From an uncultured Planctomycetota bacterium (GTDB lineage: Bacteria; Planctomycetota; UBA1135; GCA-002686595): DNA of 64,000 bases. Both the position numbers and the translations under genes were made by a program. How positions within the stretch are numbered: the first letter of the stretch is position 1; each line of letters starts with the position of its first letter. Shown here in pieces: positions 1 through 64,000 of this stretch. The notes below the pieces were generated by a model, which saw only the letters and a program-made list of their open reading frames with translations, did no database searches and was not told the origin of the DNA. The stretch covers positions 1 to 64,000 of the forward strand of contig CAIYPP010000001.1 in the NCBI GenBank assembly GCA_903928115.1, written 5' to 3'.

Positions 1-23
1 CTCGCGTTGCGCAGCGTGGCGCG

Positions 24-1295
24 CTAGGCGTCGGCGCTCTGCCGACGTTCGAGAACTCGGCTTGCGGCATAGGCGAGCGGCACGACCTGCAGCAGCACGA
101 GCGCGGGCGTGGCGGTCAAGTAGAAGCGCTCCCAGTCGAGCGGCAGCCACGCCACGGTGCCCGCGATGAACACCACGGCAAATACGAGCAGCGTGCTTGC
201 TTGGGAGCAGTCGCGCGCCGAGCGCCACGCGAGCATCGCGAGGCCGACCAGCGCGAGCAGCGAGCCCACGTGCCCAAAGAGGACGCCTCCGCCCGCGCTC
301 GTGCGAACGAAGAGCGAGATGCGCTCGGGCAGGGTCCGCGCGACCTCGACGCCGGTGCGAGGCGCGAGCTCGTCTTGGAAGAACGCCATGAGCTTGTCCC
401 AGCGCGCCAAGATGTCTTGGACGCCCGCCACGGGCTCGCTCCAAAGCCGCGGATTCAGCGCATAGAAGAGCGCGATCGTGAGTAGAGCGGCGAGTGCGAG
501 GGCACCCAGCACTCGGGCGGTGCGCGCTCCCTCGCGGCGCGTCGCGAGGGCCGCCCAGCCCGCGCTCGCGGCGCATAGGAGCCCGCCGTTGAGCTTGCTC
601 GAGACCGCGAGTCCGCAAGCGATGCCGAGCGCGAGTCCCCAGCCCAGCGTCGCGTTGGGGCGCCGCAGCGCGACCAAAAGTCCCGCGAGGCAGAAGGGCA
701 ACATGAAGTGGTCGGTGCGCAGATAGTTGCCGGTTGCGTGCACCAGCGGCGTCGCGAACCACGCGACGAACGCGGTCGAGCCCGCGATCCACGCGGCCGC
801 TCCCGTGACGAGCTCGCGGGCGCAGAAGAAGAGCAGCACTGCGGAAAGCGCGGAAAGCGCGAGCACGACGCGTCGTGCCAGTGGCTCGGCGGGAAGCAGC
901 GCGGACTGCGCGTCCCGTCCCGCGCGCGGATCGTCGCGGTGGAAGACCTGAAACGCCTGCGGGGAGGCGCTCGTGTGGCCGGCGGCGGTGAGCGTTGCGC
1001 CCCAGACGAGCTTGGGCAGGCATGGGTTCATGTAGCCGAAGGTCGTGCGTTGCACGCCCTGCTTCCACGGGTTGTCGCTGCGCTCCGATGCGGGGTCGAG
1101 CTCGGCTCCCGCGGGCGGCGCGCCTTCGACGAGCTGCTGCCAGTGCAAGATCGAGATCGCGATCCACTCGGGCTCGTCGCTCGCGAGACGGCCTTCGAGT
1201 CGGCGATCGCGGGTGGTCCACGCCGCGAAATACGCGAGAGCGAAGAGCGCTGCGGCGAGCAGCAGGTCCTTCGGCGTTGAGCGACGTTCGGCCAC
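24..1295 (-). CDS. GT39-like integral membrane glycosyltransferase (423 aa)
   Basis: Polytopic membrane protein that resembles lipid-linked-sugar glycosyltransferases of the GT39/ArnT/PMT clan. The first hydrophobic segment (about residues 10-25) is followed by a loop holding an acidic pair in LASDEPEW, the place where this clan carries its catalytic acidic residues. Many further hydrophobic helices follow, with runs such as ALSALSAVLLFFCARELV. The start is GTG at 1295 and the stop is at 24-26, so the gene is complete. It is divergent from the sulfatase at 1367, with about 70 bases between them. The family is inferred from topology and the acidic loop; donor and acceptor cannot be read from sequence. 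It does not closely resemble the tandem GT39-like pair at 30-34 kb. Confidence 0.6.
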   Translation of the reverse strand: MAERRSTPKDLLLAAALFALAYFAAWTTRDRRLEGRLASDEPEWIAISILHWQQLVEGAPPAGAELDPASERSDNPWKQGVQRTTFGYMNPCLPKLVWGATLTAAGHTSASPQAFQVFHRDDPRAGRDAQSALLPAEPLARRVVLALSALSAVLLFFCARELVTGAAAWIAGSTAFVAWFATPLVHATGNYLRTDHFMLPFCLAGLLVALRRPNATLGWGLALGIACGLAVSSKLNGGLLCAASAGWAALATRREGARTARVLGALALAALLTIALFYALNPRLWSEPVAGVQDILARWDKLMAFFQDELAPRTGVEVARTLPERISLFVRTSAGGGVLFGHVGSLLALVGLAMLAWRSARDCSQASTLLVFAVVFIAGTVAWLPLDWERFYLTATPALVLLQVVPLAYAASRVLERRQSADA

Positions 1296-1366
1296 GGCGG
1301 GCGAGAGCCTACGATCCGTCGCGCGCCGGAGCCACGCGGCGGTGCGCGTCCTATACTTCCGCCACG

Positions 1367-2731
1367 ATGCTCCGAAGGCTCGCCTCCGCCGCGCTGGTGC
1401 TCCTAGGCTCCGCCTGCGGGGGATCCGAGCCGCCGCCGAACGTCCTCGTGGTGCTGCTCGACACCACGCGCGCCGATCACCTCTCGTGCTACGGCTACCC
1501 GCGCGAGACGACGCCTGCCATCGACCGGCTCGCGCGCGAGGGCGCCCGCTTCGAGGATGTGCGTTCCCAGTCGTCGCTCACGCCCGTGTCGGCGAGCACG
1601 CTGCTCACGGGTGCGCTGCCGTTCCGCCACGGGGTGCGCAGCCTCTTCGCCGTCGGCGGCGAGACCCTCTCGAGGGACGTCGCGAGCTTGCCGGAGCTGT
1701 GGCAGCGCAGTGGACGGCGAACGGCGGCGTTCGTGAGCGCGAAGCCGATGGGGCAGCAGTACGGACTGGCGCGCGGCTTCGAGACGTACCACGATGACCT
1801 CGCGGAGAGCTTCGCGCGCCACGGCGTCGAGCGCGCGAGCGATGCGCCGCAGCGGCCCGCCGACGACACGACCGAGCTGGTGCTCGCGTGGCTGGACAAG
1901 AACGGGCGCGAGCCCTTCGGAATGCTCGTGCACTTCTTCGATGCGCACGACCCGTCGTTCGTTCCTCCGCCGGACTGGCTCGCGCGCAACGTGTCGTTCC
2001 CGCTGCCGGAGAAGCTGCGCCGCGCCGGGCCCGAGCAGCGCATCCCCGCGCTCACGAACCCGCGCAACCGCGTAGACCTCTACGACGCCGAGCTGCGCTT
2101 CATGGACGAGCAGCTCGCACGCATCGTCGCCAAGCTGCAGGAGCAGGGCACGCTGGAGAACACGCTGGTCGTCGTGCTCGCGGACCACGGCGAGGCGTTC
2201 GGCGAGCACGGCTTTTGGACGCACGGAATCCTGTACGAAGAGCAGCTCCACGTGCCGCTCGTGCTGCGCGGTCCGGGCATCCCTCGCGGCGCGGTCGTGC
2301 GGGATCGCGCGCGCGTCGTCGACGTGCTGCCGACGCTCGCCGAGCTGCTCGAACTGCCAGCGCCGGCGCAGGCACTCGACGGGCGCTCGCTGGCGCCGCT
2401 GCTGCGCGGGACGACCGAGGGTGAGTCGCGCGAGGTGTACGCAGAGGTCCATCACGCCGCGGAGGATCGTCTCAAGCGCGACGCCGAGATGTACGCGCTG
2501 CGCTCCGGAGACTGGAAGTACATCCACCGGCCCGCGACGGGGCGTCACGAGCTGTACGACCTCTCGAAGGACCCGCACGAGCTGACGAACTTGTACGCCG
2601 CGGATCATCCGCGCGCAGTCGGACTCGCGCTGCGACTCACGCGGCTCGGCGCCCTCGGCGGCGCGGGCGTCTCGCTCGAAGGTCTGAGCCAAGAGCAACT
2701 CGACGAGCTACGCCAGCTCGGCTATCTGTAG
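1367..2731 (+). CDS. Sulfatase-superfamily lipoprotein without the formylglycine cysteine
   Basis: Alkaline-phosphatase/sulfatase-fold hydrolase of 454 aa. The ATG at 1367 is chosen because it opens a lipoprotein signal (MLRRLASAALVLLGSAC, lipobox Cys17). The reading frame is open further upstream, but that part does not look coding. The N-terminal metal site is visible in VLLDTTRADHLSCYGYPR, and the second metal cluster in LADHGEAFGEHG. Where true sulfatases have CxPxR, this protein has TPVSA with Thr72 at the nucleophile position, so neither Cys/Ser nor the Arg is present. It may therefore use Thr directly, as phosphoglycerol transferases such as LtaS do, rather than formylglycine. It is probably anchored facing the periplasm. 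The natural substrate is unknown. Confidence 0.8.
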   Translation: MLRRLASAALVLLGSACGGSEPPPNVLVVLLDTTRADHLSCYGYPRETTPAIDRLAREGARFEDVRSQSSLTPVSASTLLTGALPFRHGVRSLFAVGGETLSRDVASLPELWQRSGRRTAAFVSAKPMGQQYGLARGFETYHDDLAESFARHGVERASDAPQRPADDTTELVLAWLDKNGREPFGMLVHFFDAHDPSFVPPPDWLARNVSFPLPEKLRRAGPEQRIPALTNPRNRVDLYDAELRFMDEQLARIVAKLQEQGTLENTLVVVLADHGEAFGEHGFWTHGILYEEQLHVPLVLRGPGIPRGAVVRDRARVVDVLPTLAELLELPAPAQALDGRSLAPLLRGTTEGESREVYAEVHHAAEDRLKRDAEMYALRSGDWKYIHRPATGRHELYDLSKDPHELTNLYAADHPRAVGLALRLTRLGALGGAGVSLEGLSQEQLDELRQLGYL

Positions 2732-2758
2732 TCAAGAATCCATCGTCAGGAACTCGCC

Positions 2759-3277
2759 ATGCCGCTCAAGGATCTCGATACCAAGTCCACGCTCAAGCTG
2801 CTCTCGCGCATCATGGAGTTCGAGCTCGCGGGAGTCGTGCGCTACACGCACTACTCGCTGATGGTGACGGGCCCCAACCGCATCCCGATCGTCGCCTTCA
2901 TGAAGGCGCAGGCGTCGGAGTCGCTGCTGCACGCGCAGCAAGCCGGAGAGCTGCTGACGGGACTCGGCGGACACCCGACCTTGCAGATCGCGCCGATCGA
3001 CGAGACCTACCGCCATGCGGTGAAGGACATCCTCGAGGAGAGCGCGGCCCACGAGGCGCGCGCGCTCAAGCTCTACAAGGAGCTGCTCGAGGCCGTCGAG
3101 CATTCGAGCGTGTACCTCGAAGAGTTCGCGCGCACCCAGATCGCCGCCGAGGAGATGCACTCGCTCGAGCTGCGCAAGATGATGCGCGACATCGGTGTGG
3201 GCTCGGAGCACGAGCACGAGGGCTCGGGACGCAAGGGCAAGCGCAAGTCGAAGCGCAAGGACAAGCGTCGCGGTTGA
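2759..3277 (+). CDS. Bacterioferritin-like ferritin with a basic C-terminal tail
   Basis: Four-helix ferritin-like protein of 172 aa. Iron-ligand-type Glu and His residues occur in each helix: EFELAGVVRYTHYS, SESLLHAQQ, EESAAHEARAL and AAEEMHSLEL. This matches the bacterioferritin/DUF892-type di-iron fold. After the bundle the protein ends in a Lys/Arg-rich tail (GRKGKRKSKRKDKRRG) that ordinary bacterioferritins lack and that resembles nucleic-acid-binding tails on some Dps proteins. The ATG at 2759 follows the sulfatase stop by 27 bases, so co-transcription is possible. The probable role is iron storage or detoxification. The DNA-binding suggestion rests only on the tail. Confidence 0.78.
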   Translation: MPLKDLDTKSTLKLLSRIMEFELAGVVRYTHYSLMVTGPNRIPIVAFMKAQASESLLHAQQAGELLTGLGGHPTLQIAPIDETYRHAVKDILEESAAHEARALKLYKELLEAVEHSSVYLEEFARTQIAAEEMHSLELRKMMRDIGVGSEHEHEGSGRKGKRKSKRKDKRRG

Positions 3278-3286
3278 GCCCGGCTG

Positions 3287-4849
3287 TCAGCGGCCGAGGC
3301 GCGGTAGTGGCAGCCAGCGGGGCGCCGCGGAGGGATCCGGAGCCTCGGGGCCCATGTAGCCGAGCTTGCGCAGCTCTTCGATGTCGGCGGGGCTGAGCTC
3401 GTAGGAGCGTGGCGGTCCCGAGGCGCGCTCGCGGAAGGTGGCGTCGATGTCGCGCTGCGCCCGCAGCAGTCCGAGCAGCCGCTCGGTCACCTTCGGGTTC
3501 GCCGCAGAGACCTCGGCGAGCTCACGCGGGTCGCTCTCGACGTCGAAGAGCGTGGCCATCTGCTTCTCTTCGTCCCACACGAGCCGCCAGCGTCCTTCGC
3601 GGACGGACCACTGGCGCCCCTCGCGGTCCTTGCGCGAGAGCGAGTGGCTGAACGTCGGTGCGAGCGGAAGCGTCTCTCCGCGCAGCGCGGGCACGACCGA
3701 GCGACCTTGGAGCGCCGGTGCGGCCTCGCGCGCACCCGCGAGCTCGAGCACCGTCGGCATCACGTCGACGCTGGTCACGACGTCGCTCACGCGCCGCGCC
3801 GCGAAGCCCGGAGCGCGCATCATCAGCACGACGCGCAGCGCCTCGTCGTGCAGCGCGTTGCCGTGGCCGACGTAGCCGTGCTCGCCGAACCCTTCACCGT
3901 GGTCGGAGACGACGACCACGATGGTGTTTTCGGCGAGGTCGCTGCGCTCCAGCCGCTCGAAGAGGCGCGCGAGCTCGCGGTCGGTGTGGCGGATCTCCGC
4001 GTCGTACAGGTCGCGCCAGAAGTCCATGATGTCCGCATCCGACGTGCGGATGCCGAACTCGTTGAGCTTCTGGTAAAGGCCCTCCTGCTCGGGGCCGTTG
4101 CCCGCGTTGCAGTGCTCCTTGTGCTTGAGGATCAGCCGCACGCCGTCGGCATCGATCTCGCGCTTCTCCAGCCAGCGGTCGATCACCGCGACGAGGCGCT
4201 CGTGCTCCTCGCGCTCGCGGTAGTCGGGCCGATAGGCCTGCAGGTCCGCCTCGGGCGGCCGATAGGGGCCGTGGACTTCGTAGGTGTGGAAGAAGAGGAA
4301 GAAGGGCTCGTCCTTGAACTCCTCGACCCAGCGCAGCGTGCGCTCGAGGTTGGGCACGAGACGGCTGGGGTGGAGCACGTTCGACGCGTGCTCGTCGGGC
4401 GTGTCGCCTTCGTTCAGGGGATACAGGTCGAAGCCTTGGCCGAGCCCGAACTGACGCTTCGCGTAGCCGCCGTCGGTGAAGGCCGCCGTGGCGTACCCGC
4501 GCGACTTCAGGACCTCCGCGAGCGTGGTGACGCGCTCGCTCATCGCACCGGGATCGGGGAAGGTCGAGACGCCGTGCACGCTCGGATAGAGCGAGGTCAT
4601 CAGCGAGAGCAGCGAGGGCGCCGTCCACGGAGCCGCGGACTGCGCGTTGTCGAAGACCACCGAGTTCGCGGCGAAGCGGTCGAGGTTGGGGCTCGTGCCG
4701 CGCGCGTGGCCGTAGCAGCCGAGGTGGTCGGGTCGCAGCGTATCGAGTGCGATCACGACGACGTTGGGCGGACGCTGCGCTTCGCCGCACTGCAGGGAGA
4801 GCGCGCCGAGGAGAAGCGGGAGCGCGAGCGTGCGGCCGAGGCGGGGCAT
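3287..4849 (-). CDS. Second sulfatase-superfamily lipoprotein with Thr at the nucleophile position
   Basis: Sulfatase-fold protein of 520 aa with a lipoprotein signal (lipobox ending at Cys21). Metal-binding motifs are IALDTLRPDHLGCYGHARG near the N-terminus and SDHGEGFGEHGYVGHG in the middle. The nucleophile segment reads APWTAPSLLSLMTS with Thr76 where CxPSR sulfatases carry Cys. The neighbouring PS is kept but the Arg is lost. The C-terminal part ends ELRKLGYMG, a tail also found in the first sulfatase (ELRQLGYL), so the two are homologous although they lie on opposite strands around the ferritin gene. It converges on the ferritin gene with only 9 bases between stops. Likely a periplasmic or outer-membrane phospho- or sulfo-ester hydrolase or transferase. 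Confidence 0.8.
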   Translation of the reverse strand: MPRLGRTLALPLLLGALSLQCGEAQRPPNVVVIALDTLRPDHLGCYGHARGTSPNLDRFAANSVVFDNAQSAAPWTAPSLLSLMTSLYPSVHGVSTFPDPGAMSERVTTLAEVLKSRGYATAAFTDGGYAKRQFGLGQGFDLYPLNEGDTPDEHASNVLHPSRLVPNLERTLRWVEEFKDEPFFLFFHTYEVHGPYRPPEADLQAYRPDYREREEHERLVAVIDRWLEKREIDADGVRLILKHKEHCNAGNGPEQEGLYQKLNEFGIRTSDADIMDFWRDLYDAEIRHTDRELARLFERLERSDLAENTIVVVVSDHGEGFGEHGYVGHGNALHDEALRVVLMMRAPGFAARRVSDVVTSVDVMPTVLELAGAREAAPALQGRSVVPALRGETLPLAPTFSHSLSRKDREGRQWSVREGRWRLVWDEEKQMATLFDVESDPRELAEVSAANPKVTERLLGLLRAQRDIDATFRERASGPPRSYELSPADIEELRKLGYMGPEAPDPSAAPRWLPLPRLGR

Positions 4850-4929
4850 ACGTCCGATTGTAGTCTTCGAGCGGAGCGCGATCCCGCGCGGAGGTTGACC
4901 TCGAGGCCGCGGGCGGATGGGATCGGGGG

Positions 4930-5688
4930 ATGGGAAAGCTCCGTCTCGCCGTGCGCACGGCGCGCGCGCTGGCCGCGACCACCTTCTGGTATGGCCTGTG
5001 GTGGTGCGGCCATGGGCTCCTTTTCTTGGCTGCGCGCCGACGACTGCGCTGGCGTCGCTGGATCATGCAGCGGTGGTGCCGCGCGCTGTGCCGCGCATTG
5101 GCCGTGCGCGTCGATGTGATCGGCCTGCCGCCGCCCGCGGGCTCCCTGCTCGTCAGCAACCACTTGAGCTACGTCGACGTTCTCGTGCTCGGCGCCAGCG
5201 TGGACGCGGCTTTCCTCTCGAAGGCGGAGGTCGCCGACTGGCCGCTGATCGGTCGGCTCGCGCGCGACTTCGACACGCTGTTCCTCGTGCGCGAGCGGCG
5301 TCGCGATCTTCCTGCGATGAACCAGCAGATTGCGACGACGCTGGAGCGCGGCGTCGGCGTCGTGCTCTTCCCCGAGGGCACGAGTCATCGCGGAGATCGC
5401 GTGCACGAGTTTCGGCCGTCGTTGCTCGCGCCCGCGGCCGAGGGCGGTCTGCGCGTGTGGGCCGCGTGCTTGAGCTATCGGACGCTCGACGGGGATCCTC
5501 CCGCGTCGACCCACGTGTGTTGGTGGGGCGACGCCCCGTTCGGGCCGCACGCGCGCCACCTGCTGCAGCTCGCTGGGATCGAGGCGCGCGTCGAGTTCTT
5601 GGCGGAGCCGCACGTCGATCCGGACCGCAAGGCCCTCGCTGAGCGGCTTCGGACCGCGATCGAGGCGCGCTTCCAGCCGATTCCCTGA
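4930..5688 (+). CDS. 1-acyl-sn-glycerol-3-phosphate acyltransferase family protein (PlsC-like)
   Basis: Membrane-associated acyltransferase of 252 aa that would transfer an acyl chain to lysophosphatidate or a related glycerolipid. The HX4D catalytic motif is present as NHLSYVD (residues 77-83) and the phosphate-binding FPEGT motif lies at 150-154. A hydrophobic, Trp-rich N-terminal segment (about residues 15-35) should anchor it in the inner membrane. The length is normal for PlsC. It is divergent from the sulfatase at 3287-4849 and 52 bases upstream of the E1/acyltransferase pair on the same strand, so it may belong to one acyl-lipid transcription unit. Confidence 0.87.
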   Translation: MGKLRLAVRTARALAATTFWYGLWWCGHGLLFLAARRRLRWRRWIMQRWCRALCRALAVRVDVIGLPPPAGSLLVSNHLSYVDVLVLGASVDAAFLSKAEVADWPLIGRLARDFDTLFLVRERRRDLPAMNQQIATTLERGVGVVLFPEGTSHRGDRVHEFRPSLLAPAAEGGLRVWAACLSYRTLDGDPPASTHVCWWGDAPFGPHARHLLQLAGIEARVEFLAEPHVDPDRKALAERLRTAIEARFQPIP

Positions 5689-5740
5689 GCGGCCCGCTGC
5701 CGAGGTGGTGCGGGCTCGCGCTATCCTCTTGCGCCCCGCC

Positions 5741-7969
5741 ATGAGTACGAACCGCGTCGCCGTCGTCGAAAAGGCTTTCGACGACTGGCTCGAATCCGCC
5801 GCTGCGGCCCCTGCGCTGCTCCGCCCCGACGAACCGCTGACGCCTCAGAGCACGCTGACCGCGCGTTCGGCGCTCGAGCTCTTCGAGGACCAAGTGGCCT
5901 CGCGTGCGCTCGACGTCGCGGCGCGCGAGCTCAAGAAGTCCAACCGCAGCTTCTACACGATCTCCAGCGCGGGTCACGAGAACAACGCCGTGCTCGGCGC
6001 GCTCCTGCGCGCGACGGATCCGTGCTTCTTGCACTACCGCTCGGGCGGCCTGATGCAGGCCCGCTCCCGCAAGCGCGACGGCGGCACGCCGGTGTTCGAC
6101 ACGCTGCTCTCGCTCGTCGCCTCGGCCGAGGATCCCGCGAGCGGCGGGCGCCACAAGGTGTGGGGCAGCCGACCTCTCTGGGTGCCTCCGCAGACGAGCA
6201 CGATCGCTTCGCACTTGCCCAAGGCCGTCGGTCTCGCGATCTCGCTCGCGCGCTCGCGTCGACTCGGCGTCGAGATCGAGCTCCCCGGCGACTCGATCGT
6301 GTGCTGCACCTTCGGCGACGCATCCGCGAACCACTGCACGGCGCTCGCGGGCTTCAACTTCGCGCGCTACGCGACGCGGCAGGGAAGCCCGTGTCCGGTG
6401 CTGTTCGTGTGCGAGGACAACGGCATCGGCATCTCGGTGCCGACCCCGCGTGACTGGATCCGCGAGAGCTTCGGTGCGGTCGAGCACCTGCGCTACTTCC
6501 GCGCGCAAGGCGAGCTGGATCAGGTGTACGACAGCGTGCGCGAGGCGATCGAGTGGTGTCGCACGACGCGGCGACCTGCGTTCCTGCACATGGAGACGAC
6601 GCGCCTGTGGGGGCATGCGGGCTCGGATGTCGAGACGACGTACCACAACCTGAAGGAGATCGAGGCACTGGAGGCGCGCGACCCGCTCCTGCGCAACGCG
6701 AAGCGTCTCGTCACGTGTGGCGCTGCGACGCCGGAGGCGTTGCGTGCGCTCGTGCGCGACACTCGCACGCGCGTGAACGCCGCCGGTGACGAGGCGACGC
6801 GGCGTCCTCGGCTCACGACGCGCGAGAGCGTGGTCGCGCCGCTGGCTCGCTGGGACGAGAGCGCCGTGCGCGCGGAGGCACGAGCGGGGTTCGACGTCGA
6901 GCAGCGCCGCGCCCACTTCGGCACGTTGCCCGAAGAGCAGGCGAGCGCCACGAAGAAGACGCTCGCTGCGCACGTGAATGCCGCGCTGCACGACGAGTTC
7001 CTGCGTCGGCCCGAGACACTCCTCTTCGGTGAAGACTCCGGCAAGAAGGGCGGCGTGTACGGAGTCACGGCCGATCTTCAGAAGCGCTTCGGGGTCGCCC
7101 GCGCCTTCGACACACTGCTCGACGAGACCGCGATCCTCGGGCTCGCGCAGGGCGCCGCGCACGTCGGGCTCCTGCCGCTCCCAGAGATCCAATACCTCGC
7201 GTACATCCACAACGCGCTCGATCAGCTGCGCGGCGAGGCCTGCTCGCTTCAGTTCTTCTCGAACGGTCAGTTCGCGAACCCGATGGTGGTGCGCGTGCAG
7301 GGGCTCGCATACCAGAAGGGCTTCGGCGGGCACTTCCACAACGACAACTCGATCGGTGCGCTGCGCGATATCCCCAGCTTGATGATGGCCGTGCCTTCGC
7401 GCGGAGATGACGCGGTGCGCATGCTGCGTGGCGCGGTCGCCGCGGCGAAGGCCTGCCAGCGCGTGGTGCTCTTCCTGGAGCCCATCGCGCTCTACCACGA
7501 GCGCGACCTGCACGAAGACGGGGACAACGGCTGGCTCTTTCCGTATCCCAAGCCCGAGGAGAGCGTGCTGCTGCCCGGCGACGTCGGCGTGTACCACGAA
7601 GACGCGCGAGATGTGCTGATCGTGAGCTACGCGAACGGCCTGCGGCTCTCGCTGCGCGCCGCGAAGGTCTTGGCGGAGAAGCATGGGATCCGCGCGCGCG
7701 TGCTCGACGTTCGCTGGCTCAACCCGTTGCCCTTGGAAGCGATCGCGAAGCACGCCGAGCACTGCTCGGGCGTGCTCGTCGCCGACGAATGCCGTGCGAC
7801 AGGCGGCGGGATCGCGGATGCGGTGGTCGCCGACCTCGCGGAGCGTGGCTACCGCGGCAAGCTGCGCTCGGTTCGCGCGGCCGATACCTACGTCCCGCTC
7901 GGCTCGGCGACGAGTGTGGTGCTCATGCAGGACACTGAGATCGTCGAAGCCGCGAGGAGGATGGCGTGA
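5741..7969 (+). CDS. Fused alpha/beta thiamine-diphosphate E1 component (2-oxoacid dehydrogenase type)
   Basis: Single-chain E1 of 742 aa joining the alpha and beta halves that are separate in most pyruvate or branched-chain 2-oxoacid dehydrogenases. The alpha half carries the ThDP/Mg motif starting GDASAN (192-197) and ending EDNGIGIS (from 225). The beta half begins near residue 405 with LLFGEDSGKKGGVYG and ends with the transketolase C-terminal domain (VLVADECRATGGGI). ATG 5741 is preferred over an upstream in-frame GTG because it opens the conserved part. The last 4 bases overlap the next gene. No E2 or E3 gene is in the window, so the lipoyl partner must be elsewhere. Substrate is probably a branched-chain or similar 2-oxoacid, judged on fold only. 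Confidence 0.85.
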   Translation: MSTNRVAVVEKAFDDWLESAAAAPALLRPDEPLTPQSTLTARSALELFEDQVASRALDVAARELKKSNRSFYTISSAGHENNAVLGALLRATDPCFLHYRSGGLMQARSRKRDGGTPVFDTLLSLVASAEDPASGGRHKVWGSRPLWVPPQTSTIASHLPKAVGLAISLARSRRLGVEIELPGDSIVCCTFGDASANHCTALAGFNFARYATRQGSPCPVLFVCEDNGIGISVPTPRDWIRESFGAVEHLRYFRAQGELDQVYDSVREAIEWCRTTRRPAFLHMETTRLWGHAGSDVETTYHNLKEIEALEARDPLLRNAKRLVTCGAATPEALRALVRDTRTRVNAAGDEATRRPRLTTRESVVAPLARWDESAVRAEARAGFDVEQRRAHFGTLPEEQASATKKTLAAHVNAALHDEFLRRPETLLFGEDSGKKGGVYGVTADLQKRFGVARAFDTLLDETAILGLAQGAAHVGLLPLPEIQYLAYIHNALDQLRGEACSLQFFSNGQFANPMVVRVQGLAYQKGFGGHFHNDNSIGALRDIPSLMMAVPSRGDDAVRMLRGAVAAAKACQRVVLFLEPIALYHERDLHEDGDNGWLFPYPKPEESVLLPGDVGVYHEDARDVLIVSYANGLRLSLRAAKVLAEKHGIRARVLDVRWLNPLPLEAIAKHAEHCSGVLVADECRATGGGIADAVVADLAERGYRGKLRSVRAADTYVPLGSATSVVLMQDTEIVEAARRMA

Positions 7970-8958
7970 AGCGCATCGCGATCCTGTGCCCCGGACGGGG
8001 CTCGTACACCGAGAAGACGATGCGCACGCTGCCGACAGGGCATCCCTGGGTGCAGCGCGCGGACGAGCTTCGCAGGGAGTACGGTCTTCCCACGCTCACC
8101 GAGCTCGACAGCGCCGAGAAATTCAGCTCCGCGCTGCACCTGCGCCCCGCCAACGTCTCGCTCTTGATTTGGCTCGTAACGATGCTCGACAGCCACGCCG
8201 CGATGGAGCAGGACGAGTGCGTCGCGATCGCGGGCAACTCGATGGGCTGGTACACGGCGCTGGCGGTCGGCGGCGCGCTCTCCTTCGACGACGGCTTTCG
8301 GCTCGTGCAGGAGATGGCGCTCTTGCAGGAGCGTCACGCCGGCGGCGGGCAGATCCTCTATCCGCTCGTCGACGACGAGTGGCGTCGCGATCCGGCCCGC
8401 GCGCAGGCGGTCGCCGCCGCGCTGGCTTCGTCGGGCGGACATGCGCTGCCCTCGATCGACCTCGGCGGATTCGCGGTGCTCGCGGGTACCGAGGAGGGGA
8501 TCAAGCACCTTCTCGCGCAGCTTCCGCAGGTCAAGCTCGGCGCCAACACCTATCCGTTCCGCTTGATGCAACACGGGGCGTACCACACTCCATTCGTGCA
8601 GCCGGTGAGCGACGCCGCGCTCGAGACGCTCGCGCGCCTCTCGTTCCGTGCGCCGCGTGCGACGCTGGTGGATGGCCGTGGCGTGCGCTTCACGCCGTGG
8701 TCGACGGATGTGGGGGAACTCGTGCGTTACACGCTCACCACTCAGGTGACCGACCCCTACGACTTCACCAAGTCGGTGCGGGTTGCCCTGCGCGAGCACG
8801 CCCCTGACGAGCTGGTGCTGCCGGGGCCCGGCAACACACTCGGCGGCATCTGCGGCCAGATCCTGTGTCACGAGGGCTGGCGCGGCATGGCGTGCAAGGG
8901 CGACTTCGAGCGCGAGCAGTCGGGCGAGCGGCCCCTCGTGCGCTCGATGCGGCGCTGA
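7966..8958 (+). CDS. FabD-like acyl-CoA:ACP acyltransferase variant lacking the malonyl-binding arginine
   Basis: Alpha/beta-hydrolase-like acyltransferase of 330 aa related to malonyl-CoA:ACP transacylase. The nucleophile elbow is AGNSMGWYTAL with Ser92, the same number as Ser92 of E. coli FabD, and the catalytic His lies in GAYHTPF (His207). FabD has Arg117 in RLVEMRGKFMQ to hold the malonyl carboxylate. Here that segment is RLVQEMALLQ with no Arg, so a non-carboxylated acyl group is likely. The GTG start at 7966 overlaps the E1 stop (GTGA), which implies translational coupling: E1 could generate the acyl group that this enzyme moves. The substrate is an inference. Confidence 0.72.
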   Translation: MKRIAILCPGRGSYTEKTMRTLPTGHPWVQRADELRREYGLPTLTELDSAEKFSSALHLRPANVSLLIWLVTMLDSHAAMEQDECVAIAGNSMGWYTALAVGGALSFDDGFRLVQEMALLQERHAGGGQILYPLVDDEWRRDPARAQAVAAALASSGGHALPSIDLGGFAVLAGTEEGIKHLLAQLPQVKLGANTYPFRLMQHGAYHTPFVQPVSDAALETLARLSFRAPRATLVDGRGVRFTPWSTDVGELVRYTLTTQVTDPYDFTKSVRVALREHAPDELVLPGPGNTLGGICGQILCHEGWRGMACKGDFEREQSGERPLVRSMRR

Positions 8959-9068
8959 AGCACGGAATTCTGCGGTGGGACGGTAACGTGCGGTCTCGGA
9001 CGCTTCAGGATCCAACTCGCTGGCCTGCGTGAGCGGGCCACGTCCCTGTCGCCACTGCGAGATCCATC

Positions 9069-9778
9069 ATGCGATCCTTTCGTGTCCTGCTGCAGCTCTC
9101 TGTCCTCGCCCTCGTTCCTGGTTGCATGTTCGTCATCGAGTCCGACGGCGAGGTCCGTCGAGCGAGTTGGTGGCACACCGATCTCTCCAGCGACTGCGTG
9201 GTCGGCTCGGGTGTGAGGGCATCGGAGTCGCGCGAGGTCGCCGAGTTCCGCGCCGTGCGCGGCTCGGGCTCGGTGGACTCATCGTGCGAGCGGGCGCCGA
9301 GCGCGCGGTCTTCGTTCGCGGGGATGACAACCTGCTCGAGCGCATCGAGACCGTGGTCGAGGACGGCGAGCTCCGCGTGCGCGTGCGGTCCGGCGGCTAC
9401 CGTGCTCGCCAGCCGCTCGTCGTCGAGATCTCGACACCGTCGCTGACCGCGCTGTCGCTCAGCGGTTCGGGTGACGCGGAACTCTCCGGCCTGTCGGGCG
9501 GCGTCGTATCGATCCAAGTCTCAGGCTCAGGGGATGTGCGCGGCTCTGGCACTCTCGACGAGCTCGAAGTTTCGCTCTCCGGATCGGGAGACCTGAACCT
9601 GTCGGACCTCGCCGCGCGGAGGGTGTCGGTTGCGCTGACGGGCTCCGGCGACGTTCAAGTCCGCGCGAACGAGGAACTCACCGTGGCCCTCAGCGGTAGC
9701 GGAGACGTGCGCTACCGGGGCGCGCCGCGGGTGCGCAAGGTAGTCTCGGGCTCTGGAGCTGTGCACGCGCTGCCCTGA
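9069..9778 (+). pseudogene. DUF2807 (GIN domain) lipoprotein interrupted by a frameshift
   Basis: Begins at ATG 9069 with a lipoprotein signal (lipobox LVPGC). The start of a putative auto-transporter adhesin head domain follows (REVAEFRAVRGSGSVD). The frame then fails: from about 9278 the family's continuation (LIVRAGAERAVFVRG...) lies in the +2 frame and runs to 9778. It includes six or more SGSGD-type repeats, for example SLSGSGDAELSGL and VSLSGSGDLNLSDL, that build the right-handed beta-helix. Restoring one C after 9278 would join both parts seamlessly as GSGSVDLIVRAG. This is either a genuine single-base deletion or an assembly error. Intact, it would be a secreted lipoprotein of about 236 aa of unknown function. 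Confidence 0.75.
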
Positions 9779-9846
9779 GCCGTGGGCCGAGCGGCCTGCG
9801 GGCGGCGCTCTGCGCTAAGATCCCGGGCCCTTCCGAGGCCCGCAGA

Positions 9847-11229
9847 GTGGACCGATCCAAGCGCTTCAGTGTCGTGCGCGACCCCGTGCACGGCGACGTG
9901 TACCTGACCCACGAAGAGCTCGCGTTGCTCGACACACGCGAGATGCAGCGCCTGCGCGGCGTCAAGCAGCTCGGTTCCGCGGACTTGGTCTACCCCGGCG
10001 CGCGCCACAGTCGCTTCGAGCACTCGATCGGCACGGTCCATCTCTCGCAGGCCATCATCGAGGCGACGTCGCGCGCGGCGGCGGAGAATCCGCGCGAGCA
10101 GCTCGCCGTCGGGCGCGAGGAGGCGCGCGTGATCCGCGCCGCGGCGCTCGTGCACGACATCACGCACATCCCATACGGCCATCACGTCGAAGATCAGGCG
10201 GGCTTGATGCACCGTCACGACTCGGTCTATCGCTTCGAGCGCATGCTCGGGCCACAGACTGAGATCGGTCGCAAGCTCGCGGAGCTCGGGCTCGCTCGCG
10301 ACGTGCTCGCGGTGCTCTCTCCCGCGGGGCAGGGCGGCGAGCGCGTGCCCCCGTATTGGCGGCAAATCAACTCCGACACGATCTGCTCGGACATTCTCGA
10401 CTACCTGCAGCGCGACGCCTACTTCACGGGCCTCAAGATCGGCATCGATCCGCGCCTCGTGTCGCACTTCAAGGTCGACCGCGTGAGCGGCAACCTCTAC
10501 ATCGACCTCGCCAAGCACAGCCTCCTGCGCGAGGACATTCTGAGCGAGATCGTTCGCATGCTCGAGGCGCGCTACTACTTCTCCGAGCGCGTCTACTATC
10601 ACCATGCGAAGGTCGCGGCAGGCGCGCTGATCGCGCGCGCGGTCGAGCTGTGTCTGCGCGAGAAGCTCCTCTCCGAAGAGGACTTCTACATGACTACCGA
10701 CGACTCGCTGCTCGACCTGCTCGAGCGCGTCGCCGAACGCGCGCGGCCCGCGACGGGGCGGCGCATCCGCTCGCTCGTTCAGCGCTATCGCGAGCGCCGA
10801 CTTCCCAAGCGTGCTTGTGTCTTTCCGCACGTCGCGAACGAAGGCGCGCAGGCCGAGTTCGTGTCGAAGTACTTCGCGCTCGAAGGCCACGCGGCGCGTA
10901 CGGCCGTCGAAGAGCGCGTGCAGGACCTCGTGCGCTTCGCAACGGGTCGCGAGATCGAGGTCATGGTCGTGTGCCCCGCGCGCCGCATGCAGCTCAAGGA
11001 AGCGGCGACGCACGTGCGTTGGCCGGGCGACGACGCGCTTCGGCCTCTGTCGGAGCACTCGGCCAAGGTGCCGCGCCTCGCCGACCTCGAGCGCGCCTAT
11101 CGCGATCTGTGGAAGTTCTACGTGTTCGCGGCGACGGACGAGCCCGAGCTGCTCGCCAAGGTGGGGGAGATCGCGGCAGGCGAGTTCCCGACCGCGCGAA
11201 ATCTCTACGAGGTCCAGCGCGCCCGCTGA
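9847..11229 (+). CDS. HD-domain phosphohydrolase (SAMHD1/dGTPase-like)
   Basis: Soluble metal-dependent phosphohydrolase of 460 aa. The N-terminus (VRDPVHGDVYLT, then LRGVKQLGSADLVYPGARHSRFEHSIG) is typical of the YdhJ/SAMHD1-type HD family. The HD dyad is His103-Asp104 in AALVHDITHIPYGHH. Family members hydrolyse dNTPs or other nucleotides, but the substrate cannot be assigned here. The start is GTG at 9847, directly before MDRSKRFSVVRDP, which aligns with family N-termini. It stands alone in orientation between the DUF2807 gene and the exported protein at 11310, 80 bases away. Confidence 0.83.
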   Translation: MDRSKRFSVVRDPVHGDVYLTHEELALLDTREMQRLRGVKQLGSADLVYPGARHSRFEHSIGTVHLSQAIIEATSRAAAENPREQLAVGREEARVIRAAALVHDITHIPYGHHVEDQAGLMHRHDSVYRFERMLGPQTEIGRKLAELGLARDVLAVLSPAGQGGERVPPYWRQINSDTICSDILDYLQRDAYFTGLKIGIDPRLVSHFKVDRVSGNLYIDLAKHSLLREDILSEIVRMLEARYYFSERVYYHHAKVAAGALIARAVELCLREKLLSEEDFYMTTDDSLLDLLERVAERARPATGRRIRSLVQRYRERRLPKRACVFPHVANEGAQAEFVSKYFALEGHAARTAVEERVQDLVRFATGREIEVMVVCPARRMQLKEAATHVRWPGDDALRPLSEHSAKVPRLADLERAYRDLWKFYVFAATDEPELLAKVGEIAAGEFPTARNLYEVQRAR

Positions 11230-11309
11230 TCGCGCGGGGCAGCCGTTGGAAATTGCTTTCTCTCAAGAGCGCCTCCCTCGGGTTCCGAAGGAAGGTTTGG
11301 GAGAAGCAC

Positions 11310-12356
11310 ATGAAGAACTTGCACATCGTGCGCGCCGCACTCGGCGCGCTGTACCTGGGGTCTGTCGTTTCGGCGAGCACGGGAGGTCTGGGGAGCCCGA
11401 TGCCTGCCTCTGCCAGCACGCGCGAACCCATGCGCCTCGAGGCGAAGCTCTCGCCCGACGGTCGTTGGGTCGCGATTCACGGCTCGCGCGGCTGGTCGGA
11501 CGAGACTCGCGGCTGGATCGTCCCGCTCGAGAACGGCGTGCCGATCGAGCTCCGCGACGTGCAGCCCAACGGCTCGCAGACGCTCGCGTGGGACGAGCAC
11601 AACCTGCTGCGCGTCGAGGTCGTGAATCAGGACGCAGGCATCCCTGAGATGCACTGGCTCCAGCCTTCGACGGGCGAGACCGTCCGGCTCACGCGCGACC
11701 GAGACGCGATGCGCGAGCAGGTGCGCGCTGCGACGGCCGAGTGGGGCACGGTGAGCGAGCGCCACGTCGCCGACGGACGCACGCTACGCATCGTGCGCTG
11801 GAGCTCCGAGCGCACGCACGTCGACCTCGAGTCCATCGGTGCGTCCCGCCTCACGCTCTCGACGCAGCCCGGCAGCGGCTTCTTCACGTCGACGCGCGAG
11901 GGCGTGACCTTCTTCTCGCGCTTCGACATGGTCGCGGGCACGGAGCGCGAGCTCCTGCAGACGATCGTGCCCGACTTCGACTGGCGCGTCTCGGCCGATG
12001 GCCGCAAGCTGCTCGTCAGCGAAGGCGGACTCGAGCCGCGCGCGCGCATCCTCGATGCGGCAAACGGCACGCTGCTCGACGGGCCGTGGCTCGCGACGCA
12101 GCCGCGCTGGATCGAGGGCTGTGACGGCCGCTACTTCGCCGCGGTCGAAGGCGCGCACCGCGTGCTGTTCGATCTCTTGCGCGATCGCAAGCTCGACCTC
12201 GGTGGGGACGAGGGCGCGTGGCCGGAGATCGTGGCGCTCGAAGACGGGCGCTTCTTGGTGGAGAATGACCGCGAGGTCGCGCTCTTCAACGCCGACTTCC
12301 GCCGCGAGCGCTGTCTCTTCTACGCACCGCCGGACACGTCGGTCGCGGCGCGCTGA
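11310..12356 (+). CDS. Exported beta-propeller-like protein of unknown function
   Basis: Protein of 348 aa with an N-terminal signal peptide (MKNLHIVRAALGALYLGSVVSAS). The body has TolB/WD40-like blade signatures: LSPDGRWVAIHGS, TLAWDEHNLLRVEV, WRVSADGRKLLVSEGG and PEIVALEDGRFLVENDREV. No catalytic residues stand out, so I do not assign a function. The ATG is preceded by a purine-rich GGGAGAAG sequence about 5 bases upstream, which supports this start over the long upstream open frame. It converges on the aminotransferase gene, with about 40 bases between stops. Confidence 0.6.
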   Translation: MKNLHIVRAALGALYLGSVVSASTGGLGSPMPASASTREPMRLEAKLSPDGRWVAIHGSRGWSDETRGWIVPLENGVPIELRDVQPNGSQTLAWDEHNLLRVEVVNQDAGIPEMHWLQPSTGETVRLTRDRDAMREQVRAATAEWGTVSERHVADGRTLRIVRWSSERTHVDLESIGASRLTLSTQPGSGFFTSTREGVTFFSRFDMVAGTERELLQTIVPDFDWRVSADGRKLLVSEGGLEPRARILDAANGTLLDGPWLATQPRWIEGCDGRYFAAVEGAHRVLFDLLRDRKLDLGGDEGAWPEIVALEDGRFLVENDREVALFNADFRRERCLFYAPPDTSVAAR

Positions 12357-12398
12357 CGCTCCGAAGCGTCCGATGACATCGAGCGCTCTCGCGGCACC

Positions 12399-13598
12399 CT
12401 AGCGGGCGGCTGCGAGGGCGCTCTTGCGCTTGGGGTGCGCTTCGAGGAAGCGCTGCAGGCGCTGCGCCGCGAGCTGGATGCGGTCGAGCGAGAGCGCGTA
12501 CGACAGGCGCACGTGGGTGTCCACGCCGAACGCCGTGCCCGGCACGAGCGCGAGGTCGACCTGCTCGAGCACGTCCTCGCAGAAGCCGCGCGTGCCGCGC
12601 TCGTCGAGGTAGGCCCGCACGTCGGGGAACGCGTAGAAAGCGCCGCGCGGCCACGGCACGGAGAGGCCCATGTCGCGCAGCGCGCCGATGAGCCAGCGAC
12701 GGCGGCGGTCGAACTCAGCGCACATGTGCGCGATCTCGACGGGCTCGGCGCCCGAGAGCGCCGCGAGGTAGCCCTCTTGGCTCACCGTGTTCGGCGCGCC
12801 GGTGAGGTGCGAGTGCAGGCGCTCGATGCCGGAGACCACCGCGCGCGGTCCGGCGGCGAACCCGATGCGGTAGCCGGTCATCGCGAGCGACTTCGAAGCG
12901 CCATCGAGCACGATCGTGCGCGCGCGGATCGCGGGACCGAGCGCGGCGGGGCTCAGGTTCGGTTCCCCTTCGTACACCAGCCGACGGTAGATCTCGTCCG
13001 AGAGGATCCACAGGTTGCGGCGCTCGCACAGCTCCGCGAGTCGGCGCACTTCGTCGTGGGTCCACACGTAGCCCGTGGGGTTGCTCGGGCTGTTGAACAG
13101 CACGGCCTTCGTGCGCGGCGTGATCGCGCGCTCGATCGCGTCGAAGTCGGGGCCGCAGTCGGCGCGCGACGGGACGTTCACCGGCACGCCGCCCGCGATG
13201 CGCACGATCTCGACGTAGCTGACCCACGCCGGCAGGAAGAGCAGCACCTCGTCGCCGGGGTCGACCAGCGCCATCACCGCGCCCGAGAGCGCGTGCTTCG
13301 TGCTGTGGCAGACCGTGACCTCTTCCACGGCGAAGGGCGCGATGCCGCGCACGGCCGCCGCGTTCTCGCCGATCGCCTTGCGCAGGGCGCGCGTGCCCGC
13401 GGCGGGTGTGTACTTCACGTCGCCCGACAGCACCTTGCGCGAGGCCGCTTGCTGCACCACGGCGGGGGCGGGGAAGTCGGGCTCGCCCACGGACATGTTG
13501 ACGATGTCGCGACCCGACTCGGCCAGCGCCTTGGCGCGGGCGTCGAGGGCCAGCTTCACCGAGAGGGAGATGGCCTGGGCGCGTTGGGAGAGAGACAT
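12399..13598 (-). CDS. Class I/II PLP-dependent aminotransferase (aspartate aminotransferase-like)
   Basis: Fold-type I aminotransferase of 399 aa, the usual size for AspC/AspB1-type enzymes. Seen are the substrate-side NMSVGEPDFPAP motif, the PLP ring-contact FNSPSNPTG, ILSDEIY with the pyridine-nitrogen Asp, and the Schiff-base Lys236 in DGASKSLAMTGYR followed by the phosphate-binding Arg. The start is ATG at 13598 (MSLSQRAQ). The upstream extension to 13703 is proline-rich and unlike the family. The likely reaction is aspartate or prephenate transamination in amino-acid synthesis. Substrate specificity cannot be settled from these motifs. It is monocistronic and divergent from the gene at 13813. 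Confidence 0.88.
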   Translation of the reverse strand: MSLSQRAQAISLSVKLALDARAKALAESGRDIVNMSVGEPDFPAPAVVQQAASRKVLSGDVKYTPAAGTRALRKAIGENAAAVRGIAPFAVEEVTVCHSTKHALSGAVMALVDPGDEVLLFLPAWVSYVEIVRIAGGVPVNVPSRADCGPDFDAIERAITPRTKAVLFNSPSNPTGYVWTHDEVRRLAELCERRNLWILSDEIYRRLVYEGEPNLSPAALGPAIRARTIVLDGASKSLAMTGYRIGFAAGPRAVVSGIERLHSHLTGAPNTVSQEGYLAALSGAEPVEIAHMCAEFDRRRRWLIGALRDMGLSVPWPRGAFYAFPDVRAYLDERGTRGFCEDVLEQVDLALVPGTAFGVDTHVRLSYALSLDRIQLAAQRLQRFLEAHPKRKSALAAAR

Positions 13599-13812
13599 CG
13601 TTGGAGGTGGGCGGTCTGAGCCCCGAGGAAGGGGTCTACCTTCCGGCATCCTCGCGCCGAGGTCAAGGCGCCCGGCGTTGTGGGGAAGGAAGGGGCCGCC
13701 CATGCGTCGAACTCAAGCGATACCGCGGAGCGTTTCGAGACATGTGGGGCTGCCGACGGTCGCCCGCTGGACAAGGGGCCCACCGCGCCGTCACGCTGCA
13801 CCCACCACCGCC

Positions 13813-15843
13813 ATGACCCGCCGCTCCCGCCTCCTGCGCTACGCGCTCGCCCTGAGCCTCGTGCTCCTGTTCGCGGGCTATTTCGCCTTCTCGACCTTCG
13901 TGTTCAGTCCGACCGAATCGGACTACGAGCCCGACGTCGCGACCCTCGTTCCGCGCGGGGTCGACTTCTTCGTCGCCAAGTCCGACCTGCGGGGGGACTT
14001 CGAGGGCCTGCCGCGGCTCGCCGTGCAGGACGAGCTCGACCGCACGGCCGCGTGGCGCACGTGGCTCGAGTCGCCGGAGCGCGCGGAGCTCGAGGCCCGC
14101 CACAAGATCGAGGCCGGGCTCGACGAGCTGAAGCGCCAGCTCGACGCGGCGGGGATCGACCCGCTCGACGTGATCGGCGGCGACGACCTCGCGGTCGCGG
14201 GCTACTTCAAGGGCGCCACGCTCGACAGCGCCGACTGGGCCGCGTACGGCCGCGTGACGTGGATGGGCAAGCTCGCGGTCGCGGCCCTCGACTACCCCGG
14301 CCTCGCCGGGCTCGATCAGCGCGGCGTCACCGTCGCGCCGGGCGAGGGCTTCGTCACCGTGAGCGGTGGGGGACTCGCGCGCCCGATCCACGTGGCGCGG
14401 ATTCAGGACGTCGTCGTGCTCGGCACGTCGAAGGAGCTCGTCGAGAAGGCCGCCGACCTCCGCGCGCGAGGCGGTCAGGAGAGCTTCGGCATGAGCGCTG
14501 CCTACAACGACGAGATCGCGCAGTCGCGGCGCACGTCGGAGGGCGACGACATCGAGCTCTACGTCGACTGGCGCACGGCGATGGAGAAGCTCCAGCTGTC
14601 CTTGCGACGCCCCGATGCGAACTCGGATCAGCCGTGGGAGTCGATCCTCGGCCGCATGTTCCAGCTCGGCAGCGTGCGCACGCTCGCGGGCACGATCGGC
14701 TTCGACCGAGGGGTGGTCGTCGATCTGCACGGCGAGCTCTCCAGCGAGACCATGACGCCGTTCCAAAAGGCGCTCTATCGCCAGCGCGGCCGCGAATCCA
14801 AGGCGATCGTCGACGCGCTCGCTCGCATCGCGCGCCCCGACACGCAGGTGCTCGCGCACCTCGAGGTCGAGCTCGGCGAGTTCTTGACCGAGCTCTACTC
14901 GTCGCTCGAGCCCGCGCAGCGCCAGCTGATCGACGAAATGCTGCGCAGCACCGGGCAGTACAACGGCGCCGCGGCCGCCATCAAGGAGCTCGACGCGCTC
15001 TTCAAGGGCCGCATCGGCGTGATCGTGCGCCACAACGACTTCCCGGTGAACGCCGAGAAGGACCCGCCGCACAACGACGTGCCCGTGCCCGCCTTCGCGC
15101 TCGTCCTGTGGACCGAAGGCTCCGAGCGCACGCACAAGCGCATCACCGAGCTCCAGAAGCTCGTCAACGACAACCAAGGCCGCTTCGGCCTCCAAGGCCG
15201 CAACGGCGGCCGCGGCGTGTTCATCAACAACCTCTCCGGCGGCTTCGAGGCCTGGGAGTTCTGGTCGCCGTTCATCGACGGCACCGGCCACATCGCCGTG
15301 GCGCGCAACGCCGAGCTGTACTTCATCTCCAACTCGTTCCAGCTCGTCAGCGACCTGCTCAACCGCTCGAACCCGCTGCTCGACGTCGAGCGCCTCTCCG
15401 ACCGCCCCGACTTCAACCAGCTCGTCAACGAAGCCCAGCCCGCTTCCAACCTCTTCCTCTGGCTCAACCCCCAGACCCTCTCGAAGACCCTGCGTGCCTT
15501 CGCCGAGCGCACGGCCCTCGACGAAGCCAAGGCCCGCATCGACTGGGACCTCGAGCGCGCCCGCGAAGAAGACCGCGTCCTGCGCGAGCAGTTCCCCGGC
15601 AAGCGCCGCAACCAGCTCGACTCCGACACCCAGCGCCAGCTCAACGAGATCGTCGGCCCGCTCCTCGCCCTGCGCGAGCGCGAGCTCCTGCGCGAACAAG
15701 TCCCCGCCCTCAAGGCCCGCTTCGACCGCCAAATCACCTACCTCGAAGCCATCTCCGCCGCCCTGCTGACCCTCTCCCTCGACCCCAAGCACTTCGACCT
15801 CACCCTGACCGCCGTCACCCCCCTCACCCCGATCCCCGACTAA
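13813..15843 (+). CDS. Large membrane-anchored protein of unknown function
   Basis: Protein of 676 aa that I do not recognise. It starts with a short basic stretch and one hydrophobic helix (residues about 10-30, YALALSLVLLFAGYFAFSTFVF), so it is probably anchored in the inner membrane with the rest outside. The segment EPDVATLVPRGVDFFVAKSDL follows the helix. The C-terminal third is charged and helix-rich (EAKARIDWDLERAREEDRVLREQ) and could be coiled coil. The ATG at 13813 is chosen because the anchor begins there; the same frame is open upstream to 13300 but overlaps the divergent aminotransferase. Codon third positions become almost uniformly C near the 3' end. Confidence 0.65.
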   Translation: MTRRSRLLRYALALSLVLLFAGYFAFSTFVFSPTESDYEPDVATLVPRGVDFFVAKSDLRGDFEGLPRLAVQDELDRTAAWRTWLESPERAELEARHKIEAGLDELKRQLDAAGIDPLDVIGGDDLAVAGYFKGATLDSADWAAYGRVTWMGKLAVAALDYPGLAGLDQRGVTVAPGEGFVTVSGGGLARPIHVARIQDVVVLGTSKELVEKAADLRARGGQESFGMSAAYNDEIAQSRRTSEGDDIELYVDWRTAMEKLQLSLRRPDANSDQPWESILGRMFQLGSVRTLAGTIGFDRGVVVDLHGELSSETMTPFQKALYRQRGRESKAIVDALARIARPDTQVLAHLEVELGEFLTELYSSLEPAQRQLIDEMLRSTGQYNGAAAAIKELDALFKGRIGVIVRHNDFPVNAEKDPPHNDVPVPAFALVLWTEGSERTHKRITELQKLVNDNQGRFGLQGRNGGRGVFINNLSGGFEAWEFWSPFIDGTGHIAVARNAELYFISNSFQLVSDLLNRSNPLLDVERLSDRPDFNQLVNEAQPASNLFLWLNPQTLSKTLRAFAERTALDEAKARIDWDLERAREEDRVLREQFPGKRRNQLDSDTQRQLNEIVGPLLALRERELLREQVPALKARFDRQITYLEAISAALLTLSLDPKHFDLTLTAVTPLTPIPD

Positions 15844-15870
15844 CCCCGCCCCCCAGTCCCGGTTTTGGTT

Positions 15871-15975
15871 TCAGGGTTCAGGGTTCAGGGTTCTGCGGTC
15901 TGAGGTCTGCGGTCTGAGGTCTGAGGTCTGAGGTCTGAGGTCTGAGGTCTGAGGTCTGCGGTCTGCGGCCTGAGG
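15871..15975. repeat. 7-bp tandem repeat, 15 units
   Basis: Fifteen uninterrupted heptamers: three TCAGGGT, then eleven alternating between TCTGCGG and TCTGAGG, and a last CCTGAGG. The register is perfect over 105 bases. Because 7 is not a multiple of 3, the minus strand reads as a heptapeptide repeat (LRPQTSD), which explains the spurious open frames here. There are no spacers, so it is not CRISPR. The origin is probably replication slippage. Confidence 0.9.
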
Positions 15976-16016
15976 CCGTTCTCCGTTCGGCCTTCCGAGG
16001 CTCTTGCGCCCGTTGC

Positions 16017-16037
16017 GCCCTCGAGTGGATTCGAACC
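16017..16037 (-). repeat. Displaced 21-bp copy of the tRNA-Leu 3' end
   Basis: This block is identical over 21 bases to 16302-16322 in the intact tRNA-Leu gene. It covers the acceptor 3' strand, the T-stem 3' strand and most of the T loop, exactly 285 bases away in the same orientation. The flanks differ at once on both sides: no CCA follows and the 5' T-stem strand is not complementary. It cannot be a functional tRNA. Duplicated tRNA 3' ends are the usual footprint of integrase-mediated insertion. Confidence 0.75.
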
Positions 16038-16051
16038 GGTAAGCCCCGTGC

Positions 16052-16222
16052 GCCGGCCGCACTGCGGCCGGCGATGCAACGACGCCTTGGCGTCGTTGCA
16101 AGGGGACCCCCGAGCGGGCTCCGCCCGCGGAGGAGTAAGCCGGGGAGTCGGCGGCGCTAGCCGACGACCGAAACGACGCTTTGGCGTCGTTTCGCCGGAT
16201 GCCCCGAGCAGGCTCCGCCTGC
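16052..16222. repeat. Cluster of six hairpins with a duplicated composite unit
   Basis: Perfect inverted repeats lie at 16052-16072 (10-bp arms), 16075-16100 (12-bp arms around TT), 16114-16128 (GCGGGC-TCC-GCCCGC), 16147-16165 (GTCGGC arms), 16169-16194 (11-bp arms around TTTG) and 16208-16222 (GCAGGC-TCC-GCCTGC). The second and third form a pair repeated as the fifth and sixth, 94 bases later, sharing the AACGACGC...GCGTCGTT core and the TCC loop. The arms have diverged in matching ways (CGGGC/GCCCG against CAGGC/GCCTG), so the structure rather than the sequence is kept. Confidence 0.8.
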
Positions 16223-16297
16223 GAGGCCACGCGTGGTGGTTCGCGGCAACGCCGCCCCCGACGACGCTTCGTAGGTCTCCTCCCGCGCAGGGGAAGA

Positions 16298-16382
16298 TGG
16301 TGCCCTCGAGTGGATTCGAACCACCACGGTGTTACCCGCCAGCACCTCAAGCTGGTGCGTCTGCCAATTCCGCCACGAGGGC
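16298..16382 (-). tRNA. tRNA-Leu (anticodon GAG), CCA encoded
   Basis: An 85-nt class II tRNA read from 16382 down to 16298. The acceptor stem is GCCCTCG paired with CGAGGGC, T8 follows, and the D-arm contains the typical Leu sequence TGGCGGAATTGGCAGACGC. The anticodon arm is CCAGC-TTGAGGT-GCTGG, giving anticodon GAG (reads CUC/CUU). It has a variable arm, a TTCGAAT T-loop, discriminator A as expected for leucine, and a genome-encoded CCA end. Confidence 0.95.
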
Positions 16383-16640
16383 ACCTTGGATCGCGTCAGT
16401 CGGGGCTTCGCAGGGCTCTGGGCAGTTGCGGGTCCTGTCCCTGCGGGCCGTCTCGGGCGAAACCCGAGGGGCGGGGAGCATACCAGCCGCTCTCTCGGGT
16501 TCAAGGGGCTCGTCGCTACGACTCTCGGCGGCTTGGATGGGGCAGGTGGGGGAGCTAGGGTCTGTGGTCCTGTCCAGCCCGGGACGACGCTCCGCGGGCC
16601 CCCCTCGCACCGTCCCCCCCCAAGGAACTTCGAACGAACC

Positions 16641-17846
16641 GTGAGCGCACCCAAGGGCAATGCACTGATCGGCCAGTCTGGTGGCCCCACCCACGTCATC
16701 AACCAGAGCCTCGTCGGCATCGTCGAGGCGGCCAAGGCGAGCGGGGTGATCGCCAACGTGTGGGGGAGCCTGCACGGCGTGAAGGGCGTGCTCGAAGAGC
16801 AGTTCGTGGACCTCGGCGCCGAGCGCGCCGACCTGCTCGAGGAGGTGGCGCGGACTCCGGGCGCCGCCCTGCGCTCGGTGCGCAAGAAGCCGACGCGCGA
16901 GGAGTGCGAGCGCGCGCTCTCGGTGCTGCGCCGCTACGACGTGCGCTACTTCTTCTACATCGGCGGCAACGACTCGGCCGAGACCGCGCACATCCTCTCG
17001 GAGATCGCGCGCGACGTCGGGCACGAGCTGTACGTCTTCCACGTGCCGAAGACGATCGACAACGACCTGCGCGCGACCGACCACTGCCCCGGCTATCCGT
17101 CCGCGGCGCGCTACGTCGCCTCGTGCTTCCTCGGCGACAACGTCGACGTGCGCAGCCTACCGGGCATCAAGATCAACGTCGTCATGGGTCGCAACGCGGG
17201 CTGGCTGACGGCGGCGAGCACCCTCGCGCGCACGCACCTCGACGATGGCCCGCACCTCGTGTACCTGCCCGAAGTGCCCTTTTCCCCCGAGGAATTCGTG
17301 GCTTCGGTCGACGCGACCTACAAGCGCCTCGGGCGCTGCATCGTCGCCGTGTCCGAGGGGATCCAAGACGGTCATGGCCGTCTCTTCGCCGAGTCCAAGG
17401 AGGTCGACTCGCACGGCAACGTGCAGCTCTCCGGTTCCGGCGCGCTCGGCGACAAGCTCGCGTCGCTCTTGAAGAGCCAGCTCGGCGAGAAGCTGCGCGT
17501 GCGCGCCGACACGTTCGGCTACGCGCAGCGCTCGTACTTCGGCGCGGCGTCGCCTGTCGACGCCGCCGAGGCGCGCGAGGCGGGGCGTGTCGCGGTGCGC
17601 ATCGCGACGGCGGGCGATGCACCGAACGGCACGATCTCGATCGTGCGCGAGTCGAGCACGCCCTACCGCGCGAGCTTCCGCCGCAGCGAGCTCTCGGCCG
17701 TCGCGCGCGAGACCCGCCCGATGGAGGCCCACTTCCTCGCGGGGCCCCACGACGTGGCGCTGCCCTTCCTCGACTACCTGCGGCCCTTGGTGGGGGAGCT
17801 GCCCCGCGCCGCGCGCCTCTCCGACATCCCCGTCGCGAAGCGCTGA
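16641..17846 (+). CDS. pfp: Pyrophosphate-dependent 6-phosphofructokinase
   Basis: Cytosolic 401-aa enzyme of glycolysis that interconverts fructose 6-phosphate and fructose 1,6-bisphosphate using PPi. The nucleotide loop reads GGND with Asp111 (residues 108-111), where ATP-dependent enzymes have Gly, and the catalytic motif is PKTIDND with Lys137. Both are hallmarks of PPi use. Other family motifs are GQSGGPTHVINQSL and VVMGRNAGWLTAAS. The start is GTG at 16641, giving MSAPKGNALIGQSGGP as in relatives. The reaction is reversible, and with the membrane pyrophosphatase at 38649-40769 it suggests that PPi is an energy currency in this cell. Confidence 0.93.
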   Translation: MSAPKGNALIGQSGGPTHVINQSLVGIVEAAKASGVIANVWGSLHGVKGVLEEQFVDLGAERADLLEEVARTPGAALRSVRKKPTREECERALSVLRRYDVRYFFYIGGNDSAETAHILSEIARDVGHELYVFHVPKTIDNDLRATDHCPGYPSAARYVASCFLGDNVDVRSLPGIKINVVMGRNAGWLTAASTLARTHLDDGPHLVYLPEVPFSPEEFVASVDATYKRLGRCIVAVSEGIQDGHGRLFAESKEVDSHGNVQLSGSGALGDKLASLLKSQLGEKLRVRADTFGYAQRSYFGAASPVDAAEAREAGRVAVRIATAGDAPNGTISIVRESSTPYRASFRRSELSAVARETRPMEAHFLAGPHDVALPFLDYLRPLVGELPRAARLSDIPVAKR

Positions 17847-17904
17847 ATCCGCAGCGGGCAGCGCCTCGTAGCCCGCTCTCGCCCCCCTCTCCAAGAGCCC
17901 TCCC

Positions 17905-18858
17905 GTGAGCGATCGCACCATCGAAGTCCCGGATCCCGATCCGGCGGTCCCGCCGCCGGCGGCCCCTGAGTCGCCCTACAAGAACCTGCTGGTTCCGCTG
18001 GTCGTCGTGCCCTTCATGGTGGTCGGCGTGCTGGTGCTGGTGTTCGTTTTCTTCGGGGCCGTCGCCGGGGAGGAGACCTCGATCGAGGAGAACCTTCGGC
18101 GCGTGGTCGACGGGGGCCTGAACGAGCGCAAGCAGGCCGCGATGAGCCTCGTGTCGCAGGCGCTGGAGAACCAGCGGGCGCGCACCGACGGCAAGGAAGA
18201 GCCTTGGCCGGTCGGGCCGGACTTCAACCTGCGGCTCGCCCGTGCTTGGGAAGACGTCTCCAAGGACGCCGAGCCGACCCACCGGCGCCTGGCCATCGCC
18301 CAGCTCTCGGCCCTCTATCGCGATCCGGAGGCCTTCGAGCGGCTCTCGGTCTTCCTCGAGGCGAGCAACGAGGCCGATCCCGACGGCCAGCTGCGGGTCT
18401 CGGCTCTGATGGGCCTCTCGTGGCTCGAGGACCCGCGCGCGGCCGGGGCGGTGATCCCGCTGCTGCACTCGCCGGAGCCCTTCCTGCGGCAGACGGCGGC
18501 CGCCGTGCTCCAAAACCTACCGGGAGACGCCACCGTGGCCGCCCTCGTCGGCTTGCTCGACGACTCGGCGCTCGAGCTGCGCGGACAGGCTGCCATTTCG
18601 CTCTCGCACCTCGGGGACGCCCGCGGGGCGGCCGTTCTGGCCGAGCTCGTCGACCCGGCGAGCTACACGACCGCGCAGGCCGCCGACCCCCAGAAGTTCG
18701 CTTCGGCGCGCCTCGTGGAGACCACCCGCCTGCACGCGGTGGCCGCGCTCGGGCGCCTGCGGCGTGCCGAGGACCGGCCGCTGCTCGAGGCCGTCGCGAA
18801 GGACGACGCGAGCCCGCAGGTCCGCGAAGCGGCGATGCGGGCGTTGCAGACGCCCTGA
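17905..18858 (+). CDS. Membrane-anchored HEAT-repeat protein
   Basis: Protein of 317 aa with a proline-rich N-terminus, one transmembrane helix (about residues 30-54, LLVPLVVVPFMVVGVLVLVFVFF) and an array of HEAT/PBS-lyase-like helical repeats. Examples are VSALMGLSWLEDPRAAGAVIPLLHS, TAAAVLQNLPGDATVAALVGLLDD and AAISLSHLGDARGAAVLAELVD. Such repeats form protein-binding scaffolds and no enzymatic residues are seen. The start is GTG at 17905. It lies directly upstream of the Rieske/cytochrome b block with the same orientation, separated by a terminator-like hairpin, so a role in assembling that complex is possible but unproven. Confidence 0.7.
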   Translation: MSDRTIEVPDPDPAVPPPAAPESPYKNLLVPLVVVPFMVVGVLVLVFVFFGAVAGEETSIEENLRRVVDGGLNERKQAAMSLVSQALENQRARTDGKEEPWPVGPDFNLRLARAWEDVSKDAEPTHRRLAIAQLSALYRDPEAFERLSVFLEASNEADPDGQLRVSALMGLSWLEDPRAAGAVIPLLHSPEPFLRQTAAAVLQNLPGDATVAALVGLLDDSALELRGQAAISLSHLGDARGAAVLAELVDPASYTTAQAADPQKFASARLVETTRLHAVAALGRLRRAEDRPLLEAVAKDDASPQVREAAMRALQTP

Positions 18859-18867
18859 GCCTTTTTT
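18839..18867 (+). terminator. Rho-independent-like terminator at the end of the HEAT-repeat gene
   Basis: A 6-bp stem (GGGCGT/ACGCCC) with a TGCAG loop overlaps the stop codon and is followed after 6 bases by six consecutive T residues, rare in this GC-rich DNA. It could separate the HEAT-repeat gene from the respiratory genes downstream. The short stem keeps confidence moderate. Confidence 0.45.
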
Positions 18868-19068
18868 AGCCCCCGGGAACCGCGCTTTCGGGCGCACAAA
18901 GGCGCTCCGCGGGGCTTGCCTTCCGGCCTACAGTTCCCCATCCTCTCGGTCCCTCTGTCCGCCGCGAATCTGCGCCGGACGACCCCCTCTCCCGAGCGGG
19001 TCGACCGGCTCCGAGCGCGCGCGTTTCGGCAGAGCTATTTCGAGCAACCTCGTTCCCATCCCATCACC

Positions 19069-19635
19069 GTGGCCGACGAGAAGCCCCAGACCCCCGCTGA
19101 CGCCTCCATCCAGCCGCCGCCGCTGCGCACCGCGCCGCTGCGTGGCGACATCTCCCGCCGCGGCCTCTTCTCGGCTCTCGGGCTGGGTTGGGCCGCGTTC
19201 GCCGCAGCCGGTGCCGCCGGCGGTGGCGCGATGCTGCGCTTCCTGATGCCGAACGTGCTCTACGAGCCGCCGCAGGAATTCAAGGCGGGCTACCCGTCGG
19301 AGTTCGCGGTCGGCGCCGTCGACGAGCGCTTCAAGGCCGCCTACGGTGTGTGGATCGTGCGCGAGCCGACGGGCTTCTACGCGCTGTCGACCGTGTGCAC
19401 GCACCTCGGCTGCACGCCCAACTGGCTGCAGGCCGACGAGAAGTTCAAGTGCCCGTGCCACGGCTCGGGCTTCGTGCGCACCGGCATCAACGTCGAGGGT
19501 CCGGCCCCGCGTCCGCTCGAGCGCTACAAGATCTCGCTGGCCGAGGACGGCCAGATCCTGATCGACAAGAACACCAAGTTCCAGGAAGAGAAGGGCCAGT
19601 GGTCGCTCGACGGCGCCTACCTGCCCTACGCCTGA
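19069..19635 (+). CDS. Rieske [2Fe-2S] protein of a cytochrome b6/bc complex
   Basis: Electron-transfer subunit of 188 aa. The cluster ligands are Cys110 and His112 in CTHLGC, and Cys128 and His131 in CPCHGS. Cys115 and Cys130 can form the disulfide typical of high-potential Rieske proteins. The N-terminus carries a twin-arginine motif (SRRGLFSALGLGWAAFAAAG) that would send the folded protein across the membrane by Tat and anchor it. The start is GTG at 19069, since upstream codons do not look coding. It is the first gene of the Rieske - cytochrome b - subunit IV - multihaem cytochrome - cupredoxin series. Confidence 0.92.
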   Translation: MADEKPQTPADASIQPPPLRTAPLRGDISRRGLFSALGLGWAAFAAAGAAGGGAMLRFLMPNVLYEPPQEFKAGYPSEFAVGAVDERFKAAYGVWIVREPTGFYALSTVCTHLGCTPNWLQADEKFKCPCHGSGFVRTGINVEGPAPRPLERYKISLAEDGQILIDKNTKFQEEKGQWSLDGAYLPYA

Positions 19636-19684
19636 TGGCTTGATTCCCGAAATGGCCTGACCCCCGCAATGGGCTGACCCCCGC
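19634..19684. repeat. 17-bp tandem repeat, three copies, between Rieske and cytochrome b genes
   Basis: Two adjacent 17-bp copies (19651-19667 and 19668-19684) differ at one base and share AATGG-CTGACCCCCGC. A more diverged third copy (19634-19650) overlaps the Rieske stop codon. The array fills most of the 78-base gap. No hairpin or promoter function is evident. It may be a slippage product or a small repeat element. Confidence 0.7.
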
Positions 19685-19713
19685 TCCATCCCGCTCCGGC
19701 CCTTCGCTCCTCC

Positions 19714-20490
19714 ATGACCAAGCTCCTCAAGTACGTCCGCGAGTCGCAGATCTGGAAGTCGGTCTTCCGGCACGGCTACCCGGACACTCCGCGCAACCGC
19801 ACGCTCGCGGTGCTCTCGAACGTCTTCCTGCACCTGCACCCGGTGAAGGTGCGGCGCAGCGGCATCCGGCTCAGCTACACGTGGTGCATGGGAGGACTGA
19901 CGTTCTTCCTGTTCCTCATTCTGACGCTGACCGGCCTGCTCTTGATGTTCTATTACCGCCCGACGGCGGATAAGGCCTACGAGGACATCTTTGCGCTGCG
20001 CGAGCACGTGCCGATCGGCGTGATGCGCGAGATGCACCGCTGGGGCGCGCACCTGATGGTGATCAGCGTGTGGCTGCACATGTACCGCGTCTTCTTGACC
20101 GGCTCGTACAAACCGCCGCGCGAGTTCAACTGGAACGTCGGCGTGATCCTGCTCGTGCTGACGCTCCTGCTGTCGTTCACCGGCTACCTGCTGCCGTGGG
20201 ACCAGCTCGCCGTGTGGGCCATCACCGTCGGTACGAACATGGCCCGTGCCACCCCGTTCCTCGGTCACGAAGGCCCCGGCGCGGCACTCGTCAGCTTCGG
20301 CGGCATCGACTTCATCCACGCGGGTGACGACGTGCGCTTCGGCCTCCTCGCGGGACGCTTCGTCGGCGAGGGCGCGCTCTTGCGCTTCTACGTGCTGCAC
20401 TGCGTCGGCTTCCCGCTGATCGCGGCGACGCTGATGGCGGTCCACTTCTGGCGCGTCCGCAAGGACGGCGGCATCTCGGGTCCCCTGTAA
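19714..20490 (+). CDS. b6-type cytochrome b with a Cys at the haem c_n anchor position
   Basis: Four-helix dihaem cytochrome b of 258 aa, the size range of b6 rather than full-length cytochrome b. The haem pairs are visible: [15 protein letters not shown] (His spacing 14) and [16 protein letters not shown] (spacing 15, the b6 pattern). It ends [10 protein letters not shown], close to the b6 C-terminus. Cys58 in [10 protein letters not shown] aligns with Cys35 of chloroplast b6, which holds the extra haem c_n/c_i covalently, and FYYRPT follows as in b6. It would oxidise quinol in the inner membrane. It is 12 bases upstream of its subunit IV partner. Confidence 0.92.
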
Positions 20491-20502
20491 GGAAGCCAAG
20501 CG

Positions 20503-21645
20503 ATGCTCTCCGCACTTGCGATGCTCCTCGGCGGTGGTGGCGAGCCCGTCAACGACGGGCCCGTCGGCGCCGCGATCAAGAACTTCTCGAACTGGCTCAC
20601 CGAGCCGACGCGCTACAGCATCGCCAGCATCCTCGCGGTGGCCGGCATCCTGTACTTCCGCAAGTTCTTCGCGAAGGTCTGGGTGATCACGGCGTTCTTC
20701 GCGCTGTCGACCGCCTACTTCGTGTTCGCGTTCCAAGACCCGAACTTCAACGCGATCATCACGAAGCCGGACAACGTGCCGATCGTGATCCTGTTCGCGA
20801 CCGTGATCTTCTTCACGTGGCTCTCGCTGCGCCGCGCCGTCATCAACGACGAGCGCACCAAGCGCGGCGAGCCCACGCTCGAGGGTGAGCTCGCGAAGCA
20901 GAAGGTCTTCACGTGGCCGGACCTCGTCTACTCGGAGCTGATCTGCCTCGTGCTCTTCACGGCGGGCATGATCGTGTGGTCGATCCTGATCACCGCGCCG
21001 ATCGAAGAGCCCGCCGCCACGGCGCGCACGCCCAACCCGTCGAAGGCCCCTTGGTACTTCCTCGGACTGCAGGAGCTGCTCGTGTACTTCGACCCCTGGC
21101 TCGCGGGTGTGCTCCTGCCGAGCTTCATCATCGTGGGTCTGTGCGCGATCCCGTATCTCGACATGAACCCCAAGGGCAACGGCTATTACACCTTCGAAGA
21201 GCGTCCGTTCGCGATCGCGTTCTTCTGGGTGGGCTTCCTGCTGTTCTGGGTGTCCTTCGTCATCCTCGGAACCTTCCTCCGCGGGCCGAACTGGTCGTTC
21301 TTCGGGCCCTTCGAGTTCTGGGACCTCCACAAACTCGAGCCGATGGTCAACGTCGACCTCTCGACTTACTTCTGGGTCGACCTACTAGATAAGCCGCGGC
21401 CGGACAATCCGTTCGTGCGCGAGGCCCCCGGCATCGTGGCACTGATCGGCTACTTCCTCGTCCTGCCGCCGCTGATCGGGAAGACCGTGATGAAGAAGAT
21501 GGTCGAGGAGATGGGCATGGTGCGCTTCAACGTCTTCATGCACCTCTTCCTCTGGTTCGCGCTGATCCCCGTCAAGATGGGCCTGCGCTGGACCGTCAAC
21601 CTGAAGTACTTCATCGGCATGCCCGAGTACTTCTTCAACGTCTAG
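20503..21645 (+). CDS. Extended subunit IV-like C-terminal cytochrome b protein
   Basis: Integral membrane protein of 380 aa corresponding to the C-terminal half of cytochrome b (subunit IV of b6f, about 160 aa in chloroplasts) with extra helices. The quinol-site segment PNPSKAPWYFLGLQELLVYFD matches the PEWY region, but the motif here is A-P-W-Y, so the catalytic Glu is missing from its standard place. Hydrophobic segments before and after (AFFALSTAYFVFAF, FAIAFFWVGFLLFWVSFVILG, FMHLFLWFALIPVKMG) suggest about eight helices. Its size and position agree with split-cytochrome-b complexes in Planctomycetota. The missing Glu should be checked by alignment. Confidence 0.85.
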   Translation: MLSALAMLLGGGGEPVNDGPVGAAIKNFSNWLTEPTRYSIASILAVAGILYFRKFFAKVWVITAFFALSTAYFVFAFQDPNFNAIITKPDNVPIVILFATVIFFTWLSLRRAVINDERTKRGEPTLEGELAKQKVFTWPDLVYSELICLVLFTAGMIVWSILITAPIEEPAATARTPNPSKAPWYFLGLQELLVYFDPWLAGVLLPSFIIVGLCAIPYLDMNPKGNGYYTFEERPFAIAFFWVGFLLFWVSFVILGTFLRGPNWSFFGPFEFWDLHKLEPMVNVDLSTYFWVDLLDKPRPDNPFVREAPGIVALIGYFLVLPPLIGKTVMKKMVEEMGMVRFNVFMHLFLWFALIPVKMGLRWTVNLKYFIGMPEYFFNV

Positions 21646-21688
21646 TCGACTCTCCGCAAACGCTCACCGCACCTCTCGGACTACCCCC

Positions 21689-24600
21689 ATGGCGGATCGT
21701 GGCGATACCCACTACAGCGTCTCCACGCTGAACAAGTGGTTCCTCCTCTCCAGCGTGGTCATCCTGTTCTCGGTCGTCTGGATGATGATCGACGACTGGG
21801 AACGGCCGTGGAAGCACTACCAGCGCGACTTCCGCGAGATCGAGATCTCCAAGGCACGCGCCAAGGAGGCCGAGCTCACGGCCGAGGGTGCTGCGGCGCG
21901 CGAAGCGGAGCTCGCCACGGCGGTCAAGGCCGCCGAGGAGAAGATCGCGGCGAACAGCGCGAAGCTCGCGGAAGCGAATGAGCGGCTGCGCCTTGCGAAG
22001 GGCGAGCTGTGGAAGACCATCGAGGACGCGAAGAAGAAGAAGAGCGCCTACAACTGGGATCGCTACATCCTGGAAGAGAAGCGCCTCCACGAAGGCAATC
22101 CGACGCTCGGTCAAGAGAAGCTCGATGTGATCGAGCTCGAGATGAACCAAGCGATGAGCCAGCAGCAGGAGCTCGAGGGCAAGAAGCTCGCCATCGACAT
22201 CGAGATCTCGGACCTCACGCGCGACCTCGACAGCGCGAAGAAGGCGCTCTCCGTCGGCTCGCGCGACCTCGAGCAGATCCGCAAGCGTCTCGTGCAGCTC
22301 GATCGCACGGCGATGAGCGCCCCCGAGAAGCTCGCGGACGTGATCCGCGATGCGCCCGGTCTCGACTTCGTGAAGCCCAACCTCAAGGTCAACAAGGTCG
22401 TGCTCGACCGCCTGACCTTCGAGCTCAACTTCACCAAGAAGAAGCGCATCGACATGTGCCACACCTGCCACCTCGGCGCGGACCGCGCCGGGTTCGAGGG
22501 TGAGGCCCAGCCCTACACGTCGCACCCGCGCCTCGACCTCTACCTGAGCTCGAAGTCTCCGCACCCGCTCAACGAGTTCGGCTGCACGATCTGCCACCGC
22601 GGCTCGGGCGAGGCGCTCGACTTCGTGCGCGCCGACCACCGCCCGACGGACATGGGCGAACAGAAGCAGTGGTCCGAGGAGTACCACTGGCACAAGCAGC
22701 ACCACTGGGACTACCCGATGCTCGCGAGCGAGTTCACGGAGGCCTCGTGCGTGCAGTGCCACAAGACGTCGATGGAGCTGATCTCCGAGGACGCGCCCAC
22801 CGTGTCCAAGGGCTACCAGCTCGTCGAGCGCTACGGTTGCTACACCTGCCACAAGATCGACTGGTTCCCGACCAAGCGCCGCACGGGTCCGAACCTGCAG
22901 AACATGCAGGCCAAGCTGACGCCGGAGTTCGTCAGCTCGTGGATCACCGACCCGAAGGCGTTCCGCCCCACGACGTGGATGCCTCAGTTCTTCCACATCG
23001 AAGGCGGCAACTACGCGCCGGGCGAGGTGGTGGCGAAGTCGAAGTACGGCCAAGGCCGCAACATCGAGGGCCGCGAGTGGGACGACGCTGCGATCGCGGC
23101 GATCACCGCGTACCTCGTCGACCGCGCTCCGCTGAAGCCGCTCCCGCCGATGCCCGTGGAGGGCGACGCCCACCGTGGGCGTGAGACGATGCGCCTGTCG
23201 GGCTGCTTCGCGTGCCACAACCTCGCGCCCTACGGCGAAGAGCCGATGGCGGCGGATCCGGTGCTCGCCCGCAGCGGCGAGAACGAGCACGGTCCCAACC
23301 TGCGCGGAGTCGCCACGAAGGTCACCAAGGACTGGCTCTTCCACTGGCTCAAGGATCCGACCCAGTACTGGGCCGACACGCGCATGCCCAACCTGCGCCT
23401 CTCGGATCAGGAAGCGGCCGACATCACCGCCTACATCATGGAGGACCCCGACGGGTACTTCCGCGACGTGCCGGAGAACTGGAAGGCCAAGCTGGTCGAC
23501 ATGCCCGAGACGCAGCTGCGCGAAGTGCTCTCCGAGCAGGCGCGCTGGTTCTTCGCGCGCGACGGGCGTGCTCAAGTCGAAGCGCGCCTCGAAGGCGAGT
23601 GGCAGGATCTTTCGAAGCTGAAGGTCGCGGTGGGCGAGAAGCTCGTCGGCAACTACGGCTGCTTCAGCTGCCACGAGATCGCGGGCACGCTCGACTGGAT
23701 GCCGATCGGTGTCGAGCTCACGAACTGGGGCTCGAAGACCGTCGACAAGCTCGACTTCGGCTTCGTCAAGCTCGATCCGAACTACCGCGAGGGCTGGCTG
23801 CTCCAGAAGCTCCATGCGCCGCGCTCGTTCGATGGCCAGAAGATCAAGAACCCGAGCGAGAAGCTGCGCATGCCCTACTTCGGCTTCACGGCCGAGCAGG
23901 AGCAGGCGATCACCACCTTCATCATCGGTCTCGTCGACGACGAAGTGCAGCTCGCCAAGATGGAGCCCACTCCGGACAAGGCTGCGATGGACAAGGGCAT
24001 GCGCGCGGTGCGCCAGAACAACTGCGCCGCCTGCCACATGATCGAGCCCGGCACGGTCACCTTCATGGAGAACGGCGTCGCCCACACGGTCGCAGCCGAG
24101 ATCCAGTCGATGTCGGAGGACCAGAAGGTTCCCTCGGCCCACGACGTCGCGGCCATCAAGGCGGACGCCGAGAAGTACGAGGCGGACGAGCTCACCTTCC
24201 GCGTGCTGCGCCCCGAGCCCGGCGTGCAGAAGGGCATGGGCGACAAGCTCTTCGTCGCGCCGGACAAGCTCGTCGCGACGCGGGCGCCGCACGGCGGCGA
24301 CTTCGTGCGCGTCGTGACCGACTACTACATGAACGGCATCGAGCTCTTCGATGCGTCCAAGGAAGGCGACGACGCCTACAGCTACGTCAGCGGCGGCACC
24401 GGTGACGAGTGGGGCGTGTTCGACGTCGATGGCAAGCTGCGCGACCACTCCTCGGAGCCCTACGACAAGGTCCGCTGGACGTTCGCCCCGCCGGTCCTGT
24501 GGGATGAAGGCGCCAAGCTGCAGCGCGATTGGTTCTTCAGCTTCCTGCACGACGTCGTCTCGCTGCGTCCGCAGATTCGCGTGCGCATGCCGTCCTTCCA

Positions 24601-25255
24601 GTACGACCCGGGCGAGGCCGAGGCGATCGCCGACTACTTCGCACAGAAGTCCAACAAGGAGTGGCCGGCCAATTTCACCCGCGCCATGCGCCTTGCGGCC
24701 AAGCAAGACGAGGCCACCTTTGCCAAGGCGGCGAAGCTCGACACCGTCGCGCTCGGGGAGATCGAGAGCGGCGTGGAGATGGCCACCAAGGCCAACTTCT
24801 CCAAGGTTCTCGCCCATGCTCAGGCCAAGGGCTTCGAGACCCGCGCGCCGGTGAACCCGGCCTACGAGGCCTCGGTGCTGCGCTCCAAGGCCTATCTCGA
24901 CGCTCGCAAGTCGATGCTCGCGAACCACTTGGAGCTGGGAGAGGCGGTCGCCGTGAAGGGCGTCAACTGCTTCCAGTGCCACTTCCGCCTCGGCACGCCG
25001 CCGCCCGCGGATCCGATCGCGTGGGCGCCGGACCTCGAGCGCGTGCGCGAGCGCCTGCGCGAGGACTGGGTGCGCGACTGGCTGATCAACCCGGCCGTCG
25101 TCTACCCCGGCACGGCCATGCCGGCCAACTTTGCCTCGACGCCGCCCCAATATCAGGACCGCTACCCGAACTCGTCCAACGACGATCAGGTTCGCGTGGT
25201 CCTTGAATGGCTCTACAACTTCGACCGTATGTACATGGGTTCGCCGGGCCAATAA
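21689..25255 (+). CDS. Giant eight-haem c-type cytochrome with coiled-coil stalk
   Basis: Protein of 1188 aa with one N-terminal transmembrane helix (about 17-33), a long charged coiled coil (about 45-215) and then eight CxxCH haem c sites starting at residues 257, 299, 354, 384, 506, 658, 779 and 1094. The wide spacing suggests several mono- and dihaem modules rather than a compact multihaem core. No cytochrome c1 or f gene is present nearby, so this protein probably takes electrons from the Rieske protein and passes them on, perhaps to the cupredoxin encoded next. It faces the periplasm. Some segments, such as the approximately 300-residue stretch before the last site, have no haem and may hold another domain. 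Confidence 0.88.
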   Translation: MADRGDTHYSVSTLNKWFLLSSVVILFSVVWMMIDDWERPWKHYQRDFREIEISKARAKEAELTAEGAAAREAELATAVKAAEEKIAANSAKLAEANERLRLAKGELWKTIEDAKKKKSAYNWDRYILEEKRLHEGNPTLGQEKLDVIELEMNQAMSQQQELEGKKLAIDIEISDLTRDLDSAKKALSVGSRDLEQIRKRLVQLDRTAMSAPEKLADVIRDAPGLDFVKPNLKVNKVVLDRLTFELNFTKKKRIDMCHTCHLGADRAGFEGEAQPYTSHPRLDLYLSSKSPHPLNEFGCTICHRGSGEALDFVRADHRPTDMGEQKQWSEEYHWHKQHHWDYPMLASEFTEASCVQCHKTSMELISEDAPTVSKGYQLVERYGCYTCHKIDWFPTKRRTGPNLQNMQAKLTPEFVSSWITDPKAFRPTTWMPQFFHIEGGNYAPGEVVAKSKYGQGRNIEGREWDDAAIAAITAYLVDRAPLKPLPPMPVEGDAHRGRETMRLSGCFACHNLAPYGEEPMAADPVLARSGENEHGPNLRGVATKVTKDWLFHWLKDPTQYWADTRMPNLRLSDQEAADITAYIMEDPDGYFRDVPENWKAKLVDMPETQLREVLSEQARWFFARDGRAQVEARLEGEWQDLSKLKVAVGEKLVGNYGCFSCHEIAGTLDWMPIGVELTNWGSKTVDKLDFGFVKLDPNYREGWLLQKLHAPRSFDGQKIKNPSEKLRMPYFGFTAEQEQAITTFIIGLVDDEVQLAKMEPTPDKAAMDKGMRAVRQNNCAACHMIEPGTVTFMENGVAHTVAAEIQSMSEDQKVPSAHDVAAIKADAEKYEADELTFRVLRPEPGVQKGMGDKLFVAPDKLVATRAPHGGDFVRVVTDYYMNGIELFDASKEGDDAYSYVSGGTGDEWGVFDVDGKLRDHSSEPYDKVRWTFAPPVLWDEGAKLQRDWFFSFLHDVVSLRPQIRVRMPSFQYDPGEAEAIADYFAQKSNKEWPANFTRAMRLAAKQDEATFAKAAKLDTVALGEIESGVEMATKANFSKVLAHAQAKGFETRAPVNPAYEASVLRSKAYLDARKSMLANHLELGEAVAVKGVNCFQCHFRLGTPPPADPIAWAPDLERVRERLREDWVRDWLINPAVVYPGTAMPANFASTPPQYQDRYPNSSNDDQVRVVLEWLYNFDRMYMGSPGQ

Positions 25256-25322
25256 CTCTGGCCCGTATCGGCGGCGCGCTTCCGCGTGACCGCAGGACCC
25301 GCTGACTCCTACTTGCCTCTAC

Positions 25323-26075
25323 ATGAAGAACATCACCCTCGCCTCGATCGTGGCCGGTGCCGCTCTGGCCGCCGCCTTCACCCTCCCCTCCCAGCCCGTC
25401 CTCGGCACCCTCAAGGGGTCCGTGGTGCTCGCCGAGACCGGCAAGGTCGTGTTCGACGGTGAGAAGCCTGAGGTCAAGCCGCTCTCGATCGACGCCGCCA
25501 AGTCGGAAGGCTGCGGCACGGTCGACACGCAGGACCAGAGCCTGATCATCGGCGCGAACGGCGGCATCGCGAACGTCGTCGTGACGGTCGAGATCGCTGG
25601 CGCGACGGTCAAGGCGCCGGAGAAGCCGGTCGTGCTCGACCAGAAGACCTGCCGCTTCGAGCCGCACGTCGCCATCGTCCCGGTGGGCACGACGATCGAG
25701 TACAAGAACTCCGACTCGATCTCGCACAACGTGCACAGCTACCCCTCGAAGAACGAGGGCCTCAACAAGATGGTCGGTGCGGGTGCCTCCGAGACGCAGA
25801 AGCTCGACAAGGAAGACCGCATCGAGATCAAGTGCGACATCCACCCGTGGATGAACTCGTGGCTGATCGTGGCCAACACGAACCACTACGCGGTCTCCGG
25901 CGCCGATGGCACCTTCACGATCGCGGGCCTGCCGGCGGGCGAGCACAAGGCCAAGTTCTGGCACGAGAAGCTCGGCAAGGCCGAGGCCACCATCGTGGTC
26001 GACGCCGAGGGCAAGGTCGCTCCGGTCGAGGTCAAGATGAGCGCCGAGAAGAAGGGCGGCGGTCGCAAGCGCTAG
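25323..26075 (+). CDS. Exported cupredoxin-like protein with carboxypeptidase-regulatory-like domain
   Basis: Secreted protein of 250 aa with a clear signal peptide (residues 1-20). The central domain has a plastocyanin-like copper site: His in DSISHNVHSYP, then Cys, His and Met in IKCDIHPWMNSW. The following Ig-like stretch (YAVSGADGTFTIAGLPAGEHKAKFWH) matches carboxypeptidase-regulatory-like domains. It ends in a basic GGGRKR tail. Located 67 bases after the eight-haem cytochrome and followed by a terminator-like hairpin, it is probably the last gene of the respiratory operon and may be its soluble electron carrier. Copper binding is inferred from the residues. Confidence 0.8.
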   Translation: MKNITLASIVAGAALAAAFTLPSQPVLGTLKGSVVLAETGKVVFDGEKPEVKPLSIDAAKSEGCGTVDTQDQSLIIGANGGIANVVVTVEIAGATVKAPEKPVVLDQKTCRFEPHVAIVPVGTTIEYKNSDSISHNVHSYPSKNEGLNKMVGAGASETQKLDKEDRIEIKCDIHPWMNSWLIVANTNHYAVSGADGTFTIAGLPAGEHKAKFWHEKLGKAEATIVVDAEGKVAPVEVKMSAEKKGGGRKR

Positions 26076-26107
26076 TCGCGCGGCACCCCCAAACCTCGGA
26101 TTGCAGC

Positions 26108-26159
26108 GCGAGGCGCGCGGGCTCCCCTCGGGGCTCGGGCGCCTCGCTCAGTTTTCTTC
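26108..26159 (+). terminator. Terminator-like hairpin after the cupredoxin gene
   Basis: A 9-bp perfect stem (GCGAGGCGC at 26108-26116 with GCGCCTCGC at 26139-26147) around a GC-rich loop that can itself pair, followed by TCAGTTTTCTT. The T-run makes it plausible as a rho-independent terminator for the plus-strand operon. It abuts the stop codon of the small minus-strand gene. Confidence 0.5.
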
Positions 26160-26408
26160 GGGCTCCTCGAGCCATGGGCCGAGCAAGCGGGAGAGCGCCC
26201 TCAGCGACCGCTCTTCGCGCGCTTCCCGTTCGAGTCGTAGCGCGACGACATCGGCCCTCAGCGTCGCTTCGACGATCTCCACGATGTCCGCCCGCAGTCG
26301 CTCCGAGGCTCCGATCGAGCGCTCCATCAGTGGCAGCAGCCGCAGGGCGCGCCGCTCTGGAACGCCGTGACGCCGGGCGAGGTCGGCGAGCTGGGTGCGA
26401 GCGTCCAT
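26148..26408 (-). CDS. Small helical protein of unknown function
   Basis: Predicted 86-aa protein starting at ATG 26408 (MDARTQLADLARRHG). It is rich in Arg, Leu, Ala and Glu and is expected to be almost all helical. It has no transmembrane segment or recognisable motif. It follows the HDOD gene by 78 bases on the same strand and ends inside the terminator-like hairpin of the convergent cupredoxin gene. It may be real by position, but base composition alone could produce an open frame of this length. Confidence 0.4.
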   Translation of the reverse strand: MDARTQLADLARRHGVPERRALRLLPLMERSIGASERLRADIVEIVEATLRADVVALRLEREAREERSLRALSRLLGPWLEEPEEN

Positions 26409-26486
26409 GGGGCCACGCGGGAAGACTAGCCCGCGGCGCGCGGGCGGGTCGGCTCTTCCGCGCGATCCCAAGCAGAAGCTGGGCGC

Positions 26487-27332
26487 TCAGACCGTGATTT
26501 GGGGCCTCAAGGCCTCGGTGCGCTCGACCACCTCGGCAACGTCTTCCGGTCGCAGGCAGAGCAGGGCGCAGGCCTCTGGCGTGAACACCGCCCGCGCACC
26601 CTTGGCGTCGCCGCCCTCGAGGCGGTGCACCATCAGGTTGCCGAGCGCGACGAGGGCCAAGGTCGGAGACGCGAGGAGTCGTTCGCTCGGGCCATGGTGG
26701 TAGCGGCAGCACTCCGCGACGAGCCGCGGCAGGCCCCAGGAGGTGGCGATGAGCGCGCCCACTTCGCCGTGGTGGAAGCCGAAGCGAGCTTCCTCGGCGC
26801 GGAACTCGGGCACACCGCTCTGGCGTGCCTCGCGCATGCAGGCGAGGTAGGCGGCAGCGTCGTTCTCGAGGAGCAGCACCTTGCCGATGTCGTGCAAGAG
26901 TCCGACGACTTGGAACTCCTCCGGCGCGAGCTCGATCCGAGCGCGCGAGCGCGTCGCCAGCAGGCTGCAGGCGAGGCCGTCGAGGATCGAGTGGCGCCAC
27001 AACGCCTCGAGGTCGAAGTCCGACTGCCCGCGCAGGTGGTCGTACTGGCTGACCACGGCGGCCTGCATCGCGATGTCGCGCAGCATGCGCACGCCGAGCA
27101 CCGCAGACGCGTGCTCGGTGGACAGCACCTTCTCGCGCAAGCCGTAGCGTGCGGAGTTCGCGAGCCGCAGCACCTGCGCGGCGATCGGCGCGTCCTCCGC
27201 CACGGCCGCTCCGATCTCGCGCACGCCGACGTCCGGGTCATCGACGAGCGCGTTGATCTTGGCCACGACCTGCGGCAGCGTCGGCAGCGCGACGTGCTCA
27301 CGGATCAGGCGTTCGGCGGACGCGGTCGACAT
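26487..27332 (-). CDS. HDOD-domain signalling protein
   Basis: Soluble protein of 281 aa made almost entirely of one HDOD domain, a non-catalytic relative of HD phosphohydrolases found in bacterial signalling and cell-cycle control. The family opening LPTLPQVVAKINALVDDPDVGVREIG, the segment AQVLRLANSARYG and the core LLHDIGKVLLLEN followed by FGFHHGEVGALIATSWGLP are all visible. The ATG at 27332 is preferred because the upstream extension is Pro/Ala-rich and atypical. No receiver or EAL domain is fused, so its input and output are unknown. Confidence 0.85.
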   Translation of the reverse strand: MSTASAERLIREHVALPTLPQVVAKINALVDDPDVGVREIGAAVAEDAPIAAQVLRLANSARYGLREKVLSTEHASAVLGVRMLRDIAMQAAVVSQYDHLRGQSDFDLEALWRHSILDGLACSLLATRSRARIELAPEEFQVVGLLHDIGKVLLLENDAAAYLACMREARQSGVPEFRAEEARFGFHHGEVGALIATSWGLPRLVAECCRYHHGPSERLLASPTLALVALGNLMVHRLEGGDAKGARAVFTPEACALLCLRPEDVAEVVERTEALRPQITV

Positions 27333-27544
27333 GCGCTGGGAGGCGGTGGGGGAAAGGGCACAGGCGGGGGATGGAACCCCGCAACCCGCGTCCTTTCGGC
27401 CGCGCGCGGGGGCATTTCTTGAGGGCAAGTGCTCGACGGCGCAGCTTCCCGCCGCCGTCCGTCAAGAACGGTCCTTCGCGCGGCCGATCCACGCGTCGGG
27501 CGCAACCCTCTTCGCGCCTCACGTTCCCGACCGGAGCGCTTCCC

Positions 27545-28144
27545 ATGCATGTCCACAAATTCCTCGCCGCAGGGCTTATCTGCGGCGGCGCCGCGCTGGC
27601 GCTCCACTTCCGTGCCTCCCCTGTCTCGACCGTCGAGGCGGGCACCGCCGTGCGCCTCGAACTCGAGGAGCTCGCGCGCCGCGCCGCGCTCATCGTCGAA
27701 GGCCGCGTGATCGCCACGCGCGCGTTCCGAGACACGCGTGGCGAGGTGCGCACCGAGGTCACGCTGAGCGTCGACGAGACGTTCGCGGGAGAGCCCTTCG
27801 GCACTCGACGTTTCGAGCTGCCCGGCGGCGTGCTCGCCGACGGCTCGGGCACGCTGATCGCAGGGATGCCGAGCGTCTCGCTCGGAGAGGACGCGCTGTA
27901 CTTCCTCACCGGCGAGAGCGCGAGCGGACTGCGCATGCCGGTCGGCCTCGCGCAGGGCAAGTTCCGCCTTGTGCGCGATGAGCAGGGGCGCCTCGGTCTG
28001 CTGCGCGATGCGGCGGAGCTGACGCTGCTCGATCCGCGCACCGGCGCGGGAGCGCCCGCTCCTCTGCCGGTGGTCCTCGATCACGCGCTCGTCGTCACAC
28101 GCATTCGTGCGGCACGCGGCCAGACTCAGGAGCAAGCGCGATGA
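27545..28144 (+). CDS. Exported protein of unknown function preceding a metalloprotease
   Basis: Protein of 199 aa with a short signal sequence (MHVHKFLAAGLICGGAALALHF). The mature part has alternating beta-strand patterns (AALIVEGRVIATRAFRDTRGEVRTEVTLSVDETFAG), typical of a small secreted domain seen beside matrixin-like genes. No catalytic residues stand out. Its stop codon overlaps the start of the metalloprotease gene (ATGA at 28141), so the two are translationally coupled and probably work together, perhaps as inhibitor, chaperone or partner. That relation is inference from coupling only. Confidence 0.6.
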   Translation: MHVHKFLAAGLICGGAALALHFRASPVSTVEAGTAVRLELEELARRAALIVEGRVIATRAFRDTRGEVRTEVTLSVDETFAGEPFGTRRFELPGGVLADGSGTLIAGMPSVSLGEDALYFLTGESASGLRMPVGLAQGKFRLVRDEQGRLGLLRDAAELTLLDPRTGAGAPAPLPVVLDHALVVTRIRAARGQTQEQAR

Positions 28145-30366
28145 AGCTGCGCCATGGAGTCTTCGCGAGCCTCGCGGCCGCGCTCGTCGTCGGCGTCGCG
28201 TCCACACACGTGCGCCTGCGCAACCCCTCGAATGGCGCGGAGCTCTTCTGGGAGACGCCGTCGTCGATCGGCATCGTGATCAGCTCGCTTGGCTCCGACG
28301 ATCTGTCTCCCGGTGAGCACGAGCCCGCGCTGCGCCTTGCGATCGAGGCTTGGAATCGCGCCAGCGGGACAACCGCGCAGCTCGTCGAGAACACCGCGAG
28401 CGGTGCGCGCACTCGCACGGATTGGCAGACCGACTCGCTGCATCTGATCTACTTCGACGAGACCAACTCCTCGGGCTACTTTCCGCAGGGCTCGGCGACG
28501 GTGGCGATCACACCCGTGCAGTTCTTCTCGAACGGTCGCATCGCGGACGCGGACATTCTCTTCAACGGCGCGGGTCATACGTTCACTACGAGCGGCGAGC
28601 TCGGCGCGTTCGACGTGCAGGACGTTGCGGCGCACGAGCTGGGTCACTTGCTCGGGCTCGACCACAGCGGCGTCGCAGGCGGAACGATGTACCCGTACGT
28701 GAGCACGAACATCATCGGGCATCGCAGCCTCGCGCAGGACGACGAGAGCGGCGTGCGCACGAACGCGCCGGATGCCGCCGCGCCGACGAGCACGATCACG
28801 GGCACGGTGCGGCGTCAGGCGGACCTTGCCGTCGTCGCTGGGGCTCACGTCGTCGCGCGCGACGCGGAGGGGCGCAACGTCGGGGCGACGCTCTCCAACA
28901 CGGATGGCTCGTTCGCGCTGCGCGGACTCGACGGCGGAGATTACTCGCTCTTCGCGACACCGCTCGATGCGCCGGTCTCGGCCGGAAACATGGGCGGTGG
29001 ACGCGTGATCCAGACGAACTTCCAGCCGCTCGACGCGCTCGCCGTCAGCGTCGGGACGGGCTCCAGTGCCTCGGTCGGGGACCTATGGGTCGGCGCGGAC
29101 TCACCCGTTTCGCTCGGGCGCAGCTACGACGACTTCCCGCTGCGCGCTGTGCGCGGCAGCGCGAGCGCGCACGTCCTGCACGGTGCGAGCTTCGGCTCGT
29201 CCGCATCGCTCGCGAGCAGCGATCCTTCGGTCACGCTCTCGAACATCTCGTGGAGCGGGACCAACACCGTCAGTTTCGTGGTCCACGTGCCCGCTGACGA
29301 GCCGCTCGGCCATGTCGACTTGGAGCTCCGCAACGGCGGCTTCTCGCTGCTCGCTGGGGCGATCGAGATCACTCCCGCGGATCCTGTCATCGACACCGTG
29401 TCGCCTGCGCAAGGTGCGCTCGCGGGCGGAACGGCGCTCGTGCTCGGCGGGAGCGGCTTCCGGCCGGGCGCTGCGGTCGTGATCGGAGACGAGCTCTACC
29501 TCGATGGCGCGGTCGGGGGCTGCACCGTCGTCGATGCTTCCACCATCACGCTGGTGACGAGGGCGACGGTTCATTCCGGTCCGCGCGACGTCGTCGTGAT
29601 CGACGAGAGCGGCGTGGAGGGACGGGCGAGCGCGGGATTCGCGTTCGTCGACGCTCCGCAGATCGACGGCGTGTTCCCGACCGCGGGCAGCGACATGGGC
29701 GGCACGGTCGTGAAGCTCCGTGGTGCGGGGCTCATCGCACCGCTCATCGTTCGCATCGACGGGGTCGTGCAACGCGACGTCGAGATCCTGAGCAGCGGCC
29801 TGCTGCGCTTCGTCACGGAGCCCGGCTTTGCCGGAGGCCCGGCGGTGCTCGAGGTCGAGGACGGCGATGGCGACGTCGCTTCCGCGGCGTTCGTCTACGT
29901 TCCGCAGGCCGACCCCGTGATCGCGTCGCTCTCACCATCGAGCGGGCCTAGCGCCGGTGGGACGGCGTTCTCCCTACATGGCGCCAGCCTGCCCTCCGAT
30001 GCGGTGATTCTCTTCGGTGCCGATCCTGACACCGGAGCGGGCGGCACGCCGGCCGTGGGGGTCACCTGGGTCGACGCGCAGACCCTGCTTGCGGTCAGCC
30101 CGTCGGGGCCTGCAGGCGACGCGACGATCACGGTGCAGGATCCGAGCACGGGTCAGGCCTCGGTGCTCACGGCGGGGTTCACCTTCGAGCTCGGCAGCGT
30201 GGACAGCGGTGGGGGCGGTGGCGGCGGCGGCGGTGGTGGCTGCGGCAGCGTCGTCGGCGCACCGCCGATGGACTGGGGCCAGCGACTGTCGGCGGCGGGC
30301 TGGATCCCGGCACTGGCGCTCTTGCTCGCGCTCGCGCAGGCACGGCGCCGCGGCGCCAACGCGTGA
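28141..30366 (+). CDS. Secreted matrixin-type metalloprotease with TIG domains and a C-terminal sorting tag
   Basis: Surface or secreted protein of 741 aa. After a signal peptide comes a metzincin catalytic domain with HELGHLLGLDH (zinc ligands His165, His169, His175; base Glu166) and a Met-turn at Met183, as in M10A matrixins. A carboxypeptidase-regulatory-like domain (about 220-275) and three IPT/TIG domains follow, each opening with the pattern P-I-S-P-x-x-G-x-x-x-G-G-T (near residues 415, 500 and 595). The C-terminus is a run of eleven Gly, then Cys-Gly, a hydrophobic helix and RRRGANA. This resembles the tripartite sorting tags of rhombosortase/exosortase-type systems. Expected to cleave proteins outside the cell. 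Confidence 0.85.
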   Translation: MKLRHGVFASLAAALVVGVASTHVRLRNPSNGAELFWETPSSIGIVISSLGSDDLSPGEHEPALRLAIEAWNRASGTTAQLVENTASGARTRTDWQTDSLHLIYFDETNSSGYFPQGSATVAITPVQFFSNGRIADADILFNGAGHTFTTSGELGAFDVQDVAAHELGHLLGLDHSGVAGGTMYPYVSTNIIGHRSLAQDDESGVRTNAPDAAAPTSTITGTVRRQADLAVVAGAHVVARDAEGRNVGATLSNTDGSFALRGLDGGDYSLFATPLDAPVSAGNMGGGRVIQTNFQPLDALAVSVGTGSSASVGDLWVGADSPVSLGRSYDDFPLRAVRGSASAHVLHGASFGSSASLASSDPSVTLSNISWSGTNTVSFVVHVPADEPLGHVDLELRNGGFSLLAGAIEITPADPVIDTVSPAQGALAGGTALVLGGSGFRPGAAVVIGDELYLDGAVGGCTVVDASTITLVTRATVHSGPRDVVVIDESGVEGRASAGFAFVDAPQIDGVFPTAGSDMGGTVVKLRGAGLIAPLIVRIDGVVQRDVEILSSGLLRFVTEPGFAGGPAVLEVEDGDGDVASAAFVYVPQADPVIASLSPSSGPSAGGTAFSLHGASLPSDAVILFGADPDTGAGGTPAVGVTWVDAQTLLAVSPSGPAGDATITVQDPSTGQASVLTAGFTFELGSVDSGGGGGGGGGGGCGSVVGAPPMDWGQRLSAAGWIPALALLLALAQARRRGANA

Positions 30367-30433
30367 AGCGCTCGGCGTCGCGTCGCACGCCTAGTGCGAC
30401 GTGCTGCCCGCGGAACTAAGCTCGACGTGCGTC

Positions 30434-32179
30434 ATGAGTGAAGTCCGACGCCCTCGACCGCTCGTGCTCATCGCGCTGTGCGCGCTCGTGCTCGCGGGCT
30501 TCGCGCTGCGCTGGCTCGGCGTCGGCTGGGGACTTCCGCACCAGACCTACCGCGACGGCATGGTGATCTCGACGCAGGTCGAGTACCTGCGCGAGATGCC
30601 GGAGGATCCGACGGCGAACGAGTTCTGGGGCTACTACCCGCACCTGATGCCGCGCCTGATCTTGCTGGCGCCCGACGATTGGGTTGGGGAGCCGCGCGAG
30701 CCGCTCGAGCTCGAAGGACACCTCGCGCGTGCTTCCGAGCCGTGGCTCATGGCGCGCAAGCTCTCGGTTCTCTTGTCGTTGCTCGCGATTCCGGGCGCAT
30801 TCTTCCTCGCGCGACGCTTCGTGAGCGACGGCTGGGCGCTCTTCGCCGCGGCGCTCGTGACGTTCTCGATCTTCCACCTGTCGTTCGCGCAACAGGAGAA
30901 GCCTCACGGACCGGTGAGCGGCACCGTCGTGCTGGCGGTGCTGGCGGCCATGGCACTCGCACGCAAGCCCGGAGCATGGACTTGGATCGTCGCGACAGCG
31001 GCGATGGCACTTGCGCTCGCGACGGCTGTGAACGGTGCCTTCGCGCTCGTCTCCGCCGCAGCAGCGTTGTTTGCGATGTTCCTCGGGCGTTCCGAGCGAG
31101 GCGGCCTGTGGAAGTTGAACGCGCGCGCGATCGTTCCGACGCTCTTGGTGCTCGCCGCGACCGTGCGCTTCTTCTATCCGTTCCTCTTCGGGGGCGGAGA
31201 GAAGGAGAAGCTCGGAGACCATGCGTTGAATGTCGGCAATCACCCGCTGATGCTCGACAAGCTCAACTTCGCGGGCTCGAAGAACATGTTCCTCACGCTG
31301 TACTTGTACGAGCCGGTCGTGCTCGCGCTCGGATTCGTGGGGGTCGCGGTGTTCGTTGGGCGGCGATGGTTCCGGGCGCCAGTCGACCTCGAGCGTCGTC
31401 GAGACTTCGCAGTGATCGTGCCCTTCGTCGTGGTCTACGGAGTCTTCGTGTGCGCCTACGAAGACGCGTTCGATCGCTTCTTGATGCCGCTCTATCCCTT
31501 CTTGGCAGCACTCGCTGCTTACGCTGCGGCGGCACTCGCGTCGAAGCTCCGCTCGAGGGCCGCGGTAACCGCTCTCGTGGCTCTGCTGCTCATCGAGCCT
31601 GCCGCTGCAACGGTGCAGCTCGCTCGCGTGCGCGCGACGCCGGATACTCAGACCCAAGTTGCGGAGTGGATTCGCGCGAACGTGCGCCCCGAAGAGCGCG
31701 TCGTCGTTCTGCCGTACATCGACCTCCCGCTCTTCTACAGCGAGGCCGCCGTCGCGGAGAGCCCGGATGCGAGCGAGGTGCTCACGTGGATGGCGTACCA
31801 AGCACGCCTCGATGCGAAGTGGAAGCTCGGGCCGTCGTTCACCGTGCTTCCGCCGCGCGGCGTGAAGCAGGAGTTCGCCCAGCTCGGAGACGCGCCGCTC
31901 GCGGCGATTCGAGAGCGCGGCGCGAACTATGTGGTCATCCAAGCCTTCGGCGAGCGCTATCGCTACAAGGTGCTGCTCCGGCTGCTCGAAGAGCTCCGTG
32001 AGAGCGCCGAGCGTGTGTTCGTCGCGGCGCCCCGCGCAGACGGCCAAGACTCTGGCCGCGTCTGGATCCGCGAGAAGATGACCTTGAATCAACTCCCGAC
32101 TTGGCTGCGGGTGTTCCAAGACCGCAGCATGGGGACCGTGCTGGAGATCTACCGCGTCCCGAAGGAGTCCGCGCGATGA
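30434..32179 (+). CDS. GT39-like membrane glycosyltransferase, first of a tandem pair
   Basis: Polytopic membrane protein of 581 aa resembling dolichyl/undecaprenyl-phosphate-sugar transferases (GT39, PMT_2). The first helix leads into GLPHQTYRDGMVIST, then NEFWGYYPHLMPRL. About eleven hydrophobic segments follow, and a soluble C-terminal part begins near residue 400 (ATPDTQTQVAEWIRANVRPEERVVVLPYIDLPLF). The ATG at 30434 begins the protein proper. The stop overlaps the start of its paralogue (ATGA at 32176). The acceptor is probably a surface glycan or protein, which cannot be identified here. Confidence 0.72.
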   Translation: MSEVRRPRPLVLIALCALVLAGFALRWLGVGWGLPHQTYRDGMVISTQVEYLREMPEDPTANEFWGYYPHLMPRLILLAPDDWVGEPREPLELEGHLARASEPWLMARKLSVLLSLLAIPGAFFLARRFVSDGWALFAAALVTFSIFHLSFAQQEKPHGPVSGTVVLAVLAAMALARKPGAWTWIVATAAMALALATAVNGAFALVSAAAALFAMFLGRSERGGLWKLNARAIVPTLLVLAATVRFFYPFLFGGGEKEKLGDHALNVGNHPLMLDKLNFAGSKNMFLTLYLYEPVVLALGFVGVAVFVGRRWFRAPVDLERRRDFAVIVPFVVVYGVFVCAYEDAFDRFLMPLYPFLAALAAYAAAALASKLRSRAAVTALVALLLIEPAAATVQLARVRATPDTQTQVAEWIRANVRPEERVVVLPYIDLPLFYSEAAVAESPDASEVLTWMAYQARLDAKWKLGPSFTVLPPRGVKQEFAQLGDAPLAAIRERGANYVVIQAFGERYRYKVLLRLLEELRESAERVFVAAPRADGQDSGRVWIREKMTLNQLPTWLRVFQDRSMGTVLEIYRVPKESAR

Positions 32180-33942
32180 GCGAGACGAAGTCCCGCTGGA
32201 TGGCTGCGCTCGCGCTCGTCGGCATCGTGCTCGGCGCGCTCGCGCTGCGTCTTCACGGCATCGGATTCGGCCTGCCGCACATGACGTATCGCGACGGCAT
32301 GGTGATCTACACGCAGGTGAAGGAGATCCGTACGGGCGATGCCGAGCTGCGCAAGGACGAGTTCTGGGGTTACTACCCGCACGTCACGTCGCACTTCGCA
32401 GCGTTGTTCGACGATGCCGATCTCGCGTCGCTGGTCGCGCCGCTCGATGTGGACGGGCACGTGGCTCGTGCGGCACAGCCGTGGATCTCTCTGCGACGCT
32501 CGTCCGTGCTTTTGTCGCTGCTCACGGTCGTCGGCGCCTACTGGATCGCGCGGCGCTTCATGGGGCGAGGCGGATCGCTGCTCGCCGCAGCCTTCGCGGC
32601 GACGAGCCTCCTGCATCTGTCGTTCTCCCAACAAGAAAAGCCGCACGGCCCCGTCAGCGGCACCGTCGCCCTCGCGCTCGCTGCCGCGCTTTGGCTCGCG
32701 GCCAAGCCTTCGCAGGTTCGAATGTGGCTCGCGGTGGCTGCCGCAGCGATCGCCGCATGCACCTTGCAGAGCGGGGGAATCGTTCTCGGTGGGCTCGGCG
32801 TGCTTTGGCTGTATTGGTGCTTCGAGCGACCGTTGCCCAAGGCGCGCCTGATCCTCGCGCCGCTGTGCGTCGCGCTCCTCGGCGCCCTCGCCGTGCGCTA
32901 CTTCTATCCGTTCCACTTCATCGAGACCGGCGCCGCCGTGCCGGAGCACGAGCTCGAAGGCTCGAATCAAGAAGCAGTCCTCGACCTCGCGGGGCACCCG
33001 TTCTTTCTGCGGCCCAAGTTCACGGGCGGCAAGGTCGTGCTCTCGACACTCGTCAACTACGACCCGAGCCTCTTGCTGTTCGGGCTGATCGGCGTCGGGT
33101 TCTTCGTCGCAGATCGCGTGCGTCGCCTGCCGCACGATTCTGAGCGCCGTCGCGCGCTCGCGGTCGTGCTCGGTGCGATCTTGCCGTTCCTGCTGATCCT
33201 CATTTCGTACGACGCCAAGGTGACGTTCGAGCGCTTCCTCATGCCGATGGTCGCGTGCTTCGCATGCCTCGCAGCCTACGGCGTTTCTCGCGTTGGACAG
33301 GCGTTGCCGCAGAGCTTGCGACGTGTGCCGATTCTCGCCGCGCTCGGTGTGCTCGCGGTGCTTCCCGCGACTGCGGCGGCGTGGAAGCTCACCGCAGTAC
33401 GCGCGGCACCGGACACTTGGACGCAGGTCGCGCACTGGATCCGCGCCCACGTCGATCCTGAGGCGAAGATCTACACGGTTCCCTACATCGATGTGCCGCT
33501 CTTCAAGGATTTGGCGTCGCTGCGCGAGTCGGGGCGCACGGAGGAGATCAACTACTGGGCGCGCTACGCGCGCGAAATTCCCGAGAGCATGCGGACCGGG
33601 CCGAGCTATCGCCTCGTGATTCCGAAGTCGCCCCAGCGGGCGCAGGAAGAGCTCGGCGCGGATCCGATCGGCCATCTGCGCAGCCTCGGCGCGGACTACG
33701 TGGTCGTACAGGCTGCCGCCGAGGATTCCCGCAACGTCTTGCTCGCGAAGATTCGCAAGCAGCTCGCCTCGGAGGAGGAGCTCGTGTTCCGAACCTCGCC
33801 GATCGGCGATCCTGCCACGGGGCGGGGACAGTTTGCTTTGCGCTACACGCAGGAGCTCGGCGTCAAGCCCTTGGCGCTGCGGGTTTTTGAGGCCAATGCC
33901 TACGGAAACACGATCGAGGTGTATCGCCTGCGCCGCCCCTGA
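32176..33942 (+). CDS. GT39-like membrane glycosyltransferase, second of a tandem pair
   Basis: Paralogue (588 aa) of the preceding gene with the same layout: GLPHMTYRDGMVIYTQ, DEFWGYYPHVTSHF, SFSQQEKPHGPVSGTVAL and a C-terminal domain beginning APDTWTQVAHWIRAHV. Shared blocks keep their order and spacing, so the pair arose by tandem duplication and then diverged widely outside these blocks. The ATG at 32176 overlaps the upstream stop by 4 bases, implying coupled translation and perhaps a heteromeric or sequential role. Function beyond the membrane glycosyltransferase fold is not assignable. Confidence 0.72.
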   Translation: MSETKSRWMAALALVGIVLGALALRLHGIGFGLPHMTYRDGMVIYTQVKEIRTGDAELRKDEFWGYYPHVTSHFAALFDDADLASLVAPLDVDGHVARAAQPWISLRRSSVLLSLLTVVGAYWIARRFMGRGGSLLAAAFAATSLLHLSFSQQEKPHGPVSGTVALALAAALWLAAKPSQVRMWLAVAAAAIAACTLQSGGIVLGGLGVLWLYWCFERPLPKARLILAPLCVALLGALAVRYFYPFHFIETGAAVPEHELEGSNQEAVLDLAGHPFFLRPKFTGGKVVLSTLVNYDPSLLLFGLIGVGFFVADRVRRLPHDSERRRALAVVLGAILPFLLILISYDAKVTFERFLMPMVACFACLAAYGVSRVGQALPQSLRRVPILAALGVLAVLPATAAAWKLTAVRAAPDTWTQVAHWIRAHVDPEAKIYTVPYIDVPLFKDLASLRESGRTEEINYWARYAREIPESMRTGPSYRLVIPKSPQRAQEELGADPIGHLRSLGADYVVVQAAAEDSRNVLLAKIRKQLASEEELVFRTSPIGDPATGRGQFALRYTQELGVKPLALRVFEANAYGNTIEVYRLRRP

Positions 33943-33968
33943 GGCCGATTCGCTAACCTCTGCGCAGC

Positions 33969-34697
33969 ATGACGACCATCGTGTTCGATATCGAGGTGGC
34001 GGGCCTGCCGTGGGAGGAGGTCGACGAGATCACGCGCGGGTATCTCCTGTCGCGTGCGAAGAGTCCTGAGGAGCGCGATGCGGTGCCGGAGCGCACGGCC
34101 CTCGTGCCCGGGCTCGGCAAGGTGATCGCGATCGGGATGTGGCTCGTGCACGACGCCAAGGGCGGGGACCTCGACCGCGGGCTCCTCCTGCTCGAAGGCG
34201 AGAGTGCGGCGGAGCGCGCGTGGGAGAAGGTGCCGGGCTCCAAGATCTTCCGCGGAGACGAGCGAGCGCTGCTGACGCGCTTCTGGGACATCGTGGGCAA
34301 GAGCGTCGAGAAGCAGGGCCTGCCCTTGCTGGTCACGTTCAACGGGCGCGGCTACGACGGTCCGATCCTGATGATTCGCTCGGCGCAGCTCGGCGTACGG
34401 CCGAGTCGCCAGCTCGTCGGCTATCGCTATGACATCCGCGAGCACTGCGACCTCGCGGACGTGCTGACGTTCCAAGGAACGACGCGCGAGAACTACAAGC
34501 TCGACTATTGGTGTCGGCGCTTCGACATCGAGAGCCCCAAGGGCGGTATCGACGGCAGCCAGGTCGGGCGCGCGTACCGCGATGGACGCATCGAGGACAT
34601 CGGCGAGTACTGCCTGCGCGACGTTCGCGCGACTGCGGCGCTGTACCGCAAGCTCGAGAGCACGCTGCTGCCGCACTTCAAGGGCTCGCGCGGCTGA
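33969..34697 (+). CDS. PolB-like predicted 3'-5' exonuclease (DnaQ fold)
   Basis: Protein of 242 aa matching the family of predicted 3'-5' exonucleases related to the proofreading domain of DNA polymerase B. The three Exo motifs are visible: FDIEVAG near residue 6 (Exo I), FNGRGYDGPIL at about 121 (Exo II) and YCLRDVRATAALY at about 216 (Exo III). All four acidic metal ligands appear kept, so the nuclease should be active. No polymerase domain is attached. It is 26 bases downstream of the glycosyltransferase pair and may share their transcript without functional link. Confidence 0.85.
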   Translation: MTTIVFDIEVAGLPWEEVDEITRGYLLSRAKSPEERDAVPERTALVPGLGKVIAIGMWLVHDAKGGDLDRGLLLLEGESAAERAWEKVPGSKIFRGDERALLTRFWDIVGKSVEKQGLPLLVTFNGRGYDGPILMIRSAQLGVRPSRQLVGYRYDIREHCDLADVLTFQGTTRENYKLDYWCRRFDIESPKGGIDGSQVGRAYRDGRIEDIGEYCLRDVRATAALYRKLESTLLPHFKGSRG

Positions 34698-34748
34698 GCG
34701 CTCGAGGATGGACGGCGCTCGCTGCGCCGTCGTAGGCTGCACGGCTCG

Positions 34749-35897
34749 ATGGGCTCGGATCGACTGCGTTTGGCCTGCTTCACCGCGGCGTCGTTCGGCG
34801 TCCTCGGGGTGCACGTGCCCTTTTGGCCCGGCTGGCTGGAGAGTCGTGGACTCAGCGCCGTCGAGATCGGCGAGCTCGGCATGGTGTACATGTGCACCCG
34901 CGGCGTCGCGTCGCCGACGTGGGCGCACTTCGTCGATCGCAGCGGTCGCAGGAAGCTGTGGTTGGTGGCGTTCACGCTCGCGGCGCTCGTCTGCTTCGCG
35001 CCGTTTGCGTGGGCGCACGAGTACCCCGCGCTGCTCGCGCTCACGGTGCTCTTCGGCGTCGCCCACGCGCCCGTGCTGCCTCTCGGCGAGAACCTGCTCG
35101 TTCTGCAGGCGCGCGAGCGCGGCATCGACTATGGCCGTACTCGCCTGTGGGGGTCGGTCGCCTTCATGGGCGCGAGCTTGGGTGCAGGTATCGTCCTCGA
35201 CGACGGCGCGTGGAGCCGGACGTGGTGGCTCGTGATGGTGGTGCTGGCGCTCTCAGCCGTATCCGCGCTGTGCTTGCCAGCGGATCCGGTACGCCCCCGT
35301 CCGCGCGCGGTCGGCGTCCCGCTCGCGGAGCTGCTCTCCGACCGACGCGCGCTCGCGGTTCTTGCGGGCGGCGGCATCGTGCAGTCCGCGCATGCGATGT
35401 ACTACATGTTCTCGACGCTGCACTGGGAGCAGAGTGGTCACTCGACGCAGCTGATCGGAGCCTTTTGGGCCGAGGCGGTGGTGGCGGAGACTCTGTTCTT
35501 TGCCTTTGCGCGCCAGCTCGGCGGCCGCGGCTCGGAGCGTGTGCTGATGGTGCTCGCCGTGCTTGCGGGCGCGGTGCGTTGGTCGGTGCTCGCCAGCACG
35601 AGCGCCGTCGTCCCCGTCGCCGCCGCGCAGCTCCTCCATGCGTTCACCTTCGCCGCGGCTCACCTGGCCGTTGTCCGTCACCTCCAGCACGCCGTTCCCG
35701 AGCGCCTGTCCGCGAGTGCGCAGAGCCTCTACGGAGCGCTCAACATCGGCGCGCACGCACTCGTCTTGAGTGGGATCACCCCGCTCTATGCGAGCTCGGG
35801 TGCCGCGGCGTACTGGCCGATGATCGCCGTCGGAGCCGTGGGCGGCGCGCTGGCGATCTGGGGCATGGGCGGGCGCGCAACGGAGTGGCGAGGATGA
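34749..35897 (+). CDS. MFS transporter (MFS_1-like, HcaT-type)
   Basis: Inner-membrane transporter of 382 aa with about twelve hydrophobic helices. The opening ACFTAASFGVLGVHVPFWPGWLESRGLSA and the loop VDRSGRRKLWL between helices 2 and 3 match the compact MFS subfamily that includes the phenylpropionate permease HcaT. The motif DYGRTRLWGSVAF also fits that group. The substrate is unknown. Its stop overlaps the start of the hemerythrin-like gene (ATGA at 35894), an unusual partner that could point to a metal- or oxygen-related role. Confidence 0.8.
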   Translation: MGSDRLRLACFTAASFGVLGVHVPFWPGWLESRGLSAVEIGELGMVYMCTRGVASPTWAHFVDRSGRRKLWLVAFTLAALVCFAPFAWAHEYPALLALTVLFGVAHAPVLPLGENLLVLQARERGIDYGRTRLWGSVAFMGASLGAGIVLDDGAWSRTWWLVMVVLALSAVSALCLPADPVRPRPRAVGVPLAELLSDRRALAVLAGGGIVQSAHAMYYMFSTLHWEQSGHSTQLIGAFWAEAVVAETLFFAFARQLGGRGSERVLMVLAVLAGAVRWSVLASTSAVVPVAAAQLLHAFTFAAAHLAVVRHLQHAVPERLSASAQSLYGALNIGAHALVLSGITPLYASSGAAAYWPMIAVGAVGGALAIWGMGGRATEWRG

Positions 35898-36355
35898 GCT
35901 TCGCGGAGATCCTCGGCATCCACCGCGAGCTCGACGAGTTGTTCCTCTGTCATCAAGAGGCCCTCATCGAAGGAGATCTTTCGCGCGCGCTGGAGCTCCT
36001 TCGCCGCTATCGAGTCGCCGCGGTTCGGCACGCACAGGACGAGGAGCGCGAGCTCTTGCCGCTCTATGCGTCGGTGCACCGCGAACGTCGCCACGCCGCC
36101 GAGGTCTTCGTTCTCGAGCACGAGCGACTGCACGAGCTGCTCGCGCGCATCGAGGACTTGCTGATTTCTTGCGGCGAGCGACCGCTGACCACGCGCCAGC
36201 GGATTCACCTGATCGAGCGCGAGGCGAGCTACAAGCACCTCTTCGAGCACCACGACGAGCGCGAGCGGCTGCACCTGTTTCCGGCGCTCGACCAGCTCGT
36301 GCCGACAGAGCAGCGCGCCGAGCTCCTCGCGCGCTTGCAGTTCCGCGTTCTCTAG
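35894..36355 (+). CDS. Hemerythrin-like domain protein
   Basis: All-helical protein of 153 aa with His and acidic residues spaced for a di-iron site as in hemerythrin/HHE proteins: IHRELDELF, RHAQDEERELLPLY, EHERLHELL and YKHLFEHHDERERLHLFPAL. It starts at ATG 35894 inside the end of the MFS gene. Family members bind oxygen, sense redox state or repair iron-sulfur centres. Which applies is not visible. The stop codon region overlaps that of the convergent DUF255 gene by 4 bases, so the transcripts meet without a spacer. Confidence 0.75.
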   Translation: MSFAEILGIHRELDELFLCHQEALIEGDLSRALELLRRYRVAAVRHAQDEERELLPLYASVHRERRHAAEVFVLEHERLHELLARIEDLLISCGERPLTTRQRIHLIEREASYKHLFEHHDERERLHLFPALDQLVPTEQRAELLARLQFRVL

Positions 36356-38076
36356 ACCGCGCTCTCGACGCGGGCCATCAGCGTCGGGAGCCGCTGCGGG
36401 TCCGCGGTGTCGGCGTAGCTTGCGCGGCCACGGCTCACATACGCGTGGGCACCGCCGCCTTCCCAAGGCAGCTCGAGGCGCTCCAACGTCAGCCGGTCCG
36501 CAGGGTCGACGAGCTGCACGATGCGGTGGGCGAGGTAGGGGGCGAGCGCCGCGCGTTGCAGGGCGCGCGTGTCGTCGCGCTCGGGCGCGCCGACGATCGC
36601 GACGTGCACCGGCGGGTGCAGCAGCAGACTCGCTGCGCGCGCGTAGAGCGACATCGCATGGCCGTGACGCTTGAACTCGCCCGCGAAGGACTCCAGAGTC
36701 TCGCGCGCCAGCTCCCGCCAGCGCGGCTCGTGCGTGATGCACGAGAGACGCAGCAAGGCCTCCGCCATGCGCGCATTGTCGGCGAGCGAGCGCTCACGCC
36801 GTCGCAGCGAGCCATGTGCGCGGGGATCGTGGCGCGTGTCCCAGAAGCCTCCTTCGTGGCTCCCGAGCTGCTCATGCGCTGTTCGAGCGAGCGCCTCGGC
36901 CACCGCGACGTAGCGTGCGCGCCCGGTGTGCTCCGCAGCGTCGAGCAGCGCACGCAGCACGTACGCTTGGTCCGTCAGCAGTCCGGGGAGATGCGCGACG
37001 CCATCCCAGTAGTGCAGGACGCCGTCCCGCGGCTCGTACAAGGCGTCGAGCACGAACTCGAGTGTGCGCACCGCTTGCTCGGTGCACTCCGGTCGCTCCA
37101 GCACATCGCCTGCGAGGAAAAGCGCGCTCGCCGCACAAGCGTTGGCATGGGCGAACACGGTCGGATCGCAGGCGGGCGCGCCGTGCTGAGCGCGCGCCTC
37201 GCGCGTGCGCAGGTGTGCGTGGACCGGATCCGCGTCCTGACTGCCGCGGAATACGCCAGTCTCGCGGTCGAGCAGCGTTTCCTGCATCCAAGCGAGCACT
37301 CCCTCCGCGGTGGCACGGAAGCTCTCGTCGCCGAGCGCCTGATAGCCCTCGAGGTAGGTGCGCAGTCGCTCCGCGTTTCCGTCGAGCACCTTCTCGTGGT
37401 GCGGGCCGCTCCAGTCCGGCGCCGTCGAGTAACGGTAGAAGCCACCCTCGACGCGGTCGTGGATCTCGCCCGTCTGCATGTTGCGCAGCGTGCGCAGCAC
37501 GAGCTTGCGCAGAGCCTCGTCGCCCGTTTGCGACCAGCGCAGCAGCGCGAAGTCCAAGGACTCGGGGTGAGGGAACTTGTGCTGCGCCCCCCAGCCGCCG
37601 TGGAAAGGATCCGCGGTTTCCAGCAGGTGTGCGCCGACCTCCGCGAGCAGCTCTGGCTTGAGCTCCGCGCGCGCGACCGCGCCGCTCTCTCCGAGCGCCG
37701 CGCGCTCGGAGAGCCGCGCCCGCAGAGTCCCGCGCTCCGCGCGCCAGTAGCGCTCGACGAGCTCGAGCCTCGCCGAGAGCTCCTCGGGCTCCAAGAACCC
37801 TTCGGAGGAGAACAGCTCGCCTTGCTCATCCAAGAACGCGAGCGTCGGCCAGCCGCCGCGCGAGTAGCGTACCGCGATGTCCGGCCGACGGCTCTTCTCG
37901 ACCGAGATCGGCACGAAGGCGCGCTCGATCCGTTCCATCACAGCCGCGTCGCGCAACACCCGGCGCTCCAGCTCGCGGCTGAAGCGGCACCAGTGGGCAT
38001 GGACGACGAGCAGCACGGGCACACCGCGCTCGCGCGCCTCTGCGAACGCTGCGTCACCCCATTCGTGCCACTGCAT
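36352..38076 (-). CDS. DUF255/YyaL-type thioredoxin-fold plus six-hairpin protein, CxxC lost
   Basis: Protein of 574 aa of the YyaL/SPATA20 family: an N-terminal thioredoxin-like domain (VLLVVHAHWCRFSREL, then RYSRGGWPTLAFLDEQG) and a C-terminal (alpha/alpha)6 glycosidase-like domain. Relatives have C-H-W-C-H in the active site. Here it is A27-H-W-C30-R, so only one Cys is left and classical dithiol chemistry is impossible. The protein is also about 100 residues shorter than typical members. It is 21 bases downstream of rsfS on the same strand. The biochemical role of the family is not established. Confidence 0.82.
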   Translation of the reverse strand: MQWHEWGDAAFAEARERGVPVLLVVHAHWCRFSRELERRVLRDAAVMERIERAFVPISVEKSRRPDIAVRYSRGGWPTLAFLDEQGELFSSEGFLEPEELSARLELVERYWRAERGTLRARLSERAALGESGAVARAELKPELLAEVGAHLLETADPFHGGWGAQHKFPHPESLDFALLRWSQTGDEALRKLVLRTLRNMQTGEIHDRVEGGFYRYSTAPDWSGPHHEKVLDGNAERLRTYLEGYQALGDESFRATAEGVLAWMQETLLDRETGVFRGSQDADPVHAHLRTREARAQHGAPACDPTVFAHANACAASALFLAGDVLERPECTEQAVRTLEFVLDALYEPRDGVLHYWDGVAHLPGLLTDQAYVLRALLDAAEHTGRARYVAVAEALARTAHEQLGSHEGGFWDTRHDPRAHGSLRRRERSLADNARMAEALLRLSCITHEPRWRELARETLESFAGEFKRHGHAMSLYARAASLLLHPPVHVAIVGAPERDDTRALQRAALAPYLAHRIVQLVDPADRLTLERLELPWEGGGAHAYVSRGRASYADTADPQRLPTLMARVESAV

Positions 38077-38097
38077 CGCCGCGCCCGCCCTCTCGTC

Positions 38098-38550
38098 TCA
38101 GGCGTCTCCGCGCCGCGCGCGACGATTGCGCGCCGCCGGGAGCGACGGCCGCTCGACCTTGCTCCACGCGACCTCGGTCGCCTCGCTGTAGAGGCCGTCG
38201 AGGTCGTAGTACGTGCGCGCCTCGGGCTGCATCAGGTGCACGACGACGTCGCCGAAGTCGAGCAGGATCCACCAACCCAGATCTACGCCCTCCGCGCGCG
38301 CGTGGCGCACGCCCGCAGCCTTCATGCGCGAGTGGATCTCCTCGTACATCGCGCGGACCTGCGGGCGCGACTTGCCCGTCGCGAGCACGATGTAGTCGGC
38401 GACACGGGCAGACTCGTCGAGGGCGAGCACCTTGATGTCGGTGCCCTTCTTTTCGTCGGCGAGTTGGGCCGCGCAGGCGGCAAGCTCCAGGGAGTCGATG
38501 GCGGTCCTCGTAGGCGTTGGGGGCGGTAGGAAAGCGAGTCTAGGGACCAC
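38098..38550 (-). CDS. rsfS: Ribosomal silencing factor RsfS
   Basis: Protein of up to 150 aa of the RsfS/Iojap/DUF143 family, which binds ribosomal protein uL14 and blocks joining of the 30S and 50S subunits under starvation. The family core is clear: DIKVLALDESARVADYIVLATGKSRPQVRAMYEEI, then GWWILLDFGDVVVHLM and ARTYYDLDGLYSEA. No ATG is available; the GTG at 38550 is the only clear start codon, and the first 15 residues (MVPRLAFLPPPTPTR) are atypical, so the true start may lie a little further in. A short basic tail ends the protein. Confidence 0.88.
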   Translation of the reverse strand: MVPRLAFLPPPTPTRTAIDSLELAACAAQLADEKKGTDIKVLALDESARVADYIVLATGKSRPQVRAMYEEIHSRMKAAGVRHARAEGVDLGWWILLDFGDVVVHLMQPEARTYYDLDGLYSEATEVAWSKVERPSLPAARNRRARRGDA

Positions 38551-38648
38551 GCCGCGCGCGGTCCAAGGTGGGGGAGGAAAGCGTGCGGGCCCCGCCGCGG
38601 CCGTCTCGGCCGGGCGGGGCCCGCGCAGACGTGGAAGCTCGGGTTCGC

Positions 38649-40769
<2,121 letters not shown>

Positions 40770-40839
40770 CCGAGGATCGGGGGCTTGGGGAGTGAGGACG
40801 GCCGGGCGGTTGGCCCTGCCGGGGAGCGTGGGATCGGAG

Positions 40840-40960
40840 AACGTCAGCAGACCGCGGTGGGACTTCCCCAGGGGGGAACTTGCCGCGGGCTCTCGCCGAC
40901 GCTTTTGGGCAAGAAGTCTACGGTCGGCCTACCGCCGGTCAACGTCAGCTTGCGGTGGGA
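40840..40960. repeat. Imperfect direct repeat upstream of hppA
   Basis: The 23-base block at 40840-40862 and the 20-base block at 40941-40960 share AACGTCAGC at one end and GCGGTGGGA at the other, with 2-5 differing bases in the middle, about 100 bases apart. Both lie in the 240-base gap between hppA and the DedA gene, upstream of hppA. They could be operator sites, but no bound regulator is known from the window. Confidence 0.35.
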
Positions 40961-41009
40961 GCATCTCGTCCAAGTTATAGACTGGCTCCTCCGCCCCGGC
41001 GGCTCGGGC

Positions 41010-41663
41010 CTAGGCCTCGGGCTCTTGGGCAGGGTCCGGAGGCGGCGGGGGAGGCTGGCGCTTGCGCAGGTAGCGGCCGGCGAGCGCCAGCGCGACCACG
41101 ACCGCGATCAGAATGGCGAGCTTCACCACGCCCGAGTGGCCGCCCTCCGCCAGCTTCCCGGCGGCGTAGCTCGCCGCCCAGATCGAGGAGGGCACGCTGA
41201 TCAGAACCCCGAGACCGTCGATCACGAGGAAGCGCCCGTAGCTCATCTTCATCGTGCCGACGAGGAAGTAGCCAGCGATGCGGGCGCCCGGGGCGAAGCG
41301 CAGGAGGAAGGTCGCCCACAGGCCGTGGCTTTGGAACTTCTCCTCCAGCCGGGCGAAGCGCTCGGGGTGCAGAATCCGGCGCACGAAGCGTCCTTGGAGG
41401 GCCCGCATGCCGTAGATGCGGCCGAGCCAGAAGGGGATCGAGTCGCCGATCAGGATCGCGGCGCTGCACACCGCGGTCACCGGCAGGAACTCGACCACGC
41501 CCTCGTGCATCAGGTACCCGCAGGCGACCAGCGTGACCTCTTCGGGCAGCGGAAGGCCGATGCCGCACAGGAGCAGCACGACGAAGGCCCCCGCGTAGTT
41601 GAAGCGCGTGATGTAGCTGGTGACGAGCTCACCCAAGCCTTCGACGAGGAGCAGCGGGAACAC
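41010..41663 (-). CDS. DedA-family membrane protein
   Basis: Inner-membrane protein of 217 aa of the DedA/VTT family, whose members act as undecaprenyl-phosphate or phospholipid flippases or scramblases. The hallmark segments are FVVLLLCGIGLPLPEEVTLVACGYL and the re-entrant FLLRFAPGARIAGYFLVGTM with the conserved Arg-Phe-x-Pro-Gly. The start is GTG at 41663. A Pro-rich cytosolic tail (RKRQPPPPPPDPAQEPEA) ends it. Its stop is 240 bases from hppA and it may share an upstream promoter with the short gene at 41742. Substrate not determined. Confidence 0.87.
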   Translation of the reverse strand: MFPLLLVEGLGELVTSYITRFNYAGAFVVLLLCGIGLPLPEEVTLVACGYLMHEGVVEFLPVTAVCSAAILIGDSIPFWLGRIYGMRALQGRFVRRILHPERFARLEEKFQSHGLWATFLLRFAPGARIAGYFLVGTMKMSYGRFLVIDGLGVLISVPSSIWAASYAAGKLAEGGHSGVVKLAILIAVVVALALAGRYLRKRQPPPPPPDPAQEPEA

Positions 41664-41741
41664 GGGCGCAGGATCCTACCGAGCGCGGGACGGGAGACCT
41701 ACGGGCCGAGCCCGCGAGATCGCTCGGAAATCGCGGAGGTG

Positions 41742-42317
41742 TCAGCGTGCGTCGCGCACGCGTCGTGCCTGTGCGGCTGCCGCAGCGCCATCGGGGTGCC
41801 CGAGCCGCTCGGCGCGCTCGAAGTGCTTCGCCGCTTCCGTCCACAGCGCGCCGGCGCCGCCTTCCCAGCCGATCTGCGGGTCGACCTCGCCGGTCCGCGC
41901 CAGCAGGAGCCCCTGCCAGAAGGCGAGCTCGGCGGGGTCTTCGGCGCGCGCTTCGCCGCGTGCCGCAACCGCGAGCGCCGCACGCACCCAGCGGCGCCGG
42001 ACCTCGGCGTCGGGCTCGCGCTCCGGCGAGGCGAGGTCGAGCCCTAGGTGGCGCGAGAGGAAGTACCAGCCCGAGGTCGAGGTCGGGTTGAGCTCGAACG
42101 CCGTCTCTGCCCGCGCCAGCGCGAGCTCGGTGCGCCCGTCGCGGATCGCGAGGTCGACGCGCACCCACTGGGCCGCGGCGAGCGGTCCGGCGAGCGGGCC
42201 CGCGAGGCGCATGGTGAGCGAAGAGCCGGGGGGCGCGGGCTCGCGCGTCACGATCGCTCCGATCGCGCACGCGATCAGCACCGAACCCCAGAGGAGCGTA
42301 CGTCCGCGGGCCTTCAA
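41742..42317 (-). CDS. Anchored repeat-type protein attached to an ABC transporter operon
   Basis: Protein of 191 aa starting at TTG 42317, which overlaps the permease stop (TTGA). It has an N-terminal membrane helix (LLWGSVLIACAIGAIVT) and then helical stretches with TPR-like character: LALARAETAFELNPTSTSGWYFLSRHLGL and LWTEAAKHFERAERLGHPDGAAAA. No ATG or GTG gives a better start. As the third gene of the run at 44211-41742 it is likely an accessory subunit of that transporter, with unknown role. Confidence 0.6.
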   Translation of the reverse strand: MKARGRTLLWGSVLIACAIGAIVTREPAPPGSSLTMRLAGPLAGPLAAAQWVRVDLAIRDGRTELALARAETAFELNPTSTSGWYFLSRHLGLDLASPEREPDAEVRRRWVRAALAVAARGEARAEDPAELAFWQGLLLARTGEVDPQIGWEGGAGALWTEAAKHFERAERLGHPDGAAAAAQARRVRDAR

Positions 42318-43338
42318 CGCACGCCTCCGCAACGCCGTCCGAAGCCGCGCACGAACGCGAGCGAGCCGATGCTCACGCAGAGCGCCGCATGCATCCACGC
42401 GCCGAGAGGCGGCCACGCGGGGACGATGCCGTGTCCCGCGACTTCGAGCGCTCGCAGGAGTGCGCCGAGGGTCGTCGCATCCGTTGCGAACGCATCGCCG
42501 ACGAGCCAGCCGAGGAGTTGCAAGGCGAGCGCAAGCGTTGCAGCGAGTCCCGGCCCGATCCAAGTGGCGAGGCCGAGCGCGAGCGCGGTGAACGCGGCCC
42601 ACGCGAGGAATGCATGCGCTCCGAGGACGAACGCGCTCTGGCGTGCGGAGCCCGCGGGGACGAGCCGTTGCATGCGCTCGCCCGTGAGCAGCGCGATGGC
42701 GCCACCGGCGGTGCGGGCGAGCGTCAACTCGACGAGCCCTTCGCCCTCGGGCGCCGCGAGCTCGAGCGCCATCGGGCGGGCCAGCGTGCAGAGTGTCTGG
42801 GAGCGCTGCTCGCCGCGCACGGCTTCCCAGCGGAGCTCCGCGGTCGGCTCGATCGCTAGAAACGTGAGCGGCAAGCGAAGAGTCTCGCCGGCGCGCGCGT
42901 CGACGCTCCAGCGAAGCGGCTCGCGGCCGTCGAGGACACCGCGCTCGGGCGCAGGGGCGAGGCTCACCTCGCGCGGACAAGGTGTGTCGAATCGCGCAGC
43001 GAACTCGCCGCAGAGAGCCGCGACGAACACGGCTCCGAGCGAGGCCGCGAGCGCTCCGCTCCAGCATGAGAAGAACCAGCCGACGCGGGACATCGGCGTC
43101 GCGCCGGCGAAGTCGTACTCGGTGCGTGAGAGCCGAGCCGCCGCGGACGCCGCGCGAAACGCGAGCAGCGTGCTCACGAGGATCGTCGCCAGCGTCCAGA
43201 GGCCTTGCCTCGCCAGCGCCCCCGATTCGTTGGAATCTCCGCGGGACGAAAGCGCCGTCGCGGCGAGGATCCCACAGACGCAGAGCGCGAGCCACAGCGG
43301 CGCGATGCGCCGGAGCGCGAGCTGTGCGACCGCGGTGC

Positions 43339-43342
<4 letters not shown>
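42314..43342 (-). CDS. Probable ABC transporter membrane subunit
   Basis: Hydrophobic protein of 342 aa encoded directly after the ABC ATPase and overlapping it by 4 bases (ATGA). About six membrane helices are visible, in pairs at residues 10-65, 85-115 and 240-335 (for example IAPLWLALCVCGILAATAL and AFVLGAHAFLAWAAFTALALGLATWIG). A mainly beta-rich periplasmic loop lies between (about 125-235). The size, position and topology fit an ABC-2-type exporter subunit. No sequence signature firmly identifies it. The start is ATG 43342. Confidence 0.65.
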
Positions 43343-44211
<869 letters not shown>

Positions 44212-44278
44212 GCGCAGAGTGTGGCGCGGAGAGCGCGCGGTGGGAAGGCGCCGCGTCGGTGCGCTATCCTGCTCGCGC

Positions 44279-44584
44279 GTGTTCGCCTTTCTCCGCTCGC
44301 TGCGCCGCCGACCCGTGCCGATGGTGCTCTACACGGCCCCTGGGTGCGGGCTGTGCGAGGAGCTGAAGGCCGAGCTTGCCCGCGCACGCGTCTCGCGCCG
44401 CTACGAGCTCCGCGAGGTGAACGTGCGCTCGGATCCCGCGCTGGAGGCCCGCCATGGGCGCTCGATCCCGGTGTTGGAGATCGCGGGCCGCGTCGCGTTC
44501 AAGGGCCGCGTGAGCGCCGAGGAATTTCAGCGCAAGTTCGAGCGCCTCGCCGCGGAGTGGGAGAGCGCAGGGGAGTCGAAGTGA
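44279..44584 (+). CDS. Glutaredoxin-like small thiol protein
   Basis: Protein of 101 aa with the thioredoxin fold and a CGLC active site (Cys23 and Cys26) in MVLYTAPGCGLCEELKAEL. It has the beta-alpha pattern and the cis-Pro in GRSIPVLEIAGRVAFKG. The GTG at 44279 includes a basic leader (FAFLRSLRRRPVP); a shorter version from ATG 44321 is possible. The stop overlaps the FHA gene by one base (TGATG), suggesting coupled expression. Likely a disulfide reductase or a redox-signalling partner. Confidence 0.8.
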   Translation: MFAFLRSLRRRPVPMVLYTAPGCGLCEELKAELARARVSRRYELREVNVRSDPALEARHGRSIPVLEIAGRVAFKGRVSAEEFQRKFERLAAEWESAGESK

Positions 44585-45408
44585 TGGCGAAGTTGTACGT
44601 CCTCTCGGGCCCGGAGCTCGGCAAGTCGGTGGAGGTGAAGTCGGGCGACAGCGTCGGCCGCACCGCCGAGACTCAGATCACGCTCAAGCACGCCTCGATC
44701 TCGCGCCGCCACGCGCACTTCGAGTGCGAGAACGGCGCGTGGAGCGTCGTCGACGATGGCTCGACCAACGGCATCACGTCGCAGGGCGCGCGCACCAAGC
44801 GCCTCGCGCTCACCGACGGCTGTGAGTTCAAGCTCGGCGAGATCGAGCTGCGCTTCCGCGCGGACGTACACGAAACAGCGAGCGAAGCACGTCCGAGCGT
44901 CGCCGCACCGCCGCCCGCTCCAAGGTCCGCTCCGGGGTCCGCCGCGGACGACGACGAGATCCGCCTCGAGGGGGACGACGAGCCCGCCAGCGCTGCGCCG
45001 CCGCGGCCGGCGCCCCGCTTCGAGCCCGCTCCGCAGCGCAGCGAGCCTCGCGTCGAGGTGCGCGTCGAGGTGCGCGCTCCGGCTCCGGTTCCGAGCCCCG
45101 CGCCCGTGCGCGCGGCGCCGATCGACACGGGGTTCGGCCCCGCGCCCGCGGGTGCGGGTGCGACGATCAACCGCAACAAGGAGCGCTCGGGGGAGCGCAT
45201 CCTGCAGTACTCGAAGGTCGAGGGGCGCGGTGGACTCGCCAACGCGGACCTCGCGCAGGTCGGGGGCTTTACGAAGCTTTTGATCGTCGTGGTGGCGCTC
45301 GCGTTCGCTGCGGGGCTCGCGTGGTTCGCATTCTCCGGCGCTTCGTGGTTCAAGTCGCGCGTCGGCGGCGGCGACAGCGAAGCTCCCGCTGAGTCGAGCG
45401 ATGAGTGA
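44584..45408 (+). CDS. FHA-domain protein with Pro-rich linker and C-terminal membrane helix
   Basis: Protein of 274 aa. The N-terminal FHA domain binds phosphothreonine peptides: core residues GR (GDSVGRTAE), SxxH (ASISRRHAHF) and NG (DGSTNGI) are all present. A long proline- and acidic-rich linker (about 100-220) and a C-terminal helix (about 232-258, LLIVVVALAFAAGLAWFAF) follow, so the FHA domain would hang from the inner membrane. The start is ATG 44584; GTG at 44581 is possible. No kinase gene is next to it. The unit with a glutaredoxin is unusual. Confidence 0.85.
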   Translation: MAKLYVLSGPELGKSVEVKSGDSVGRTAETQITLKHASISRRHAHFECENGAWSVVDDGSTNGITSQGARTKRLALTDGCEFKLGEIELRFRADVHETASEARPSVAAPPPAPRSAPGSAADDDEIRLEGDDEPASAAPPRPAPRFEPAPQRSEPRVEVRVEVRAPAPVPSPAPVRAAPIDTGFGPAPAGAGATINRNKERSGERILQYSKVEGRGGLANADLAQVGGFTKLLIVVVALAFAAGLAWFAFSGASWFKSRVGGGDSEAPAESSDE

Positions 45409-45412
45409 CGCG

Positions 45413-45440
45413 CGCCGCGCGCGCTCAACGACGCGCGGCG
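45413..45440. terminator. Bidirectional hairpin between convergent FHA and glycosyltransferase genes
   Basis: A 9-bp perfect stem (CGCCGCGCG with CGCGCGGCG) with a 10-base loop spans the 16-base gap and the stop codon of the convergent glycosyltransferase. It lacks a T-run, so efficiency as a rho-independent terminator is uncertain, but the position suits a shared transcription stop. Confidence 0.4.
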
Positions 45441-46498
45441 TGCAGTGCACACCAGCGATCGACGAGCTGCGCGGCCGCGTCGTCCCAAGACGGCAGTGCG
45501 GGAGGCACGGAGCCGTTCCCACCGAGCGCGCGATAGGCGTCGACGAGTCGCCGCGGATTGCACGGCGTGAAGTACCTAGCGTGATCGGCGGCGAGCTCGC
45601 GATGCACAGCGAGGTCGCTCGCGATCACCGGCGCTCCTGCGCGCAGCGCTTCGACGAGCGGCAGATCGAAGCCCTCGCGGAGCGATGGCAGCACGACGGC
45701 TGCGCACGTCGAGTACAGCTGCGCGAGGGACTCATCCGACTGCGGTCCGATGAACCGCACGCGCTCCTCCAAGTGCAGCTCCGCCACGATGGCTCGCAGT
45801 CGCTTGCCGTGCTGGCCCTGCTCCGCACCCGCGAGCAGCACCGGCGGCATGTCCGCGGCGAGCGCGAGGGCACGCAGGAGAGTCTCGACGTCCTTGCGCG
45901 GTTCGATCCGCCCAACGAAGAGCAGAAACGACGGCGATGCAGGAGCTCTCCGCACCAGCGAGAGGTGGTCGGACCCGTTGTGCAATACGGAGGCGTGTGC
46001 CAAGTCACGGCCGGAGATGGCGCGCCACTCCGAAGCCAGAGCTTGCGATACGAAGAACACATGGCCGGCGCGGCGGATCGCGTCGCGAATCACTGCGCGC
46101 CCCCCGATCTTCCGCGCAAGTGACACGAAAGGACTCGCGACGCTCTTCAGATCGTGCAGCAAGAGCGTGAAGGGCACGTCGAGTCGACGAGGAGCGGGGA
46201 GGTGCGCCGTGTGAACGAGGTCGTAGCGAACTCCGTGTTCCGTGGCCTTGCGCAGCGCCTTGCTTTCCGACCAGAAGCGCTTCAGCGCCGGCGCGGAAGG
46301 GACGTCGCTCTCGATCCGTCGCACCGTTGCAGGCAGCTCGAAGTCGAGGCCGTCGCGGCCGACGAGCACGGCCAGCTCGCCGCCACGCGCTTCGAGGAGT
46401 CGCGCGGCGCGAGGGAGCATCTCGCGGTTGTGGCGCTGGACGCCGCCGAGACCCTGCGCGAAGACGGTGCCGCAGACGAGCACGCGAGGCGCGCTCAT
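45425..46498 (-). CDS. Family 1/4-type glycosyltransferase (GT-B fold)
   Basis: Cytosolic glycosyltransferase of 357 aa. The GT-B pattern is clear: an N-terminal acceptor domain with GGVQRHNREM near residue 18, the domain link LLFVGRIEPRKDVETLLRAL and the nucleotide-sugar site LREGFDLPLVEALRAGAPVIASD, the typical E(x7)E motif of GT4. It overlaps the upstream glycosyltransferase by 4 bases (ATGA at 46495-46498), so both sugars are likely added in the same pathway. Sugar and acceptor are unknown. Confidence 0.87.
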   Translation of the reverse strand: MSAPRVLVCGTVFAQGLGGVQRHNREMLPRAARLLEARGGELAVLVGRDGLDFELPATVRRIESDVPSAPALKRFWSESKALRKATEHGVRYDLVHTAHLPAPRRLDVPFTLLLHDLKSVASPFVSLARKIGGRAVIRDAIRRAGHVFFVSQALASEWRAISGRDLAHASVLHNGSDHLSLVRRAPASPSFLLFVGRIEPRKDVETLLRALALAADMPPVLLAGAEQGQHGKRLRAIVAELHLEERVRFIGPQSDESLAQLYSTCAAVVLPSLREGFDLPLVEALRAGAPVIASDLAVHRELAADHARYFTPCNPRRLVDAYRALGGNGSVPPALPSWDDAAAQLVDRWCALHAARR

Positions 46499-47541
46499 GC
46501 GAGTGCCTGCCAAAGCGCTTCGACCTGCTGTGCGCACGCGTCCCACGTGAAGGCGGCCGCACGCTCGAGCGCGTCGAAACGCAGCGTCTCGCGCTCGAGC
46601 ACCGCTCGGCTGAGTCCGTCGGCGACGCTCGCGGCGTCCGCGGGATCGACGACGACACCGGCGCAGCCCGCAAGCTCGGCCTGCGCGCTGTCGCGCGAGA
46701 CCACGGCGGGGGTGCCGCTCGCGAGGGCTTCGAGCACGGGGAACGCGAAGCCCTCGGAGTGGGAGAGCACGGCCACCGCGCTCGCGAGACGGTAGAGCGC
46801 TGCGAGGTCGTGCTCGGGCAGCTCTCCCGGCGTCGAGACGAAGCGCGACAGCCCGAGCTGCGACACGAGTCCGAGGTCGCGACGTAGAGCGGGTGTTTGC
46901 GCTCCGGTCACGACGAGCTGGATGCGGGGACCGTGGCGCTTGCGCACCTCCGCAAGGCCACGCAGAACGCCGGCGAGGTTCTTCTTCTCGCGCACCGCGC
47001 CGACGCACAGAACGATGGGGTCCTGCCCAAGGCGGTACTTGCCGAGCACGACCTCGTCGACGCTGCCAGGCTCGGGCAGATCGGAAAACGGTGCGCCGAC
47101 GCCCCACGGCGCGACGCGGATCCTGCTCGCACCCGGCAGCCAACGTGCGCGGAGGTCGCGCGCGACATGCTCGCTCGGGCAGAGCACACCGTCCGCGCGC
47201 ACGGGTCCGAGTGCGGCCCAAGCACGGTGTTTCCAGTCGGCGTTCTCCTTCACGCCGTGCCGCCACGGCAGCTCGTGGACCGTCTGCACGCGCAGGCCAG
47301 GTCCGCGCAGCGGAAACGCGGAGACGGGGGAGTGAATTCCCCTCAGCCCGAGCCGCACCACGCTTCTCGGAAGCTCGCGTTGCCGCCACGAGCGGAGCTC
47401 TCCTTCGGGTACGAGCCGCACGACTTCCAAGACGGCGCGACGCTCCAGCGCCTCCACGAGTCCGCGCGTCGCGCGCACCACACCCGGAGGGTGCGGTGCA
47501 TGCAGCGGGGAGACGTCGAAGCCGAGGCGGAGCCGGGACAC
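46495..47541 (-). CDS. Glycosyltransferase, group 1
   Basis: GT-B glycosyltransferase of 348 aa from the GTG at 47541 (MSRLRLGFDVSPLHA), chosen because the conserved N-terminal strand begins there; a GTG at 47577 would add 12 residues. It has the LCVGAVREKKNLAGVLRGL linker segment and the donor site SEGFAFPVLEALASGTPAVVS with the two conserved Glu residues. First gene of the two-gene glycosyltransferase unit. Together they would extend a surface polysaccharide or glycolipid. The divergent molybdopterin oxidoreductase starts about 70 bases away. Confidence 0.85.
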   Translation of the reverse strand: MSRLRLGFDVSPLHAPHPPGVVRATRGLVEALERRAVLEVVRLVPEGELRSWRQRELPRSVVRLGLRGIHSPVSAFPLRGPGLRVQTVHELPWRHGVKENADWKHRAWAALGPVRADGVLCPSEHVARDLRARWLPGASRIRVAPWGVGAPFSDLPEPGSVDEVVLGKYRLGQDPIVLCVGAVREKKNLAGVLRGLAEVRKRHGPRIQLVVTGAQTPALRRDLGLVSQLGLSRFVSTPGELPEHDLAALYRLASAVAVLSHSEGFAFPVLEALASGTPAVVSRDSAQAELAGCAGVVVDPADAASVADGLSRAVLERETLRFDALERAAAFTWDACAQQVEALWQALA

Positions 47542-47609
47542 GCGAGGGAGATTAGCCTCGCAACGGAGCCTCGGCACGTGCGTGCCGCCACTGTTACGCT
47601 ACGTGCGCG

Positions 47610-49616
47610 ATGACGACCACGCCCGTCACCTGTCCGCTCGACTGCGCCGAGGCCTGCGGCATGCTCGTCGAGAGCGACGCGAGCGGCCGATTCGTCGCGC
47701 TGCGAGGAAATCCGGCGCATGGCTACTCGCGGGGAGTTCTCTGCGGAAAGACCGCGATCTACGGCGACCTTCTGCGCTCTCCCGACCGCCTGCTGCAGCC
47801 GCTCGTGCGGCGCGGAGCGAAGTCGACGTCGCCGCTCGAACTCGCCACTTGGGACGAAGCGCTCGAGCGCATCGTCGCGCGTGTCGCATCGTTGCGTGAG
47901 ACCCCCGAGCGCATCCTCGCGCTGTGGTACGCGGGCAACATGGGGCGCGTTCAGCGCTTCTTTCCGATGCGCGTGATGAACGCACTCGGCGCGACCAACG
48001 TCGATGGCGGACTGTGCGACAGCTCTTCCACGGCGGGCTACGAGGCCGTGTTCGGCGGCGTGTACGGCGCGGATCTCGAAGACCTCGACGACTGCGACTT
48101 CGTGCTGCTGTGGGGCTGCGACATGGCGCGCACGGTGCAGCACCTGCAACCTGTCGTGCAGCGACTCGCGAAGCGCGGAGTGCCTGTGCTCGCGATCGAC
48201 ATTTATCGCACGGACACGATCGAGGCGCTGGAGCGCTGGGGTGGTCGCGGTGTGATCGTGAAGCCCGGCACCGACGCGGCACTCGCGCTGGGAATCGCTC
48301 GCCTCGCCTACGAACGCGGCTACGTGGATGCCGAGTTCGTCGCGTCGCGTTGCCTCGGCGGCGAAGTGTTCGAGGCTCACGTGCGCTCCGGCCACGACTT
48401 GGCGTGGGTCGAGCGTGTGACGGGCGTCGCACCGCACGTCGTGAGCGAGCTCGCGGACTTGCTCGGAACGTCGCGGCGCTTTCTTCTGAAGACCGGCGTC
48501 GGCTTCGCACGTCGCCGTGTCGGCGCGATGAGCATGCGTGCGATCGCGTCGCTCGTCGCCATCCTCGGGCGGCCGGAGCGCCTGCACTACGAGAGCTTCA
48601 GCTGCTTCCAGCTCGAAGACCATGTGATCGAGCGCCCGGACCTGCGTCCGTCGCAGACGCGCAACGATGTCGTGCAGCAGATCAAGATCGGACGCGAGCT
48701 GGAGAGCGGTCGCTTCGGCGCAGCGTTCGTTTGGGGCCACAACCCCGCAGTCACTTGCCCAGAGTCGCTCCGCGTGCGTCGCGGACTCGCGCGCGAAGAC
48801 TTGTTCCTCGTCGTGCACGAGCAGTTCCTCACGGAGACCGCGGAGCTTGCGGATGTCGTCCTCCCCGCGACGATGTCGATGGAGAACGACGACTTCTACC
48901 GCAGCTACGGCCATCGTCGCCTGCAACGCTCGCGCAAGGCGTGCGAGCCGCCGCCGGGGCCGCGCTCGAACGTCGAAGCGTTCGCCGCGATCGCGAAGGC
49001 GCTCGGGCTGCCGCGCGAGACGTGGGATGTCACGGCGAGCGGGCTCGTGGACGAGCTGATCGCCGCCAGCGCGCGTCATCTCGATGCAGAACAGCTCGCG
49101 GGCATCGAGCGAGGCGAGCCCGTGAAGGTGCGTCCGCCTCGCCTCGAAGGACCGGGTACGCCGAGCGGCAAGATCGAGCTCGTCAGCAACCGGGCCGCCG
49201 CGCTCGGACAGCCCGCGCTCGCGACGTACGTCCCTGACGATGCCTCCGGCGGGCGTGGCAAGTTCTGGCTGGTCTGCGCGCCGAGCGTTCACACGCACAA
49301 CTCCACGTTCTCGCACAGCGCGCGGCACGTGAAGCGTGTGGGGGAGCACCGTGCGTGGCTCCACCCCGACGACGCGCGCGAGCTCGGCGTCGCCGAGGGC
49401 GACCGCATCCGCATCTCGAACGAACTCGGCAGCCTCTCGTTCCCCGCGGGTCTCACCGGCGCCATGGCGCGAGGACTCGTGCGGGTCGATGGAATGCCGC
49501 GTGCCGTCGACGTCCCAGAGCGCGTCGGCGTCAACGCGCTCGTGTCGGCGGAGGCGAGCGACTTGGGCGAGAGCAACACCCTCTACAGCACGCGCGTCGA
49601 CGTCGAGCGCGTCTGA
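47610..49616 (+). CDS. Molybdopterin-dependent oxidoreductase with [4Fe-4S] cluster
   Basis: Protein of 668 aa of the molybdopterin oxidoreductase (DMSO reductase) superfamily. The N-terminal cluster is ligated by Cys8, Cys12, Cys16 and Cys45 (CPLDCAEACG ... VLCGKT). The segment NVDGGLCDSSSTAGYE puts Cys136 where the Mo ligand of assimilatory nitrate reductases sits (LCMSSAVAGY). The C-terminal dinucleotide-binding domain (SVHTHNSTFSHSARHVKRVG) is present. No signal peptide is seen, so it is cytosolic and soluble. It stands alone without electron-transfer subunits or cofactor genes nearby. The substrate is unknown. Confidence 0.88.
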   Translation: MTTTPVTCPLDCAEACGMLVESDASGRFVALRGNPAHGYSRGVLCGKTAIYGDLLRSPDRLLQPLVRRGAKSTSPLELATWDEALERIVARVASLRETPERILALWYAGNMGRVQRFFPMRVMNALGATNVDGGLCDSSSTAGYEAVFGGVYGADLEDLDDCDFVLLWGCDMARTVQHLQPVVQRLAKRGVPVLAIDIYRTDTIEALERWGGRGVIVKPGTDAALALGIARLAYERGYVDAEFVASRCLGGEVFEAHVRSGHDLAWVERVTGVAPHVVSELADLLGTSRRFLLKTGVGFARRRVGAMSMRAIASLVAILGRPERLHYESFSCFQLEDHVIERPDLRPSQTRNDVVQQIKIGRELESGRFGAAFVWGHNPAVTCPESLRVRRGLAREDLFLVVHEQFLTETAELADVVLPATMSMENDDFYRSYGHRRLQRSRKACEPPPGPRSNVEAFAAIAKALGLPRETWDVTASGLVDELIAASARHLDAEQLAGIERGEPVKVRPPRLEGPGTPSGKIELVSNRAAALGQPALATYVPDDASGGRGKFWLVCAPSVHTHNSTFSHSARHVKRVGEHRAWLHPDDARELGVAEGDRIRISNELGSLSFPAGLTGAMARGLVRVDGMPRAVDVPERVGVNALVSAEASDLGESNTLYSTRVDVERV

Positions 49617-49710
49617 GTCTGAGTTTCACGCGAGAATTGCGCGGCTCGGGCCGCCGGCGGGCTGTGTGCCGTGGCGTGCGGCGGGGCCCGCGGATACCTT
49701 CCGCAGTGCC

Positions 49711-52491
49711 ATGTCCCTCGCACGCCCCCTCGCCGCCTTCTTCCTCGCCGCTCCCGCGCTCGCGCAGCGCACCGAGATTCCCGACCGCAGCTGGACCCAA
49801 GCGCAGGGCAACGCGCTCGGCACCGCGTTCGTCGATGTGGAGGGCATTCGCGTCGATCCCGGCGCGGGCTCGAACATCGGCACCGCCGTCGCCGAGCCCG
49901 TTTCGTGGGATCGCACGCTCTTTTACTGCACGAAGTCGGGCGAGGCACTGACGCTCAAGGCCTTCGATCTCGTCGACAAGGCCGCGCTCGGCAGCATCGC
50001 GCTGGGGAAGGGCGAGCTGCGCGGGATGTTCGCGTGGGAGGGCGACGTCGGCGTTGCGCTCGGCACAGAGCTCGTCATGTACGAGGTCGACTTCGCAAAG
50101 AAGAAGCTCACGGAGGTGCGCCGCATCCCCGAGGCGCTCGCCGTTCCGCCGCGCGTGATCGCGGGGACGATGTTCGGGGATGGCACTTCGGTGAAGGCCT
50201 ATGCGACCAAGAGCGGCAAGGTGCGCGGCGGCTTTGCGGGAACGCGCGGTCCGTCCGCGATGCGCCTCGGCGGTTCGTGGGGCGTGCCGGCCTACGCGAG
50301 CCTCAAGCTTGCCGGTGACGACTGGTCGCTCGAGGTGGCCGAGCTCGACGATCTCGCGGCGCTCAAGATCAACAAGATCGGTGGCGGCAACATCGCGCTC
50401 GGCAGCGCGCCGGCGGCGCAGCTCACGGCCAGCAGCGTGTCGCGCGTACAGCCTGCGAGCGGCGTCGGAGGCTGGTTCGTGTCGCGCCCCGACGGCTCGT
50501 GGTTCGTCGCCGATGGCTCGGGTTCGAAGGCGATCGCTGCGCCGTTCGTCGGCTCGGTCGCGGTGGTCCGCGGCGGAGTCCTCGGCTTCGACGCGAGCGG
50601 CGCGCTCGTCCGCATGGAGACCACGGGGAGCGTCGCGACCGTCGCGCCCGCGGATGGCGCCGCTCGCGGCCCCGTCTCGGTCGCAGGCGACGTCGCGTAC
50701 GCGGGCGGCCGCGCGATCGACCTCGCGACGGGCAAGGTGCTGTGGCAATCGAGCAAGTTCGCGCCGGAGAAGCGCGCGCTGCCCGTGGGCGATCAGCTGG
50801 TGGTCGTCTCGGACGCGAAGGGTGCGCTCACGCTGCTCGTCGGCAAGCCGACGAAGAAGCCTGCGGCGGGCTCGACGGGCGCGACGATCGCGCTGCCTCG
50901 TCCGGGCGGCGGCAACGGGCTTGTGCGCAACGACGGAAGCTACGTCGCGGGCAAGGTCACGCAGGTGAACGGCGGCGGCTGGAAGGTCGAAGGAGACGAC
51001 GGACGCGCGAGCGACTTCGCTGCGGGCGATGTCGCGCTCGTCGAGATGGACGGCACGACGCAACTCGTCGGCGATGAAGAGCCCGTGCTGCAGTCGTTCC
51101 AGAGTGCGCTCGAGTCCGAGCACGCCGCGCGCGTCGTGGAGGCCTTCGATCAGTTCTTGAAGCAGCGCCTCGACGAGGACTGTAAGCGTCTGCTCACGGA
51201 AGCGAAGGACTGCGGGCTCGCCGAGAGCAAGGCGGCCGAGCTCGACGCGAAGCTCAAGGCGCTCAAGCCCAACGACAAGACCAACAAGGAAGCGCTGCGC
51301 AAGGTGCCACTGGGCAAGGAACTCGAGCTGCGCAAGCAGAGCCGCGCGGCGTACAATGCGGCCGCTGCGTGGTGCGGCGCGAATGGCCTCAAGCTCACCG
51401 CTTCGCTGCTGATCCTCGAAGGCGCGGAGCGTTCGCCGCTCGAAGGCAAGCCGGATGCCGAGGTCGCTCCGCTCATCCCCGACGAATTCCCGTGGAAGGA
51501 GAGCCCGGAGGCGGTCTCGCGCTGGGCGAGCTGGGCGCCGCGACTCATTCGCACGGGCGCGTTCTTCGTGCCGCGCGAGGATCGGCTCTATCGCGTGCTG
51601 ACCTCGGGCGTGTGGAAGGACGGCGTGATCATCCTGCGCACGAACAACGTGACGTTGTGCTCGCGTCCCACGGATCCCGGCATCGTCGGCGACTGCCTCG
51701 ACGCCGCCGAGTTCGCGATCCGCACGCTGCGTGAGTTGCTTCCGCCGGATCCGGAGACCTTCACGCAGCCCTTGCAGGTGCGCTTGTTCGCGACGCGCGA
51801 CGAGTACCTCGCGGAGCCCGCCGGTGGCGGTCGCCCGCCGGAGTGGAGCGCGGGCCTGTATTCGGGCGGGATCTCGCGCTTCTACGTGCCGAGCGGCGCG
51901 GAGGCCTACGACCCCTACGGACGCGGCGTCTTCTCCGTCGTCTCCCACGAGCTCACGCACCACTACCTCGACATGGCGTGGCTCGCGAAGGGGACCAAGC
52001 GCTCGCCGGAAGGCAGCAACCTGCCCGGTTATTGGATCGTCGAGGGCACCGCACGCTTCATCGAAGAGGCCGTGGCCGACCGCGTGCAAAACCGCAAGGG
52101 ACGCAAGCAGCGCGATCCCGCGTGCGCCTACGTGTGCAAGCAAGCGAGCGCGCTCTCGAAGCTCTTCCCGGTCACTCAGCTGATCGACATGAACGCTGGC
52201 GACTTCGCGGGGCTCGGCAACGACGAGCTATTCCAGCTGCCGCCGCTCAACGAAGGCGTGCCGGGCAACATGGTCATCAGCCAGCGCCACATCTTCTACG
52301 ATCAGGCTGGCAGCCTCGTGTTCTTCCTCATGTACCGTGCCGGCCCCGAGCCGCGCGCGAAGATCGTCGAGTACCTGCGCTCGCGCTATCTCGGCCAGAC
52401 GACGCCGGAGGGCTGGAAGGCACTCGGCTATGCACGCGGCGAAGCTCTCGAGACGGCCTTCAAGGGCTTCGTCGACAACGCCAAGCACTGA
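49711..52491 (+). CDS. Exported gluzincin-like metalloprotease with propeller-like N-terminal region
   Basis: Protein of 926 aa with a signal peptide (SLARPLAAFFLAAPALAQ). The first 400 residues have beta-rich, PQQ/propeller-like patterns (AGGRAIDLATGKVLWQSSKF). A coiled-coil or helical segment (about 455-570) follows. The C-terminal domain holds HELTHHY (His746, Glu747, His750) and Glu778 in YWIVEGTARF, the zinc ligand set of gluzincins, resembling the DUF1570/peptidase MA-type families. It would act in the periplasm or outside. The ATG at 49711 is the only start that gives the signal peptide. Its substrate is unknown. It is followed 5 bases later by an SDR gene. Confidence 0.75.
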   Translation: MSLARPLAAFFLAAPALAQRTEIPDRSWTQAQGNALGTAFVDVEGIRVDPGAGSNIGTAVAEPVSWDRTLFYCTKSGEALTLKAFDLVDKAALGSIALGKGELRGMFAWEGDVGVALGTELVMYEVDFAKKKLTEVRRIPEALAVPPRVIAGTMFGDGTSVKAYATKSGKVRGGFAGTRGPSAMRLGGSWGVPAYASLKLAGDDWSLEVAELDDLAALKINKIGGGNIALGSAPAAQLTASSVSRVQPASGVGGWFVSRPDGSWFVADGSGSKAIAAPFVGSVAVVRGGVLGFDASGALVRMETTGSVATVAPADGAARGPVSVAGDVAYAGGRAIDLATGKVLWQSSKFAPEKRALPVGDQLVVVSDAKGALTLLVGKPTKKPAAGSTGATIALPRPGGGNGLVRNDGSYVAGKVTQVNGGGWKVEGDDGRASDFAAGDVALVEMDGTTQLVGDEEPVLQSFQSALESEHAARVVEAFDQFLKQRLDEDCKRLLTEAKDCGLAESKAAELDAKLKALKPNDKTNKEALRKVPLGKELELRKQSRAAYNAAAAWCGANGLKLTASLLILEGAERSPLEGKPDAEVAPLIPDEFPWKESPEAVSRWASWAPRLIRTGAFFVPREDRLYRVLTSGVWKDGVIILRTNNVTLCSRPTDPGIVGDCLDAAEFAIRTLRELLPPDPETFTQPLQVRLFATRDEYLAEPAGGGRPPEWSAGLYSGGISRFYVPSGAEAYDPYGRGVFSVVSHELTHHYLDMAWLAKGTKRSPEGSNLPGYWIVEGTARFIEEAVADRVQNRKGRKQRDPACAYVCKQASALSKLFPVTQLIDMNAGDFAGLGNDELFQLPPLNEGVPGNMVISQRHIFYDQAGSLVFFLMYRAGPEPRAKIVEYLRSRYLGQTTPEGWKALGYARGEALETAFKGFVDNAKH

Positions 52492-52496
52492 GCGCG

Positions 52497-53345
52497 ATGG
52501 ATCTCGGACTCGCCGACAAGGTCGTTTTCGTCACGGGCGCCTCCGGCGGCATCGGGCGCGCGTTGATGGAGACGTTCGCCGAAGAGGGTGCGCGCGTGGT
52601 TGCCACCGGCAACGCGAAGCACGAGGAACTCGAGCGCTACGTCGCGTCACGGCCGTGGGGAGCGCGGGCTCTCTGCGTGCGCGCCGACGTCACGCAGCCC
52701 GGCGACCTCGCGTCGGCGTTCGCGTCCGCGCGGGCACGCTTCGGGCGCGTCGATGTGTGCGTGCCCAACGCCGGGCTCTGGCCTCGCGAGCATCTGCCGC
52801 TCCACCGCGCGAGCGAGGCGCGCATCCGCGGCGCGATCGACATCAACCTGATGGGTGCGCTGTGGACCGCTCGCGCCTTCATGGAGCATCTCGAAGCCGT
52901 GGGGGCACGTGAGGACGGCCACGGCGCGGCGCTGTGCTTCATCGGCTCGACCGCGGGGCGCTTCGGCGAGCGGGATCACGCGGAGTACTCGATCGCTAAG
53001 GCGGGGCTCTACGGGCTCGTGCGCACGCTCAAGAACGAGCTCGTTCGCATCGATCCCTACGCACGCGTCAACATGGTCGAGCCGGGCTGGACCGTGACGC
53101 ACATGGTGCGCGAGGAGCTCTCTCGTCCCGGCGTGATCGCGGGCGTTTGTCGCACGATGCCGCTGCGTCAGCTCGCGCGCGCGGTCGACATCGCGCGCTC
53201 GGTGGCGTGGCTGTGCTCGCCGCTCGCGTCGCGCCACACGAGCGGGCAGGTGCTCACGATCGCGGGTGGCATGGAGGGCCGCTCGCTGTGGGCGCTGGAG
53301 GACACGGACGAGGCGGCGGTGCGGGCGCGACTCGCGGCGCCCTGA
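52497..53345 (+). CDS. Short-chain dehydrogenase/reductase
   Basis: Cytosolic NAD(P)-dependent oxidoreductase of 282 aa of the classical SDR family. The cofactor motif is TGASGGIG (about 13-20), the structural motif is PNAG, and the catalytic set is Ser in IGSTAGR with YSIAK (Tyr and Lys). The C-terminus is of the usual FabG-like pattern (VNMVEPGWTVTHM, TSGQVLTIAGG). It starts 5 bases after the metalloprotease stop, so the two may be co-transcribed although no functional link is evident. The substrate is not predictable. Confidence 0.9.
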   Translation: MDLGLADKVVFVTGASGGIGRALMETFAEEGARVVATGNAKHEELERYVASRPWGARALCVRADVTQPGDLASAFASARARFGRVDVCVPNAGLWPREHLPLHRASEARIRGAIDINLMGALWTARAFMEHLEAVGAREDGHGAALCFIGSTAGRFGERDHAEYSIAKAGLYGLVRTLKNELVRIDPYARVNMVEPGWTVTHMVREELSRPGVIAGVCRTMPLRQLARAVDIARSVAWLCSPLASRHTSGQVLTIAGGMEGRSLWALEDTDEAAVRARLAAP

Positions 53346-53396
53346 AGTTCCGCGCAAGTCTGCGAACGTGCTCGAAGGCGCTGCCGGGCGCGCGCC

Positions 53397-54548
53397 TCAG
53401 AAGACATGCCGGAGCTTGGGCTCGTCCTTTTCGGGCTCCAGCGACTTCTTGTAGGCGAGCAGCGTGTGCTTCGCGCACTCGCGCCACGTGAACTTGCGCG
53501 CCTGAGCGCGCCCGCGCGTGCGCAGCTCGTCCGCGATGTCCGGCTCCATCAGCACGCGTCGCGCGGCTTCGAAGATGCGCTCGGGATCCGTCGGCTCGAC
53601 CAAGAACGCCGCGTCCCCGCACACCTCGGGCAACGATGTCACGCAGCTCGACACGACGGGCGCGCCGCACGCCATCGCCTCGAGCGGCGGGAGTCCGAAG
53701 CCTTCGTTGAGGCTCGCGAAGAGGAAGCAGTCGGCCTGCGCGTAGAGCCGCGGCAGGTCTGCCTCGGGTGCGTCGACGATCCACTGCACGCGGTCGCGCG
53801 CAGGCGAGCGCTCGAGGGCGCGCGCGAACTGTTCCCACTCGTAGCCGCGCGGGCCGGCGACGACCCAGCGATGGGGGAGGCCTTCCCGCACGAGCAGCTC
53901 GAAAGCCTGCAGCATGCGCAGGTGGTTCTTGCGCGGGTCGACGCGCGCGACGGTGAGCACGTAGGGCTCCTTCGCGCGACCGAAGCCTTCGGGCGGCAGG
54001 TCGCGAGCGATGTGATCGCAGCCGAGCTCGGTCACGGCGACGCGCGCCGGATGTGCGCCGAGCGCCATCACGACCTCGGCGCCGACGTACTGGCTCGGCA
54101 CGAGGATTCGCTTCGCGCGCTGAACCTGCTGCTTCGCCGCTTCGGTCATGCGCGCGGCGACAGCCGGGTCGAGATACCCCGAGTCGGGAATCATGTAGAT
54201 GCAATCGAAGATCGTCGCGACCTCAGTCGCGCGCCGGACGTCGAGCAGGTTCGGCTGCGTGTGGTGGTACACGTCGGCGCCGCCGACCAAGTCGTCGACG
54301 CCCTTGCCGAGCTTGCGCAGCATCCACGGCAGCCACCGCGACGGGAGGCGCATGCGGACGAGCTCGGCGCGCGAGCGCGCGATGCCGAGCTCCGCGCGCG
54401 AGAAGCGCATCGCCGCGGCCGTGTAACCGAAGAGGCCGAGATCGGAGTCGAAGCCGAGCTCGACGAAGCCGCGCACGAGCTCGCGGGTGTAGCGGCCGAT
54501 GCCCTCGCGGTTTTGCAGGGCGGGGCGGTAGTCGAGTCCGACGCGCAT
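53397..54548 (-). CDS. Glycosyltransferase, group 1 (mannosyltransferase-like)
   Basis: GT-B glycosyltransferase of 383 aa. It opens with LDYRPALQNREGIGRYTRELV and has VLTVARVDPRKNHLRMLQAFELL, then NEGFGLPPLEAMACGAPVVSSC with the donor-site Glu pair and SLPEVCGDAAFLVEPTD, all typical for WbaZ-type mannosyl- or galactosyltransferases of O-antigen or exopolysaccharide. It is the last gene of the minus-strand run beginning with kamA and lies 9 bases downstream of the flippase. The two look like a polysaccharide unit and could be incidental neighbours of the kamA genes. Confidence 0.87.
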   Translation of the reverse strand: MRVGLDYRPALQNREGIGRYTRELVRGFVELGFDSDLGLFGYTAAAMRFSRAELGIARSRAELVRMRLPSRWLPWMLRKLGKGVDDLVGGADVYHHTQPNLLDVRRATEVATIFDCIYMIPDSGYLDPAVAARMTEAAKQQVQRAKRILVPSQYVGAEVVMALGAHPARVAVTELGCDHIARDLPPEGFGRAKEPYVLTVARVDPRKNHLRMLQAFELLVREGLPHRWVVAGPRGYEWEQFARALERSPARDRVQWIVDAPEADLPRLYAQADCFLFASLNEGFGLPPLEAMACGAPVVSSCVTSLPEVCGDAAFLVEPTDPERIFEAARRVLMEPDIADELRTRGRAQARKFTWRECAKHTLLAYKKSLEPEKDEPKLRHVF

Positions 54549-54557
54549 GGAGCGCTC

Positions 54558-55883
54558 TCAATAGCCCATCGCGACCGCGGATGACAGCCCCGCGCCGAGC
54601 GCGAAGCCGAGCGGTCCGCCGAGCCAGCGCCACGCAGGTCCGAGCGAGATGCCCGCCCGCGTGACGACCCAAGCACCGGCCAGCGCGACGAATGCCTCGG
54701 TGATGAATGTGGTGGCTGCGGCGCCCGCGATCCCGTGCGTCGGAACGGCCCAGAAGTTCAGCGCGACGTTGAGCACGACTCCGAACAAGGCGATCCACAA
54801 GCTCTCGACGTTGCGGCCGAGCGCGACGAGCGCAGTCATCAGGATCGCGCCAGCGTAGATCGCGGTGGTCGCGCCGAGGAGCCACTGCAGGCTTGCCGCG
54901 GCAGGCCGGAACTCTTCTCGCAGGAGGGCGAGGATCGCGCCGCTCCAAGGCGCCGCGAGTCCGCAGGCGAGGCCCGCACCCGCGAACAGCGGCGGGCCGA
55001 CGCGCGCGAGCGCGGGGCCGAGCTCGCCCTCGATGTGGCGCCGCCGTAGCCAAGGAAGCATCGTCAGCGTCGCGTACTGCGCGAGCATGATCGACCAGCT
55101 CATGACGCGCACCGCGACGTTGTAGTGACCGAGCGGCTCGAGTCCGCAGTACTCGCGCACGAACAGGTTGTCGACGTAGAAGTACGTCTGCGCGCAGAGC
55201 GCCGAGATGCCGAGCGGCAGCGCCTCGCGGAAGAACCCCGGCTCAGGTTCTTGGCTCGCTGTACGTGCGGGCAAGTGGCTTCGTGACGCGAGGTGCAGCA
55301 GCACGTTGCCGAGCGTGCTCCCGAGCGCGACGCCGATCAGGTACAGCGCGGGTCGATCGACGCCGAAAGAACAGAGCACGGCGACGTTGCCGAGGCTCAC
55401 CGCTGCGGAGATCGCGCGCACCAGGACGGGAACGCGCCACGCGAGCTCGTTGCGCGCGGGAATCGTCGACAGCTCGAGGGCGTGCGTCACGGGATAGAGC
55501 GACGCGAGCACGATCCATGCGCCGTCGGGCTCCTCGGCCCACGCGACGAACGCGGCGCACAGCGCGACTCCCGCGAGCCCGGCACGCACGCGAATGCGCC
55601 GCGCAGCCGCGAGCACGCTGCCCATGCGATCGGGGCTCGCCGCCGTGCGCTGCACCGCGACCTGACCGGTGCCGAGGTTCGCCAAGCTGTCGAGCCACGC
55701 GAACAGCGCGATGTAGAACGTGAAGCGCCCGAACCCCGCGGAGTCGAGCTTCTCGCTCGCGAGGTACAGGATGGCGAGCGTGCACGCCGCGCCCCAGAGG
55801 CGGCCCAGCACCTGCAGTGCCGTTCCGCGCCACACGGCGCCCGGCACCTGCCCTCCCGACTCGCGTTCCTGCTGCGGTTTCAT
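54558..55883 (-). CDS. Wzx/MATE-like polysaccharide flippase
   Basis: Membrane protein of 441 aa with about twelve to fourteen hydrophobic helices, resembling polysaccharide-biosynthesis flippases of the MOP superfamily. Characteristic are the opening LGRLWGAACTLAILYLASEKLDSAGFGRFTFYIALF and the later ALCAQTYFYVDNLFVREYCGLEPLGHYNVAVR. Such proteins move lipid-linked sugar units from the cytosolic to the periplasmic face. It lies between the YkgJ-like protein (33 bases) and the glycosyltransferase (9 bases), in the same operon-like run. What it transports is unknown; a product of the upstream kamA cluster is a possibility. Confidence 0.85.
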   Translation of the reverse strand: MKPQQERESGGQVPGAVWRGTALQVLGRLWGAACTLAILYLASEKLDSAGFGRFTFYIALFAWLDSLANLGTGQVAVQRTAASPDRMGSVLAAARRIRVRAGLAGVALCAAFVAWAEEPDGAWIVLASLYPVTHALELSTIPARNELAWRVPVLVRAISAAVSLGNVAVLCSFGVDRPALYLIGVALGSTLGNVLLHLASRSHLPARTASQEPEPGFFREALPLGISALCAQTYFYVDNLFVREYCGLEPLGHYNVAVRVMSWSIMLAQYATLTMLPWLRRRHIEGELGPALARVGPPLFAGAGLACGLAAPWSGAILALLREEFRPAAASLQWLLGATTAIYAGAILMTALVALGRNVESLWIALFGVVLNVALNFWAVPTHGIAGAAATTFITEAFVALAGAWVVTRAGISLGPAWRWLGGPLGFALGAGLSSAVAMGY

Positions 55884-55916
55884 CTGCTCCGCCGCAGTCT
55901 AGAGCGTTTCGCCGCG

Positions 55917-56537
55917 CTACTTGCGGCTCGCGCGCTTCTTCGCCGGCTTGCGCGCGGCCTTGGCGGCCTTCTTCTTGCGCGGCTTGGGCACCGAGCCCCC
56001 GCGCCATCCTTCCGCGCCGGAGTCGAGGCGCGCGGCGAACTCGAGCTCGCCTTGCATGGTCGAGACCGCGGGCTTCTTCGACTCCTTCGGGTTGAGGCAG
56101 AAGAGATCCCACGCCTCGCCGTGGAGCTTCCATTGGCGCACGTACCAGCTGTCGTCGTCCCGGCGATCGAGCGGGAACACCGCGCACGCCCACGGCTTGT
56201 ACTTGAAGCGATCGCCTTCCTTGGCGCCGACCTTGTGCAGCACGCAGCCTTGGTTCTCGAACACGCACCAGCCCTCGGACACGGCCATCATCGAGAGGCC
56301 ATGCTTCTTGCGGCGCGTCATGAAGCCCTCCGATTCGATCCGCTTGCGCGCCTTCTCGCGCACGTGCGGGAGGAACTTCGCGAGGTTCTCCTCGATCCGG
56401 CGGACTTCGCCGGGCTCGAGCGGCGGGCGCCCCTGCTTGCAGCACGAGCCGCCGCAGGTGGGATAGACGCAGTCGAAGGTCGCCGTGGCGGCGTTCTCGA
56501 CGAGGATCGGGAGCGTGGGGAGGGCCTTCGAGGTCAC
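55917..56537 (-). CDS. YkgJ-type Cys-cluster protein with a lysine-rich tail
   Basis: Protein of 206 aa of the YkgJ/DUF3109 type. The Cys cluster DCVYPTCGGSCCKQG near the N-terminus and later Cys residues in GWCVFENQGCVLHK, KPWACAVFP and FCLNPK form a presumed metal site (zinc or iron). It ends in a Lys/Ala-rich tail (PKPRKKKAAKAARKPAKK) like histone H1 C-termini. The start is GTG at 56537 inside the acetyltransferase stop (GTGA). The family's biochemical role is not known; in this run its coupling with an acetyltransferase suggests a related pathway. Confidence 0.8.
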   Translation of the reverse strand: MTSKALPTLPILVENAATATFDCVYPTCGGSCCKQGRPPLEPGEVRRIEENLAKFLPHVREKARKRIESEGFMTRRKKHGLSMMAVSEGWCVFENQGCVLHKVGAKEGDRFKYKPWACAVFPLDRRDDDSWYVRQWKLHGEAWDLFCLNPKESKKPAVSTMQGELEFAARLDSGAEGWRGGSVPKPRKKKAAKAARKPAKKRASRK

Positions 56538-57004
56538 AGTCGCACCATGTAGACGAGCTTGTCGTCGCCGAGTCGGTAGAAGTCGGGGTAGCGGGCGAGG
56601 AGCGTGCAGCCGCAGCGCTCGTAGAACGCGCGTTGCGCAGCGTACTCGGGCTTGCCGGATGTTTCGATGATCACGAGCCGTCCAGCGCGCGCACGCACAT
56701 CGCGCACGACGTGCTCCAAGAGCACGCGACCGAGACCGCGGCCCTGCTCTCTGGCCGCCACCACGATCCAGTACAGGTCGTAGGCGCCGTCGGAGAGTGG
56801 GGTGAGCCCCCAGCACGCGTAGCCCACGGGAAGGTCGTTCTCGTCGACGGCGACCGTGAACAGATATCCCGAGCGCGGGTTCGTCCCGGCGTCGATCAGC
56901 TCGAGCGCGACTTCGACCTCGTCCTCGCGGAAGGCGTTCGTCGAGCGCACCGCACGCTCCAGCGCCGCGCGATCGCTCGCGCGCAGCTCACGTAGCTTGG
57001 CCAT
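56534..57004 (-). CDS. GNAT-family N-acetyltransferase
   Basis: Protein of 156 aa with the GNAT fold: acetyl-CoA-binding loop AREQGRGLGRVLLEHVV and the late strand/helix YAAQRAFYERCGCTLLARYPDFYR. It overlaps the upstream ATP-grasp gene by 17 bases and the downstream YkgJ-type gene by 4, so it is translated with them. In the known N-acetyl-beta-lysine osmolyte pathway a GNAT enzyme (AblB) acts after lysine 2,3-aminomutase (AblA), which makes a beta-lysine-type substrate plausible. Alternatively it modifies a peptide product of the ATP-grasp enzymes. Confidence 0.87.
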   Translation of the reverse strand: MAKLRELRASDRAALERAVRSTNAFREDEVEVALELIDAGTNPRSGYLFTVAVDENDLPVGYACWGLTPLSDGAYDLYWIVVAAREQGRGLGRVLLEHVVRDVRARAGRLVIIETSGKPEYAAQRAFYERCGCTLLARYPDFYRLGDDKLVYMVRL

Positions 57005-58001
57005 GGCGTGCGAGCGCGCTCGCGACGACGCGCTCGATGAGGTCGGGGTAGGAGAGCCCCGCGCGCTCGGCGGCGAGGTGGAAGCCCGCGCCCTGCGAGA
57101 GGTCGGGGTTGGGGTTGACGTCGATCACGAACGGCTCACCGCGCTCGTCGAGCCGCAGATCGACGCGTGCGTAGTCGCGTAGCTCGAGCGTCTCGAACGC
57201 GCCGCGGGCGACCGCCTCGATGCGCGTGCGCTGCGCGGGAGTAAGGTCGCGTGCCGCGACCACCTTGGTGAGGTCCCAGTCGCGGCTTCCTTCGATCCAC
57301 TTGCCGGCGTACGTGACCAAGTGCGGCTCGTCGGGGGAGAAACCCGAGTAGTCGATCTCGGAGAGGGGCAGCACCTCGACGCCGCGCGCACCGCCGAGCA
57401 GCGCGACGTTGAGCTCGCGTGCGGGGATGTACTCTTCGACGAGCGCGGGCTGGGCGTAGGTCTCGATCAGCTTGCGGGCCTGTCGGCGCAGCGCAGCCTC
57501 GTCGCGCACGACCGAGTCCATCGTGATGCCGTGGCTCGCGTCTTCGCGCGCGGGCTTCACCATCAGCGGGAAGCGCAGGTTCGTGACGCTCTCGTCGCCG
57601 CGCGCGAGCACCGTTCCGTGCGGCACGGGCAGCCCGGCCGCTGCGAGCACCGCCTTCGTGACGGGTTTTTCCATGCACAGCGCCATCGCGCGCGGCCCCG
57701 AGCCCGTGTAGCGCACGCCGTGCAGCTCGTAGAGCCACGCCATCGCCTGCTCGAGCCGCGAGTCTCCGCCGATGCCTTCGACGAGATTGAAGACCAGCTC
57801 GCTGCGCAGCTCGGCCACCGCGCGCAGCACGGCGTCGCGCGCCGGGGGCAGTCCTTCGACCTGCACCGCGTGCCCGCGGCTCGCGAGCGCCTCGCCGATG
57901 TTGCGCGCGCAGTCGCGGACGGCGAGCACCGCGATCGCGTCCTGCTCCGAGCCGTGCGCGAGCGTCGCGTCGTCGTTGTAGAGGACCGTGAGGCTCGCCA
58001 T
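56988..58001 (-). CDS. ATP-grasp ligase (D-Ala-D-Ala ligase-like), second copy
   Basis: Protein of 337 aa with the ATP-grasp fold of D-alanine-D-alanine ligase-type amino-acid ligases. Visible are the hinge Lys in PLMVKPAREDASHGITMDS, the adenine-side ALVEEYIPARELNVALLGG and the metal site RVDLRLDERG ... VIDVNPNPDL (Asp and Asn, where Ddl has E-x-N). It would form an amide between two amino acids with ATP hydrolysis. It is 7 bases downstream of its paralogue and 17 bases overlapping with the GNAT gene. It is not Ddl itself: the serine/glycine-loop regions are replaced. Confidence 0.85.
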   Translation of the reverse strand: MASLTVLYNDDATLAHGSEQDAIAVLAVRDCARNIGEALASRGHAVQVEGLPPARDAVLRAVAELRSELVFNLVEGIGGDSRLEQAMAWLYELHGVRYTGSGPRAMALCMEKPVTKAVLAAAGLPVPHGTVLARGDESVTNLRFPLMVKPAREDASHGITMDSVVRDEAALRRQARKLIETYAQPALVEEYIPARELNVALLGGARGVEVLPLSEIDYSGFSPDEPHLVTYAGKWIEGSRDWDLTKVVAARDLTPAQRTRIEAVARGAFETLELRDYARVDLRLDERGEPFVIDVNPNPDLSQGAGFHLAAERAGLSYPDLIERVVASALARHGQAT

Positions 58002-58008
58002 GGCACGC

Positions 58009-59022
58009 TCAAGCGAGCTTCAGCCGCGCGCAGGCCTCGTCGAGGATCGCGCCGATCATCGTGTCGTAGTTTCCGCCGAGGCGGTCCCAGAGGATCGAGA
58101 GGTCGCTCCAGCCCGGCGCGACGCCCGGCAGCGGGTTGCACTCGATGAACTTGGGCGTCCCCCGCGCGTCGCAGCGCACGTCGATGCGCGACACGTCGCG
58201 GCAGCCGAGCGCACGGTACGCGTCGAGCGCGACCTTCTCGACGCGCTCGACTTCCTCGCGCGGTCGCTGCGGCGGCACGCGATAGGCGATCTCGTCGGCC
58301 CAGTTGGGGTTGCGCTTCACCTCGAGCGAGTAGACGAACTGCTCGCGCGGGACGAGCAGCGGCTCGACTTCCATCGTGCCGATCGTGCGCGCACTCGCAC
58401 CCTGCCCGCGCACTCCGACCGTGAACTCTGCGCCGCCGCAGAACTCCTCGACGAGCACGGGCTCGCGATAGTCTCCGAGCAACTGCCCGACGCGCTCTTC
58501 GAGCTCCGCGCGGTCGCCGATGCGCGAGCGACGGCGGATCCCCATGCTCGAACCTTCGAACAGGGGCTTCGCGAACAGCGGGAACGGCAGCGCGATGCGC
58601 GCGAGGTCCTCGAGGCGCTCGACCACGACGAACTCCGGCGTCGGCACGCCGCAGGACGCGACCACGCGCTTCGCCATCGCCTTGTCGAGCGTGACGGCCA
58701 TCGTCAGCGGGTCGGAGTGCGTGCACGGCACGCCGAGCATCTCGCACACCGCCGGCACGTGCGCCTCGCGCGAGCGCGAGCCGTGGCCTTCGGCGATGTT
58801 GAACACGAGGTCGACGCGCTCGCGCAGGAGGTTCTCGGCGAAGCGTCGGCCGCCGCCGAGCCGCGTCACGCGGTGCCCTCGCGCCGTGAGCACGCGCTCG
58901 ATCGCGGCGACAGTCGCGTCCGAGTCGTACTCTTCGAGCAGATCGTCCGGCCCATCGACGCGCGGAACCGCGGACTTCGCGAGGAAGTCCGCCTTCAGGT
59001 CGAAGGCGATGCCGATGTGCAT
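58009..59022 (-). CDS. ATP-grasp ligase (D-Ala-D-Ala ligase-like), first copy
   Basis: Paralogue of identical length (337 aa) to the next gene. ATP-grasp features: FPLFAKPLFEGSSMGIRRRSRI (Lys for ATP phosphates, flexible loop), PVLVEEFCGGAEFTVGV and the metal site RIDVRCDARGTPKFIECNPLPGV with Glu and Asn as in Ddl. The N-terminal domain has VDLVFNIAEGHGSRSREAHVPAVCEMLGVPCTHSDP, matching the Ddl N-terminal Glu-containing substrate-loop. It lies 30 bases after kamA. Two non-identical ligases suggest two consecutive amide bonds or a heterodimer. Confidence 0.86.
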   Translation of the reverse strand: MHIGIAFDLKADFLAKSAVPRVDGPDDLLEEYDSDATVAAIERVLTARGHRVTRLGGGRRFAENLLRERVDLVFNIAEGHGSRSREAHVPAVCEMLGVPCTHSDPLTMAVTLDKAMAKRVVASCGVPTPEFVVVERLEDLARIALPFPLFAKPLFEGSSMGIRRRSRIGDRAELEERVGQLLGDYREPVLVEEFCGGAEFTVGVRGQGASARTIGTMEVEPLLVPREQFVYSLEVKRNPNWADEIAYRVPPQRPREEVERVEKVALDAYRALGCRDVSRIDVRCDARGTPKFIECNPLPGVAPGWSDLSILWDRLGGNYDTMIGAILDEACARLKLA

Positions 59023-59052
59023 GGAGCGCGCAGCGGGCGGGAGTCGCGCGGT

Positions 59053-60390
59053 CTACTTCTTCTCGCGCCGCGCGGTGGCGCCCTTGCGCACCCAGCGGCT
59101 CTTGCCGACGACCGGCGGCTTCACTTCGGCGCCGTTCACGGGCTCTTCCGCGGGCTTCTCCGGCTCGGCCACGCGCGGTGCCGGCGGACGGATCTCGTCG
59201 CGCAGGTAGCCGGGCTCCAAGTACTCGTAGATCTTGTCTTGGAAGTTGCGCAGCACCGCGCGGCCCTTGTGCTCGTCGTAGCGCAGCAGGTACTGCGGCT
59301 GGACCGGGATCTTGCCGCCGCCGCCCGGCGCGTCGACCACGTAGGTCGGAATCGCCAAGCCGGAGGTGTGACCGCGCAGGCCCTCGATGATCTCGATGCC
59401 CTTGGAGATGGGCGTGCGGAAGTGCTCCGCGCCGCGCACGGGGTCGCACTGGTAGAGGTAGTACGGGCGCACGCGCATGCGCATCAGGCCTTGGCACAGG
59501 CCCTTGATCGTCTCGACCGAGTCGTTGACGCCCTTCAGGAGCACGGCCTGGTTGTTGAGCGGGATGCCCGCGCGCGAGAGCTTGTCGCAGGCGCGCGCGG
59601 CCTCGGGGGTGAGCTCGCGCGGGTGGTTGAAGTGCACGTTGACCCACAGCGGGTGGTAGCGCTGCAGCATCTCGACGAGCTCGTCGTCGATGCGCTGCGG
59701 CAAGGCCACGGGCACGCGGCTTCCGATGCGAATGATCTCGAGGTGCGGGATCGCGCGCAGCTTCGAGAGGATCGACTCGAGCTTCTGCGTCGAGTAGTTG
59801 AGCGGGTCTCCGCCCGACACGACCACGTCGCGCACCTGCGGCGTGCGCGCGATGTAGTCGACCATGCGGTCGATCTCGACCTCCGGCGTCGCGCCGTCGT
59901 ACATGGTCCGCTTGCGCGTGCAGTAGCGGCAGTAGATGGCGCAGTTGTTCGAGATCACCATCAGCACGCGGTCGGGGTAGCGGTGCGTGATGCCCGGCAC
60001 CGGCGAGAACTTCTCCTCACCGAGCGGGTCTTCCTCGCCGACGGCGCGGAAGTAGTACTCGTCCGAGAGCGGCACGACCTGACGCAGGATCGGGTCGGCC
60101 TCGTCGTCCGCGTCGATCAGCGACAGGTAGTAGGGCGTGATGCCCATGCGGAAGTCCGACAGCACTTCCTTGCGCAGTCCCAGCTCGTGCGGCGGGATGG
60201 GCAGCTTCGCGGCGAGCTCGTCGAGCGTCGTCACACGGTTCTTGAACTGCCACTTCCAGTCGTTCCACTCGGCGTCGGTGACGCCGGGATAGAAAAACGC
60301 GCGGCCCGTACGGCGGCCGTTGTGCGTAGCTGGCGGGACGTCCGGAGTCGTCGCAGCGCGCTGCGCTGCGGTGTCGACGGAGTCAGGCAT
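59053..60390 (-). CDS. kamA: Lysine 2,3-aminomutase (radical SAM, PLP)
   Basis: Radical-SAM enzyme of 445 aa that converts L-lysine to L-beta-lysine. The [4Fe-4S] ligands are Cys150, Cys154 and Cys157 (CAIYCRYC). The PLP lysine is Lys360 in APGGGGK, and the substrate-carboxylate/amine residues of clostridial KamA are kept: Asp316 in YQCDPVRGAEHFRTP and Asp353 in VVDAPGGGG. This favours free-lysine use rather than EpmB-type modification of elongation factor P. The N-terminal 30 and C-terminal 50 residues (basic SRWVRKGATARREKK) are extra relative to the clostridial enzyme. First gene of a tight minus-strand run. Confidence 0.93.
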   Translation of the reverse strand: MPDSVDTAAQRAATTPDVPPATHNGRRTGRAFFYPGVTDAEWNDWKWQFKNRVTTLDELAAKLPIPPHELGLRKEVLSDFRMGITPYYLSLIDADDEADPILRQVVPLSDEYYFRAVGEEDPLGEEKFSPVPGITHRYPDRVLMVISNNCAIYCRYCTRKRTMYDGATPEVEIDRMVDYIARTPQVRDVVVSGGDPLNYSTQKLESILSKLRAIPHLEIIRIGSRVPVALPQRIDDELVEMLQRYHPLWVNVHFNHPRELTPEAARACDKLSRAGIPLNNQAVLLKGVNDSVETIKGLCQGLMRMRVRPYYLYQCDPVRGAEHFRTPISKGIEIIEGLRGHTSGLAIPTYVVDAPGGGGKIPVQPQYLLRYDEHKGRAVLRNFQDKIYEYLEPGYLRDEIRPPAPRVAEPEKPAEEPVNGAEVKPPVVGKSRWVRKGATARREKK

Positions 60391-60537
60391 GTGGGGGATC
60401 CTTGGGGGTCCTTTCGCGCGCTCGCGCCGCAGCCCTTGGGTGGTGGAGCCGTGCGGGTGCGCGTCGAAGGTGCCGCAAATCTAACCTGCACGTCAGACCG
60501 CCGTCACCCTCTTTTCCGTCGAGATCCGCGGCGAGCT

Positions 60538-61023
60538 TCAGTCGTCGTCGCGCTCGCGCTCGGAGCGCGGAGGTCCCCTGCGCTGCGGACGGATCGCGTC
60601 CGCGAGGCTCGCGTTGAGCCCGTTCATGAGCTCCGACTTCTCGGCGGCGGAGAGCTGGGCCTCCGGATGCAGCGGCAGGTAGAGCTCCGGCGGCATCTCG
60701 CCCTCCTCGATCGTCTCGGCCGCCTCGTGCGCGTCGCGCTGGGGCTGGTCCCAAGCCGTGAAATCGAGGTGCTCGCGCCCTTCCTCGATGTCGTGCTGCA
60801 CGAGCCACGAGATCGGCGCCACGTGCGAATACCACGGGCGCACCGGGGTGCGGCTGTGGCAGTCGAAGCAGGCCCGCACGGCGAGCTCGCGGGTGCGCGG
60901 GCTGTCCCACGTCGGTTCCTTCGTGACCGGCGGGTCGACCTCGCCGCGCCCGTAGGGCACCAGCTGGATCGCGACGAACAGAACGGCGAGGACGAGGAAG
61001 GCACGGCGGAGGAAGGTCTTCAA
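60538..61023 (-). CDS. Membrane-anchored monohaem-binding protein (haem_bd type)
   Basis: Protein of 161 aa with an N-terminal helix (RRAFLVLAVLFVAIQLVPYG) and one CxxCH haem c site in RACFDCHSRTPVRPWYSHVAP, matching small haem-binding-domain proteins widespread in Bacteroidota, Planctomycetota and Acidobacteria. The usual EGxMPPELYLPLHP segment follows. The only good start is TTG at 61023, giving the hydrophobic anchor directly after two basic residues. It faces the periplasm and is monocistronic, with no obvious partner. Function probably electron transfer. Confidence 0.82.
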   Translation of the reverse strand: MKTFLRRAFLVLAVLFVAIQLVPYGRGEVDPPVTKEPTWDSPRTRELAVRACFDCHSRTPVRPWYSHVAPISWLVQHDIEEGREHLDFTAWDQPQRDAHEAAETIEEGEMPPELYLPLHPEAQLSAAEKSELMNGLNASLADAIRPQRRGPPRSERERDDD

Positions 61024-61221
61024 GCGGTCGGGCTCCTGCCCCGGCGGGGCGGGAGCCAGCCTACGACGCGCGCGCCCCGCACCCGTCTCCGAACTTCGGA
61101 TCCGGCGCCGTGGGGCGCTTGGCCCAGGGCAGCGCGGGCGCTCCCGAGGCGATGCTCACCTTCGGCTCCCCCGCGAAAATCCCAGAGTTCGGGCGTGGTT
61201 TCTGCCCATGGAGATCGAGCG

Positions 61222-61722
61222 ATGAACGTCTCCGCGATCATGACGCGCGACGTGCAGGCCTGCGGGCCGGGCGACGCGCTAGCGGTGGCTGCGAGGATCA
61301 TGCGCGAGCGGCGCTGCGGGTTCGTGCCGGTGGTCGACGCCCGCCGACGGGTGATCGGCGTCGTGACCGACCGCGACGTCTGCCTGGCGCTCCTCCGGGC
61401 GGACGCGGCGCTGACCGAGGTGCGCGTCGACTCGGCGATGACCGCCGAGGTCCACACGGTCCGGCCCGAATCCACGGTCGAGGACGCCGAGCGCACGATG
61501 CGCGCCTGGCGCGTGCGCCGGGTCCCGGTGGTCGATGCGCGCGGCCGACTCGAGGGGGTGCTCTCGATCGACGACCTCGCCCGCCGGGCCGTCGAAGCCC
61601 GCGGGGCCGCCCGGGGGCGCGTCACCGAGCGCGACGTCGCCCGCACGCTCTCCCGCATCGTCGGCCCCACGCGGGTGATCGACGTGCCGGCCGAGGCCGC
61701 GCGGGTCCGTCCGCGCCGCTAG
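61222..61722 (+). CDS. Tandem CBS-domain protein
   Basis: Protein of 166 aa made of two CBS domains (about residues 1-60 and 70-130): IMTRDVQACGPGDALAVAARIM, GFVPVVDARRRVIGVVTDRD, then MTAEVHTVRPESTVEDAERTM and RRVPVVDARGRLEGVLSIDD. CBS pairs bind adenosine nucleotides and act as sensors. No enzyme or channel domain is attached. The ATG at 61222 has the family N-terminus (MNVSAIMTRDV). It is 48 bases upstream of the carboxylase pair and could report energy state for it, but that is speculation. Confidence 0.88.
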   Translation: MNVSAIMTRDVQACGPGDALAVAARIMRERRCGFVPVVDARRRVIGVVTDRDVCLALLRADAALTEVRVDSAMTAEVHTVRPESTVEDAERTMRAWRVRRVPVVDARGRLEGVLSIDDLARRAVEARGAARGRVTERDVARTLSRIVGPTRVIDVPAEAARVRPRR

Positions 61723-61770
61723 AGCCTTCCGCGGGCAGGGGCGGGGCGCGGTCCGTACAATCCCGCCCCC

Positions 61771-63293
<1,523 letters not shown>

Positions 63294-63297
<4 letters not shown>

Positions 63298-63800
63298 GGT
63301 ACTTCGTCACCGTCAACGGCAAGGCCCACGAGGTCGAGGTGGTCGAGCGCTTGGGCAAGCTGTTCGTGCGCTGCGACGGCAAGGACATGGACGTCGACTA
63401 CCAAGAGGTCGACAGCCTCGGACAGGTCGCGCTGCTCGCCGAAGGTCGCTCGTGGGGCCTCTCGATCGAGGGCGACGAGCACCAAGTCACTGCGGGCATC
63501 GCCGGTCACCTCTATGCCGTCGAGATCGAGGACGAGCGCGAGCGCGCCGCCCACGCCGCCGAGCGCGAGTCCCAAAAGGGCGGCGGCACCGTGAAGAGCG
63601 TCATGCCCGGCGTCGTCGTCAAGCTCCTCGTCAAGGAAGGCGACAGCGTCGAAAAGGGCCAGCCCCTCCTCATCCTCGAAGCGATGAAGATGCAAAACGA
63701 AATCGCCGCTCCCTCCAACGGCACCGTGAAGTCCCTCCACGTCAAAGAAAAAGAAGCCGTCGCCAGCGGCGCCAAGCTCGTCACCCTCTCCGCGCAATAA
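63294..63800 (+). CDS. Biotin carboxyl carrier subunit
   Basis: Protein of 168 aa from a GTG that overlaps the accC stop. The C-terminal biotinyl domain contains EAMKM (the biotin Lys) in PLLILEAMKMQNEIAAP and the flanking KSVMPGVVVKLLVKEGDSVEKGQ. The N-terminal part (about 1-85, with RYFVTVNGKAHEVEVVERLG) resembles the BT-like connector found in propionyl-CoA and related carboxylases rather than the Pro/Ala linker of AccB, so a propionyl-type or oxaloacetate-type function is likely. It would be modified by BirA encoded elsewhere. Confidence 0.9.
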
Positions 63801-63918
63801 GCCCGCGCCGCGCAATCACCTCACGCCTGCGGGCGACGTCGCGAGCTTTCTCATCGCACAACGCGGACTCCGCCTAGGCTTCGGCGGCGTCCATCGGATG
63901 CTCGCTCGCAGCCCCGAG

Positions 63919-63999
63919 TCAGCCCGTCACAGTGGCTCCAGTTTCACTGAAGACGGCCTCGATCACTCTGCGCGAGGACCACGGCGGAACTTGAGCGAG
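63919..63999 (-). CDS. Possible C-terminal end of a gene entering from the right
   Basis: Minus-strand frame open to the edge for 26 codons and then stop at 63919-63921 (reads ...VIEAVFSETGATVTG). The other two minus frames stop earlier. It is too short to identify, and a chance open frame is possible. The 118 bases between the carrier stop and this stop show no recognisable feature. Confidence 0.25.
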   Translation of the reverse strand, partial: LAQVPPWSSRRVIEAVFSETGATVTG

Positions 64000-64000
64000 C

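Follow-up and report, generated by a model that had tools for sequence, protein, structure and literature searches.

What might a lysine 2,3-aminomutase-like enzyme (KamA) make when its gene is followed by two genes for ligases resembling D-alanine-D-alanine ligase (Ddl) and a gene for a GNAT acetyltransferase? The question is raised by five consecutive genes in the window, by which we mean the whole 64,000-nucleotide stretch of a Planctomycetota metagenome-assembled genome (MAG) that was analysed. The original prediction took them for a beta-lysine pathway with two amide ligases and an acetyltransferase, perhaps yielding a small beta-peptide or a modified cell-wall or osmolyte compound.

Organization of the locus

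The coordinates and spacings given in that prediction were confirmed. All five ORFs, on the minus strand, are intact, with a third-position GC (0.85-0.94) typical of coding sequence; KamA and Ligase 1 are 30 bases apart, Ligase 1 and Ligase 2 are 7 bases apart, and the last two junctions are overlaps (Ligase 2/GNAT, -17; GNAT/YkgJ, -4). These genes and the two that follow them are:

59053-60390, minus strand: KamA, radical SAM lysine 2,3-aminomutase-like protein, 445 aa (TIGR00238, above cut-off)
58009-59022, minus strand: Ligase 1, Ddl-fold ATP-grasp amide ligase, 337 aa (PF07478)
56988-58001, minus strand: Ligase 2, Ddl-fold ATP-grasp amide ligase, paralogue of Ligase 1, 337 aa (PF07478)
56534-57004, minus strand: GNAT N-acetyltransferase, 156 aa (PF00583)
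55917-56537, minus strand: YkgJ/DUF3109-type Cys-cluster protein, 206 aa, GTG start (PF11307, 6.5e-14)
54558-55883, minus strand: flippase-like Polysacc_synt protein (PF01943)
53397-54548, minus strand: GT4 glycosyltransferase (PF00534)

The earlier GNAT and DUF3109/CxxCxxCC assignments hold, with the CxxCxxCC model itself scoring under its cut-off. The YkgJ-type gene had also been counted as a member of the cluster, and this we do not find: it lies outside the conserved core, adjoins it in planctomycete relatives only, and is a lineage-specific addition to the cassette. Four other genomes of the genus and one further locus (L040) share the YkgJ-flippase-GT4 order, which other relatives lack; the flippase gene is possibly co-transcribed with YkgJ, as may be the GT4 gene after it. 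An anti-phage defence system was rejected, since the six proteins compared matched none of the PADLOC families at E 0.001. A riboswitch or other known RNA beside the cassette was likewise rejected; the only hit to a known RNA in the window was isrL, which at 18.5 bits stays under its threshold of 35, and eight related loci gave only tRNAs.

KamA and the known lysine pathways

As had been predicted, KamA carries the Fe-S cysteines (C150, C154 and C157, in a CxxxCxxC motif), the PLP lysine (K360) and the two aspartates (D316 and D353) of lysine-specific enzymes. It aligns with the lysine 2,3-aminomutase of structure 2a5h at E=2e-139, where D316, D353 and K360 fall, at a constant offset, on chain positions 293, 330 and 337, and these three lysine-specific columns are invariant across the aligned KamAs of the cluster. 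The sequence predicts that KamA turns L-lysine into (S)-beta-lysine. Its best equivalog model is that of AblA (TIGR03820), which it matches at 497.2 bits, below the cut-off of 525.4. Four other ligase-linked cassette KamAs score 453-498 bits, whereas two AblB-linked AblAs of the same phylum score 686 and 700 bits, and the AblAs of the phylum occupy a separate part of the KamA tree. Since the cluster KamAs fall below the AblA equivalog cut-off, their action on free lysine is a prediction.

The cassette was taken to be neither the AblAB pathway nor lysine fermentation, and both exclusions are supported. AblB (TIGR03827) has no match in the genome and is matched in 4 of the 199 genomes searched from the phylum, and KamA lies outside the AblA equivalog. 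The fermentation enzyme Kce (BKACE, PF05853) gave no match in this MAG, which is 88% complete, with the control matching in 1 genome; for KamD 5,6-aminomutase (PF09043), neither the genome nor the control gave a match.

Conservation of the cassette

Conservation of the gene order outside this strain was the main test set for the prediction, and the full KamA-Ligase 1-Ligase 2-GNAT order recurs, among named genomes, in at least eight phyla (Planctomycetota, Chloroflexota, Myxococcota, Acidobacteriota, Pseudomonadota, Thermodesulfobacteriota, Bacteroidota and Ignavibacteriota) and is kept among planctomycete relatives. KamA with Ligase 1 is also found in Cyanobacteriota, Bacillota, Lentisphaerota and Fidelibacterota. 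Cultured carriers include Pseudodesulfovibrio pelocollis SB368, Desulfopila sp. IMCC35006 and Rhizomicrobium electricum DSM 21034. In 80 loci from named genomes, mostly MAGs, that were selected through Ligase 1 and whose counts are biased accordingly, KamA lies upstream of Ligase 1 in 69 of the 79 assessable loci, Ligase 2 is present in 64 of 74, and GNAT, the fourth gene of the order, in 49 of 68. Because the four-gene order recurs in so many phyla, the association is far beyond chance. Across 392 Planctomycetota genomes, KamA is present in 66 of the 67 with a strong Ligase 1 and in 116 of the 325 without one (Fisher p 2e-24). KamA, Ligase 1 and Ligase 2 also show correlated pairwise distances (Mantel r ~0.8), an agreement that common descent would in part produce anyway.

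Some KamA-Ligase 1 pairs, for example the cyanobacterial L067 and L098, are missing Ligase 2 or GNAT, so the two-gene form may have another product; at loci without Ligase 2 or KamA the neighbours are annotated as unrelated genes. Genes for an exporter, a receptor or resistance do not recur among the 80 loci. At one of them, L052, an ABC exporter-like gene lies directly after Ligase 1, within the cassette, and argues against retention of the product there.

The ligases fall outside the D-Ala-D-Ala ligase families

The two ligases were rightly described as Ddl-like paralogues: they are ~32% identical, both match PF07478, and their predicted structures have the Ddl fold (pLDDT 92 for Ligase 1 and 90 for Ligase 2). 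Structure and fold searches confirmed this fold and did not reveal the substrates. Although the cassette ligases share with Ddl the fold and the ATP-grasp catalytic residues, they reach only about half the curated cut-offs, with 117 and 120 bits for TIGR01205 (cut-off 245.65) and 149 and 136 bits for PRK01372 (cut-off 243). A separate Ddl candidate in the same genome scores 232.8 bits, itself just short of the 245.65 cut-off, against 117-119 for the cassette ligases. We compared the residues with which Ddl contacts D-Ala (Glu15, Ser150, Tyr216 and Ser281). In Ligase 2, S150, Y216 and S281 align with Ala, Trp and Ala; in Ligase 1, Y216 is replaced, S150 is mostly kept and the S281 region is altered by an insertion; the Glu15 region is unalignable in both. 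With scores far under the cut-offs and the D-Ala contacts changed, we rejected a Ddl identity for either ligase.

GNAT and an optional GNAT-deacetylase fusion

The cassette GNAT is homologous to the protein of PDB entry 2r7h (E=3e-37 with the window protein, 4.5e-52 with the family profile), which is annotated as a putative D-alanine N-acetyltransferase of the GNAT family and for which a literature text search, judged by paper titles, found no functional study. It gave no match to the AblB model at E 0.01. Thirteen loci carry an additional gene, missing from the window's own cassette, for a GNAT-deacetylase fusion. The deacetylase domain, with its catalytic motifs intact, is closest to the acetylpolyamine amidohydrolase (APAH) structures 9gkz, 6phr and 3q9b; the fusion differs from these enzymes in bearing a GNAT domain and in sitting inside a KamA-ligase cassette. 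The inserted gene of 1.8 kb is this GNAT-HDAC fusion and not AsnB.

A proposed pathway and its alternatives

We think it probable that the cassette directs the synthesis of a small, peptide-like amide that contains beta-lysine and is N-acetylated. The core of the original prediction is supported by gene-order conservation, co-occurrence, the lost D-Ala contacts and the absence of AblB and Kce, and its cell-wall reading is not. The substrates, acetylation site, order of steps and role that we infer are as follows. KamA would convert L-lysine to beta-lysine. Each ligase would use ATP, releasing ADP, to turn one carboxylate into an acyl phosphate and couple it to an amine, so that the product would contain one or two amide bonds between beta-lysine and amino acids. 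GNAT would acetylate a free amine of beta-lysine or of its peptide, with the terminal (N6) amine as the likeliest site, because AblB does so and because the accompanying deacetylase suggests polyamine-like chemistry; as the cassette GNAT is not AblB, this site is proposed by analogy only. In some lineages the GNAT-APAH fusion may remove or re-set the acetyl group, in protection and deprotection or in turnover. The product is probably retained inside the cell, since no transporter recurs with the cassette.

A similar logic is known: N-acetylglutaminylglutamine amide (NAGGN; TIGR03103/TIGR03104) is an acetylated short peptide made by GNAT and ATP-grasp ligation. In the cassette, however, no asparagine-synthase-like amidotransferase is seen, ligase and GNAT are separate genes, and the presumed substrate is KamA-derived beta-lysine rather than glutamine; membership in the NAGGN synthetase family was rejected on a partial TIGR03103 match of 24.5 bits against a cut-off of 569. 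In the open-access library searched we found no description of the cassette, and no paper mentioning "3-aminomutase" together with "ATP-grasp". An earlier prediction is possible, for example in the 2009 amidoligase survey of Iyer, Abhiman, Burroughs and Aravind, which reportedly covers ATP-grasp, GS-like and acetyltransferase domains.

Beta-lysine is also a part of streptothricins and tuberactinomycins, and KamA-type enzymes and ATP-grasp ligases are generally common in secondary metabolism. The product might then be secreted or conflict-related, as a cationic beta-lysine peptide antibiotic or a metallophore assembled by the ligases. The exporter-like gene of L052 fits such a role, as does a Thioflavicoccus conjugative plasmid on which KamA and an ATP-grasp ligase adjoin siderophore-type diaminopropionate genes and genes for diaminobutyrate synthesis; this plasmid also counts in favour of the amide pathway proposed above. 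We nevertheless consider it unlikely, given that exporter, receptor and resistance genes are not recurring neighbours and that a compact cassette spread over many phyla, with roughly congruent divergence of its partners, would be unusual for a weapon.

N-acetyl-beta-lysine is an established compatible solute. AblA and AblB have been assigned to its synthesis in bacteria too (PMC3543383; PMC12776343), and they match the cassette in type, pairing a KamA-type aminomutase with lysine-specific residues with a GNAT. Synthesis of this osmolyte, with the ligases serving a separate task, is nonetheless quite improbable: the GNAT is outside the AblB family, KamA is below the AblA cut-off and outside the AblA clade, and the ordered retention of two ligases would be left unexplained. 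The Ddl fold of both ligases could suggest a beta-lysine cross-bridge or an altered stem-peptide terminus in the cell wall, but with a better Ddl elsewhere in the genome, the D-Ala contacts lost, no recurring mur neighbours, and neither fem nor lipid II genes in the neighbourhoods examined, we hold this to be highly unlikely. Tagging of a protein or translation factor with beta-lysine, in the style of EpmAB and EF-P, is scarcely credible; EpmB is a relative of KamA, but KamA scores 266.9 bits for TIGR03821 (cut-off 369.3), and no lysyl-tRNA-synthetase-like ligase is among the recurring neighbours examined.

Implications

It is conceivable, though we put it short of probable, that many phyla share a class of N-acetylated beta-lysine peptides that has so far escaped description, with KamA, two ligases and a GNAT as the minimal set of enzymes and with reversible acetylation in lineages that have the APAH fusion. 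Such a product would be a physiological metabolite, comparable in scale to ectoine or NAGGN, and not a natural product peculiar to single strains. If so, a small molecule common to many phyla, with cultured sulfate reducers and an alphaproteobacterium among its producers, would have gone undescribed, and the roles of KamA would widen beyond osmolyte synthesis, fermentation and EF-P. Two unnamed ATP-grasp families now prone to annotation as D-Ala-D-Ala ligases would be assigned, and the solved orphan GNAT structure 2r7h would gain a function.

Organization and conservation of the cassette

The window corresponds to contig C1 in a 4.3-Mb Planctomycetota metagenome-assembled genome (160 contigs, 88% complete), and the cassette region and the genes that follow it are arranged as listed here.

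60390-59053, minus strand: KamA, lysine 2,3-aminomutase-like enzyme
59022-58009, minus strand: ligase 1
58001-56988, minus strand: ligase 2
57004-56534, minus strand: GNAT
56537-55917, minus strand: DUF3109/CxxCxxCC protein (YkgJ), GTG start
55883-54558, minus strand: flippase, 33 bases downstream of the YkgJ gene
54548-53397, minus strand: GT4 glycosyltransferase, 9 bases downstream of the flippase

All five cassette-region genes have intact frames and a third-position GC of 0.85-0.94, and their coordinates bear out the spacings of 30, 7, -17 and -4 bases first claimed for them. Conservation of gene order had been set beforehand as a test of the original prediction, and the order KamA-ligase 1-ligase 2-GNAT does recur outside this strain, in 39 of 60 loci and in many phyla. 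The loci, 80 in all, come from a scan of named genomes that used a ligase 1 alignment as query, so that neighbour counts are conditional on ligase 1, and each denominator is the number of loci that reach far enough. KamA lies directly upstream of ligase 1 in 69 of 79 loci, ligase 2 lies downstream in 64 of 74, and a GNAT is present in 49 of 68. The full order is found in Planctomycetota, Chloroflexota, Myxococcota, Acidobacteriota, Pseudomonadota, Thermodesulfobacteriota, Bacteroidota, Ignavibacteriota and Ca. Ozemobacter, and KamA with ligase 1 additionally in Cyanobacteriota, Bacillota, Lentisphaerota and Fidelibacterota; among 61 near genomes the order, where present, holds down to about 40% identity. 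Tandem homologues of the two ligases with no KamA within 9 kb occur in cultured myxobacteria of the genus Nannocystis (L059, L063).

No other flanking gene recurs widely among the loci compared. YkgJ keeps its adjoining position in several planctomycete relatives, and the flippase and glycosyltransferase keep theirs only in the window's genus and at one other locus (L040), where the close spacing and kept order after YkgJ suggest that these three genes form one transcription unit.

KamA and ligase 1 are also associated when linkage is not required. Across 392 Planctomycetota genomes, KamA is present in 66 of the 67 with a strong ligase 1 and in 116 of the 325 without (Fisher p 2e-24). Across 82 loci, the pairwise divergences of KamA and of the two ligases are correlated (r ~0.8), a value to which shared ancestry contributes. 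In genome family f39, KamA and ligase 1 lie on different contigs (L171, L173, L179, L185) yet occur together in the ten genomes seen, so the cassette may be split there.

KamA is probably distinct from AblA

The nearest solved structure to KamA is lysine 2,3-aminomutase (2a5h). KamA retains the Fe-S cysteines, the PLP lysine and both aspartates for the lysine side chain, and these columns are invariant across the cassette KamAs aligned. The only KamA in the genome, it scores 497 bits against an AblA equivalog cut-off of 525, whereas two control AblAs, encoded near AblB in the same phylum, score 686 and 700 bits and group without cassette members in the KamA tree. The genome (88% complete) has no match to AblB, the GNAT partner of AblA in N-acetyl-beta-lysine osmolyte synthesis, or to the lysine-fermentation enzyme Kce. 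The original prediction had set the locus apart from both pathways; the AblB and KamA results strengthen its separation from AblAB, and the lack of Kce extends what had been said of fermentation.

In planctomycete-clade KamAs a low-complexity linker leads into a conserved C-terminal motif, [VI]VGKSxW[VA]H[RK] (59053-59130 in the window; also L009-L023, L039-L045 and others), with a VR[KR] variant in the window's closest relatives. The conserved tail in Myxococcota-type cassettes is a different one, NERMARRKRRCESxSPTT. The tail is possibly a docking peptide for a pathway partner.

The ligases and the acetyltransferase

Predicted models of both ligases have the D-Ala-D-Ala ligase (Ddl) fold (pLDDT 92 for ligase 1 and 90 for ligase 2), and alignment to E. 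coli DdlB (1iov) shows the ATP-grasp catalytic residues to be kept. Both reach about half of the Ddl cut-offs, at 117-119 bits versus 232.8 for a much better candidate elsewhere in the genome, itself just below the cut-off of 245.65. DdlB Ser150, Tyr216, Ser281 and Glu15 are established D-Ala contacts. At the first three, ligase 2 carries Ala, Trp and Ala; ligase 1 has Tyr216 replaced and a different C-terminal loop (NPLPGxxP...D); and the N-terminal region with Glu15 does not align in either. Hence these sequences point to amide ligases rather than D-Ala ligases.

The cassette GNAT is homologous to 2r7h, a putative D-alanine N-acetyltransferase probably so named for its Ddl-like neighbours; our literature search found no published study of it. 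In addition, a GNAT-HDAC fusion of about 595 aa is encoded at thirteen loci from several phyla, either within the cassette or immediately next to it (L082, L084, L085, L087, L090, L096, L099, L109, L110, L113, L055, L058, L092).

L082, 10956-12776: GNAT-acetylpolyamine amidohydrolase fusion

In these fusions Pfam detects the deacetylase half strongly and the GNAT half weakly; the closest relatives of the former are acetylpolyamine amidohydrolases, and the deacetylase motifs RPPGHHAE, LDxDxHHGNG, GxDxxxxDPTG and EGGY are all intact. Since this places a deacetylase of terminal alkyl amines beside a putative beta-lysine pathway, the fusion is the best clue that acetylation would fall on the N6 amine and could be transient.

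Proposed pathway and product

In the most economical mechanism, KamA would convert L-lysine to beta-lysine, the GNAT would acetylate, and ligases 1 and 2 would form two ATP-dependent amide bonds; the product would be an acetylated beta-lysine dipeptide or tripeptide. It is probably retained inside the cell, since transporters do not recur at the loci compared. An exception is a betaproteobacterial contig (L052, 4813-7008) on which an exporter-like gene, coding for an ABC transporter-type protein that has a cyclic-nucleotide-binding domain, immediately follows ligase 1. Osmolyte, signal, carrier and toxin are candidate roles; record titles place many of the loci in lakes, groundwater, fens, soils and apparently digesters, which gives no special support to a pure salt osmolyte.

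The conjugative Thioflavicoccus mobilis plasmid pTHIMO01 (L145) carries a diaminobutyrate aminotransferase, SbnA, an ornithine-cyclodeaminase-type gene, an ATP-grasp ligase and a convergent KamA, a set that likely represents a variant for peptides of beta-lysine and diamino acids. Diaminopropionate and diaminobutyrate may serve as the partner amino acids there.

The gene set was undescribed in the accessible literature searched, which lacked one 2009 survey of ATP-grasp neighbourhoods. Its ingredients are known, and its kind is that of small peptides made by ATP-grasp enzymes; the cassette matters for its breadth across phyla and because it is directly testable in cultured strains.
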